From the IMG/VR virus record IMGVR_UViG_3300030406_001976, positions 1 through 32,124 of that record: 32,124 nt of DNA. One strand, given 5' to 3'. The notes beneath the pieces are model-generated. The model saw only the letters and a list, made by a program, of their open reading frames with translations, ran no database searches and had not been told where the DNA came from. The stretch is from a virus. Made by a program: the position numbers and the translations under genes. Below, in pieces: positions 1-32,124 of this stretch. Within the stretch, counting starts at the first letter, position 1; each line of letters starts with the position of its first letter.

Positions 1-94
1 GGAGTTTATAGATATTAAGGCTGTATCAAAATCACGAACTAATCAAGATGGCTCCAAGAAAAAGAAAAAGCGCAAAAAAAGCTCCTCCCGCTAG
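1..94 (+). CDS. 3' end of an upstream gene (possibly portal), truncated by the window edge
   Basis: The second forward frame is open from the first bases to a TAG at 92-94. It encodes about 30 residues that end in a very basic Lys/Arg/Ser tail after the motif SKSRTNQDG. It overlaps the next gene by 47 bases, and the A-rich stretch at 57-80 codes for Lys/Arg in both frames. In this type of phage the gene before the small basic proteins and scaffold is usually the portal, so a portal C-terminus is a reasonable guess from position only. Too little is present to identify the family, and a non-coding reading is possible. Confidence 0.45.
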   Translation, partial: EFIDIKAVSKSRTNQDGSKKKKKRKKSSSR

Positions 95-332
95 ACCTTT
101 AAGTGCCACTACTGTAAAAACCCTTAAAGCCAAAGCCAAAAAATCAAGATTCACTTTGAGACAGCTGAAAGCTGTTTATAGAAGAGGTCAGGGGGCATAC
201 TTGTCTGGTGGATCAAGAAATGTCGCTATGGGTGCGTGGGCTATGGGCAGAGTAAATAGTTTTATAACTGGCGATGGTGGAGCTAGAAAAGCTGATGCTG
301 ATTTAATGAGCAAGAGGAAAAAGAAAAAATGA
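48..332 (+). CDS. Small basic DUF5824-like phage protein
   Basis: 94-residue basic protein. The N-terminus (1-33) and C-terminus (last 6) are Lys/Arg rich. The central part holds RFTLRQLKAVYRRGQGAYL followed by a glycine/serine turn and GAWAMGRVNSF, which I recognise as the DUF5824 pattern found in marine phage genomes. Its biochemical role is unknown to me. Its place between the upstream gene and the scaffold and capsid genes suggests a head-associated or packaged DNA-binding protein (inference). The ATG at 48 is the only sensible start, lies inside the end of the upstream frame, and the stop overlaps the next start in an ATGA arrangement. Confidence 0.8.
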   Translation: MAPRKRKSAKKAPPARPLSATTVKTLKAKAKKSRFTLRQLKAVYRRGQGAYLSGGSRNVAMGAWAMGRVNSFITGDGGARKADADLMSKRKKKK

Positions 333-484
333 GACTAACTACAAAACAAAAAAACACTCTTAAAAAACATCAGCAAACGCATGGTCATACAAATGCCCAT
401 ATGGAGTATATGAAACGTAAGATGAGAGAAGGAATGTCATTTACAGAGGCGCATAGATTAGCAATGAGAAAGAAAGGAAAATGA
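329..484 (+). CDS. 51-aa basic hypothetical protein, coupled to both neighbours
   Basis: Starts at the ATGA that overlaps the preceding stop and ends in the ATGA that opens the next gene, so translational coupling on both sides supports it. The product is 51 residues, rich in Lys, His and Met, with a likely helical second half (MSFTEAHRLAMRKKGK at the C-terminus). Similar tiny His/Lys-rich proteins with a C-terminal FTEAHRMAM-like motif occur in marine phages, as I recall. Function unknown. The position among basic head-region proteins suggests a structural or DNA-contact role, which is inference. Confidence 0.7.
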   Translation: MRLTTKQKNTLKKHQQTHGHTNAHMEYMKRKMREGMSFTEAHRLAMRKKGK

Positions 485-762
485 GTGATCCCAGACTTAA
501 AAGATTTGGATTATCTGGTTTTAATAAACCAAAGAGAACTCCTTCACATCCAACAAAATCACATGTTGTCTTAGCCAAAGTAGGCGATAAGGTCAAACTA
601 ATTCGCTTTGGTATGCAAGGTGCAAAGAATAAACCACCAAGAAAAGGAGAATCTGATGCAGATAAAGCAAAACGCAAAAGTTTTAAGGCTAGACACGCTA
701 AAAATATTAAAAAGGGCAAAATGTCAGCAGCATATTGGGCTAATGTAGAGAAATGGAGCTAA
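481..762 (+). CDS. DUF6321-like basic protein
   Basis: 93-residue basic protein. The pattern SDPRLKRFGLSGFNKPKRTP, then HPTKSHVVLAKVGDKVKLIRFG and a C-terminal SFKARHAKNIKKGKMSAAYW, matches my memory of DUF6321, a family common in marine phages and cyanophages. The function is not established. The C-terminal SFKARHAKNI...SAAYWA part looks like a compact helical motif. It begins in the ATGA overlap with the 51-aa gene and is followed after 26 bases by the scaffold-like gene, so it sits in the head block. Confidence 0.8.
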   Translation: MSDPRLKRFGLSGFNKPKRTPSHPTKSHVVLAKVGDKVKLIRFGMQGAKNKPPRKGESDADKAKRKSFKARHAKNIKKGKMSAAYWANVEKWS

Positions 763-788
763 CATTGTGAATAATTGTTAATTAAATT

Positions 789-1463
789 ATGGCAGAAGAA
801 CCAATCAAACCAAATCCCTCACCTCAAGAAGTCGAAGCTTTAAAAGAAAGCGTTAGAAAGTTGGAAGCTAATAACAAAGCATTGATGGAGCAATATGGAA
901 AAGCAATGGATAAAGCAAAAGCAATTCCTGATGATGTAGATGTTAATGCTCTAATTGCATTTAAACAACAGAAAGAACAAGAAGAGCTTGAAGCTAAAGG
1001 AAGATACGAAGAAGCTATTGCAAAACAAGCGCAGCAATTCCGAGAGGCAGAAGCAATGCAAAAGCAACAAATTGAAAAATTAATGGCAGAGAAAAGACAA
1101 TTAGAAATTGAAGCTCCAGCTGTAACAGCTTTGGCTGATGTGGTACATGATCCTAAATATGCTCTTAGTCAAATAAAAAGAGAACAATTAGAAAGAGAGG
1201 CTGATGGAACAGTTGTAGTTGTAGATGGATATAATAGAACTCCTGTTAAGGAGTGGGCATTGTCTAATATTCCTACATGGGCGCAAAAATACCCAAGACC
1301 TCAAGGCAGTGGAGCTACTACTTCAAGAGTGCAAACAGAATATCTTAAGGCTGGTGAAAAGAATCCTTTTGCTCAAGAAAGTTTTAACCTTACTGAGCAA
1401 GGCAGACTGGCAAAATATAATGTAGAAAAATTTAATATGCTCAAAAATGCAGTTAAGGGTTAA
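789..1463 (+). CDS. Probable capsid scaffolding protein
   Basis: 224 residues with a long charged helical region (about 12-110, heavy in Glu, Lys, Gln and Ala, likely coiled coil) and a less charged C-terminal part that ends in basic residues. Size, composition and position directly before the major capsid gene are those of phage scaffolding proteins, which guide HK97-fold procapsid assembly and are removed before DNA packaging. No sequence motif proves this. It could be a minor head protein. The ATG at 789 follows an AT-rich leader without a clear Shine-Dalgarno sequence. Confidence 0.6.
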   Translation: MAEEPIKPNPSPQEVEALKESVRKLEANNKALMEQYGKAMDKAKAIPDDVDVNALIAFKQQKEQEELEAKGRYEEAIAKQAQQFREAEAMQKQQIEKLMAEKRQLEIEAPAVTALADVVHDPKYALSQIKREQLEREADGTVVVVDGYNRTPVKEWALSNIPTWAQKYPRPQGSGATTSRVQTEYLKAGEKNPFAQESFNLTEQGRLAKYNVEKFNMLKNAVKG

Positions 1464-1469
1464 TATAGA
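1461..1469 (+). promoter_or_regulatory. TAATATA element before the capsid gene, possible late promoter
   Basis: TAATATAGA lies just after the scaffold-like gene and 69 bases before the capsid start. Similar TAATATAA/G elements sit 28-30 bases before three other late genes (tail tube, fibre, outer-membrane barrel). A weak GC-containing fold (around 1470-1502) lies between this element and the capsid ATG. Such AT-rich words are common by chance, so this is a weak call. Confidence 0.25.
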
Positions 1470-1529
1470 AACATCTACTGTGCGGTAGTAGGGTGTGCGC
1501 CCGAAAGAAAAAAATAATTTTTTAAATAA

Positions 1530-2567
1530 ATGGCTACAGTCCGTAGTGATTTAATTGTTCCAGAAGTTTTCTCGCCCTACTTAGTAGAGGCCACTACTCA
1601 AACAGATTCTTTTCTGCAAAGTGGTGTTGTGCAACCTTTGGCTGAATTAAATCTATCTGCTGATAGAGGGGGCGATTTTGTTCGCATACCTTTTTATAAG
1701 GCAAATTTATCTGGAGACTTTGAAGTTCTTACAGATTCAACTTCATTAACACCTTCAAAAATTTCAGCTGATAATCAAATAGCAGCTGTTCTTCATAGAG
1801 GTAGAGCTTTCAGTTCGCGTGATTTAGCTGCATTAGCAGTTGGTAACAGTACTGATCCAATGGCTGCTATTGCTCAAAAGACGGCAGCATACATTAATAA
1901 TCAAAAACAAAAGGATTTGTATGCCTGCTTGACTGGTGCTTTTGGTTCATTAAATAACAACGATAGTAATTCAGCATTGTTTGAATTAACTATTGATAGT
2001 GAAAATGGTGATACACCTACTGCATTAGCTCCTAGACACGTTGCAAAGGCTCAGTCTTTATTAGGTGATCAAGGTTCTAAGCTTACATCAATCGCAATGC
2101 ACAGTAAGTGCTACTACGATTTGGTAGAAAGAAATGCAGTTGATTTTGTTGCTGCTACTGATATTAATGGCGGTGGTGCTACTGCTTCAGGTGGAACAAT
2201 CCAAGGGGCCTTTGAAAATCCAAATTTTGGTCAATTCATGGGACTTAATGTAATAGTTTCAGATGATATTCCAACTGCAGGAACTGGAGCTTCCACTGAG
2301 TACAGCGTTTTCATGTTTTCTCAAGGATCTGTCGTAACTGGCGAACAGGCTCCAATAAGGACACAAACTGATAGAGATATTCTTGCTTTAGAAGAAGCAA
2401 TGGCAATTGATTTGCATTATATTTATCACCCTGTAGGGCTTAAATATAACGTAACTACAGTTAATCCAACAAGATCAGTTCTTGAAACAGTAGGCTCTTG
2501 GTCGAAAGTTTACGAAACAAAAAATATAGGGATTGTACGCGCTACCGTTGTTTCAAACAACGATTAA
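1530..2567 (+). CDS. Major capsid protein
   Basis: 345 residues. The opening MATVRSDLIVPEVFSPYLVE, the central AIAQKTAAYINNQKQKDLYA helix region, and the C-terminal segment AIDLHYIYHPVGLKYNVTTV are typical of a group of phage coat proteins with the HK97 fold. The protein forms the icosahedral shell. Position after a scaffold-like gene and before head-completion genes agrees. There is no long N-terminal delta domain, consistent with a separate scaffold. The ATG at 1530 follows an A/T-rich leader with no Shine-Dalgarno sequence. Confidence 0.85.
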   Translation: MATVRSDLIVPEVFSPYLVEATTQTDSFLQSGVVQPLAELNLSADRGGDFVRIPFYKANLSGDFEVLTDSTSLTPSKISADNQIAAVLHRGRAFSSRDLAALAVGNSTDPMAAIAQKTAAYINNQKQKDLYACLTGAFGSLNNNDSNSALFELTIDSENGDTPTALAPRHVAKAQSLLGDQGSKLTSIAMHSKCYYDLVERNAVDFVAATDINGGGATASGGTIQGAFENPNFGQFMGLNVIVSDDIPTAGTGASTEYSVFMFSQGSVVTGEQAPIRTQTDRDILALEEAMAIDLHYIYHPVGLKYNVTTVNPTRSVLETVGSWSKVYETKNIGIVRATVVSNND

Positions 2568-2602
2568 CCGAAAACCCTTGCTATAACTAGGATTTTTAAA
2601 TC

Positions 2603-2980
2603 ATGGCTACTCTTTTTGAGTTACAGAATCCAGCTTTCGGTCAATTAACTAAAACTAAAGTTATTAAGACTGAAAATGGAGCGCACACATTAACAACTGC
2701 TGAAATGATTGAAGGCATTGTTGATGGAACTCCAACAGGAAACAGAGCAGTAACAACACCTACCGCAGCAGCTATAATATCTGCTTTAGGCACTCAAGGT
2801 GGGGTCGGTCAAACTTTTGAATTAACGATTGTCAACAAGGCAACCTCAACTCATAAGTTTACTTTGACTGCTGGTTCTGGAGTCACTATTGTTGGTGATG
2901 CTGATGTTGCAGCTGCTAGTTCTGGTACTTTCTTAGTGAGAGTAACAAGTTCTACTGCTGTAAGTGCATTTAGAAAATAA
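2603..2980 (+). CDS. Probable head decoration/minor head protein
   Basis: 125 residues, rich in Thr, Ala, Gly and Val, with predicted beta structure in the second half (TFELTIVNKATSTHKFTLTA, then the GSGVTIVGDADVAA stretch). Size, composition and position directly after the capsid gene fit decoration or cement proteins that bind the mature shell, but no diagnostic motif is visible. The N-terminal segment FELQNPAFGQLTKTKVIKTE precedes the beta-rich part. The ATG at 2603 begins MATLFEL, the only start that keeps the whole domain. Confidence 0.5.
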   Translation: MATLFELQNPAFGQLTKTKVIKTENGAHTLTTAEMIEGIVDGTPTGNRAVTTPTAAAIISALGTQGGVGQTFELTIVNKATSTHKFTLTAGSGVTIVGDADVAAASSGTFLVRVTSSTAVSAFRK

Positions 2981-3124
2981 ATGAGCATCGCAACTTTTAG
3001 GCGATTAAGAGAACGTGAGGCTGCTAAAAAAGTGGCCTCTATTTCTAATGTAAAAAAAACACCGTCAAAAAATAAAAAATCTGTTCATTCAGCAATGAAA
3101 CAGCAAGCTAAAAAATTAAAGTAA
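2981..3124 (+). CDS. 47-aa basic hypothetical protein
   Basis: ATG at 2981 directly follows the TAA of the decoration-like gene, and the TAA at 3122-3124 overlaps the ATG of the next gene by one base. The product is 47 residues, strongly basic, with Lys/Arg/Ala/Ser runs and no hydrophobic core. The tight packing between two certain genes supports it. It resembles the other tiny Lys-rich proteins of this head region in composition only. Function unknown. Confidence 0.6.
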   Translation: MSIATFRRLREREAAKKVASISNVKKTPSKNKKSVHSAMKQQAKKLK

Positions 3125-3684
3125 TGGCAATTTCCATAGTGGCTACAGTAGGGAGTGCTTCAGCTAACAGCTATGTCACATTAGATCAAGCACAAGCCTT
3201 TATTGATGGGCTAACTGAATCTGATGATGTTGTAGCGTGGGGGACAAGTACTACGGACCAAAAAAACAGAGCTTTATTTACAAGCACTCAGAGAATTGAT
3301 CGTGAAAACTTTCAAGGGTCTAGGGTAAATAAAACACAAGCTTTACAGTGGCCCAGAAGCGGGGTTCGTGTACCTGATCAGCACAATCATTTATATTCAA
3401 TAAGTTTTCCCTATAGAATTATTGATGATTATTATACAGATACTGAGATTCCAGAAAGAGTAAAGCATGCTCAGATTCATCTTGCAGTTTATTTAAATAA
3501 CAACAAAGACGGTTTAGGATTAAGTGGTTTAGAAGATTTTCAATCGTTAAGTCTTGGTGATATAAATATAACTCCTAACTTTTATGGCAGAACTGGTGTT
3601 GATCGTATTCCTCCGATTGTGGATCAATATCTAAATGGTATTAGAATAGGGGGGTCAGCAAATTTACCAATTAAGAGGTCTTAA
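3124..3684 (+). CDS. Head-tail connector adaptor (family labelled DnaT-like)
   Basis: 186 residues. The motif SANSYVTLDQAQAFIDGL near the N-terminus, the ALFTSTQRID helix, LQWPRSGVRVP, and IPERVKHAQIHLAVYL match a phage family often labelled DnaT-like ssDNA-binding protein. In phage head modules this family behaves as the helical adaptor that joins portal to neck, and the place after the capsid genes agrees. I therefore prefer a connector role over replication. The start overlaps the preceding stop in TAATG. Confidence 0.75.
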   Translation: MAISIVATVGSASANSYVTLDQAQAFIDGLTESDDVVAWGTSTTDQKNRALFTSTQRIDRENFQGSRVNKTQALQWPRSGVRVPDQHNHLYSISFPYRIIDDYYTDTEIPERVKHAQIHLAVYLNNNKDGLGLSGLEDFQSLSLGDINITPNFYGRTGVDRIPPIVDQYLNGIRIGGSANLPIKRS

Positions 3685-3685
3685 A

Positions 3686-3910
3686 ATGGCATATGAATAT
3701 CCAGCAGCTACTATCATCAATGACACAAGCACTGTTTCAGGTAGATTCGGAAAAATTGTAGCATTAAATGATACTGTAATAGCAACACTTGTCGCTGAAA
3801 ATATAGATGGAGATTTAACGGCTTTAAATCTTAATGCAACAGGTGAAATATGCGGGATTATTACTAGTATTACTTTAACTAGCGGAACTGTTATTGCTTA
3901 TAGATTATGA
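3686..3910 (+). CDS. 74-aa beta-rich protein, possibly virion component
   Basis: 74 residues, all likely beta strands, with no charged tail. It opens MAYEYPAATIINDTSTVSGR and contains alternating Thr/Ile/Val segments that end in TLTSGTVIAYRL. I associate this pattern with a small protein found near head genes of marine phages and with domains in some fibre proteins. Function unknown. It could be a small decoration or spike domain. It is separated from the adaptor gene by one base and overlaps the next gene by an ATGA. Confidence 0.6.
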   Translation: MAYEYPAATIINDTSTVSGRFGKIVALNDTVIATLVAENIDGDLTALNLNATGEICGIITSITLTSGTVIAYRL

Positions 3911-4260
3911 GCATAGCAAAAGGAGCCATAAGAGGTATTTCTGCTGCAATGAAAGCAGCGGGTGGGGCTATCATTTACCGAAGAGTAACTACAGGCATAT
4001 ATAATTCTGTTAACGGAAGTGTTAGTGAAGTAAAGACAGATATTTCTTTAAAAGGAATTGTTAGTAATGTATCAAGATCAGAAGTAAGTGATTTAATATC
4101 TGCACAAGACAAAAGAGTAAGGATATCTGCTGGTGATATAGATTTTACTCCTACGACTTTTGATAGAGTAGTTATCAATAATATTGAATATAAGATTATT
4201 CAAATTAATACCACTGAGCAAGACAATACAAATATAGCTTTTAATCTTTTTCTTAGGTAA
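3907..4260 (+). CDS. Probable head-closure (stopper) protein
   Basis: 117 residues. An N-terminal helix with the pattern AIRGISAAMKAAGG is followed by a beta-rich part (IIYRRVTTGIYNSV, ISLKGIVSNVS, VRISAGDIDFTP, RVVINNIEYKIIQIN). The order helix, barrel with a lipped loop, and the phrase like 'x-V-x-I-x-x-x-x-Y-x-I-I' at the end are typical for phage head-closure proteins of the SPP1 gp16/lambda FII type. Position between adaptor and neck/terminator genes agrees. Recognition rests on pattern and order, not on a strict motif. Confidence 0.65.
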   Translation: MSIAKGAIRGISAAMKAAGGAIIYRRVTTGIYNSVNGSVSEVKTDISLKGIVSNVSRSEVSDLISAQDKRVRISAGDIDFTPTTFDRVVINNIEYKIIQINTTEQDNTNIAFNLFLR

Positions 4261-4262
4261 TT

Positions 4263-4640
4263 ATGACTAGACAAATAAAAATTACTGAGATCCCTAATGT
4301 TATGGAAGATGCTGTTACATTTCTTGTCGCAGCTACTACGGCTGAATGGACTGCAAGAGTAAAAAAGGCTACACCAGTAAGAGTTGTTTATAAAGGCGAA
4401 CCAAAAGGAGGAAGCGATTTAAGAAGAGCATGGCAAACAGATATCAAACCAACAAAAGGATTAATTAGCAATAATTTACCTTATGCAGAGCCTGTATGTT
4501 ATGGAACTAACTTACCACCATCATGGAACAACCAATATAGAACGAGGCAAAATACTGTTGCTGGATTTCCTGAATTAATAGGAAAAGAATTACAGCAATG
4601 GGCTTTAGATGAGTATGAGAAAATAAAAAGAAAATTGTAA
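4263..4640 (+). CDS. Neck / tail-completion protein (HK97 gp10-like)
   Basis: 125 residues. The motifs VYKGEPKGGSDLRRAWQTDI and NNLPYAEPVCYGTNLPPSW, followed by RTRQNTVAGFPELIGKEL, are typical for the family that joins head-closure and tail in siphoviruses (the substituted form of 'D-T-G-x-L-R-x-S-x-x'). It would sit at the neck. The start is two bases after the preceding stop, and the stop is one base before the tail-terminator gene, in one transcription unit. Confidence 0.75.
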   Translation: MTRQIKITEIPNVMEDAVTFLVAATTAEWTARVKKATPVRVVYKGEPKGGSDLRRAWQTDIKPTKGLISNNLPYAEPVCYGTNLPPSWNNQYRTRQNTVAGFPELIGKELQQWALDEYEKIKRKL

Positions 4641-4641
4641 A

Positions 4642-5064
4642 ATGACTGCTATCAATCTAAATACAGTTAGAGGAACTATTGAAAAACGTCTTGTTGATGA
4701 ATTTCGTAATGGGCCTGTCATCCCTTTAGTTTTTAACAACGTGCCATTTGATGATTCAATAAATGACGAATATATTCAATGTGTTACTAACTTTGGAACA
4801 AATGAATATTTAACTCAGCAAACCACAGGAAGCGCAACAAATTTAATTGTAGGTCTTATAACACTTGATATCTTTACAAATCAGGGTATAGGAGCAGGAT
4901 CGAATTTTGTAATTGCAAATAGAATTAGAAATTTATTCAACAGAATTACAGTTAAAGGTGTTCGCTTTGATCCTCCTATAGGGCCAGAAATATTTCAATC
5001 AGGAATTGAAGGTAAATTTCAAACTCAAATGAGAGTATCATTTGAAATATATGAAACGATTTAA
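4642..5064 (+). CDS. Tail terminator protein, DUF4128-like
   Basis: 140 residues. The N-terminal helix VRGTIEKRLVDEF is followed by IPLVFNNVPFD and, later, VGLITLDIFTNQGIGAGSNF and the second helix ANRIRNLFNR, ending in a beta strand that holds MRVSFEIYE. This is the DUF4128 pattern, a family with the fold of tail terminators (lambda U type) that cap the tail tube and bind the head. Position between neck protein and tail tube is exactly as expected. Confidence 0.8.
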   Translation: MTAINLNTVRGTIEKRLVDEFRNGPVIPLVFNNVPFDDSINDEYIQCVTNFGTNEYLTQQTTGSATNLIVGLITLDIFTNQGIGAGSNFVIANRIRNLFNRITVKGVRFDPPIGPEIFQSGIEGKFQTQMRVSFEIYETI

Positions 5065-5068
5065 TTAA

Positions 5069-5212
5069 ATGGAATTTACAGAAGAAATGTTAGATGCAAT
5101 CGAAGCTGTAAAAGGTTCTAGAGATCCAGTTAAGTGGGATCCTAGATGCAGAGCATATATGCGTGAACAGCAAAAAATTAAAAAAGATGTAAAAACTACC
5201 GAAAAAGGTTAA
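5069..5212 (+). CDS. 47-aa hypothetical protein
   Basis: ATG at 5069, TAA at 5210-5212. The product has an acidic N-terminal half (EFTEEMLDAIEAVKGSRDP) and a basic C-terminal half. It lies between tail terminator and tail tube on the same strand with a 4-base gap upstream, and the frame is clean. The motif SRDPVKWDPRCRAYM could be a small structural element. No family is recognised. The TAATATAAA element before the tail tube gene starts at its stop codon. Confidence 0.55.
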   Translation: MEFTEEMLDAIEAVKGSRDPVKWDPRCRAYMREQQKIKKDVKTTEKG

Positions 5213-5218
5213 TATAAA
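5210..5218 (+). promoter_or_regulatory. TAATATAAA element, candidate late promoter for the tail tube gene
   Basis: TAATATAAA sits 30 bases before the ATG of the tail tube gene, in one of the few real gaps of the structural block. The same word occurs 28-29 bases before a fibre gene and the outer-membrane barrel gene. T4-type cyanophages use a -10-like late element (TATAAATA) without a -35 box, which is the analogy here. A chance match remains possible in AT-rich DNA. Confidence 0.35.
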
Positions 5219-5239
5219 CGTAGATATTTTTTTTTTGAT

Positions 5240-5656
5240 ATGGCTGCTCTTAAAGGTGATGACGGAAAAGTGCAATTTGAGAAAGATGGCGGTACTCTTG
5301 CGTTAATAACTGGTACTAAATCATGGTCATTATCAATTGCTAAGGACACTATTGAAACTACAGTTCAAGGTAATGCTTCAAAAAGTTTTGTTGGTGGTTT
5401 AATTTCTGGTGAAGGTTCGGCTACTTTGATTTATGACAATGCGGGGAACACTGCTTACTTATCTTTTATTGAGGATGTTTTAACTTCAGATGATAATGCT
5501 AATGCAAAATTTGAACTTTATCCTGATAAAGATGCAGCGAAAAAGTTAGAATTTACTGGAATTATTACAGGCGGTGAATTTGGAGCAGAATTAGGATCAC
5601 TTCAAGAAGTAACTATAAACTTTATTACATCTGGAAATATAGTATCAACCCTCTAA
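5240..5656 (+). CDS. Major tail (tube) protein
   Basis: 138 residues of mostly beta structure. It opens MAALKGDDGKVQFEKDGGTL, then TGTKSWSLSIAKDTIETTVQ, GGLISGEGSATLIYDN and a C-terminal FTGIITGGEFGAELGSLQEV strand pair. This is the pattern of siphovirus tube subunits that polymerise around the tape measure (short TP901-1/phi13-like type). It lies between the tail terminator and the tail-assembly chaperone, the usual place. There is no Shine-Dalgarno sequence in its T-rich leader, so a strong promoter or initiation signal of another kind is likely. Confidence 0.85.
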   Translation: MAALKGDDGKVQFEKDGGTLALITGTKSWSLSIAKDTIETTVQGNASKSFVGGLISGEGSATLIYDNAGNTAYLSFIEDVLTSDDNANAKFELYPDKDAAKKLEFTGIITGGEFGAELGSLQEVTINFITSGNIVSTL

Positions 5657-5681
5657 AGTAAAAATATATCTTATATAACCT

Positions 5682-6035
5682 ATGGCAGGACAAAGAACTC
5701 TAGACATTCTTAAGAACTCTTTTGATCTTAGTAAAAGAAGAAAATTTGACGTAAAAGACAATGATGGAAATGTTGTTGTTAGCTTATACTTTAAGGCCAT
5801 AACAAGGGCAGATAGAGCCAGAGCAACACAAAGGGCGGGCAGTGATGATCCATTGCTGGTTTCTACCCACATGCTTTGTCAATTAGCAGAAAATGAAGAT
5901 GGGACGAAAGCTTTTGACCCAGCAGAGGTGGTAAATTTACAAAACGATTTACCAGAAAATGTTCTTAATGAAATAGAGCTTTTCTTGTTTGGTTTAAACA
6001 AAGATGCAACAATTGAAAACGCAAAGGAATCTTAA
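5682..6035 (+). CDS. Tail-assembly chaperone (lambda G-like), 0-frame product
   Basis: 117 residues. The opening RTLDILKNSFDLSKRRKFDV and the later helix EVVNLQNDLPENVLNEIELF are typical of chaperones that bind the tape measure and recruit tube subunits. It lies between tube and tape measure genes, as in lambda G. The TAA is at 6033-6035. A second open frame that lacks its own start continues in the -1 frame to 6217, so a longer fusion is likely to be made as well (see the next two entries). Confidence 0.8.
   Translation: MAGQRTLDILKNSFDLSKRRKFDVKDNDGNVVVSLYFKAITRADRARATQRAGSDDPLLVSTHMLCQLAENEDGTKAFDPAEVVNLQNDLPENVLNEIELFLFGLNKDATIENAKES
6023..6026 (+). other. Candidate -1 ribosomal slip site A_AAG in the chaperone gene
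   Basis: Between the -1 frame stop TGA at 6014-6016 and the 0-frame stop at 6033-6035 the ribosome must slip back one base to make the G-T type product. The only plausible slip codon I see in that interval is A_AAG at 6023-6026 (Lys AAG re-pairing on AAA). It is not a standard X_XXY_YYZ heptamer, so the exact site is uncertain. The GGGGG run at 6037-6041 just downstream might add a pause. Confidence 0.4.
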
Positions 6036-6217
6036 AGGGGGATAACTGGCTAAACTTTGAGTTTTTCCTAGCAACAGAATTAAGTAAGACAGTAAGTGAG
6101 TTAAGACAACAATTAACTGAAGAAGAGATGATTTTTTTTGCTGGATATTATGAGTTAAAATATGATAGAGAAAAGAAACAGGCAGATGCTATTAGAAGAA
6201 AATCAAAGTATAGTTAA
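6026..6217 (+). CDS. Frameshift extension of the tail chaperone (lambda T-like)
   Basis: In the -1 frame relative to the chaperone, DNA to a TAA at 6215-6217 encodes about 63 residues, including GDNWLNFEFFLATELSKTV and EEEMIFFAGYYELKYDREKK. The W/F-rich opening followed by a helix with ELRQQLTEEEM and 'FFAGYYELKYD' is typical for the T-part of G-T chaperones. There is no start codon near its beginning, so it would be translated by a -1 slip as a C-terminal extension (about 178 residues in total). It ends 18 bases before the tape measure start. Confidence 0.7.
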   Translation, partial: GILKGDNWLNFEFFLATELSKTVSELRQQLTEEEMIFFAGYYELKYDREKKQADAIRRKSKYS

Positions 6218-6235
6218 AGGAGTTGTTGTTTAATC

Positions 6236-8539
6236 GTGGCAGTTTCAAATGTAGAGTTAAGAGTTGGAGCCACTCAAGCAATCACAGCATTAAAGAATGT
6301 AAATACTCAGGCGCAAAAATTTAACCAGACTGTAAACGGAACAAATAGCAAATTAAAAGATGCTAATAAGACTTTACCAATAGTTTCCAAAAACTTTTTC
6401 GGTAGTGGCGCAGCAGCAAAAGGGGCAGCAATAAGTTTTAGAAGTGCTGGGACTGCATTAGCTACAGCTTTAGGGCCATTTGCTGCTGGACTTACTGTAG
6501 TTGCTGCACTTACAAAAACATTTCAAAGCTTATCCGCCCAAGACTTTGCCATTGCAAGAGTAAGGACTCTTGGAGTAAATGTTGAAACTCTTAGACCACA
6601 ACTTGCAAGCTTATCAAATGAGCTTAGTGGTCAAGTATCACAGCTTTCATTATTAGAGGCATCTTATGATCTAGCATCTGCTGGTTTTGCTGAAACTGCT
6701 GAGATTACAAATATTTTAAAAGCAGCCCAGTTAGGTGCTACTGGTGGATTTTCTGATTTGCAAACTGTTACTGATGCAACAACATCTGTTTTAAATGCTT
6801 ATGGCTTAGAGGCTGATAAAGCTGCAAAAATAGTTGACGGATTCGCACAGACGCAAGCTGATGGTAAAATTGTTGTAGATCAATATGCAAAGCAGATAGG
6901 TCGTATTGCGCCAATAGCTGCTGGTGCTGGTGTAAGTATAGATGAATTAAATGCTGCGATTTCTGCTGTCACTGCAACTGGTGTTCCTGTTGAATCAACC
7001 TTTGCTGGACTCAGACAAGTTCTTGCTTCAATACAGAAGCCCACTAGTGAAGCGTCTAAAGTAGCAGAAAAACTTGGTATTGATTTTAGTGCTGCTGCAT
7101 TAAAGTCAAAAGGATTCAGCGGAGTTTTAGAGGATATTGTTGCAAATGGTGGAGCGAGTGCAGACAACTTATCTAAATTATTTGGAAGTGTAGAGGCTCT
7201 TACAGCAATACAGCCTCTATTAAATGATGAATTAGTCAAGTTTAATCAGGCTCTAGAAAATCAAGCTAATGCACAGGGTAGGGCTGCCCAAGACGCTTTT
7301 ACAGCAACTAATACAATTCAGGGTCAACTGACAAGATTAAGCTCTGCATTTACAAATATAACGACAGAAGGTTCTGAATTTGGAATAGTTATAAGAGAAG
7401 TTTTAAAAGTAACTGCTGTTACTGTTGAAGCTTTAGGAGTTGCTATCAAGGCTCTTTTTACACCTACTAGACAGCTTTTTGCTTTAATTGGTCAGATAGG
7501 AAAAGTAATAGCTGATGCAATAGGAATTGATGCAACAAAAACTTTATTTAATTTAGAGCAAGGGTGGATACGAATAAAAGAAGCGGTTTCAGAAAGTTCA
7601 GAACAAGCTATCTTTTTTGCTCAGGTTGTTGGTGGTGTAATAGGTAAAATAGTTGTTGCAATTGCTAAAACTGCAACTGGGATAAGGGATACAATCACTG
7701 GTCTAGTAGATGGTGTCGTTACTTTTATTAGAGACAAAATAAACCAGCTAATTGAAAATATTCCAGAACCCATAAAAAAATTATTAGGAGGGCTTGAAAT
7801 ACCAAAACTTGATTTAGATGTAAAAATACCAAAATTGCAAAATGCTTTTAAAGGTTTAAAAGAAAAAGTTGATGAATTAAAAAATGGAATTATTGAATTT
7901 AGTGGAGTTGAAAAGCAAATAACTGAAGAAAATAATAAACAACTTGATGCAAAAAATAAAATTGTAGAAACTAATGGAAAAATAAAAACTACTGTTGATG
8001 AGATTACAGACGCAGAAAAAAAAGCTAAAGAAGAAGCAGATAAATTAAAAGCTAAATTTACGAAAATAGGTGAGGATATTGAAAAGGGTATTGTTCAGAA
8101 TCTTACAGACGCGGTAGATGGTACAAAAACACTTGCAGATGCAGCAATAAGCACACTGAATAAGTTAAAACGAAAGTTGATTGAAGTAGCTATTGAAAAG
8201 GCAGTAGCTGGTATTGGAGGTCCGATTGGTAGCTTTTTGGGTAAAGTTTTTGGCGGTTTCAGAGCGTCAGGAGGTCCAGTAGCAGCTAATAAATCTTTTA
8301 TCGTGGGCGAAAAAGGACCAGAGATTTTGACAATGGGTTCTAGAGGTGGATTTATTACACCAAATAACAAAATTGGTGGAGCAGGAACGACTAATAATAT
8401 TGTGGTAAACGTAGACGCTGGCGGGACCTCAGTACAAGGTGACGGATCTAGCGCAGATGCACTTGGACAACTTATTGGAGCCATAGTCCAAAGAACATTA
8501 ATAGAAGAATCACGAAGTGGAGGTCTTTTAAATAGATAA
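6236..8539 (+). CDS. Tail tape measure protein (PhageMin_Tail type)
   Basis: 767 residues, GTG start at 6236 with AAAGGAG (6217-6222) upstream. It is the first possible start in a frame that is closed by the chaperone's stop at 6215-6217. It has a conserved segment (about 115-300) with LSGQVSQLSLLEASYDLASA, GATGGFSDLQTVTDATTSVL and later GLRQVLASIQKPTSEASKVA, the TP901 tape-measure pattern. Hydrophobic stretches (about 65-95, 385-430, 460-485) and a Lys/Glu coiled coil (about 560-620) follow. The C-terminus has ASGGPVAANKSFIVGEKGPE, the usual glycine-rich end. It sets tail length and helps DNA passage. Its stop overlaps the next ATG. Confidence 0.9.
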   Translation: MAVSNVELRVGATQAITALKNVNTQAQKFNQTVNGTNSKLKDANKTLPIVSKNFFGSGAAAKGAAISFRSAGTALATALGPFAAGLTVVAALTKTFQSLSAQDFAIARVRTLGVNVETLRPQLASLSNELSGQVSQLSLLEASYDLASAGFAETAEITNILKAAQLGATGGFSDLQTVTDATTSVLNAYGLEADKAAKIVDGFAQTQADGKIVVDQYAKQIGRIAPIAAGAGVSIDELNAAISAVTATGVPVESTFAGLRQVLASIQKPTSEASKVAEKLGIDFSAAALKSKGFSGVLEDIVANGGASADNLSKLFGSVEALTAIQPLLNDELVKFNQALENQANAQGRAAQDAFTATNTIQGQLTRLSSAFTNITTEGSEFGIVIREVLKVTAVTVEALGVAIKALFTPTRQLFALIGQIGKVIADAIGIDATKTLFNLEQGWIRIKEAVSESSEQAIFFAQVVGGVIGKIVVAIAKTATGIRDTITGLVDGVVTFIRDKINQLIENIPEPIKKLLGGLEIPKLDLDVKIPKLQNAFKGLKEKVDELKNGIIEFSGVEKQITEENNKQLDAKNKIVETNGKIKTTVDEITDAEKKAKEEADKLKAKFTKIGEDIEKGIVQNLTDAVDGTKTLADAAISTLNKLKRKLIEVAIEKAVAGIGGPIGSFLGKVFGGFRASGGPVAANKSFIVGEKGPEILTMGSRGGFITPNNKIGGAGTTNNIVVNVDAGGTSVQGDGSSADALGQLIGAIVQRTLIEESRSGGLLNR

Positions 8540-9132
8540 TGGCAACATTTCCTTTAATCCAGCCAACATACGGCACAAGAAAAAACAGTACTCCTAATGT
8601 AAGAGTTACGAGACTGGGTGATGGATACGAGTTCCGCGCTCTATTCGGCTTGCCACAAAATCAAGATCCCAAAATATACGATTTAACTTTTAATGTCACA
8701 GAGGTCGAAGCAGACGTAATAGAAGCCTTTCTAAGGAGCCGTGTAGCAGATCAGGCTAGTTTTACATTTACACCACCAGCTGAGGGATTCAGCAACAAAG
8801 GAGGAACATTTATTCAATCAAATGGGGCTGGTGCTACAGGTAAAATTGTTACCGTATCTTGTACAAACCATGGAGTAGCGATTGGCGATACAATTTCTGT
8901 TACTGCAAACAGTGGAGGTTTAGCTAACGGTGATTATGTTGTAAGTGCTGCTGCGAATCAAAATACATTTACTATAAATTCTGCTGCAAACGCACATGTC
9001 ACAAGCCAAACTTCTATAACATTTGATTTATCTGGAGCTGGCAAATTTGTGTGTGAACAGTGGTCAAAATCTATTCCATTTAGGAACAGAGCTGTAATTA
9101 ACTGTAGTTTTAGGGAAGTTTTTGAACCATGA
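8539..9132 (+). CDS. Minor tail protein, lambda M-like, with an inserted beta domain
   Basis: 197 residues. The N-terminal half (NVRVTRLGDGYEFRALFGLP, then the DLTFNVTEVEADVIEAFLRS helix) and the C-terminal CEQWSKSIPFRNRAVINCSF are the phage minor tail protein (PF05939, lambda M) pattern. Between FTFTPPAEG and GKFVCEQW lies an insertion of about 80 residues (88-168), in which NHG, GDTIS and NGDYVV mark a small beta domain. Similar modules recur in the next genes (see finding). M-like proteins form the distal tail ring. The start overlaps the tape measure stop by one base (TAATG). Confidence 0.85.
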   Translation: MATFPLIQPTYGTRKNSTPNVRVTRLGDGYEFRALFGLPQNQDPKIYDLTFNVTEVEADVIEAFLRSRVADQASFTFTPPAEGFSNKGGTFIQSNGAGATGKIVTVSCTNHGVAIGDTISVTANSGGLANGDYVVSAAANQNTFTINSAANAHVTSQTSITFDLSGAGKFVCEQWSKSIPFRNRAVINCSFREVFEP

Positions 9133-9983
9133 CTACAAATCCTATATCTGATTTACAAAAACTAACTAACAAATCAATCATAGAACTTTTTTCTATTGAG
9201 TTAAAGCCTGATATTCATTACACAAAAAAATCATTTGATACAACTTACCAGCAATCAGCAGAAACAATTACTGTAGCTTTAGCGACTGCATTTCTTGAGT
9301 TTTCTGTGGGGGATCTGATTAATCTAGAATTTTCTGTAGCACCAGAAGCTCCTACAGTTCCTGTTGCAATTAGCGGTATATATACCGTAGATACAGTTAC
9401 ATCAAGTAATTTCACTGTCAAAGCATTGAACACTCTAGCTACTGCGGGTCGTGTTAAAGGAATCGCTAACGCGAAAATAATTAACTCACAAAGACAACCA
9501 ACAATTTTTTTATTTCACAGCGGTGTAAATATCAAGAATAAATCAGACATAATCTGGCAAAATAATAAATATACTAAAATGCCGTGTGAAGCGAGTGGTT
9601 TTAAATATTCTGGTAAAGGGACACTGCCTAGACCTACGATTACATTTTCTAATCTTCTAGGTAGTATTAGTTCAATAATTGCAGATACAAATTTAATTAC
9701 ACCTTTCATTGATATGCAAACTGCAAAAGTAACTAGAATTAGAACTTTAGCAAAATTTCTTGATGCAGAAAATTTTCCTTCAAATATAAATCCTTTCGGG
9801 ACACCTGACCCACTTACAGAGATGCCAAGAGAGGTATATTTCATTGACAAAAAAAGCTTAGAGAATAGAGATGTTGTACAGTTTGAATTAGTTAGCAGTT
9901 TTGATTTAAGTGGTGTTGGCGCACCTAAAAAACTGGTATCCCGCGCAGACTTCATAGGTGTTGGAACTTTTGTAAATTTTTAG
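9129..9983 (+). CDS. Minor tail protein, lambda L-like, lacking the usual Cys cluster
   Basis: 284 residues. It opens TTNPISDLQKLTNKSIIELF and has later the features KMPCEASGFKYSGKGTLPRP and a region with DMQTAKVTRIRTLAKFLD and EVYFIDKKSLENRDVVQFEL, typical of the L-type tail-tip protein. An inserted beta segment (about 45-105, SVGDLINLEF ... SGIYTVD) interrupts the N-terminal part. Known lambda L carries a C-terminal iron-sulfur domain with four Cys. Here the chain ends in ADFIGVGTFVNF with a single Cys in the protein, so that domain is missing. It overlaps the M-like gene by an ATGA. Confidence 0.8.
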   Translation: MTTNPISDLQKLTNKSIIELFSIELKPDIHYTKKSFDTTYQQSAETITVALATAFLEFSVGDLINLEFSVAPEAPTVPVAISGIYTVDTVTSSNFTVKALNTLATAGRVKGIANAKIINSQRQPTIFLFHSGVNIKNKSDIIWQNNKYTKMPCEASGFKYSGKGTLPRPTITFSNLLGSISSIIADTNLITPFIDMQTAKVTRIRTLAKFLDAENFPSNINPFGTPDPLTEMPREVYFIDKKSLENRDVVQFELVSSFDLSGVGAPKKLVSRADFIGVGTFVNF

Positions 9984-9984
9984 T

Positions 9985-10341
9985 ATGACTTGGAAAGAAT
10001 CTTTTAAAATTTATGCAAAACAAGAGGCACCCTTTGAGGCTTGCGGTCTGGTAGCTGTTATTAAAGGTGAGGAAAAATTTTGGCCTTGTAAAAATTTAGC
10101 TAAAGAAAAAAAAGATTTTTTTATACTAGACCCTGACGACTGGGTAGAGTGTGAAGATTTAGCAGATGAGATAGTCGGTGTAGTGCATAGTCATCCAGAA
10201 ATACCAGCAGAACCATCAAGGGCAGATATAGCATCATGTGAGCATATTGGTTTTCCATATTTTATTTATAGTATTGTTCAAGATAGTTGGATTTCAGTGG
10301 AACCAGAAAATTGGAAAAATTTACAAGCAGGGAGAGCATGA
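9985..10341 (+). CDS. JAMM/MPN+ metallopeptidase domain, lambda K N-terminal half
   Basis: 118 residues. It has a Glu18 in EACG and the JAMM zinc motif H68-x-H70-x7-S78-x2-D81 (HSHPEIPAEPSRAD), so all residues of an active Mov34/JAMM peptidase are present. Lambda K and its relatives usually join this domain to an NlpC/P60 peptidoglycan peptidase. Here only the JAMM half exists and no NlpC/P60 motif is seen nearby. It is likely to act in tail-tip assembly or cell-envelope penetration, with substrate unknown. The start ATG at 9985 follows the L-like stop by one base. Confidence 0.85.
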   Translation: MTWKESFKIYAKQEAPFEACGLVAVIKGEEKFWPCKNLAKEKKDFFILDPDDWVECEDLADEIVGVVHSHPEIPAEPSRADIASCEHIGFPYFIYSIVQDSWISVEPENWKNLQAGRA

Positions 10342-10342
10342 A

Positions 10343-11179
10343 ATGGAATTAAGAAAAATAAAAGTTTATGGTAAGTTGAGAAAATTATTAGGGGAAAATA
10401 GTTTTGAAGCTGCTGTTAATTCACCTAAACAAGCTTTTGATTTTTTAAGAGCAAACTTTGAGGAGTTTGATCAACACATGAATCAACAACTATATCAGGT
10501 GAAAATGGGTGGACGTGTTGTAACTCAAGATGAAATATCATTTTTAGGTCAAGGGGATATACAAATAGTGCCTGTCGCTGTTGGTTCAGGTTTGTTTGAT
10601 TTTATAGAAGATTTTTTTGAGTTTGTTTTTGATAACGCAATACCATTTGTAACTGCTTTTTTCACAGGAGGTTTTAGTCTTCTTGCTACGGTGGCTGGTA
10701 TAACTCTTGCAACAGATGTATTAAGTAATAATCGACCAGCAACATCTCGAAGTTCAGTCGGTGATACAGATCCAAATATAAGAGGTTCTTATGCGTTTAA
10801 CGGCATACAAAATGTCAGCACTAGTGGAATACCAATACCAATAATATATGGATATGTCTATAGCGGATCAATTCTGGTCAGCTCAGGCGTTGATTCTGCC
10901 CAGATAGTTCCAGTTTTAACTGATACAGGTACTTATGGACAATCTGGAAATATAGTTACTATATATATTGATAATCATGGTATAAAAAATGGCGAGAGTG
11001 TTCGTTTAGATTGGCTTACAGGACCTTTAGCTGGTTCAAATGTAGATGACGGAGGAAGATTTGGAGTTCAAGATGCTACTACAGATACTTTTAAAACTTC
11101 TCTTGGTATGTGGAGTAATAAAAATTATGCAAATTCAGTAAACAATACTGTTAAAATTAATGCAAGACATCAAGATTAA
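10343..11179 (+). CDS. Tail assembly protein, lambda I-like, with C-terminal beta module
   Basis: 278 residues from ATG 10343. A longer frame begins upstream, but that part lies in the JAMM gene, so the start after GGGAGAG is preferred. The N-terminal part (MELRKIKVYGKLRKLLGENS ... GRVVTQDEISF, QIVPVAVGSG) is the lambda I tail-assembly pattern. Two hydrophobic segments (about 85-125, with FVTAFFTGGFSLLATVAGIT) follow. NVSTSGIPIPIIYGYVYSG resembles the joint between I and J. The C-terminal part (about 190-260) has GNIVTIYIDNHGIKNGESVR, a copy of the NHG module. Confidence 0.85.
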   Translation: MELRKIKVYGKLRKLLGENSFEAAVNSPKQAFDFLRANFEEFDQHMNQQLYQVKMGGRVVTQDEISFLGQGDIQIVPVAVGSGLFDFIEDFFEFVFDNAIPFVTAFFTGGFSLLATVAGITLATDVLSNNRPATSRSSVGDTDPNIRGSYAFNGIQNVSTSGIPIPIIYGYVYSGSILVSSGVDSAQIVPVLTDTGTYGQSGNIVTIYIDNHGIKNGESVRLDWLTGPLAGSNVDDGGRFGVQDATTDTFKTSLGMWSNKNYANSVNNTVKINARHQD

Positions 11180-11185
11180 TTCATT

Positions 11186-14100
11186 ATGGTTAAATTAATT
11201 GATGATGAATTATTTGGGAGAGAACCTGACAGCAGAGTATTAGATATTCAACTAATAGAAGGTAGTTTAAGAAGTAAACAATTTGCAACAATTATAGATC
11301 TGTTAGGATATGGCGAAATTGAAGGGTTTAGAAGTCCAGAAAATACAAACCCAGATACGACAGATTCTTTAAATATTGGAAGAGATATTTTTTTAGATAA
11401 TACACCCTTGGTGAATCCGAGTGGAGATCCTAATTTTGATGATGTAGAGGTTTTCTTCAGAAATGGAACTACTGATCAAGATCCCCTTAGCACATTTGAT
11501 ACTTTTGGGCCTGACCGAGTAGAAAATACAATACCTGTTGGAGTTGAAGTAGAAAAAAATACATCTGTTTCAAGATCAATAACAGGTGTTCAAGATGCAA
11601 GTGGTAATGAACTAATAAAACTTATAAGAGTATCTATACAGATTCCATCTTTGCTGAAATTTACAAATGAAGGCGATATACGCGGTACGGAAGTAAAAAT
11701 ATCAATACGTATTACAGAAAATAATGGAACTGTACATAACCCAGTCGTAGAAGATTCTATAAAAGGTAAAGCACAAAGTCCTTATGTAAAAGATTATGAA
11801 ATCCTTTTAGAAAGTAATAATCTGGATTTTCCTTTAACAGTCACAGTTATAAGAAATACAGAGGATAGCACAGATAATAAGTTGGCAAATAAAACTATTT
11901 TTTTATCGTTAACAACAATAATTACAGAACCACAAGCATATAAAGGCTTTGCTTATGTTGCATTAAGATTTAATGCACAATCTTTCCCATCCTTCCCTAA
12001 AAGGATGTACAGGATCAAGGGAACAAGGATCAAGATACCGCATAATGCGGAAGTAGATTTAGATAATGGAGCTATTACCTACAGTGGTACTTTTAATGGG
12101 ACTTTCAAAGCTGACAAAGAATGGAGCGCAGATCCCGCATGGATTTTATATGACTTATTAACAACAGATAAAGGTTTTGGTGGTCCAGAGGGTGTTATAC
12201 CTGAAGATTCATTAGATGTGTTTTCTTTTTTCCAAGCATCTAAATATGCAAGTGAAATAATTACAGATCCGATAACAGGTATAGACGAACCAAGATTCAG
12301 TTGCAATGTAATTTTAAATACAAGGCAAGATGCGTACACTCTGATAAATGATTTGTGTAGCGTTATGAGAGCAACCGCATTTTATAGTGCTGGGTCGCTT
12401 GTTATTAATCAAGACAGGCCAACGAATACAACTACAAATACATCAACACCAGAATATGTATTCAATAATTCTAATGTAGGAAGGGATGGTTTTACATATA
12501 AACAAGTAGGAGATAAGACAAAATTTACAGAGGTAGAAGTTTCTTATTTTGATAATGACACTCAGACACTAGATTTTGAGTTTGTTGATACAAATAAAAT
12601 ACCAGCCTTATCTGGATATATTGATAAATTTGGCAGAATACGAAAGACCATTAAAAGTTTTGCATGTACTTCTAGAGGTCAAGCAAATAGATTAGGTAGA
12701 TGGTTCTTATATACAAACTTAAAAGAATTAGAAGTAGTTACTTTTTCAACAACTCTAGAAGCTGGTGTTGTTGTAAGACCATCTATGGTTATTGGCATAG
12801 CTGATACTTTAAAACAAGGAATTAGAATGGGAGGGCGCATTGCTGGTCTTAGTAGTTCTGCAGGCAACTCAGATATTGATGAAATAATTTCAGACGGTGA
12901 TATACCAGCATTGTCATCGGGACTCAACACAATACATGTTGTAATGCCATCTGCTGCTGCTGTTTCTTCTGACTCAGAAAACAAACAAATAACACTGACA
13001 CGAAATATAGTATCAATATCTGGCAGAAAAATTACATTAGATGGCAAAATCAATCCACAAGGCATTTCACCAAATATCGGCACAGTTTATTCAATAACCA
13101 GCGCAGCCGTACCAATACAGCTCTATCGCGTAGTTGGGATTGAAGAAAATAATGATTTTGAATATACTATTTCAGCTATAATTCATGATCCGCTTAAGTA
13201 CGGAGAGATAGAACGACTAGACACACCCCCTGAGCCAAGAACAATAAATACTCTTATCGGTCAAGTTTCATCTCCAAAAAATGCTACCGTCACAGAGGAG
13301 ATAGTTTCGTTAAGAGATCGAGCTGTATCTAGATTAACAGTAGCTTGGGAGCCAGAAATAGGAGTAAGTGAATATTTACTTGAATATCAATTTACTGATC
13401 CTAAATTAGAAATAGCAGACAATCCACAAAGTGTAAGAGTGTCAGCACCTACTTTTGAGTTTTACGATGAACTTGCGAGACTTGGTGTATATCAATTTGT
13501 TATCAAATCATTTAACTCTTTAGGAAGAATAAGTTCAGATTCTACAAAAGTGTTTTTTGCAACTTCTGGAAAAACTGCAAATCCCGCACCAATACAGAAT
13601 TTAACATTTGAACCAATTGACGAAAGAAATATAAGACTACGTTTTGATAAGCCTACAGATCCTGACGTGGTGCATGGTGGACGAATTTTGATCAATTATT
13701 CTTTTAATCATCAAGGCAAAGGATTATTCTCACAATCAAATTTTTTACAAGCAGTCGCTGGAAACTCAACAGAGGCAATAGTGCCACATCCGTGGCAAGG
13801 TGAATATATTTTGAAAACTGAAGATGATGGAGGAAGGCAAAGTATTGAGGAGACATCTGTCATTGTTAATCGTCCTGCGCGTTACAAACTCAAATTAATA
13901 GAAAATCAAGAACAAAATAACAATCCTAAGTTTGGCGGTGTGAAAAAAAATTGCGCTTTCAATACTACAAAAAATGGATTAGTTTCAGATGAAACTGTTA
14001 CCAGTGGATTTTATGTTTTTGCCTCTGCTTTAGATGTTGGCTCAATACAGCCAGTGCGACTAAAAAGCATTTTGAAAACTAGTTCATATTACCCAAGTGC

Positions 14101-14941
14101 TATATTCAGTACTAGAACTTTAGCTATTGATAAATGGTTTGAGTTTGACGGGACTGACGATCAAGCCGTCAACACAAACGCAAAATTATTAGTCTCACAA
14201 ACTGATCAAGACCCAAATGCTTCGACTGCTGTAACTTATGGTATGTCAACTGGCCTTACAGAAATTAATAAAACTAATCATGGTTTAAAAGTTGGTGATA
14301 ATGTTTTTATTACTTTCACGAGTGGTTTTGCTCAGAATAAAAATATTGATCATGATTTTTTAGTTCACAGTTTAGGTTTTAGAGCAAGCACTGGTAAATT
14401 TGATGATCCTGATAAATTTGTAGTAGTCACACCACAACCAGAAATCGGTAATATAATTTTTCAGTCTGGTAATGCAAATTTAAGTAACAAATTTACTCCA
14501 TTCGATGAATTTATTAACGGAGACTTTACTGCAAGAGGTTTCAAATTCAAATGTATTTTTGAAATTTCAGATCCTGCACAATCGATAATAATTGAAGAGC
14601 TTGGGTTTTTGGCTGGTTTAGACGGGAGAACAGAAACAAGTATTGAAAACACATCTTCAACAAATGGCAGATTCACTTCAAGCAGTACGACTAGCACTAC
14701 TGTTACTTTTGAAGAGCCATTTTTTACTGGTGTTAATGGATTAGATGTAGCAGCAAACAGTGCAAAGCCAGCAGTTAGTGTCTCAGTAGAAAATGCTCAG
14801 GGTGGAGACTTTGTAGAGATAACAAATATTACAAGTACAAATTTCACAGTCAATATAAAAAACAGAGATACAAGCGGTAACGACAGTTTAGTTGTGAGAA
14901 ACTTTAAATATATTGCTAGGGGTTTTGGACGTACATACTAA
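11186..14941 (+). CDS. Tail tip / host-specificity protein, lambda J-like
   Basis: 1251 residues, the largest gene. Regions: an N-terminal cap part (LLGYGEIEGFRSPENTNPD); a central region (about 270-410) with KRMYRIKGTRIKIPHNAEVD, DPAWILYDLLTTDKGFG and INDLCSVMRATAFYSAGSLV, the J hub pattern; two fibronectin III-like domains (about 714-800 and 800-900: LTVAWEPEIGVSEYLLEYQF, IRLRFDKPTDPDVVHGG); an NHG module (about 1030-1090); and a C-terminal beta domain. It forms the tail tip that contacts the host receptor and plugs DNA until adsorption. Its ATG is six bases after the I-like gene. Confidence 0.9.
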   Translation: MVKLIDDELFGREPDSRVLDIQLIEGSLRSKQFATIIDLLGYGEIEGFRSPENTNPDTTDSLNIGRDIFLDNTPLVNPSGDPNFDDVEVFFRNGTTDQDPLSTFDTFGPDRVENTIPVGVEVEKNTSVSRSITGVQDASGNELIKLIRVSIQIPSLLKFTNEGDIRGTEVKISIRITENNGTVHNPVVEDSIKGKAQSPYVKDYEILLESNNLDFPLTVTVIRNTEDSTDNKLANKTIFLSLTTIITEPQAYKGFAYVALRFNAQSFPSFPKRMYRIKGTRIKIPHNAEVDLDNGAITYSGTFNGTFKADKEWSADPAWILYDLLTTDKGFGGPEGVIPEDSLDVFSFFQASKYASEIITDPITGIDEPRFSCNVILNTRQDAYTLINDLCSVMRATAFYSAGSLVINQDRPTNTTTNTSTPEYVFNNSNVGRDGFTYKQVGDKTKFTEVEVSYFDNDTQTLDFEFVDTNKIPALSGYIDKFGRIRKTIKSFACTSRGQANRLGRWFLYTNLKELEVVTFSTTLEAGVVVRPSMVIGIADTLKQGIRMGGRIAGLSSSAGNSDIDEIISDGDIPALSSGLNTIHVVMPSAAAVSSDSENKQITLTRNIVSISGRKITLDGKINPQGISPNIGTVYSITSAAVPIQLYRVVGIEENNDFEYTISAIIHDPLKYGEIERLDTPPEPRTINTLIGQVSSPKNATVTEEIVSLRDRAVSRLTVAWEPEIGVSEYLLEYQFTDPKLEIADNPQSVRVSAPTFEFYDELARLGVYQFVIKSFNSLGRISSDSTKVFFATSGKTANPAPIQNLTFEPIDERNIRLRFDKPTDPDVVHGGRILINYSFNHQGKGLFSQSNFLQAVAGNSTEAIVPHPWQGEYILKTEDDGGRQSIEETSVIVNRPARYKLKLIENQEQNNNPKFGGVKKNCAFNTTKNGLVSDETVTSGFYVFASALDVGSIQPVRLKSILKTSSYYPSAIFSTRTLAIDKWFEFDGTDDQAVNTNAKLLVSQTDQDPNASTAVTYGMSTGLTEINKTNHGLKVGDNVFITFTSGFAQNKNIDHDFLVHSLGFRASTGKFDDPDKFVVVTPQPEIGNIIFQSGNANLSNKFTPFDEFINGDFTARGFKFKCIFEISDPAQSIIIEELGFLAGLDGRTETSIENTSSTNGRFTSSSTTSTTVTFEEPFFTGVNGLDVAANSAKPAVSVSVENAQGGDFVEITNITSTNFTVNIKNRDTSGNDSLVVRNFKYIARGFGRTY

Positions 14942-14949
14942 ATTACAAG

Positions 14950-14958
14950 TAATATAAG
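14950..14958 (+). promoter_or_regulatory. TAATATAAG element, candidate late promoter for the first fibre gene
   Basis: TAATATAAG lies in the 36-base gap after the J-like gene, 28 bases before the fibre ATG at 14978. The position is the same as for the elements before the tail tube and barrel genes. No -35 box is seen. Confidence 0.35.
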
Positions 14959-14977
14959 GTAAATAAAAAAAACAACT

Positions 14978-15784
14978 ATGTCTCAAGATAATACAAACAA
15001 CTATGTTATTTCTGATGTTTCTGGGGCTTTAGTAAGACAAGCAATCAATACAACTCTGCAAGCTATCGCGACAAACAACTCAGGCGGTACACCCCCAGCA
15101 GCTAACGACCATCAATGGTTTGCAAATACAGCTACGAATAGATTGACGTATAAAGATGCAACTACAGGCAACAACGCTAATACTAATTATTTCAATCTTG
15201 CAAAACTTGACGGAGGACTTTTTTTAGATAAACCCAGCACTTTTGAAACTGATGTGATTTTTCAAGGTGATAATGGTAGTTCCAGTTTTCAGATCGTTTA
15301 TGATTCAAGCGCAAACAGTACCAAAGGAGCGTTGATTGTAAAAGACGAGACAAGAATCTCAATTGGTACAGCTGAAGATTTTATAATGACTCGTGTTTTG
15401 GGTATTATATTTTTGGCAGCTAACTCAAATTCAAGAGTTAGTATTTCAGGAGGAACAACAAACGCTTCAGGAATCCCAGTATATGAAGTTCGAGCAAGAC
15501 CAATAGGAGGTGGCACTCTTGAGACATGTTATGAAGCATATTTAAACGGAGGCCAGCATTTGTTTTTTGATGCTGCTGAAAAATTAAAAACTACAGCCAA
15601 TGGGATTACGGTTACTGGTTCAGTTACAACACAAGACATAAACATGTCGAATCTTGATGGAAGTCCGAATGAAGTTGATAATACGAAAGGAAGTTGGTCA
15701 ATACAAGAAGGAGAAGACGATCTATTTTTAATTAACAAACTTAACGGTAAAAAATATAAATTTAATGTAACCGAAGTAACTTAA
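14978..15784 (+). CDS. Tail fibre-type protein 1
   Basis: 268 residues. The N-terminal helix (VRQAINTTLQAIATNNSGGT) and the following AANDHQWFANTATNRLTYKD are typical of cyanophage short fibre or receptor-binding proteins. The middle is beta-rich, with hydrophobic strands such as MTRVLGIIFLAANSNSR. The C-terminal part (SWSIQEGEDDLFLINKLNGK) resembles the closing domain of phage fibre proteins. It is the first of three fibre genes after the J-like tip gene, so attachment to the host surface is the likely role. Receptor unknown. Confidence 0.75.
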   Translation: MSQDNTNNYVISDVSGALVRQAINTTLQAIATNNSGGTPPAANDHQWFANTATNRLTYKDATTGNNANTNYFNLAKLDGGLFLDKPSTFETDVIFQGDNGSSSFQIVYDSSANSTKGALIVKDETRISIGTAEDFIMTRVLGIIFLAANSNSRVSISGGTTNASGIPVYEVRARPIGGGTLETCYEAYLNGGQHLFFDAAEKLKTTANGITVTGSVTTQDINMSNLDGSPNEVDNTKGSWSIQEGEDDLFLINKLNGKKYKFNVTEVT

Positions 15785-15812
15785 GCTATTCTGTATATAA
15801 ATTAGTTTTTTT

Positions 15813-16148
15813 ATGTCAATTACAATAACTTGGGAAATAAATAAAGAATGGTGCGTAAGAGATGAGTCAGATGGTTTTTTTCGGGAAGTTGTTTACAGAG
15901 TAAAAGGTTTGGACGACAACGAAGAAAAAACTAGACGTACAGGAAAGATTGACTTTGATAAGCCAGAATCTTTACCTTCTGAGTTCATACCATATAACGA
16001 AGGCAGCGGAAGTCCAAATCAAGCGACTATGATTAGTTGGGTCAAAAATTATATTGGAGCAGATATGGTAAAACAGATTGAAACTAATATAACTAATGAA
16101 ATAAATTTAAAAAAAGAACCAAAACAAGTTCAAGGAACCGCTTTCTAG
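15813..16148 (+). CDS. 111-aa hypothetical protein, DUF7936-like
   Basis: 111 residues. It opens SITITWEINKEWCVRDESDG, then a beta-rich part (VVYRVKGLDDNEEKTRRTGK) and a helix before the C-terminus (ATMISWVKNYIGADMVKQIE). This resembles a small family found beside fibre genes of marine phages (my memory: DUF7936), with the pattern 'ITW-x-I-x-x-x-x-x-C'. Function unknown. Its place in the fibre block suggests a virion or fibre-assembly role. Confidence 0.65.
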   Translation: MSITITWEINKEWCVRDESDGFFREVVYRVKGLDDNEEKTRRTGKIDFDKPESLPSEFIPYNEGSGSPNQATMISWVKNYIGADMVKQIETNITNEINLKKEPKQVQGTAF

Positions 16149-16153
16149 TAATT

Positions 16154-16354
16154 ATGGCTAATTCAGATTCAAGATTTGTCTACACAAATGACGAAGGTAT
16201 TTTGGTAATTGTGATTCCCTCTGATAATTCAAAATATACCTTAGAAGAAATTAAAGAAAAAGATTGTCCGAAAGATCGCCCAGTATATACTGTAAATAAA
16301 AGCAGTATTCCAACTGATAGAAGTTTTAGAAATGCTTGGACTTATACGGAGTAA
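16154..16354 (+). CDS. 66-aa hypothetical protein beside the fibre genes
   Basis: 66 residues with the order FVYTNDEGILVIVIPSDN, TLEEIKEKDCPKDRPVYTVN, and PTDRSFRNAWTYTE. This 'V-x-I-P ... EEI ... P ... D-R-x-F-R-N-A-W' pattern is one I associate with a small marine phage family always paired with a MDKAKEI-type protein, here the next gene. Function unknown. It may act in fibre assembly. Start is 6 bases after the preceding stop. Confidence 0.65.
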   Translation: MANSDSRFVYTNDEGILVIVIPSDNSKYTLEEIKEKDCPKDRPVYTVNKSSIPTDRSFRNAWTYTE

Positions 16355-16357
16355 ATC

Positions 16358-16618
16358 ATGGGTTTTGGAATAGACATGGCAAAAGCTAAAGAAATTCATC
16401 GGGAAAATATTCGTAGAGCGCGAAAACCAAAATTAGCAGAATTAGATATTGAATTTCAAAGAGCCATTGAAACAACTCAAGATACGTCAGCAATCATCAC
16501 AAAAAAACAAGCTTTAAGAGATGCTCCAGCTGCATCAGATATTGAATCTGCAAGCGATATTACAGCACTTAAAAATCAATGGAAAACTGATATACTTGGA
16601 ACATCACCCTATAAATAA
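16358..16618 (+). CDS. 86-aa helical hypothetical protein, partner of the 66-aa protein
   Basis: 86 residues, mainly helical. MAKAKEIHRENIRRARKPKL at the N-terminus is followed by AELDIEFQRAIETTQDTSAI, KKQALRDAPAASDIESASDI and TALKNQWKTDILG. The pattern 'KAKEI-x-R-x-x-I-R ... L-x-x-L-D ... KKQALRDAPA' is familiar from marine phage fibre blocks, where it directly follows the 66-aa family. Function unknown. A chaperone-like role for fibre trimerisation is a guess. Confidence 0.65.
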   Translation: MGFGIDMAKAKEIHRENIRRARKPKLAELDIEFQRAIETTQDTSAIITKKQALRDAPAASDIESASDITALKNQWKTDILGTSPYK

Positions 16619-16963
16619 ATGCCAAACGCTCCAGCAGTTTTTGATTTCGAGGTTAATAGGAGATCAACAGTTCCTCTTGAAATCCAATTTAAAACAGATG
16701 GGAATCCAGTTAACATATCAGGTTACACCTTTGCTGGATCCGTATTTGATAAGGAAAGAAAAACTAATTTTGCAAATTTTTCAGTGGAATATGTTAACAG
16801 AAGTATAGGAAAATTAAAATTTAAATTAACACCAACACAGACCGAAGGTTTTACATTAAACGAATTAGAGTACGACATAAAATACAAACAACCAAACAAT
16901 GATGAATTTTATTTACTAGAAGGTACAATATTTGTCAGCGAAGGCTATACGGTAATATCATGA
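16619..16963 (+). CDS. 114-aa Ig-like/baseplate-type hypothetical protein
   Basis: 114 residues, beta-rich. VFDFEVNRRSTVPLEIQFKT, then NISGYTFAGSVFDKERKT, then KLKFKLTPTQTEGFTLNE and YDIKYKQPNNDEFYLLEG describe a single Ig-like domain of the kind seen at the N-terminus of baseplate upper proteins (BppU). It is probably a collar that links fibres to the tail tip, but the match is by pattern only. It starts directly after the preceding stop and overlaps the next gene by an ATGA. Confidence 0.55.
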   Translation: MPNAPAVFDFEVNRRSTVPLEIQFKTDGNPVNISGYTFAGSVFDKERKTNFANFSVEYVNRSIGKLKFKLTPTQTEGFTLNELEYDIKYKQPNNDEFYLLEGTIFVSEGYTVIS

Positions 16964-17190
16964 CTTCAGTAAATATAAGCACAACAAAAAATACTGTTGA
17001 AGTTATTGATGCGACTACAAATGTTATTGAAGTTTCTACAACTGGTCCTCAAGGTCCTGCTTTTGCTATAGATTTGAATCATGTAGACAAAGTAAATAAT
17101 TCAATAATGTACTACGAAGCAACTAGTGATACACTTAAGTTAGATAATACCGTTACTGTTGAAAAGCTTGTGGACGGTGGCAATTTTTGA
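16960..17190 (+). CDS. 76-aa small fibre-linked protein with one GPQGP motif
   Basis: 76 residues, with a Thr/Val-rich N-terminal half and a collagen-like turn TTGPQGPAFAI at about 28-38, then a short beta/helix tail. Similar small proteins sit in front of long fibre genes in marine phages. The size and the single GPQGP suggest a connector or a split-off fibre N-terminus. Start overlaps the preceding stop by ATGA. The next gene follows after 11 bases. Confidence 0.55.
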   Translation: MTSVNISTTKNTVEVIDATTNVIEVSTTGPQGPAFAIDLNHVDKVNNSIMYYEATSDTLKLDNTVTVEKLVDGGNF

Positions 17191-17201
17191 TTTATTAAAC
17201 T

Positions 17202-18599
17202 ATGGCTAACACAATCAGAATTAAGCGTTCAACTGGTAATGACGCACCAACAAGTTTAGCAAATGCGGAATTAGCTTTTGCCGAAGGTAGTAAAAAACTT
17301 TTTATTGGTATTGGTACAGGTGGTGATGGTGGATCTGCTACAACGATTGAGGCAATTGGTGGTTCTGGAGCTTTTGTAAGTTCAGTTACAGCAAGAAATA
17401 CAAATTTAGTTTTTGCTGGTCCTGCTTCTGGATCTGCTGCTGCTCCTGCATTTAGGTCGCTTGCAGTTGCTGATATTCCAACGCTGACTAGTAGTATTAT
17501 CTCAGATTTCAATACAACTGTTAGAAATAACAGAATAGATCAATTAGTTTCACCAATAGGAAGTTTAAATTTAAATAGTCAAAAAATAACAAGTTTAGCA
17601 ACACCAACAAGCGATAATGATGCTGCAAATAAAGGTTATGTTGACTCTGTTGCTGAAGGTTTAGACGTTAAGGACAGTTGTACCGTAGCTTCAACTGCTA
17701 ACGTAACAATTGCAACGGCCCTAAATAATGGTGATGTTTTTGATAGTGTCGCTCTTTCAACTGGGGATCGAGTTTTATTAAAAGATCAAACTAATGCTAC
17801 AGAAAACGGAATTTATATAGTTGGAGCTTCACCAGCGAGGGCTGATGATCTAGCTGCGGGTGCTGATGCTGCGGGTGCTTTTACTTTTATCGAGCAAGGG
17901 ACAAGTGCTGATAAAGGATTTGTTTGCACAAGTAACAAAGGATCTGCTGTTGTAGGGACAAATAATTTAGCATTTTCGACATTTAGTTCTTCTGGTGATG
18001 TTTCAGCAGGAAATGGTTTATCAAAATCAGGTAATACATTATCAGCAAGTCTTGTAACTAATGGTGGTTTAATTTTTAGTGGCACTTCTATAAAAGTAGA
18101 TTTAGATGCAGCATCAATAGGCGGAAAATTAGCAGTTAATAGAGGTGGTACAAATGCAACTTCAGCCTCAGGTGCCAGAACTTCGCTAGGGTTAGTAATT
18201 GGCACTGATGTCGAAGCTCATTCAGACAAGTTGACTGAGCTGGCAACAATGAATCTAAACACAGCACAAAAATTGGCTGATTTAACTAATACTGAAGTCG
18301 GAGTCTTGGATGGCATAACTGCCACAACTGCAGAATTGAACAGGGTAGATGCGACTTCAAGTATTCAAACACAATTAGATTCTAAACAGGCTTCAGATAC
18401 TCAGTTAACTGATATTGCTGCCCTTGCTGTAACTAATGGAGGCTTCATTGTTGGCAATGGAACTACTTTTGTTCTAGAAACAGGTGCAACAGCAAGAACT
18501 AGTATGGGTTTAGGGTCAATGGCAACCCAAAATGCTAACTCTGTAAATATAGATGGAGGAACTATAGACGGAATAACTCTAGACGGGGGTTCCTACTAA
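17202..18599 (+). CDS. Tail fibre-type protein 2
   Basis: 465 residues, low in Cys and rich in Ala, Thr, Ser, Asn. The N-terminus MANTIRIKRSTGNDAPTSL with NAELAFAEGSKKLFIG is a module shared with the next gene. Further on, TSLATPTSDNDAANKGYVDS and VAEGLDVKDSCTVASTANVT mark a phage tail fibre repeat domain. Then GLSKSGNTLSASL, NRGGTNATSASGARTSLGL and a C-terminal ANSVNIDGGTIDGITLDGG follow. The trimeric beta-structured fibre is expected to bind the host surface. The C-terminus is Gly/Asp-rich and has no chaperone motif. Confidence 0.8.
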   Translation: MANTIRIKRSTGNDAPTSLANAELAFAEGSKKLFIGIGTGGDGGSATTIEAIGGSGAFVSSVTARNTNLVFAGPASGSAAAPAFRSLAVADIPTLTSSIISDFNTTVRNNRIDQLVSPIGSLNLNSQKITSLATPTSDNDAANKGYVDSVAEGLDVKDSCTVASTANVTIATALNNGDVFDSVALSTGDRVLLKDQTNATENGIYIVGASPARADDLAAGADAAGAFTFIEQGTSADKGFVCTSNKGSAVVGTNNLAFSTFSSSGDVSAGNGLSKSGNTLSASLVTNGGLIFSGTSIKVDLDAASIGGKLAVNRGGTNATSASGARTSLGLVIGTDVEAHSDKLTELATMNLNTAQKLADLTNTEVGVLDGITATTAELNRVDATSSIQTQLDSKQASDTQLTDIAALAVTNGGFIVGNGTTFVLETGATARTSMGLGSMATQNANSVNIDGGTIDGITLDGGSY

Positions 18600-18619
18600 A
18601 TAATTAGGAGTTAAGTAAA

Positions 18620-21415
18620 ATGGCAAATACCATTAAACAAAAACGTGGCAGTGGTAGCAATCCTTCTGCTAGTGATTTAGAAGTAGGTGAATTAGCCATA
18701 AGGACCGATAATGGTCATCTGTTTACAAAAAATGATAGCGGTACAGTAATTGAACACGCAGATATAGGGGTTTTAACTGCTAATACATTACTTGGTAGAA
18801 GAGTAAGTAATGGCACTCCTCAAGAGCTTACAGCAAGCCAAGTAAGAACAATAATAAATGTGGCTGATGGTGCTACAAACGTCACGAATAATAATCAGTT
18901 AACAAATGGTGCGGGCTACATAACATCTTCAAATAGTGCTGTTACTGGTAAATTGTCCAAAGCGGGTGGCACTATAACTGGGAACTTACAAGTAAATGGA
19001 ACAACTACCTTAAATGGCAATATAGATTTGGGAGATGCTTCTGCTGAAACTGTAACTTTTACAGCAGTTGTTGACAGTGATATTTATCCAGAAATTGATA
19101 GTTCGCACGACTTAGGAAATGCTTTTCAAAAGTGGGATAATGTTTATGCAAATACTTTTACAGGTAATGCAGCAACCGCAACAAAACTAGCTACGGCTAG
19201 AACAATTGCAGGGACAAGTTTTGACGGTTCTGCTAATATAAATATTTCTTTTAATAGTTTAACTAATAAACCAACAATACCTACAAACAATAATCAACTG
19301 ACTAATGGTGCAGGCTATTTAACTTCTTCATCTAATTTAAACGCTGATAAATTAAGTTCTGGAACAATACCAGCAGCAAGAATAGGAAGTAATGCGGTCA
19401 CTTTTGCTCGTATGCAAAATATTGCTGAAGAACGATTGATAGGAAGAGTAAGTAGTGGGACAGGAGATCCCGAAGCATTGACACAAGCACAAGTAAGAAC
19501 TTTCTTAGGTCTTGCAAGTTCAGCGACAACTGACACTACAAATGCGTCAAATATTTCATCTGGAACTATTCCTGCTGCACGAATCGGCAATGATGCCGTA
19601 ACTTACGCAAAGATCCAGAATGTATCTGCTACAAACAGAATACTAGGAAGAGATTCAGCTGGTGCTGGAAATATTGAAGAGATAACTCCTGCAAATTTAC
19701 GCACTATGCTTAATGTTGCTGACGGTGCAAATAATATTACTAACAACAACCAACTTACAAACGGAGCTGGCTACATAACTTCTCAAAGGTCTGTTGAATC
19801 CGTACAGGATATTGTTGGGGGTATGGTGTCAGGTAACTCTGAATCTGGCATAACAGTCACTTATCAAGATTCTGATGGCACAATAGATTTTTCAGTGTCT
19901 TCGCAAACTGATAATAATTTTACTAATGCTTTAAAAACTAAACTTGATGGTATAGCTTCAAGTGCAACAAATGTCACAAATAATAATCAACTTACCAACG
20001 GGGCTGGCTATATAACCTCTCAGAGATCTGTTGAATCAGTACAAGATATTGTCGGAGGGATGGTTTCTGGCAACTCGGAGTCAGGTATCACAGTTACTTA
20101 CCAAGATTCAGACGGTACTTTAGATTTTTCTGTTGCGTCACAAACTGATCAAAATTTTACAACAGCATTAAAAAATAAATTAGACGGTATAGCGTCTTCA
20201 GCTACAAATGTCACGAATAACAATCAACTCACAAATGGGGCAGGGTATATAACCTCACAGAGATCAGTTGAGTCAGTGCAGGATATTGTTGGAGCTATGG
20301 TTACAGGTAATACTGAGTCAGGAATATCAGTTACATATCAAGATGCAGATGGGACTTTAGACTTCTCAGTTTCTTCTCAGACAGATAATAACTTTACAAC
20401 AGCGTTGAAAAATAAATTAGACGGTATTGAGTCTGGAGCTAAGGCAGATCAAACAGGTACAGAAATAAGAGCATTATTAGCAGCTACGAGCAATACAAAT
20501 ATTTTAAATGATACTTTACTTTCAAAATTAAATGGTATTGCTTCTGGCGCTACTAATGTAACTAATAATAACCAAATTTCTAATGGTGCTGGTTATATAA
20601 CTTCAAGTAATTCAGCAATCACTAATAAGATGCCTAAAAGTGGAGGCACATTTTCTGGAACAGTAAATTTAGGTGGAAATGACATAGATAATGTCGGCAG
20701 AATGACAGGTAACGGTTTAACTCTAGAAGATGACGGAGAAAGCTCACCTACTTTTAAATTAGTTACAGATGATGAAGCTCCATATGCTATGCAAATCAGC
20801 AATAGTACCTATTCAACTCAGCAAGTAGGTTTACTTACTTTTGTAAAGAATAACGGTGATGCTGAACTTTTACATGCTGGAAACGGAGAGTTTAAAGACT
20901 TTTCTATTGGAACCTCATTAGGAATTGGTTTTATTACTTGTATTAAGATTGACGGATCAGAACAACAAGTCGAACTTTATAAATCGGGTTCTAAAGTATT
21001 TGAAACTGTTGGAAGTGGAGTTGAGGTCACTGGTTCCTGTCAGGCTGGCAGCTTTAAAAGTGACGATTTGCTTCCACCAGTTTTTCAGTTTACTAACGGA
21101 AACAAGGCGGGACAGTTAAGCGTAGGCAATGCAAACATAGACGGCACAGGTACTGTAACTTTAGAATCTGATTTTAATGTTTCTTCAGTCAGTGATTCAG
21201 GAAGTGGTGTTTATGACATTTCATTTGACGAAAATTATAAAAACAGTCACTACATAGTTACGGCAGAAAGTGGTTTAATATCTTCAACTAGCAGCGCATC
21301 AACTACAGTTGATATAAGAAATATGTCTAGTTCTGGTTTTAGATTATTAATTGAGGATGTAGATGCTGGTTTTATTGATGTTGATTATGTTATGTTTTCT
21401 ATTTTTGAAAATTAA
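18620..21415 (+). CDS. Tail fibre-type protein 3 with a 79-aa tandem repeat
   Basis: 931 residues, with AGGAG (18606-18610) as a good ribosome binding site. It shares with the previous gene the N-terminal module MANTIKQKRGSGSNPSASDL and GELAIRTDNGHLFT. The motif NNQLTNGAGY (NNQISNGAGY in one copy) occurs six times (codons near 18896, 19295, 19751, 19988, 20225, 20573). Three of these belong to a tandem repeat. The pair SGTIPAARIGSNAVTFARMQ / SGTIPAARIGNDAVTYAKIQ is a second repeat. The C-terminal domain (about 800-931), with ISFDENYKNSHYIVTAESG, could be the receptor-binding head. Probably the long host-attachment fibre. Confidence 0.85.
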   Translation: MANTIKQKRGSGSNPSASDLEVGELAIRTDNGHLFTKNDSGTVIEHADIGVLTANTLLGRRVSNGTPQELTASQVRTIINVADGATNVTNNNQLTNGAGYITSSNSAVTGKLSKAGGTITGNLQVNGTTTLNGNIDLGDASAETVTFTAVVDSDIYPEIDSSHDLGNAFQKWDNVYANTFTGNAATATKLATARTIAGTSFDGSANINISFNSLTNKPTIPTNNNQLTNGAGYLTSSSNLNADKLSSGTIPAARIGSNAVTFARMQNIAEERLIGRVSSGTGDPEALTQAQVRTFLGLASSATTDTTNASNISSGTIPAARIGNDAVTYAKIQNVSATNRILGRDSAGAGNIEEITPANLRTMLNVADGANNITNNNQLTNGAGYITSQRSVESVQDIVGGMVSGNSESGITVTYQDSDGTIDFSVSSQTDNNFTNALKTKLDGIASSATNVTNNNQLTNGAGYITSQRSVESVQDIVGGMVSGNSESGITVTYQDSDGTLDFSVASQTDQNFTTALKNKLDGIASSATNVTNNNQLTNGAGYITSQRSVESVQDIVGAMVTGNTESGISVTYQDADGTLDFSVSSQTDNNFTTALKNKLDGIESGAKADQTGTEIRALLAATSNTNILNDTLLSKLNGIASGATNVTNNNQISNGAGYITSSNSAITNKMPKSGGTFSGTVNLGGNDIDNVGRMTGNGLTLEDDGESSPTFKLVTDDEAPYAMQISNSTYSTQQVGLLTFVKNNGDAELLHAGNGEFKDFSIGTSLGIGFITCIKIDGSEQQVELYKSGSKVFETVGSGVEVTGSCQAGSFKSDDLLPPVFQFTNGNKAGQLSVGNANIDGTGTVTLESDFNVSSVSDSGSGVYDISFDENYKNSHYIVTAESGLISSTSSASTTVDIRNMSSSGFRLLIEDVDAGFIDVDYVMFSIFEN
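19751..20425 (+). repeat. Three tandem copies of a 237-base (79-aa) fibre repeat
   Basis: Copies start at 19751, 19988 and 20225. Each has the order QLTNGAGYITSQRSVESVQD, then a segment with GNSESGITVTYQDSDGT, then TDNNFTNALKTKLDGI. The protein sequence is nearly the same in all three, but many third codon positions differ, for example in the GAGYITSQRS part. The third copy diverges after LDGI at about 20425. Confidence 0.9.
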
Positions 21416-21417
21416 GC

Positions 21418-21540
21418 TTGAGAAATTCACATATACAAGATCCTAGATTTTCTGGTCATCCTTCGTTTATTAGTAAATCTTTAAAAAGAAAAAAGAAAAA
21501 AAAATCAAAAAATGCTATAAATATAATAAAAAAAATTTAA
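21418..21540 (+). CDS. Possible 40-aa basic protein with TTG start
   Basis: From TTG at 21418 to TAA at 21538-21540 the frame encodes 40 residues. It has RNSHIQDPRFSGHPSFIS and a Lys/Arg-rich end. It starts three bases after the fibre stop, and its stop overlaps the ATG of the next gene (TAATG). The composition is like the other small basic proteins in the window. The start is not ATG and no Shine-Dalgarno sequence is visible, so this is a weak call. Confidence 0.35.
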   Translation: MRNSHIQDPRFSGHPSFISKSLKRKKKKKSKNAINIIKKI

Positions 21541-21725
21541 TGAAAGAATTTATAGAAAGACAGATCGAAGAATGGCAAAAACAGATTATGCAGCAAAAAG
21601 AACACATTCTTAGATTAGAAGGAGCTGTATCTAGTTATGTTTTACTTCTTGAACAATTAAAGTCTGAGAATATAACTGAGCAAAAGCCAGTTAAGAAACC
21701 GAGTAACAAAACAGTCAAAGTTTAA
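21540..21725 (+). CDS. 61-aa coiled-coil hypothetical protein
   Basis: 61 residues, with a likely amphipathic coiled coil from about 1 to 42 (IERQIEEWQKQIMQQKEHIL then RLEGAVSSYVLLLEQL). The end is basic (VKKPSNKTVKV). No family recognised. Its place after the fibre genes and before the barrel gene could suggest a role in lysis or virion maturation, but nothing shows it. The ATG at 21540 overlaps the preceding stop. Confidence 0.6.
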   Translation: MKEFIERQIEEWQKQIMQQKEHILRLEGAVSSYVLLLEQLKSENITEQKPVKKPSNKTVKV

Positions 21726-21734
21726 AAAATCAAT

Positions 21735-21743
21735 TAATATAAA
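21735..21743 (+). promoter_or_regulatory. TAATATAAA element before the barrel gene, candidate late promoter
   Basis: TAATATAAA is 29 bases before the ATG at 21764, in the same position as before the tail tube and first fibre genes. The rest of the leader is almost only A and T. Confidence 0.35.
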
Positions 21744-21763
21744 TTTTTAATTTATTTAATTAA

Positions 21764-22120
21764 ATGCTTAAAAAACTTTTAGTCGCTGCTGCTGTAACGA
21801 CTTGTTCTAGTCCTGTTTTTGCTGGATTTTATTTAAACGTGGAAAATAACGCTACGTTTTTAAAAGATAGCGATTTCCAAGGATCTTCGACAGATTTGCA
21901 CGTAGGTTATGAAAAATCTTCGGAACGCGGTTCATTTTACCTCCAAGGCGGTCCGCTCTTAAGTAATCCAGAGGGCAAAACTCAATCCACAGACGTATCA
22001 GCAAAGATTGGCGGTTCTGTAAATGCAACAGATAAGACTTCAATCTATGGTGAGCTAAGTGGTGTTTTTGCAGATGAAAATGTTTTCGGCACCAAATTAG
22101 GGTTGAAATTTGCTTTTTGA
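21764..22120 (+). CDS. Small outer-membrane beta-barrel (porin-like) protein
   Basis: 118 residues. The signal peptide (MLKKLLVAAAVTTCSSPVFA, cleavage after Ala20) is followed by a short beta-barrel of alternating strands (FYLNVENNATFLKDSDFQGS, TDLHVGYEKSS, RGSFYLQGGPL, DVSAKIGGSVN, KTSIYGELSGVF, GTKLGLKFAF). It ends in Phe, the signal for outer-membrane insertion. Similar phage-coded porin-like proteins occur in marine cyanophages as I remember. It would sit in the host outer membrane during infection. Roles such as receptor masking, permeability change or superinfection exclusion are inference. Confidence 0.75.
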   Translation: MLKKLLVAAAVTTCSSPVFAGFYLNVENNATFLKDSDFQGSSTDLHVGYEKSSERGSFYLQGGPLLSNPEGKTQSTDVSAKIGGSVNATDKTSIYGELSGVFADENVFGTKLGLKFAF

Positions 22121-22228
22121 TTTCCTGATTAAATAATCTAAAGTAAATAGAGGTGTGCTTACACACACTGCTGTGACTATTAACATATAAATAGGCATAG
22201 CGACTGCACCTCTAACTATATTTTTCAT
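22097..22228 (-). CDS. 43-aa single-pass membrane protein (possible)
   Basis: From the ATG complementary to 22226-22228 the minus strand encodes 43 residues with one strong membrane segment (GAVAMPIYMLIVTAVCVSTP) and a basic C-terminus (RKSKSKFQP). The frame is open further upstream, but that part lies in the divergent gene, so the shorter form is preferred. The start codon shares the sequence CATG with the start of the divergent gene at 22227. Its 3' end overlaps the barrel gene. No family recognised. The membrane topology supports coding. Confidence 0.5.
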   Translation of the reverse strand: MKNIVRGAVAMPIYMLIVTAVCVSTPLFTLDYLIRKSKSKFQP

Positions 22229-22712
22229 GGAATACCCAGAAATAGATTTACCAGATACAAACAACATACTCATTCCACCCACAACAATTTTTTATCCGCC
22301 CCTAGCAGACGTTCCATATTTAGATCCTCTTCTACTTCCAAGTCTGGAACAAGTTCAGTCGGGTTTGGCAGATCAGGAAAATAATTCTGAAGAAGAAAAG
22401 GAAGAAGCCGAGGAAGTGCAAGATATACAGCAAGAGCAGATACCAACAAACCTCCCGAAAAACCTAGAAGATACTTCATTAGAAACTGTAGCTACATTTA
22501 ATGTACCATTTATAAATTATGAATTTCCAGTACCTTCACCAGAGGTAATAGCGTCAAGTGTTATAGCTGCTGGAACTGCAAGCGTTGTGAGCGTGGCGGG
22601 CGGGGTAGCTTTGCAAGCTGTAGTAGGGCAAATGAAGAAAATATTTAAGAAGATATTTACTAAGGTTTTAAAGAAGGAAGTTGCTTCTTTGAAGAAAAAA
22701 TCTGAGGGTTAG
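22227..22712 (+). CDS. Membrane protein of cyanophage type, unknown function
   Basis: 161 residues. The N-terminal part is acidic and Pro-rich (MEYPEIDLPDTNNILIPPTT). The middle (about 50-75) is very acidic. Then VPFINYEFPVPSPEVIASSV leads into a hydrophobic helix (AAGTASVVSVAGGVALQA), and a basic amphipathic end (MKKIFKKIFTKVLKK) follows. The FPVPSPEVIA plus Ala/Gly/Val helix plus Lys-rich tail is a pattern I recall from marine cyanophage hypothetical proteins. A single-pass membrane protein with a cytoplasmic cationic helix is likely. It could act at the membrane during assembly or lysis. Confidence 0.7.
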   Translation: MEYPEIDLPDTNNILIPPTTIFYPPLADVPYLDPLLLPSLEQVQSGLADQENNSEEEKEEAEEVQDIQQEQIPTNLPKNLEDTSLETVATFNVPFINYEFPVPSPEVIASSVIAAGTASVVSVAGGVALQAVVGQMKKIFKKIFTKVLKKEVASLKKKSEG

Positions 22713-23220
22713 CTTTTACAAAAGACCTTATATTTATTACATCACTGCAAAGACCAGCAAATTTTGATTTAGGATTTATCATATAACCACTTGCATGGAG
22801 CTGTGAACACTTCAAAACTCTCACTAACTGCTTATCATGCACTTGCTTGCTTAATTCTTCTTTGGCTAGGTCTAGTTTTACTTTTGCTAAATCAGAACAT
22901 GTTTGGTTATTAACTCCCAAGGGAACCATAAATGACAATTGGAAGCCCCACCCTTCATTTATGCTGTATGTCTCTTCACCTTGAGCATCATTGCCTGTAT
23001 AAAAAGGGGTAAAACTCATTGAAGGTTGAGAGCAAACAAGATTTCCATATTGATTCTTGCTTGTCGCTCCTTGATTAATATTCATATTTTGATTAATTAT
23101 TGATGAGTTTCCTACAGCATTAGGTTGCGCTTGAACATTAGTATCACCTTCAGCTCTAGAAGAATTACTGACTAAACACACTGAGAGAAGTGATAACACT
23201 AGTAGTTGTGATCGAATCAT
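22660..23220 (-). CDS. Secreted cysteine-containing protein of cyanophage type
   Basis: 186 residues with a signal peptide (MIRSQLLVLSLLSVCLVSNS, cleavage probably after SRA). The mature part has Asn/Gln-rich sequence (NSSIINQNMNINQGATSKNQ), then MSFTPFYTGNDAQGEET, GWGFQLSFMVPLG, and four Cys, which could form two disulfides in the periplasm. The FTPFYTGND...GWGxQxxFMVPL pattern is one I recall in marine cyanophage proteins. Function unknown. It is the last gene of a leftward cassette, overlaps the previous by 56 bases, and runs tail-to-tail into the gene at 22227. Confidence 0.7.
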   Translation of the reverse strand: MIRSQLLVLSLLSVCLVSNSSRAEGDTNVQAQPNAVGNSSIINQNMNINQGATSKNQYGNLVCSQPSMSFTPFYTGNDAQGEETYSINEGWGFQLSFMVPLGVNNQTCSDLAKVKLDLAKEELSKQVHDKQLVRVLKCSQLHASGYMINPKSKFAGLCSDVINIRSFVKANPQIFSSKKQLPSLKP

Positions 23221-23530
23221 CTTGAGTTACTTTTTCAATCATTTGTGAAGCTGCTCTTGTTGTGGTGGTAAATGTCCAATCAGCTGTATTGTCTGTTGGT
23301 GTAAATATAGCGTCAGTTGCTTCAATACCTCCACTAGTTGCTGAAGTTACAGTAATATTTGAACCTTCCCAAGTATTAATTGCTGACCCATATTTTTCTG
23401 TCACTATTTGGCGGGTTATTGTCTGAGTAGTATTTTCAGTTCGGTTGCTACTCCCAGTACTCCAAGTCGGTATAGGATTTGCAAAAACTGGACTAGTAAC
23501 AAAAAACAAAAAAGGAATAAATTTTTTCAT
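23165..23530 (-). CDS. Secreted protein with NPIPTW motif, cyanophage type
   Basis: 121 residues. The signal peptide MKKFIPFLFFVTSPVFA is followed by NPIPTWSTGSSNRTENTTQT at the mature N-terminus. The rest is Thr/Ser/Ile rich and beta-like, and ends in SLSVFSQ. I recall this 'NPIPTW ... TWEGSNIT ... SLSVFSQ' pattern from conserved hypothetical proteins of marine cyanophages, where it goes with the Cys-containing secreted protein. Function unknown. It starts in the ATGA overlap with the upstream gene, so they are co-translated. Confidence 0.7.
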   Translation of the reverse strand: MKKFIPFLFFVTSPVFANPIPTWSTGSSNRTENTTQTITRQIVTEKYGSAINTWEGSNITVTSATSGGIEATDAIFTPTDNTADWTFTTTTRAASQMIEKVTQDDSITTTSVITSLSVFSQ

Positions 23531-23781
23531 TTAATACCTACATTATTATCTTTATTATCTACTATTTTAGCAGCATTATTTGGTTTCTTTTTATTAACAG
23601 AAATGCCATAGCTCCCAAGGACCCCACTGGTAAGTCCTGCTAAAAAAGCACCGTCATTACGAATCTTATCCATATAACCTAATGTCATCATTGCTAATGA
23701 CCAGACCAAAATCATAAAACGTACACCATGGCCGAAAATTTCAGCCCAGTCTGTACCTTCTTTTTCTTCTTGTGGTTCCAT
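23527..23781 (-). CDS. 84-aa two-span membrane protein, holin-like candidate
   Basis: 84 residues. An acidic N-terminus (MEPQEEKEGTDWAEIFGHG) is followed by a first hydrophobic segment (VRFMILVWSLAMMTLGYM), a short charged loop (DKIRND), a second (GAFLAGLTSGVLGSYGI) and a basic C-terminus. Size and topology are compatible with a holin, but no motif proves it. First gene of the leftward cassette, preceded by a 10-bp inverted repeat just before its start. In the whole window no endolysin is recognised, so a lysis role of this cassette is inference. Confidence 0.65.
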   Translation of the reverse strand: MEPQEEKEGTDWAEIFGHGVRFMILVWSLAMMTLGYMDKIRNDGAFLAGLTSGVLGSYGISVNKKKPNNAAKIVDNKDNNVGIK

Positions 23782-23788
23782 AAAAGAA

Positions 23789-23811
23789 AACCCTATTTAT
23801 TAAATAGGGTT
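23789..23811. promoter_or_regulatory. Palindrome 1: 10-bp perfect inverted repeat before the leftward cassette
   Basis: AACCCTATTT at 23789-23798 and AAATAGGGTT at 23802-23811 with a 3-base loop. Read leftward it is followed by TTTTCTTTTA and then the ATG at 23781, so it could be a terminator/attenuator in the 5' leader or an operator. Read rightward it is followed by AATTTTG. Confidence 0.6.
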
Positions 23812-23826
23812 AATTTTGTGTGAGAC

Positions 23827-23842
23827 TTGCTAAACTTAGCAA
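23827..23842. promoter_or_regulatory. Palindrome 2: TTGCTAA-AC-TTAGCAA
   Basis: A 7-bp perfect inverted repeat with a 2-base centre. Its left half can act as the -35 box of a possible rightward promoter (TTGCTA, 17-base spacer, TATCTT at 23850-23855). That arrangement is typical of operators. It is followed by ATTTTTA, so a short rightward terminator is the other possibility. Confidence 0.45.
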
Positions 23843-23850
23843 ATTTTTAT

Positions 23851-23864
23851 ATCTTTGGAAAGAT
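23851..23864. promoter_or_regulatory. Palindrome 3: ATCTTT-GG-AAAGAT
   Basis: A 6-bp perfect inverted repeat with a 2-base centre, 14 bases before the ATG at 23879. It overlaps the -10/start region of the possible rightward promoter. It is the third palindrome in the same 97-base divergent gap. Confidence 0.45.
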
Positions 23865-23878
23865 CGAAAAAAAAATAA

Positions 23879-24163
23879 ATGAAAGAAATAATGAATATGC
23901 TTAAAGGTAAATTATCTTTAGAAGAAGAATTTGAATTAGAAAGACAAATATTAAAAATTAAAAAACAAGATGATGTTAAAGAGTTAAAAGAATATGCAAT
24001 AGAATTACTTACTACTGGTTGCAAACAAGGTCATTTTATTAATTTAGCTTTAGAAATAATTATTGATCAACAAGAACAGATATTTAAATTTGAATCAATA
24101 AAAAAAACAAAAAAAGCGACCTTTTTAGATCGCTTGATTTATGTTTTGTTTAATAAGAAGTAG
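23879..24163 (+). CDS. 94-aa helical protein, weakly NblA-like
   Basis: 94 residues, mostly two amphipathic helices: KLSLEEEFELERQILKIKKQ, then DVKELKEYAIELLTTGCKQG, then a tail HFINLALEIIIDQQEQ and a basic end. The opening LSLEEEFEL followed by a charged helix, 'elk-e-ai-LL' and a second helix resembles the NblA family (LSLEQ-x-F...), which triggers phycobilisome degradation. NblA genes occur in some cyanophages. The similarity is weak and length is longer than NblA (about 60), so a different helical hairpin protein is possible. If real, it would cut light-harvesting load in the infected host. Confidence 0.45.
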   Translation: MKEIMNMLKGKLSLEEEFELERQILKIKKQDDVKELKEYAIELLTTGCKQGHFINLALEIIIDQQEQIFKFESIKKTKKATFLDRLIYVLFNKK

Positions 24164-24359
24164 AGGACTTACTGACTGTTATGCTTGATACTAAGCCTAT
24201 TTAGGAGTGTTAACCTTATGCCCGCTTAATATTCCTCGGTGGGAACTCATGTCTTTTTTAGAATCATGTCGAAAAATGGCTTGAAGGGCAATCGGGCCAC
24301 ATAATTCCAAAAGAGCAGCTATAACCTTCGTAAGGAATTAATCACAAAGTGTCATGCCT
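24164..24359. other. Intergenic 196 bases at a convergent junction, possible structured RNA
   Basis: No coding frame of note lies here. The sequence is richer in GC than the flanking genes and can pair in several places: TGCCC (24219-24223) with GGGCA (24286-24290), TTCC (24232-24235) with GGAA (24242-24245), and TAATTCC (24302-24308) with GGAATTA (24334-24340). It contains TCGGGCCAC (24292-24300), shared with the other convergent junction at 30347-30355. It may be a small RNA, a bidirectional terminator region or a relic gene. No known family recognised. Confidence 0.35.
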
Positions 24360-24530
24360 CTAAAGAGTTAGGTCTTCATTTGTAATGTCAAACCATACTC
24401 CACGTTCCTCAATAATACCTGTAATTTTATCGGTCTTTGTAATTTCTGAAAATTGAAAAACTTTTTTATTATTTGGTGAATAATAAATTTGACCGATATA
24501 TGGATTTATTGGGAATTTTATTGGATTCAT
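24360..24530 (-). CDS. 56-aa hypothetical protein, last gene of the leftward operon
   Basis: ATG complementary to 24528-24530, TAG at 24360-24362. The product has IKFPINPYIGQIYYSPN, then KVFQFSEITKTDKITGI and a closing EERGVWFDITNEDLTL. It looks like a small beta-rich domain with a Trp and Tyr core. It is seven bases after the SSB gene in the same direction, so it is likely translated from the same operon. No family recognised. Confidence 0.6.
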   Translation of the reverse strand: MNPIKFPINPYIGQIYYSPNNKKVFQFSEITKTDKITGIIEERGVWFDITNEDLTL

Positions 24531-24537
24531 TAAACAT

Positions 24538-24882
24538 TTAAAAAGGTAGGTCGTCTGGCAGCTCAGGTTGGTTCGCTTGTACGTTTACAGTTCTTTCTGA
24601 GGCTTCTTTGTGAGGCATAGGCTGTATTTTGCCAGAGTTGCCCCATAGACCTCCCCAAAGCGAAAACCCAGCAATTTCATCATAGTCTTTTCTACTTTTA
24701 TAAACACGAACTGTCGTGCCATCTATTTCAGCATTATCGACAGCTTGCAGAATCCATTGTGCAGCTTTTCTACCCTCTTCACAAGTGAAGTCAATAATTA
24801 CATTTTGGTCTGGTGCGTTTTCATTCTGGCTATTGTTGCCAACAATTCTTAGCTTTGCAAAAAAAGCAGGGGTGTTACTCAT
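24538..24882 (-). CDS. ssb: Single-stranded DNA-binding protein
   Basis: 114 residues from ATG at 24882. A longer upstream frame would start inside the HTH gene. An OB-fold like order is visible (AFFAKLRIVGNN, QNVIIDFTCEEGRKAAQWIL, GTTVRVYKSRKDYDEIAGF) and the C-terminus is the acidic PELPDDLPF tail, the typical docking tip of bacterial and phage SSBs. It coats ssDNA in replication and recombination. It lies with a Sak3-like annealing protein and an exonuclease, a usual phage set. The preceding HTH gene ends two bases before the start. Confidence 0.75.
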   Translation of the reverse strand: MSNTPAFFAKLRIVGNNSQNENAPDQNVIIDFTCEEGRKAAQWILQAVDNAEIDGTTVRVYKSRKDYDEIAGFSLWGGLWGNSGKIQPMPHKEASERTVNVQANQPELPDDLPF

Positions 24883-24884
24883 TA

Positions 24885-25103
24885 TTAAAAAGGTTTGATA
24901 GGGGTGATTTGGTTTGCCTCTTCCCATGCGAGGACTTTGTGTAGTTGGTATCTTATTTTAGGAGTACCAAAAGCTACAAAGGGTAATTCGTAATATTCAG
25001 GACCATAATTTCTATGCCTCCAGCTCTTGATTGTGCTAGGACTAAGGCCATATCTTTCTGCTAATTGGTCTGTTGTTAGAAATTGAGTTTCTGTGATGGT
25101 CAT
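24885..25103 (-). CDS. Small helix-turn-helix (MerR/excisionase-like) DNA-binding protein
   Basis: 72 residues. FLTTDQLAERYGLSPSTIKS followed by WRHRNYGPEYYELP is the HTH_17 pattern of excisionase- or MerR-like single domains, with a basic recognition helix and a wing region. It could regulate the early operon or act as a small recombination factor. No integrase is present in the window, so calling it excisionase would be unsafe. The start overlaps the Sak3-like stop in ATGA. Confidence 0.75.
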   Translation of the reverse strand: MTITETQFLTTDQLAERYGLSPSTIKSWRHRNYGPEYYELPFVAFGTPKIRYQLHKVLAWEEANQITPIKPF

Positions 25104-25762
25104 GGTGTTAATTCAGCTTTTTTAGTGTTTACTAAATCACATAAGACAATGTATTCGTCTTGACTGATTTTTCTTTGAGTATAACGCACCTCTAAGTTTG
25201 ATTCATGTTGCTTAAGTTGCTCAAGTGATGTTGTTTTTTCAATAGCTGTTTTAGCTGCAATAAAAACATTTTGATGAGGTTGCGCTGCTTTTGCCTTGTA
25301 TGGCTTTTCTTTCTGTGCTTTTTCTTGTTCTGTTGCTCTTGCAACTTCATTGAAAGCCCAAAGCTCATAACCCAGAGAAAAGGTAAAAGCTGCACAGGCA
25401 GCCAAAGCTCTACGGTGTGAATCTGAAACATCCCTTGCAGAAATCTTGTCAATTTTAATGGGATCGTTGCGATTGTTCATGATGGCATAAGGAAACAAAC
25501 CAGTTTCACCGCCTTGAGGGTCTGTGAAATAGCACATTAAATAGCCAGATCCGTCAGGTGCTTTCCATACCGAATCCAAAAAGGAAGGGCTTGTAGGCGA
25601 TTCTGAGTTGAGTTTTAAATGAAAATTCCAGCCTTTTGCATGAATATTCAAATAATATGCGATTCTTGACCATTTGCAGTATTGTCGGCCAGCTTTCTCA
25701 TAAACATCTTCTGTTGTGACTATGTTGTCCAGAATTGGTCTTTCCATTGTTGAAATTGTCAT
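25100..25762 (-). CDS. Single-strand annealing protein, Sak3/DUF1071-like
   Basis: 220 residues. GRQYCKWSRIAYYLN near the N-terminus, then GSGYLMCYFTDPQGGETG, and the key segment RNDPIKIDKISARDVSDSHR with RALAACAAFTFSLGYELWAF are typical for DUF1071 (Sak3-like) proteins. They anneal complementary ssDNA after exonuclease resection, as Redbeta, Erf and RecT do. The C-terminal part is a charged helix. It lies between the RecE-like exonuclease and SSB, 16 bases after the former, in one operon. Confidence 0.75.
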   Translation of the reverse strand: MTISTMERPILDNIVTTEDVYEKAGRQYCKWSRIAYYLNIHAKGWNFHLKLNSESPTSPSFLDSVWKAPDGSGYLMCYFTDPQGGETGLFPYAIMNNRNDPIKIDKISARDVSDSHRRALAACAAFTFSLGYELWAFNEVARATEQEKAQKEKPYKAKAAQPHQNVFIAAKTAIEKTTSLEQLKQHESNLEVRYTQRKISQDEYIVLCDLVNTKKAELTP

Positions 25763-25778
25763 TTTAAGTTACCTCGAT

Positions 25779-26585
25779 TTAGAGCCATTTAGGGGATGCT
25801 AGTGTTTGTATTCCTTCAGGACAAGCATTTGTGTATCCTTGCCAGAATTTTGTTTTGGTTGCCTCAAGTATTTTTTGAAGCATTTCTTTTTGTAGTTCAT
25901 AACCTTTTTTGATGAAATTAGGAGATAGTTCATAAACTCCAACAGAGTAAGGGTGAACTTTTTCTACAACAATAAATATGAAGCGTTCTGCTCCAGTTGC
26001 TTGTAGGTAATGAGCAGCCTGCAGATGATAATTAAATGCAACTACTGTCCTTGTAAATTTGTCGGGGTTTGCTCCAGACTCACCAGTTGTTTTAAGGTCA
26101 ATAACCATATCACCTACTACATAATCGCAGCGAGCTTTGCATGGTAAACCTGTTTCACTATGAGTCCACCAGTAAGATTGTTCAGCCTTTCCAGATGTGT
26201 CATCTATGACATATTTTTTTGCAAATTCATTTTTGCTCAGGGCATTGTATATGCCCATAAATGTGTCCATTTCTGATGTTGTAAAAGTTTCTCTGCCACT
26301 TTGTGCAAGTTGCGAAGCTAACTTTTTACCTTCTTTAGATCGTTTATCGTCCAATAAGGCATATCTTTCTGGAAAGAGTTTAGGTTCTAAACAAAAGCAA
26401 TGAACCATAGAACCTATTCTCATGGCTGGAGTAGTTGTTTTAGGTGGATTGTCTTTACCAAATTTTTTTTGATATAAAGCTTCCAGCCCATTTGTGATGC
26501 CATACTTTAAATCACTGGCAGCCCAGTCTTTTGCTGCTCTATAGATGTTTTCTGGAACATCATGGCCTTGAATAAAATCAGTCAT
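25779..26585 (-). CDS. RecE-like PD-(D/E)XK exonuclease
   Basis: 268 residues. MRIGSMVHCFCLEP (His62) is followed by E135 in AEQSYWW, D154 in KARCDYV, the IDLKTT core with D163 and K165, and YHLQAAHYLQ (Gln189). This is the order of motifs in the RecE/YqaJ group of DNA exonucleases, which degrade the 5' strand and hand ssDNA to an annealing protein. That partner (Sak3-like) is the next gene. The start at 26585 overlaps the preceding stop by 8 bases. Confidence 0.85.
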   Translation of the reverse strand: MTDFIQGHDVPENIYRAAKDWAASDLKYGITNGLEALYQKKFGKDNPPKTTTPAMRIGSMVHCFCLEPKLFPERYALLDDKRSKEGKKLASQLAQSGRETFTTSEMDTFMGIYNALSKNEFAKKYVIDDTSGKAEQSYWWTHSETGLPCKARCDYVVGDMVIDLKTTGESGANPDKFTRTVVAFNYHLQAAHYLQATGAERFIFIVVEKVHPYSVGVYELSPNFIKKGYELQKEMLQKILEATKTKFWQGYTNACPEGIQTLASPKWL

Positions 26586-26787
26586 TTAAATACCTGTTTT
26601 TTTTTGATATAAAGCCTCCAATAGCACTGTCAGGGCCAAATTTTTCTATCAACTCAGGAAAATATTTTAAAATTTTTATTCTGTTAAAAACATCAGCAGC
26701 TATGCCAGCTTGAGCCAGTTTTTTTTCAAAATGGCTTCCATGATCTAAAGCTGTTAATAAAATTTTTAATTGAATTTCGTTGTTCAT
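26578..26787 (-). CDS. 69-aa hypothetical protein of the early operon
   Basis: 69 residues, helical, from ATG at 26787 (MNNEIQLKILLTALDHGSHF). The last residues are basic/Asn-rich (GGFISKKNRYLND). The frame is open to an ATG at 26913, but the extra part would include the 14-bp hairpin at 26844-26875 and overlap the previous gene, so the shorter form is preferred. No family recognised. It overlaps the exonuclease start by 8 bases. Confidence 0.6.
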   Translation of the reverse strand: MNNEIQLKILLTALDHGSHFEKKLAQAGIAADVFNRIKILKYFPELIEKFGPDSAIGGFISKKNRYLND

Positions 26788-26843
26788 TGTTAGAATGTGA
26801 GTGCCTCTTGGTGTTGGGGCATTAGGAAGAAAGAAAATATTGA

Positions 26844-26883
26844 TATCCCAGAGGTCAGGGGTGACTTCTGGGGTATTTTTTTT
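26844..26883. terminator. Strong hairpin plus T-run, terminator shape for rightward transcription
   Basis: TATCCCAGAGGTCA (26844-26857), loop GGGG, TGACTTCTGGGGTA (26862-26875): 14 pairs including two G-T. Eight T follow at 26876-26883 on the plus strand. For the leftward operon this is a hairpin just after the stop of the 133-aa gene with no T-run after it. As drawn it looks like a terminator for antisense transcripts, or a processing/stability element of the operon mRNA. Confidence 0.6.
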
Positions 26884-27283
26884 AATGCTTTTGTTTAATG
26901 CCAGATATCTCATTTAGTTGCCGTCCAATATTTTGAACTTTTTTCCAAGCTAGATAAGATTCTTGATCTATTTTTCTTTGTTCTAGAACTTTTCCTTCTT
27001 GTTCTAGCTTTATACTTTCTGCTATAAGTTCTTTATGACGTTTATCAGCTCTTATATACTGAATTTCTAAATCAGCAGTTTTATCATCAAGCGATAAATT
27101 ATAGTGAGCTAAATTTGCTGCTGTTTTTTCAATTGGTATATCAACAAGTAATTCAACTTGCTTTTGCCCTTTTGTTTCAAAGCACATTTGTCTGAAATTT
27201 GTAATAGGAAAAGGACAATCATTAAGCCAATTGTTTAAAGCTTCATTTGTGAAGTCAAGGCGGTTTAGGTGTTCTTGGTTCAT
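26882..27283 (-). CDS. 133-aa coiled-coil hypothetical protein
   Basis: 133 residues. The N-terminal part (LDFTNEALNNWLNDCPFPIT) has a small mixed domain. The second half (about 65-130) is a highly charged helix (KELIAESIKLEQEGKVLEQR and onwards), likely coiled coil. Its start shares ATGA with the end of the 45-aa gene, so it is co-translated. No family recognised. The early operon context suggests a role in replication or host take-over. Confidence 0.7.
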   Translation of the reverse strand: MNQEHLNRLDFTNEALNNWLNDCPFPITNFRQMCFETKGQKQVELLVDIPIEKTAANLAHYNLSLDDKTADLEIQYIRADKRHKELIAESIKLEQEGKVLEQRKIDQESYLAWKKVQNIGRQLNEISGIKQKH

Positions 27284-27417
27284 TTGTTTAGAGATTTACA
27301 AGCTAATTGGATGTTGTTCACATGACAGTCGTGATATGTCATGGAGTCAAATGTTTGGGTAAGTGCAAGGGTCATAATTGACCCTGCACTGAGAAATAGG
27401 AAAAGTTGATTCAACAT
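27280..27417 (-). CDS. 45-aa small protein with hydrophobic N-terminus, two hairpins in its DNA
   Basis: ATG complementary to 27415-27417 overlaps the TAA of the 84-aa gene by one base, and the stop TGA shares ATGA with the 133-aa gene. The coupling on both sides supports coding. The product (MLNQLFLFLSAGSIMTLALT followed by 25 residues with two Cys and three His/Asp pairs) has one likely membrane or secretion segment. No family recognised. The same DNA forms two stable hairpins, so RNA function is possible as well. Confidence 0.6.
   Translation of the reverse strand: MLNQLFLFLSAGSIMTLALTQTFDSMTYHDCHVNNIQLACKSLNK
27321..27343. promoter_or_regulatory. Hairpin CATGACA-N9-TGTCATG inside the 45-aa gene
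   Basis: A 7-bp perfect stem with a 9-base loop (27328-27336). It is in the coding region, so an mRNA structure or an operator is possible. Confidence 0.45.
27362..27390. promoter_or_regulatory. Hairpin AGTGCA-A-GGGTCA / TGACCCTGCACT inside the 45-aa gene
   Basis: Twelve pairs with one bulged A (27368) and TAAT as loop. It contains GGTCA and TGACC, the same half sites as the palindrome at 28421-28436, but with a 4-base spacing instead of 6. It may be a protein-binding site or an RNA structure that controls the small operon. Confidence 0.5.
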
Positions 27418-27671
27418 TAGTCCCACCTCGAATTAAATACTTGATTGATTCTGTTAAATTCTTCTTTTACTTGACCATCATTAAGTTCATCCATAAGTTG
27501 CTCAATGTAGTCATAGGATGTGTGGGTGTCGTAATTTATTTTCCCAGCAATCAATTTAGCGACTGCAACATCATCAGCAACGTCTTCTGGTTTAGTAAAG
27601 CAGTCTTCTTTTACAAGAGTGATTGCGTTTTCAAATAGCTGTCTGGCTATTCTGATTTTCTTGTCATTCAT
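27417..27671 (-). CDS. 84-aa acidic hypothetical protein
   Basis: 84 residues, acidic, helical. KKIRIARQLFENAITLVKED then KPEDVADDVAVAKLIAGKIN and YDYIEQLMDELNDGQVKEEF. No family recognised. Start overlaps the previous stop by one base (TAATG), and its own stop overlaps the 45-aa gene's start, so it is in the same translational chain. Possibly an inhibitor-like small early protein, which is speculation from charge alone. Confidence 0.65.
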   Translation of the reverse strand: MNDKKIRIARQLFENAITLVKEDCFTKPEDVADDVAVAKLIAGKINYDTHTSYDYIEQLMDELNDGQVKEEFNRINQVFNSRWD

Positions 27672-28012
27672 TAGTCATACCTCGTTGTGTCAAATTTGAT
27701 AGGTTTAGCATTAAATTCCTTGCATGGATCAAGAAAAACATCTGCAAGTTCATCAACTTGCTTTTCTAAATATTTGATAATCGCTTTGGCTTCATTCTCT
27801 GTATAAATGTAGTTACTGCGGTTGCCCATGTTTTTCATTTGTTTCATGCGCTTTTTAAGTTCTAATAATCTTTGAGTAGAAAGAACTTGAAATCTATGTC
27901 TCTTGTGCCTTGCTTTTTGATCTTTAAGCTTGGCCTCAAGTTCTGGATCCGTAACCTTGCCACCTACAGGAGTAGCAAGGACTGTATCTGGAGGAAGTTG
28001 TGAAATAGTCAT
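27671..28012 (-). CDS. 113-aa hypothetical protein with basic helix
   Basis: 113 residues. A Pro/Gly N-terminus (PPDTVLATPVGGKVTD) leads into a long Lys/Arg-rich helix (about 25-62: KLKDQKARHKRHRFQVLSTQ) and a second, acidic helix (TENEAKAIIKYLEKQVDELA). The basic part could bind nucleic acid. No family recognised. It is the second gene after the early promoter and is followed without gap by the 84-aa gene. Confidence 0.65.
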   Translation of the reverse strand: MTISQLPPDTVLATPVGGKVTDPELEAKLKDQKARHKRHRFQVLSTQRLLELKKRMKQMKNMGNRSNYIYTENEAKAIIKYLEKQVDELADVFLDPCKEFNAKPIKFDTTRYD

Positions 28013-28017
28013 AAGGC

Positions 28018-28254
28018 TTATTGATAAGTTCTAAAAACTAACCACTTAGTGCCTCTGACTTCCCATCTGCTGAAATGGTTGATGTCTGTATTTGCTGCAA
28101 TTAACGCATCCGCGTATCTTGTAGCCAACTCTCCACCATAACCGCCATTGATGAATCTGAGTATGATGTCTTGTTTTGTAAACCATTTACCGCAATCCAT
28201 TGCAGTAAAAATGCCTTGGATTACTTTTTTTGCTCTTGGTCTTGTGAAGTTCAT
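28018..28254 (-). CDS. 78-aa possible winged-helix protein, first gene of the early operon
   Basis: 78 residues from ATG at 28254 (MNFTRPRAKKVIQGIFTAMD). The frame is open to a TTG at 28293, but that codon lies between the -10 box and the expected transcript start of the promoter at 28296-28324, so it cannot be in the mRNA. The order helix (VIQGIFTAM), helix (KQDIILRFI), helix (ATRYADALIAA) and a beta wing (WEVRGTKWLVFRTY) resembles a winged helix. As first gene it is a good candidate for an early regulator, perhaps of the palindrome at 28421. This is inference. Confidence 0.65.
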   Translation of the reverse strand: MNFTRPRAKKVIQGIFTAMDCGKWFTKQDIILRFINGGYGGELATRYADALIAANTDINHFSRWEVRGTKWLVFRTYQ

Positions 28255-28295
28255 TTGAAATAATCTGAGAAAAGTAGGCTTTCGGCCATGCAATT

Positions 28296-28324
28296 AATAT
28301 AGTTTATCCGTTCTTATCTGTCAA
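28296..28324 (-). promoter_or_regulatory. Near-consensus sigma70 promoter of the leftward early operon
   Basis: On the minus strand TTGACA (28319-28324), a 17-base spacer and TATATT (28296-28301). The expected transcript start is near 28289. It would drive all genes from 28254 to 24360. It is the best promoter match in the window. Confidence 0.8.
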
Positions 28325-28383
28325 TAACTTAAATAACTTATTACAATTTCATAACATAATTATATAAATATGAGTTATATAGG

Positions 28384-28413
28384 TTGCATTGTGGAAAACT
28401 ATGTTATTATATA
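28384..28413 (+). promoter_or_regulatory. Sigma70-type promoter of the 336-aa gene
   Basis: TTGCAT (28384-28389) and, after 17 bases, TTATAT (28407-28412), or after 18 bases TATATA (28408-28413). The transcript would start at about 28418-28422, at the palindrome. The intergenic region of 208 bases to the divergent gene holds only these regulatory signals. Confidence 0.65.
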
Positions 28414-28420
28414 TATATGA

Positions 28421-28436
28421 GGTCAAATGATTGACC
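28421..28436 (+). promoter_or_regulatory. Operator candidate GGTCAA-ATGA-TTGACC
   Basis: A 6-bp perfect palindrome with a 4-base centre placed right at the expected transcript start of the 336-aa gene, a classic place for repressor binding. The half site GGTCA/TGACC recurs in the hairpin at 27362-27390. Confidence 0.6.
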
Positions 28437-28462
28437 CATGATTCAAAACTTTTCTAAAACAA

Positions 28463-29473
28463 ATGACTTTTAAACTATCAACAAAACTTGTAAATCACTT
28501 AGAGCAAGAAATTTATGAAAAACTTACATCTGCTGTTGAGCTAAGAGCAGCAGAATGGAATGGCGACTGGGCAGCCAGAGAGCAAAGAGGTGAAAAATAC
28601 CACTTCTATATGGTCACTAAATGGGTCAGAGGTGAGAGAAAAGAAGTTGAGAAAAAGATCAACTGGCACAAGCACGTTGGTGGATTACTTAACATCGAGT
28701 TCTTCCAGACTGAACCAGAGCATGAGTGGGATACACCATACACTGATTACTACAGACCAAAGAGCTGCACAGTAAATTATGAAGCTTGCAAAGAAAATGC
28801 AAAAGCTCAAACAAGGCACAGTGTTGGCCTTTTAGAGAGCAGAATTAATGGCCACCTTGCAGTAACTGACAAGATTACTGACATCAATCTTGCACTTGGT
28901 AATGGTTATTTTATCGAAGGCTTTGTAATTGGTACTACTGACAAAGGTGAAGAGTTCAAAATTTACACTAAAATGATTTGGAACTACCGCTACGGAGCTA
29001 ATTCAGCTAATGGCTACCTCACACAATATGTACAGTTCAGAAGTGATAGAAGAGGAGCTAGACAAGAAGGCAAAACAGTTCTTCAAAGACTTACTGAAGA
29101 AGAAAAGCAAGCTAAGGCAGATGCTAAGCAAGCTGAGTTGGTTGCTAAGAATGAGGCTAAGTGGGCTAAATTTGCTGTTCTTCCAGACCAGATCGACAAA
29201 TGGGCTGACAAGCAAATCAAAAAGCATGAGAAGATGCTTACTGAAGCTGGTATAAAAAAAGCAGAAGATAAATTTTTTAGTCATTACTACAATGCAGGCT
29301 ATGAGTTTGACGTTGAGAATCACAAAAAATGGGTTACTGAGGATTTAGAAATATTTAAGATGTACAAAGAAAGGGTACAAAAGTTCCTCAATAATGAGCC
29401 AGCAGTCAGAGAGGTATTTGGTCTTGAGTGCAACACTAGAAATGATTTCTTACGCGTTGTCAGAAACAGCTAA
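28463..29473 (+). CDS. 336-aa unknown early protein, own promoter and terminator
   Basis: 336 residues, not recognised. The N-terminal part (about 1-70) is helical with many charged residues, then a mixed region with Tyr/Trp/His/Asn (YHFYMVTKWVRGERKEVEKK, YTDYYRPKSCTVNYEACKEN), and GNGYFIEGFVIGTTDKGEEF. From about 200 to 245 a Lys/Glu/Ala helix (LTEEEKQAKADAKQAELVAK) is likely coiled coil. The end is helical and basic. Codons are unlike the neighbours: more C-ending AAC, ATC, TTC, TAC, so it may be highly expressed or acquired. The unit has its own promoter, palindrome and terminator. Perhaps a host take-over or abundant DNA-binding protein. Confidence 0.75.
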   Translation: MTFKLSTKLVNHLEQEIYEKLTSAVELRAAEWNGDWAAREQRGEKYHFYMVTKWVRGERKEVEKKINWHKHVGGLLNIEFFQTEPEHEWDTPYTDYYRPKSCTVNYEACKENAKAQTRHSVGLLESRINGHLAVTDKITDINLALGNGYFIEGFVIGTTDKGEEFKIYTKMIWNYRYGANSANGYLTQYVQFRSDRRGARQEGKTVLQRLTEEEKQAKADAKQAELVAKNEAKWAKFAVLPDQIDKWADKQIKKHEKMLTEAGIKKAEDKFFSHYYNAGYEFDVENHKKWVTEDLEIFKMYKERVQKFLNNEPAVREVFGLECNTRNDFLRVVRNS

Positions 29474-29482
29474 ACTTTTATG

Positions 29483-29510
29483 CCCCACCTTAACTGGTGG
29501 GGTCTTTATT
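29483..29510 (+). terminator. Rho-independent terminator of the 336-aa gene
   Basis: CCCCACC (29483-29489), loop TTAACT, GGTGGGG (29496-29502), then TCTTTATT. It starts nine bases after the stop codon. The stem is perfect and the GC content is far above the surroundings. Confidence 0.85.
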
Positions 29511-29531
29511 CACCTATCACCCCTTAAACAA

Positions 29532-29795
29532 ATGAATTTTAAAGATGAAGAAAAAGACGTATTGTTTTCAAGTCTTAATGCCATAATCAAAGATTATGAG
29601 GTCTGGAATCGTTTAGAGACTAACGACAAATATCATTTCTTAACTACTTATAAAAAATTAGCAGAGAACAATAATTCACAATTCAACATCAGGTATAAAT
29701 TACTTGATATTTTGAAAGAGTATGACGAAGAATATATCTGGACAGCAGTTTTTATAGTTAAGCCTGTTGTGGAAAGTCATATGGAGGCAAAATAA
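29532..29795 (+). CDS. 87-aa hypothetical protein
   Basis: 87 residues from ATG at 29532. The frame is open upstream through the terminator and the 336-aa gene, but that start would overlap by 80 bases and is rejected. The product is helical and acidic in its first part (MNFKDEEKDVLFSSLNAIIK), then YHFLTTYKKLAENNNSQFNI, and LKEYDEEYIWTAVFIVKPVV with a hydrophobic strand. No family recognised. It is followed by the 123-aa gene with a one-base overlap. Confidence 0.65.
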   Translation: MNFKDEEKDVLFSSLNAIIKDYEVWNRLETNDKYHFLTTYKKLAENNNSQFNIRYKLLDILKEYDEEYIWTAVFIVKPVVESHMEAK

Positions 29796-30166
29796 TGAAC
29801 AAAGATCAAAGATTAAAACTTGCTCAATCTTTAATTACTGAAGCTCTTATTTGTTCAGATAAAGACGACATTAAAGAAGCAAGATATTTAACTGAGCTTG
29901 CAGTTAAGTTGGAATTTAATAATGAAATAGAAGCAATTATTCAAGGTGACATTGAACTTTTTAAAACTACTTTTAAAAATATGTATTCAAAAGATCCTAA
30001 AGTAAGAATTGTTTCAAGAGTTATGCTAGGGATGCTTGTTGAGAACAAAGATTTTCAAAAGACATTTAGAAAAAAATTTATAACTACTGCTATTGAGCTT
30101 TTATATTTTGAGAGTCAACAAGAAACTGATGATGACTACCACCCATTTGATGATCCGTTACAGTGA
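29795..30166 (+). CDS. 123-aa helical hypothetical protein
   Basis: 123 residues, apparently all helical: QRLKLAQSLITEALICSDKD, IKEARYLTELAVKLEFNNEI, EAIIQGDIELFKTTFKNMYS, and a C-terminal acidic tail (ETDDDYHPFDDPLQ). The tail resembles the acidic ends of SSB-like or clamp-binding proteins only in composition. No family recognised. Start overlaps the preceding stop (TAATG). Confidence 0.65.
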   Translation: MNKDQRLKLAQSLITEALICSDKDDIKEARYLTELAVKLEFNNEIEAIIQGDIELFKTTFKNMYSKDPKVRIVSRVMLGMLVENKDFQKTFRKKFITTAIELLYFESQQETDDDYHPFDDPLQ

Positions 30167-30181
30167 TGTTATAAGTGTCTT

Positions 30182-30346
30182 ATGGACATTTCTGTGCGAC
30201 TTAGGGCTGAGGATTGTTTAAAACTTAAACAGTTTCTTAGTAAAAACCCATCTACTAAATCCCTTGGCCCTTTTCCAGAACATTTAGATTCAGGCACTAT
30301 AGCTAGAATCTGTTTTGGTTTAGAAAATGCACTTAACAAAATTTAG
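30182..30346 (+). CDS. 54-aa hypothetical protein
   Basis: ATG at 30182, TAG at 30344-30346. The product has MDISVRLRAEDCLKLKQFLS and a Leu/Phe-rich second half (FPEHLDSGTIARICFGLENA). It is 15 bases after the 123-aa gene in the same direction, and composition is protein-like. Its stop codon is part of the stem that closes the structured region at 30344-30481. No family recognised. Confidence 0.5.
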   Translation: MDISVRLRAEDCLKLKQFLSKNPSTKSLGPFPEHLDSGTIARICFGLENALNKI

Positions 30347-30481
30347 TCGGGCCACCTGATAGTAAGTTCTTAATGATGTTACTTACTTGAAAGCCATAAA
30401 ATACCTACGGTTATTCGTGGTTGATGAGCCATGTAGGAAAAGCAGGGCGGTGTTAGAAAAGGCCGAATCAACACCCGACTA
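30344..30481. ncRNA. Candidate structured RNA at a convergent junction
   Basis: 132 bases without a gene between two convergent stops, with GC of about 44%. TAGTCGGG (30344-30351) is the exact reverse complement of CCCGACTA (30474-30481), closing the region. Inside are AGTAAGT/ACTTACT, CCTAC/GTAGG (with a possible GGTT/AGCC extension) and GGTGTT/AACACC, which competes with the outer stem for two bases. A multi-helix junction results. The outer stem carries the stop codons of both flanking genes. No known RNA family recognised. A strand cannot be assigned. Contains TCGGGCCAC, shared with 24292-24300. Confidence 0.45.
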
Positions 30482-30679
30482 CTCATTTAAAAATTTAGAT
30501 GTTGTCATATTCTCTACACTTATTTCTGGTTGCTGAATTGTGTACCATCTATGACCGCAATCAAGACAACTTCTTCTTCTAAGTATTCTGTGATCATCAT
30601 CTACAACAGTGCTTATAATTTTTTGAAAGGTAAATATTTTACATTCTGGACAAGCCACAAATGAGATTCTCTTTTTCAT
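30479..30679 (-). CDS. 66-aa NrdR-like zinc ribbon protein
   Basis: 66 residues. Cys10-x2-Cys13 (CPEC) and Cys38-x2-Cys41 (CLDC), with DDHRILRRRSCLDCGHRWYT between and after, is the N-terminal zinc ribbon pattern of NrdR-like regulators. The ATP-cone of full NrdR is absent, so this is a stand-alone DNA- or RNA-binding zinc ribbon. It may regulate a phage promoter. It overlaps the RusA gene end by 41 bases and follows it in the same direction. Confidence 0.75.
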   Translation of the reverse strand: MKKRISFVACPECKIFTFQKIISTVVDDDHRILRRRSCLDCGHRWYTIQQPEISVENMTTSKFLNE

Positions 30680-31118
30680 TAATAGTTTTTATTTTTATTG
30701 TTGCTCCTATTTTAGAATTTATATCGCAATATTTCTTCACTGCAAATACTTTTACGACTTGACTGTCGTCAGCAAATGCTGATCCAGTAAGCCCATCAAG
30801 TAACCCTCGTAACAGTTTATCAATATCACCTTTTAATCTGTTTGTAACATAAGTCGGAGCATCTTGCTTTAATATATTTTTTGAGTCATAGTGAAGCTTC
30901 GGACGTTTAAAGTAAAACGTAACTTCTATTGAAACTGGTTCTTCAATAATCCCGTCAACACAACACAACTTCGCCATAACACCGACCTGATCCCGCCATG
31001 AATTTAAGCGTTTACAGGTGTCAATCATCATTGGTTGCCCCTTCTTGTTTTTGCCAACAAATTTTTTACTGCCCTGCGGTGCAGCTTCAATATCTTTGAT
31101 CGTTATTATATATTCCAT
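30639..31118 (-). CDS. rusA: RusA-like Holliday junction resolvase
   Basis: 159 residues. APQGSKKFVGKNKKGQPMM and a beta strand (VSIEVTFYFKRP) precede the catalytic part KGDIDKLLRGLLDGLTG with Asp98 and Asp100, and FADDSQVVKV with Asp117/118. This is the RusA active site pattern. The lysine that follows the second Asp by four residues in E. coli RusA is Arg104 here, as in some other phage members. The dimer cleaves four-way junctions made by recombination or replication before packaging. It starts three bases from the divergent gene. Confidence 0.85.
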   Translation of the reverse strand: MEYIITIKDIEAAPQGSKKFVGKNKKGQPMMIDTCKRLNSWRDQVGVMAKLCCVDGIIEEPVSIEVTFYFKRPKLHYDSKNILKQDAPTYVTNRLKGDIDKLLRGLLDGLTGSAFADDSQVVKVFAVKKYCDINSKIGATIKIKTINEKENLICGLSRM

Positions 31119-31121
31119 AAA

Positions 31122-31889
31122 ATGAGTTTTATTCCAGAAAATACACCATTTATAGCACTTCCGTCATCCCTAAAAGGAAAAATAACACCTTATCAACTTA
31201 TGGTCCTTTGGGTCCTTCAAAGTTATTATCCAAATATTTGGCCTAGCTATGCCACAATTGCCAAGGATGCAAATATGTCTAGATCAACAGTTATTAGGAC
31301 TGTTAACGAATTAGTTAAATTAGAGCTTTTGCAAAAGCAATACAGGATAGATGAACATAATCAAAAGACTAATTGTTATAGAGTTAATATTTGGAGTCAG
31401 TGCAAAGCATTGCCTGTTCCAGACCCATCATTTCAAGGAGGGTATCTTACAGGAACTGGGGTAGTGTCAGAGAGAAACGGGGGTAGTATCACAGAGACAC
31501 TAAGGCAGTGTCAGAAAAATACTGGGGGGGTGTCAGAAATACACCCTAAGAAAAACAATATAACTAAAACAAATAACTATAAAAATAAAAGCTTTGAACC
31601 TTTTTGGAAAATATATTTAGAAATACCAAAAGACATGAGAACTATATCTCTGTCTAAAAAGCTTGCATATAACGAATTTATGAAATTAGATACAAAGACA
31701 AGGGATAAACTCAAGAGCTGCCTTGAAGCCGATATAAGGGCCAGAAGAAAGTCACTTAAGGCTGATAAGTTCACCCCTTTATTTCCTGATGCACATCGCT
31801 GGATAAGAAATGGACAATATGAACAATATTTATTGACAGCTACAAAAAAAGCACCTACATTTAGAAAACCCCAAAACACCCCTTTTTAA
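31122..31889 (+). CDS. Winged-helix replication initiation-type protein (HTH_36)
   Basis: 255 residues from ATG 31122. The frame is open further upstream, but that part lies in RusA on the other strand. SSLKGKITPYQLMVLWVLQS, then WPSYATIAKDANMSRSTVIR and TVNELVKLELLQKQYRID is the HTH_36 winged helix of phage and plasmid replication proteins. A linker with Gly/Thr/Ser follows (about 100-135), then a C-terminal helical part (FEPFWKIYLEIPKDMRTISL ... WIRNGQYEQYL), seen in replisome-organiser type proteins. Likely it binds the phage origin and loads the host helicase. Confidence 0.75.
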   Translation: MSFIPENTPFIALPSSLKGKITPYQLMVLWVLQSYYPNIWPSYATIAKDANMSRSTVIRTVNELVKLELLQKQYRIDEHNQKTNCYRVNIWSQCKALPVPDPSFQGGYLTGTGVVSERNGGSITETLRQCQKNTGGVSEIHPKKNNITKTNNYKNKSFEPFWKIYLEIPKDMRTISLSKKLAYNEFMKLDTKTRDKLKSCLEADIRARRKSLKADKFTPLFPDAHRWIRNGQYEQYLLTATKKAPTFRKPQNTPF

Positions 31890-31895
31890 CACCAA

Positions 31896-32124
31896 TGGAT
31901 CTAGAAATTTCTGAACTTTCAGAGGTTTGTTCTGTATTAAGAACTTATATCTCACAAGCGAAAAGTGTAAATAAAAAAGATAGGCTCAAAATTGCAGTAA
32001 AAAAACTTGAGACTGAATTATCTTTTAAAGAATCTCAAATGACTTATGAATACATAAGTCGTGTATCTTTTAGAGTAAACAAGAATTTGTGTCCAACTTG
32101 TTATCAAGTAAAATCAACAAGCAC
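31896..32124 (+). CDS. Truncated gene, protein with CPTC zinc-finger half
   Basis: ATG at 31896, frame open to the window end (76 codons). The first 60 residues are helical and charged (VSVRTY-like start, KKDRLKIAVKKLETELSFKE). Cys66-x2-Cys69 (LCPTCY) is near the cut and suggests a zinc finger completed outside the window. It could be a helicase loader or another replication partner, as it follows the replication protein by six bases. Unknown otherwise. Confidence 0.6.

Follow-up and report, generated by a model that had tools for sequence, protein, structure and literature searches.

A linked cassette of four membrane and secreted protein genes shared by podo-, sipho- and myoviral cyanophages, with a possible late role at the host envelope

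Gene content of the locus

The window, that is, the whole 32,124-nt stretch of viral DNA analyzed here (IMG/VR record IMGVR_UViG_3300030406_001976), is a fragment of a siphovirus whose relatives are the Prochlorococcus phages MED4-184 and MED4-117 (capsid protein identity 81%). A megablast search of positions 20000-26000 against phages returned zero matches, indicating that the DNA is divergent although the proteins are close. The locus contains the following features:

21764-22120, plus strand: Phage_OMP small beta-barrel protein (PF24653, 2.9e-32; phrog_417), associated with the cassette, not core
22097-22228, minus strand: 43-aa single-span frame (ORF call), a doubtful member, local to the nearest relatives
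22227-22712, plus strand: A (phrog_9426), 161 aa, acidic and rich in Pro; its main span lies close to the C-terminus, and the tail is Lys-rich
22660-23220, minus strand: D (phrog_1755/848), secreted, 186 aa; four Cys are conserved
23165-23530, minus strand: C, 121-aa secreted beta protein (phrog_650)
23527-23781, minus strand: B (DUF6450; phrog_21865, 721, 2714), 84 aa, spanning the membrane twice; leading gene of the leftward operon
23789-23811, minus strand: hairpin resembling a terminator or attenuator, with a U-rich stretch after it; the hairpin itself ends 7 nt before the start codon of B
23827-23843, no strand assigned: palindrome upstream of B, a possible operator

The first-pass annotation had grouped five frames (43-aa, A, D, C and B) as a membrane or secreted set, and all five were found in place. 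The leftward coupling that it described for three of them was borne out by overlaps of 4 bp between B and C and 56 bp between C and D, and D and A share 53 bp at their tails. Best PHROG matches of the window proteins reached E-values of 2.7e-12 (B), 1.6e-12 (C), 8e-26 (D) and 1.8e-11 (A), and B also matched DUF6450 in Pfam (1.5e-7). The 43-aa frame, which runs divergently from A with a 2-nt overlap between the two ATG codons, occurred in 3 of 433 loci with a weak coding signal, which speaks against its membership; the core consists of the four genes A-D, and this frame is a local extra. The adjoining Phage_OMP gene, omitted by the earlier annotation, may belong with the cassette.

Sequence comparison across hundreds of relatives supports a predicted membrane or secreted character for A-D. 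Residues 1-100 of A include 22 acidic and 2 basic positions, followed by a hydrophobic span at about 107-129 and a Lys-rich C-terminus that corresponds to the cationic tail noted earlier. Of 229 distinct B sequences, 220 show a pair of hydrophobic segments corresponding to the two spans, and 219 of these 220 have a net-positive C-tail; the codon changes that separate B from its copies in two near contigs (L009, L010) are all synonymous (6/6 and 8/8). Both C and D have N-termini that appear signal-like, as judged from sequence and hydrophobicity, in agreement with the two signal-peptide proteins of the first-pass annotation. C has zero Cys and belongs to a family with a conserved C-terminal S-(V/I)-F-x-Q, of which the member in phage S-SM1 matches DUF6322. 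D has five Cys, one of them within the signal stretch, so the mature part would carry four, as annotated. Lipobox-like motifs were found in 1 of 292 distinct C sequences, 1 of 304 D sequences and 0 of 137 sequences of E, a paralogue of C present in some phages. The cassette proteins matched no holin, spanin or endolysin family in PHROG or Pfam, and all cassette PHROGs are of unknown function except phrog_568 (plasmid stability), which lies outside the window's set. As no catalytic domain was found, the cassette alone cannot explain wall degradation.

Linkage and distribution of the four genes

We then surveyed 22 named phage records and found that the D, C and B families co-occur in 11 of them and are missing from the other 11; the families of A or of its myovirus counterpart A2 occurred in those same 11 records and nowhere else. 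These carriers include podo-, sipho- and myoviruses. Among D-anchored contigs with 3.5 kb on each side, A or A2 together with B and C were present in 54 of 54 (266 of the 320 D loci were too short for this test and were left out), and wherever 700 bp of sequence lay upstream of D (283 of 283 loci) the end of a C frame fell between -117 and +194 bp relative to the D domain. Likewise, A2, C, D and E were all found at 12 of 13 B-anchored loci with 5.5 kb downstream, 67 of 80 being too short and left out. The co-occurrence proposed as a check on the earlier annotation is thus strong, although that annotation placed two or three members in many marine cyanophages and the widespread members number four. 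The cyanophage distribution that it gave stood: the 151 phage records with D relatives bear names beginning with Synechococcus, Prochlorococcus, cyanophage or Tiamatvirus (143), marine (6) or uncultured (2). Given that three tail morphotypes carry the cassette and that these 151 records have cyanophage, marine or uncultured names only, its role would be directed at the host, not at the tail. To look for a host origin, genome contigs were scanned with patterns from two myovirus D sequences. Eight loci were found, six of them in MAGs, one in a SAG and one in an isolate assembly; on account of their mixed taxa we take them, provisionally, for phage contigs.

The confinement of these secreted and membrane proteins, in the records searched, to phages of one host lineage would also fit a remodelling of the envelope during infection without lysis, by superinfection exclusion, receptor masking or stabilization of the infected-cell envelope. 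The Phage_OMP gene points the same way, since it adjoins the cassette in the window and at 10 of the 22 myovirus loci that have 3.5 kb to either side of D (0 of 12 window-type loci so flanked). Against remodelling stands the retention of four genes together in very different phages; exclusion genes are usually early and usually single. We regard this reading as unlikely, if still one to be taken seriously.

Relation to a known myovirus cluster and exchange between tail types

The linkage is partly published, as the myovirus version corresponds to the "mobile hypothetical" cluster of T4-like cyanophages (T4-GCs 218, 219, 234, 235 and 237; Sullivan et al. 2010, PMC3037559). In the portion of that paper available, the cluster is described for myoviruses only and without a function, is counted among cassettes with mobility signatures and is often accompanied by a "plasmid stability" gene; 235 and 237 are listed and 236 is not. 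The annotation notes of S-SM1 together with our family matches gave the correspondence B = 218, A2 = 234, D = 235, C = 236, E = 237, phrog_605 = 219 and the plasmid-stability gene (PS) = 414. Window B, C and D share PHROG families with S-SM1 genes 218, 236 and 235, respectively, and by profile comparison window A is homologous to the family of T4-GC 234 and its phrog_9426 to the myovirus phrog_570. S-PM2 lacks the mobile hypothetical cluster according to the same portion of PMC3037559, and A-D were also absent from it in our family searches.

Compared with that cluster, the A-D core extends to podo- and siphoviruses, where its genes are ordered differently, and what is shared does not include 219, 414 or E: none of the 12 window-type contigs that reach 3.5 kb to each side had a match to E, PS or G219 (phrog_605), and E and PS were missing from podovirus contigs with full flanks, too. 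These absences bear on whether the linkage merely reflects a mobile cassette, spread by recombination, whose genes have unrelated functions. The mobility signatures and the frequent plasmid-stability gene reported for the myovirus cluster (PMC3037559, as far as its text was available) would suit such an origin, but E and PS drop out in these contigs, and the same four families stay together through four main gene orders and varying strand arrangements in D-anchored contigs. Linkage of this purely mobile kind is therefore highly improbable.

The cassette has been exchanged between phage tail types. Identities of the window proteins to those of the podovirus P-SCSP2 are 93% (B), 83% (D), 64% (C) and 63% (A). 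With the siphovirus MED4-184, to which the capsid protein is 81% identical, B and D share 37% and 22%, and C and A of the window had no match there at E 1e-3. This exchange is new, as are the core in podo- and siphoviruses, the late-promoter sequences of the myoviruses, the position shared with the T7 lysis region and the endolysin found in the corresponding slot of phage KBS-S-2A. In the parts of PMC4646655 and PMC10575957 available, no function for the cassette genes was found. Searches by name or accession found no literature on DUF6450 or DUF6322, and among open-licence literature none was found that assigns Prochlorococcus phage release to genes.

Late-promoter sequences and genome position

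The sequence NATAAATA is a late promoter reported in cyanomyoviruses (PMC2984593, available in part). We searched for TAAATA within 100 bp upstream of the cassette genes and found it before B in 54 of 65 distinct myovirus sequences (6.6 expected) and before E in 49 of 60 (8.2 expected), at a median distance of 27-30 bp from the start. C was likewise above chance (11/67 myovirus sequences; 1.8 expected), and counts were 2/73 for D, 1/77 for A2 and 3/71 for PS. Both operon heads in myoviruses, B and E, thus carry T4-like late-promoter sequences, a pattern that argues against envelope remodelling. Gene-level timing for the cassette genes was not found in the available parts of PMC5082946 and PMC9860041.

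The genome position offers a second comparison. In the T7-like cyanophages, as in P-SSP7, A-B-C-D lies between the tail-fibre and terminase genes, the same tail-fibre/large-terminase interval in which T7 keeps its late lysis region (the two-span class II holin of gene 17.5 and the Rz/Rz1-like genes 18.5/18.7). B shares with the holin a short two-span form and a charged C-tail, and several phages have overlapping C and D genes, an arrangement also seen in Rz and Rz1 (56 bp in both the window and P-SCSP2, 172 bp in S-SM1 and 178 bp in P-HM2; the annotated genes of P-SSP7, P-RSP2 and S-H38 show no overlap). Unlike the T7 genes, the cassette shows no family match to lysis genes, and secreted beta or Cys-rich proteins take the place of the coiled-coil pair; unlike Rz/Rz1 spanins, C, D and E are missing the lipoprotein (o-spanin) signal. 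In contrast to a class II holin, B matches DUF6450 and PHROGs of unknown function only, and the adjacent genes scanned had no endolysin match.

A further comparison comes from KBS-S-2A, a related siphovirus with 65% capsid identity and none of A-D. Between its tail fibre and leftward replication genes, a slot like the window's, it carries a module with an endolysin (phrog_181, 1.4e-37) and two small proteins, each hydrophobic over a stretch at the N-terminus. No wall hydrolase was found among the best 25 of 44 Pfam families over 91 ORFs (P-SSP7 16, P-SCSP2 20, MED4-184 24, window 31), the other 19 families, by list order, being expected to be weaker than about 5e-6; Pfam is a blunt tool for hydrolases here, as it missed the KBS-S-2A endolysin. 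Ten further MED4-184 ORFs gave no wall hydrolase, and PHROG searches of part of the MED4-184 and window ORFs gave no lysis family. Over the 22 records, phrog_181, PF01510 and PF13539 matched KBS-S-2A, Ma-LMM01, T7 and S-H38 and, weakly, HTVC008M and HTVC010P; the S-H38 match (Peptidase_M15_4) lies within a 1196-aa frame, and P-SSP7_050 showed a weak endolysin-PHROG match (9.8e-10, residues 444-542). None of the three hydrolase families was found in the cassette-negative marine cyanophages Syn5, PSS2, S-PM2, S-CBS1, S-CBS2 and S-H1, so the swap of an endolysin for the cassette rests on the single contrast of KBS-S-2A.

Structure predictions for C and D

The predicted model of C (pLDDT 82.6, pTM 0.42; partial) contains two strands of 23-24 residues each. 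Long strands of this kind occur in aerolysin/lysenin-type pores, the FliF MS-ring collar and phage tail knobs, which build oligomeric barrels; C has no sequence relation to these beta-barrel stem proteins, and its fold matches to them are weak. The best pore match in Foldseek had an E-value of 0.12, VIA Z did not exceed 4.0, and the C profile against PDB sequences gave a best E-value of 0.74. Against viral models, three matches fell below E 0.001 (two nameless, one an uncharacterized uncultured-phage protein), and cyanophage Gp165 was at 0.92. The model of D was poorer (pLDDT 69.8, pTM 0.39; partial): Foldseek gave nothing at E ≤ 0.001, the best VIA Z of 4.7 covered the long helix only, in unrelated proteins, and no PDB sequence was better than E 0.68. 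We also considered D as a miniature TolC, with a beta strand followed by a long helix, and rejected it (hhalign probability with E. coli TolC, 0.2%).

The top Foldseek match of C was a phage upper-tail protein (E 0.014), with phi29 and P68 tail structures in the first eight, and the P-SSP7 copies sit next to tail-fibre genes; C and D, and perhaps A, might therefore be virion parts such as tail-knob or collar proteins. Such a role seems improbable given the signal-like N-termini of C, D and E, the weakness of the structural matches of C (VIA Z ≤ 4.0) and the presence of the genes in myo-, podo- and siphoviruses whose tails are unrelated. Moreover, no cassette product is among the proteins modelled in the P-SCSP1u cryo-EM structure, which covers part of the virion only (gp16 portal, gp19 capsid, gp22 adaptor, gp23 nozzle and gp28 fibre, in the portion of the source available).

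Proposed role of the cassette

Taken together, these observations lead us to suggest, tentatively and at a little under even chances, that A-B-C-D is a late cassette acting on the Prochlorococcus/Synechococcus envelope, most likely opening it for lysis or virion release, perhaps with the help of a muralytic enzyme, which could be the host's own. Lysis or release, one of the readings offered in the first-pass annotation, is the best supported of these through the late-promoter sequences, the T7 slot and the KBS-S-2A endolysin, and we infer the function of a late envelope-opening cassette without recognizable classical parts. B, which would cross the inner membrane twice and resembles class II holins in its charge pattern, may form a pore or switch there. 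A, with its cationic tail, could be anchored by the span on its C-terminal side, with the acidic proline-rich arm reaching into the periplasm. C, joined by E in the phages that have this paralogue, would be exported, and its two very long beta strands would let it assemble as an oligomeric ring or barrel; D, exported and probably disulphide-bonded, might connect this assembly to the outer membrane.

A more elaborate form of this proposal would be a multi-protein trans-envelope egress machine used by all three tail types and unrelated to holin-endolysin-spanin systems, with A and B in the inner membrane, C (and E) as a periplasmic barrel and D as an outer-membrane or disulphide-locked end. We consider this specific architecture doubtful; if true, it would be a main route by which phages of the ocean's most abundant phototroph leave their host cells.

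Sec export in cyanobacteria leads to both the plasma membrane and the thylakoid, and this dual destination would allow the exported proteins to act in the thylakoid lumen or membrane, supporting photosynthesis or redox balance in infection. The P-HM2 cassette adjoins hli genes, and the S-H38 copy lies near transaldolase and plastoquinol terminal oxidase. In contrast, the podo- and siphovirus copies examined adjoin tail, terminase or replication genes, not photosynthesis genes, and PHROG and Pfam gave no similarity to photosynthetic proteins, which leaves a thylakoid role decidedly improbable.

Viral lysis of Prochlorococcus matters for ocean carbon, and four putatively late envelope genes common to podo-, sipho- and myoviruses of these hosts make a short knock-out list. 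Engineering of T7-like cyanophages has been reported (PMC8776855, available in part), which should make the role of the cassette directly testable.

A minor observation concerns the start of the leftward operon in the window, where the region holding the hairpin (23776-23850, minus strand) folds with -18.6 kcal/mol (z -3.7) and the palindrome forms a second stem.

Composition of the cassette

The five membrane or secreted products that the first-pass annotation had placed at 22097-23781 were all present as described, as was the leftward coupling, with overlaps of 4 bp (B/C) and 56 bp (C/D); the tails of D and A overlap by 53 bp. The 43-aa ORF, present in 3 of 433 loci, is not counted in the core.

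Core genes, with family matches
22227-22712, + strand: A, 161 aa; phrog_9426 (1.8e-11)
23527-23781, - strand: B, 84 aa; phrog_21865/721/2714 (2.7e-12 to 2e-7), Pfam DUF6450
23165-23530, - strand: C, 121 aa; phrog_650 (1.6e-12)
22660-23220, - strand: D, 186 aa; phrog_1755/848 (8e-26 and 7e-24)

Every PHROG family matched by A-D is annotated as function unknown, and the 118-aa gene upstream of the cassette is Phage_OMP (Pfam). Immediately before the B start codon lies a hairpin with a U-rich tail (23789-23811), its stem kept in the two contigs nearest to the window (L009, L010), and a palindrome lies farther upstream (23827-23843); the two may act as attenuator and operator to restrain the leftward operon.

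Linkage across cyanophage genomes

P-SSP7 carries A, B, C and D in that order (genes 042-045), and in P-SCSP2 A points rightward while B-C-D point leftward, these three being the sole leftward genes of its annotated genome. In MED4-184, B-E-C-D run leftward, where E belongs to phrog_564, and an A homologue (A2, phrog_570) and a phrog_568 plasmid-stability gene run rightward; in S-SM1, B, phrog_568, phrog_605 and A2 share a strand and E-C-D lie on the opposite one. Profile comparison identified E as a paralogue of C and A2 as homologous to A (probability 96.7 each).

Viral contigs were scanned four times for D relatives, keeping 80 loci each from 290, 446, 585 and 579 confirmed candidates. Among the 320 kept loci, all 54 with 3.5 kb either side of D (12 window-type, 8 MED4-184-type, 22 myovirus and 12 podovirus) contained A or A2, B and C, and all 283 loci that reach 700 bp or more upstream had C ahead of D in the same orientation, the C frame ending -117 to +194 bp from the D domain; these loci are not independent, since the profiles were built from them and many come from related populations. 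When B served as the anchor, A2, C, D and E were recovered in all but one (L433) of the 13 loci extending 5.5 kb downstream. About 9 kb separates B from the C-D block in S-H38, so an absent neighbour need not mean an absent gene.

The D, C and B families occurred in the same 11 of 22 named records and were missing from the other 11, and A or A2 was confined to those 11, the S-H38 match being weak (4.4e-5). Because 8 of the 11 carriers were chosen through a D or B match, the fraction itself has no meaning, but the agreement between families does. Together with the well-flanked D loci, it bears out the co-occurrence that the first-pass annotation had proposed to check. Mere co-mobility of the genes is a very improbable account.

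Carriers and non-carriers of A-D
Carriers: P-SCSP2, P-SSP7, S-H38, MED4-184, S-SM1, P-HM2, MED4-117, NATL1A-7, P-RSP2, P-SSM2, Syn9
Non-carriers: KBS-S-2A, Syn5, PSS2, S-PM2, S-CBS2, S-CBS1, S-H1, HTVC010P, HTVC008M, Ma-LMM01, T7

Linkage in myoviruses was already known, as Sullivan et al. (PMC3037559) describe a gene cluster whose members correspond to B, phrog_605, A2, D and E by S-SM1 gene notes and family matches. The literature searched, mostly without subscription papers, yielded no statement that this core extends to podo- and siphoviruses, no function for the cassette and no mention of DUF6450 or DUF6322.

In the genome search, the D family match crosses in-frame stops in S-H38 (L007), MED4-117 (L092) and P-SSP7 (L006), where annotated D starts may be off or the family's N-terminal part unused. 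A 52-56 aa protein also adjoins the cassette or occupies its slot in three genomes:
L008:6171-6335 (MED4-184): phrog_2738 match
L093:5010-5168 (NATL1A-7): resemblance by eye only
L095:11666-11836 (Syn5): phrog_2738 match

Exchange between tail types

The major capsid protein of the window is 81% identical to those of the Prochlorococcus siphoviruses MED4-184/P-HS2 and MED4-117, versus 65% for KBS-S-2A. Its cassette sides with the podovirus P-SCSP2 (B 93%, D 83%, C 64%, A 63%) and its capsid with MED4-184, to which B and D are 37% and 22% identical and C and A had no match at E 1e-3. These identities indicate that the cassette is exchanged among tail types. Roughly 60 bp upstream of B look similar by eye in MED4-184 (L008, upstream of 6105) and P-SCSP2 (L005, upstream of 4383), and control DNA seems to travel along with the cassette.

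The spread among marine cyanophages held: a D relative occurs in 151 phage records, whose names begin with Synechococcus, Prochlorococcus, cyanophage, Tiamatvirus, marine or uncultured. This points to a host-directed rather than tail-directed role. Action on the thylakoid is improbable. D is also encoded in two bacterial-assembly contigs, L337 (Nonlabens xiamenensis, 188 kb; 73% identity to a cyanomyovirus) and L342 (Prochlorococcus SAG, 189 kb; 50%), which, judged by their length, could be entire phage genomes within the assemblies.

The window starts directly before the scaffold and capsid genes and MED4-184 measures 38,327 bp against its 32,124 bp, so the terminase/portal end is missing. 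An internal duplication (19763-20204; 79% DNA identity) lies within a 931-aa repetitive gene (18620-21415).

Expression timing and protein features

Of the distinct myovirus sequences, 54 of 65 for B and 49 of 60 for E carried TAAATA in the 100 bp preceding the gene (6.6 and 8.2 expected, first-order model), at a median of 27-30 bp from the start; the stricter ATAAATA gave 33/65 (2.5 expected) and 17/60 (2.9 expected). Among internal genes, C was also above chance (11/67 vs 1.8 expected), and counts were 2/73 for D, 1/77 for A2 and 3/71 for the plasmid-stability gene. Since NATAAATA is the late promoter of cyanomyoviruses reported in PMC2984593, both operon heads, B and E, are probably late in myoviruses. 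In P-SSP7 the cassette lies at the genome end with tail and packaging genes, a position that would place it in late class III of the scheme outlined in PMC9860041.

Two hydrophobic segments were found in 220 of 229 distinct B sequences, with median net charges (n=220) of -2 ahead of the first, 0 in the stretch that separates them and +4 past the second. Around the strongest segment, median net charge shifts from -14 to +7.5 in A and from -13 to +9.5 in A2, and Pro makes up 16% and 13% of the preceding part; a second weak segment in 55/92 A and 64/152 A2 sequences makes a single span an interpretation. The C-terminus S-(V/I)-F-x-Q was present in 288 of 292 distinct C sequences, and across 65 diverse D sequences ten columns are invariant, including four Cys.

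AlphaFold modelled C with strands of 23 and 24 residues (pLDDT 82.6, pTM 0.42) and D with a beta hairpin and a 39-residue helix following a disordered stretch (pLDDT 69.8, pTM 0.39). Structural matches of C were weak and mostly to oligomeric beta-barrel stems, namely a phage upper-tail protein, pore proteins and the FliF ring; the predicted likeness is no more than a lead, as any long hairpin may match such stems. That the products are virion parts appears rather improbable.

Genome position and a possible role in lysis

In T7 the two-span holin is encoded between the tail fibre and the small terminase, and Rz-like genes precede the large terminase; the cassette occupies this interval in P-SSP7 and NATL1A-7. 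In KBS-S-2A, an endolysin (phrog_181, 1.4e-37) and small proteins are encoded in the interval from tail fibre to leftward replication genes, whereas the matching interval holds the cassette in MED4-184 and the window, a single contrast. We tentatively favour, at a little under an even chance, A-D being a late envelope-opening cassette serving lysis or egress, which would work like a holin and spanin pair. The lysis or release role suggested in the first-pass annotation is retained on the late-promoter sequences, the T7 slot and the endolysin at the matching position of KBS-S-2A. B has no holin family match. A-D are likewise not members of the spanin family, and the lipoprotein feature of spanins is not seen (lipobox-like motif in 1/292 C, 1/304 D and 0/137 E sequences). 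Exclusion or envelope remodelling, the latter also raised earlier, is an unlikely alternative to such an envelope-opening role.

Among the 22 records, phrog_181 matched KBS-S-2A, Ma-LMM01 and, weakly, HTVC008M; Amidase_2 matched T7 only, and Peptidase_M15_4 passed the cut-off in S-H38 only, with a sub-threshold match in HTVC010P. No endolysin match was obtained among the MED4-184 ORFs tested, part of them against PHROGs. P-SSP7_050 (L355:40359-42065, 568 aa) weakly matches an endolysin PHROG over residues 444-542 and is a candidate hidden lysin of P-SSP7.

What the first reader, a model, noticed from the sequence alone, without database searches (positions are those of the whole stretch)
28384..29510. 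Insulated, codon-biased 336-aa unknown gene with operator
It has its own promoter, a palindrome at the transcript start and a strong terminator, and uses more C-ending codons (AAC, ATC, TTC, TAC, CAC) than the AT-rich neighbours. This means high expression under tight control or recent acquisition. The protein has no family I know. As the only insulated single-gene unit, it is the best candidate for a new early phage function such as host take-over or defence evasion.
Basis: partly seen in the sequence, partly recalled or inferred. Interest (0 to 1): 0.7.

Follow-up and report, generated by a model that had tools for sequence, protein, structure and literature searches.

The report
Hairpin-capped early gene of Prochlorococcus phages
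This is a conserved, probably very strongly expressed early gene of viruses that infect the ocean cyanobacterium Prochlorococcus; the suspected DNA 'operator' in front of it is better explained as a small RNA hairpin at the start of the message, kept by compensating mutations in many related viruses, while the job of the protein remains unknown.

Summary
In detail: ORF 28463-29473 (336 aa) has its own promoter-like sequence, a perfect inverted repeat at the inferred start of transcription (28421-28436), a strong terminator (29482-29503), and 49% C-ending codons in six C/T-choice families against 24% in the window. The reading changes. The protein is a member of PHROG 36669 (function unknown), is ~70% identical to proteins of Prochlorococcus siphophages MED4-117, MED4-184 and P-HS2, and occurs in 75 IMG/VR contigs. 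The codon bias recurs in all 20 phage loci checked, so it marks conserved strong expression (as in host psbA), not recent acquisition. The palindrome behaves as a 5'-terminal RNA hairpin: sequences differ among relatives, pairing is kept by compensatory changes, and G-U mismatches greatly exceed A-C ones. The divergent exonuclease/annealase transcript starts with a similar hairpin in most phages where its leader could be read. Best reading: an abundant early protein from an mRNA capped against RNase E at both ends. Antitermination (nut-like) is a live rival. No known fold was found. 'Host take-over' is plausible but unshown. In passing: a structured RNA at 30345-30480, not matched in Rfam 15, shared by these phages and picocyanobacterial genomes (19 of 201).

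The parts
28384..28410 (+). promoter of the gene: TTGCAT ... extended -10 TGT-TATTAT
   Evidence: read by eye; conserved in relatives; not in the consensus scan list
28421..28436 (+). 5'-terminal RNA hairpin GGTCAA-ATGA-TTGACC, starting about 4-5 nt after the inferred transcript start
28447..28462 (+). linear leader element ACTTTTCTAAAACAA next to the start codon; ACTTTTCT also in the leftward leader
28463..29473 (+). 336-aa early protein, PHROG 36669, function unknown; slow-evolving core residues 165-205 (WNYRYGxNSANG loop), more variable and partly exchanged N- and C-terminal parts
29482..29503 (+). intrinsic terminator-like hairpin
28296..28324 (-). divergent leftward early promoter TTGACA-17-TATATT
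28275..28287 (-). short hairpin GGC-CGAAA-GCC at the start of the leftward leader, coordinates approximate (3 pairs only in this phage; 4-7 pairs in several relatives)
25779..26585 (-). exonuclease VIII-like gene of the divergent recombination operon (conserved context)
25100..25762 (-). PHROG 21418 (unknown function), weak match to Sak-like ssDNA annealing proteins (conserved context)

Best explanation
A conserved early expression unit of a lytic marine picocyanobacterial phage lineage. Shown in silico: the gene is the first rightward gene opposite a recombination operon; its leader, and the opposite leader in most phages where it could be read, begins with a short RNA hairpin just after the inferred start of transcription; a terminator-like hairpin usually ends the gene; C-ending codons are strongly preferred in every homolog checked. 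Inferred: host RNA polymerase transcribes the gene at once on entry; the 5' hairpin denies RNase E a free 5' end (as in E. coli ompA and papA mRNA) and the 3' hairpin blocks 3' exonucleases, so the message survives in a host whose RNase E rises during phage infection; psbA-like codons allow fast translation. The abundant product most likely binds nucleic acid or a host nucleic-acid enzyme through the invariant WNYRYGxNSANG loop, supporting take-over or the exonuclease/annealase recombination encoded next to it. The last step is the least certain.
For: Covariation: hand-collected hairpins 33 cells changed on both sides against 11 in shuffles; flank-anchored MAFFT alignment 12 against 2.9, and 96% paired against at most 52% when slid. 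20 of 27 non-redundant leaders have a better local hairpin than shuffles at p <= 0.1. 16 G-U against 2 A-C cells, which favours RNA over a DNA dyad. Codon bias in 20 of 20 phages, psbA-like. Conserved synteny with RecE/RecT-type genes in more than one phage lineage. Core pN/pS about 0.2 against 0.44-0.64 elsewhere. RNase E rises in MED4 infected by cyanophage P-SSP7 (PMC9692554); papers on 5' stem-loops stabilising mRNA are listed in PMC3997798.
Against: Transcript starts are inferred, not mapped. Hairpins are short (3-7 pairs); the leftward one in this phage has 3 pairs. Some homologs (L007, L052) show no clear hairpin. The in-clade flank-anchored alignment of the window's own group (A5) shows no covariation beyond shuffles; the covariation comes from the other group and from comparing groups. 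No structural match supports nucleic-acid binding: best PDB hit for residues 1-205 has E = 0.06, with low TM-scores. The RNase E evidence is from a different, T7-like phage.
Confidence: 0.5

Rival explanations
1. Processive antitermination: hairpins in both early leaders are nut- or put-like sites, bound by a phage protein (perhaps this one) or acting directly on RNA polymerase, letting polymerase read through the terminator after the gene, like lambda pL-nutL-N-tL1.
For: Hairpins in both divergent early leaders, often with the same loop within a phage (GAGA, GACA, GAGG), plus a shared linear element (TTCGCAA, TCTCGC or ACTTTTCT); a terminator directly after the first gene; own left/right leaders more alike than swapped over all phages, p = 0.005.
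Against: Within clades own left/right pairs are not more alike than swapped ones (p = 0.35 and 0.19). The linear element lies 3' of the hairpin, unlike boxA. L016 has the window's leaders but a different N-terminal protein type, and L009 and L024 share leaders but differ in protein, so this protein does not track the leader type.
Confidence: 0.18
2. DNA operator: the palindrome is a repressor site that controls the gene.
For: Perfect dyad in the window at the inferred start; a small excisionase/MerR-like HTH gene lies in the leftward operon.
Against: Dyad sequence is not conserved among relatives while pairing is; G-U far exceeds A-C mismatches; no second perfect copy in the window. Prophages have not been observed in Prochlorococcus (PMC7852597).
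Confidence: 0.12
3. Translational control: the hairpin and leader are a binding or standby site by which a phage protein (possibly this one) regulates its own translation.
For: Hairpin ends mostly 17-37 nt before the start codon; loops in one clade hold SD-like GGAGG or GGAAG, and the start-proximal leader has no clear Shine-Dalgarno sequence.
Against: Loop and stem vary among clades while the protein core is invariant; the same kind of hairpin precedes unrelated leftward genes.
Confidence: 0.15

Closest known systems
PHROG 36669 / hypothetical proteins of Prochlorococcus phages MED4-184 (CPAG_00024), P-HS2 (P-HS2_00025) and MED4-117 (CPWG_00034)
   Same: Full-length homologs, about 70% identity, same place at the divergent early hub
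   Different: In MED4-184 and P-HS2 the next gene overlaps the stop codon, so the unit is not a single insulated gene; hairpin sequence differs (AGCCT-GAAG-AGGCT)
5'-terminal mRNA-stabilising stem-loops (E. coli ompA, papA)
   Same: Hairpin a few nt from the inferred 5' end; structure kept while sequence varies
   Different: Shorter stems; effect on half-life not measured; on phage early transcripts in both directions
Lambda nutL/nutR (boxA + boxB) and HK022 put sites
   Same: Hairpins in both divergent early leaders, often with a purine-rich GNNA or GNRA-like loop, terminator after the first gene
   Different: Hairpin at the very 5' end, linear element 3' of it and unlike boxA, first-gene protein three times the size of N (comparison from general knowledge)
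Whirly, PC4 and PUR-type nucleic-acid-binding folds
   Same: Predicted helix plus four-stranded sheet occurs twice in residues 1-205
   Different: No Foldseek match to them among the best hits; halves show no sequence similarity

Membership tests
PHROG 36669 | profile match over the full length | tested here: met
   E = 7e-171, residues 1-336 of 336
5'-terminal mRNA-stabilising stem-loop | base-paired structure within a few nt of the transcript's 5' end, conserved as structure | tested here: met
   covariation and position; transcript start inferred only
5'-terminal mRNA-stabilising stem-loop | lengthens mRNA half-life, relieved by RNase E loss | not testable with these tools
   needs experiment
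Lambda-type nut antitermination | hairpin plus linear box in both early operons | tested here: inconclusive
   present but left/right matching not significant within clades; order differs from boxA-boxB
Lambda-type nut antitermination | leader type tracks the antiterminator protein type | tested here: not met
DNA repressor operator | dyad sequence conserved among relatives or repeated | tested here: not met
Known protein domain family (Pfam, NCBIfam, PADLOC, PDB by sequence) | significant match | tested here: not met
Whirly, PC4 or PUR nucleic-acid-binding fold | structural match | tested here: not met

The most novel reading that the evidence does not exclude
The hairpin-plus-box leaders of the two divergent early transcripts form a new phage-specific RNA recognition system (antitermination or coordinated mRNA control) in marine cyanophages, read by a phage protein of a new fold, possibly the 336-aa protein itself.
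Probability: 0.12. Interest if true: 0.75.

Novelty: new member of a known kind. Interest (0 to 1): 0.45.

Why it matters
Siphophages of Prochlorococcus are poorly understood, and P-HS2 is reported to carry no auxiliary metabolic genes (PMC7852597). A conserved early gene with psbA-like codon bias and an RNA-hairpin-capped message is a concrete candidate for how they seize the cell, and the 5' hairpins give a testable idea of how phage messages survive while host RNase E rises.

Tried and rejected
Recent acquisition: rejected, the bias is conserved in all homologs checked. Internal duplication of the helix-plus-four-strand unit: no sequence support. Jumbo-phage structural hits (Tenacibaculum phage pT24, Burkholderia phage BcepSauron): no convincing sequence match in either genome and none for one same-length BcepSauron protein, so not used. 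Bacterial homologs: none in genome contigs with two peptide patterns or in 386 cyanobacterial genomes (no positive control). Known RNA family for the leader: none. Strict left/right leader matching within clades: not significant.

Full report
Observation. The ORF at 28463-29473 is real and is preceded by a promoter-like sequence, a perfect 6-4-6 inverted repeat at 28421-28436 and followed by a strong terminator-like hairpin. It uses C-ending codons for Asn, Asp, His, Tyr, Phe and Ile in 49% of cases against 24% in the window, p = 2e-7.

Identity. The window is a virus record related to the Prochlorococcus siphophages MED4-117, MED4-184 and P-HS2. The protein belongs to PHROG 36669, unknown function; no Pfam, NCBIfam, PADLOC or PDB-sequence match was convincing. 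75 IMG/VR contigs encode relatives, down to about 25-30% identity. None was found among bacterial genomes, with limited searches.

Expression level. In 20 of 20 phage loci the gene has a higher C-ending fraction than the rest of the locus, and it is first or second among the genes counted. In the host, psbA has 0.77, a ribosomal protein cluster 0.19 and other genes 0.22; cyanophage P-SSP7 psbA has 0.49. The bias is therefore an old, conserved mark that resembles an abundant host message, not a sign of recent transfer.

Context. The gene is the first rightward gene at a divergent promoter region in nearly every locus with enough flank; in the main lineage it faces a leftward operon with an exonuclease VIII-like gene, a gene weakly matching Sak-like annealing proteins, and a protein with an SSB-like DDLPF tail. 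In a second lineage it heads a rightward run that holds RecE-like and RecT-like genes.

The palindrome. Upstream regions of the homologs show a hairpin just after the -10 region with different sequences: GGTCGA-GAGA-TCGACC, AGCCT-GAAG-AGGCT, GGCCG-GAGG-CGGCC, ACCCA-GACA-TGGGT and others. On 19 distinct hairpins collected by hand, 97% of cells pair and 33 cells changed on both sides against 11 in shuffles; as they were chosen because they pair, the fairer test is the flank-anchored alignment of one clade: 12 against 2.9, 96% paired. The window's own clade alone is too uniform to show covariation. A local-folding test on 27 non-redundant leaders gives p <= 0.1 in 20 (leaders are not fully independent). 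G-U cells outnumber A-C cells 16 to 2. This favours RNA over a DNA operator.

Both sides. The leftward transcript also begins with a hairpin in most phages where the leader could be read, often with the same loop as the rightward one and with a shared linear element. Across all phages own left/right leaders are more alike than swapped ones (p = 0.005), but within clades they are not, so specific co-evolution is not shown.

3' end. In the window's clade a conserved CCCCACC-TYAAC-TGGTGGGG terminator follows; in other clades a hairpin often spans the stop codon and is followed by T-rich sequence; in MED4-184, P-HS2 and L059 the T-run is missing and transcription probably continues.

Protein. AlphaFold2 gives good local confidence (pLDDT 87; residues 1-205 pLDDT 85, pTM 0.74): helix plus four strands twice, then helices. 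The invariant W173-G184 segment lies in a low-confidence loop. Foldseek finds no convincing solved structure; one unnamed viral protein matches well (D6PH25). pN/pS is about 0.2 in residues 165-205 and 0.44-0.64 elsewhere (synonymous sites near saturation). N- and C-terminal types are combined differently among phages, consistent with recombination.

Interpretation. The expression part (early, strong, RNA-hairpin-capped) is well supported in silico; the purpose of the hairpins and of the protein is inference. RNase E protection is favoured because the hairpins lie at the inferred 5' ends and RNase E rises in MED4 infected by another phage (PMC9692554); the stabilising effect of 5' stem-loops is taken from titles in PMC3997798's reference list (ompA, papA) and general knowledge. 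Antitermination and translational control remain open.

In passing. A 110-150 nt structured RNA lies at 30345-30480, directly after the stop codon of the 54-aa gene. It is found in most phages of the lineage and in a second phage lineage, and in 19 of 201 picocyanobacterial genomes, with at least 14 matches in one. Pairing is strongly supported: 155 cells changed on both sides against 49 in shuffles (alignment fitted to the model), 131 against 40 with host copies. Many host copies are followed by a terminator-like hairpin. Rfam 15 has no match at its thresholds; sRNA-Xcc1 (RF02221) scores below threshold on two host copies (24.4 and 18.5 bits against 53; E = 0.03 and 0.47) and shares the AUACAAnACC...GGGGAA core.

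Noticed in passing
window 30345-30480 (+); L003 13798-13915; host loci L269-L280: Conserved structured RNA of about 92-150 nt (AGTCGGGnAGCCTGA-[P2]-UGAAAGYC...CC-[P3]-GG..AAAGRCAGGG-[P4]-..CCCGACT) with strong covariation, no Rfam 15 match at threshold, in marine cyanophages of at least two lineages and in 19 of 201 picocyanobacterial genomes (up to 14 or more copies per genome). Distant, sub-threshold resemblance to the integron-borne sRNA-Xcc1 family. Probably of more interest than the finding itself.
   Followed up: partly
window 31118-31122: RusA-like gene (-) and replication initiator gene (+) start 3 bases apart, leaving no intergenic room for their promoters; each may depend on read-through or on promoters inside the other gene.
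   Followed up: no
window 24538-24927 (-): 129-aa protein (PHROG 37725, unknown function) ending in DDLPF, like the acidic tail of single-stranded DNA-binding proteins, inside the recombination operon; a candidate phage SSB.
   Followed up: no
L016 3948-5017 compared with window 28398-29473; L009 compared with L024: Mosaic exchange inside the 336-aa gene: near-identical leaders with different N-terminal protein types, and shared cores with swapped C-terminal types.
   Followed up: partly
host loci L083, L091, L092, L097, L102 and others; L161: In Prochlorococcus psbA uses 72-82% C-ending codons in the six families counted, while a ribosomal protein cluster uses 19%; codon indices built on ribosomal genes would mislead in this host.
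   Followed up: partly
window 26842-26877 (+ strand sense): Strong terminator-like hairpin with T8 on the + strand, antisense inside the leftward genes 26578-26913 and 26882-27283.
   Followed up: no
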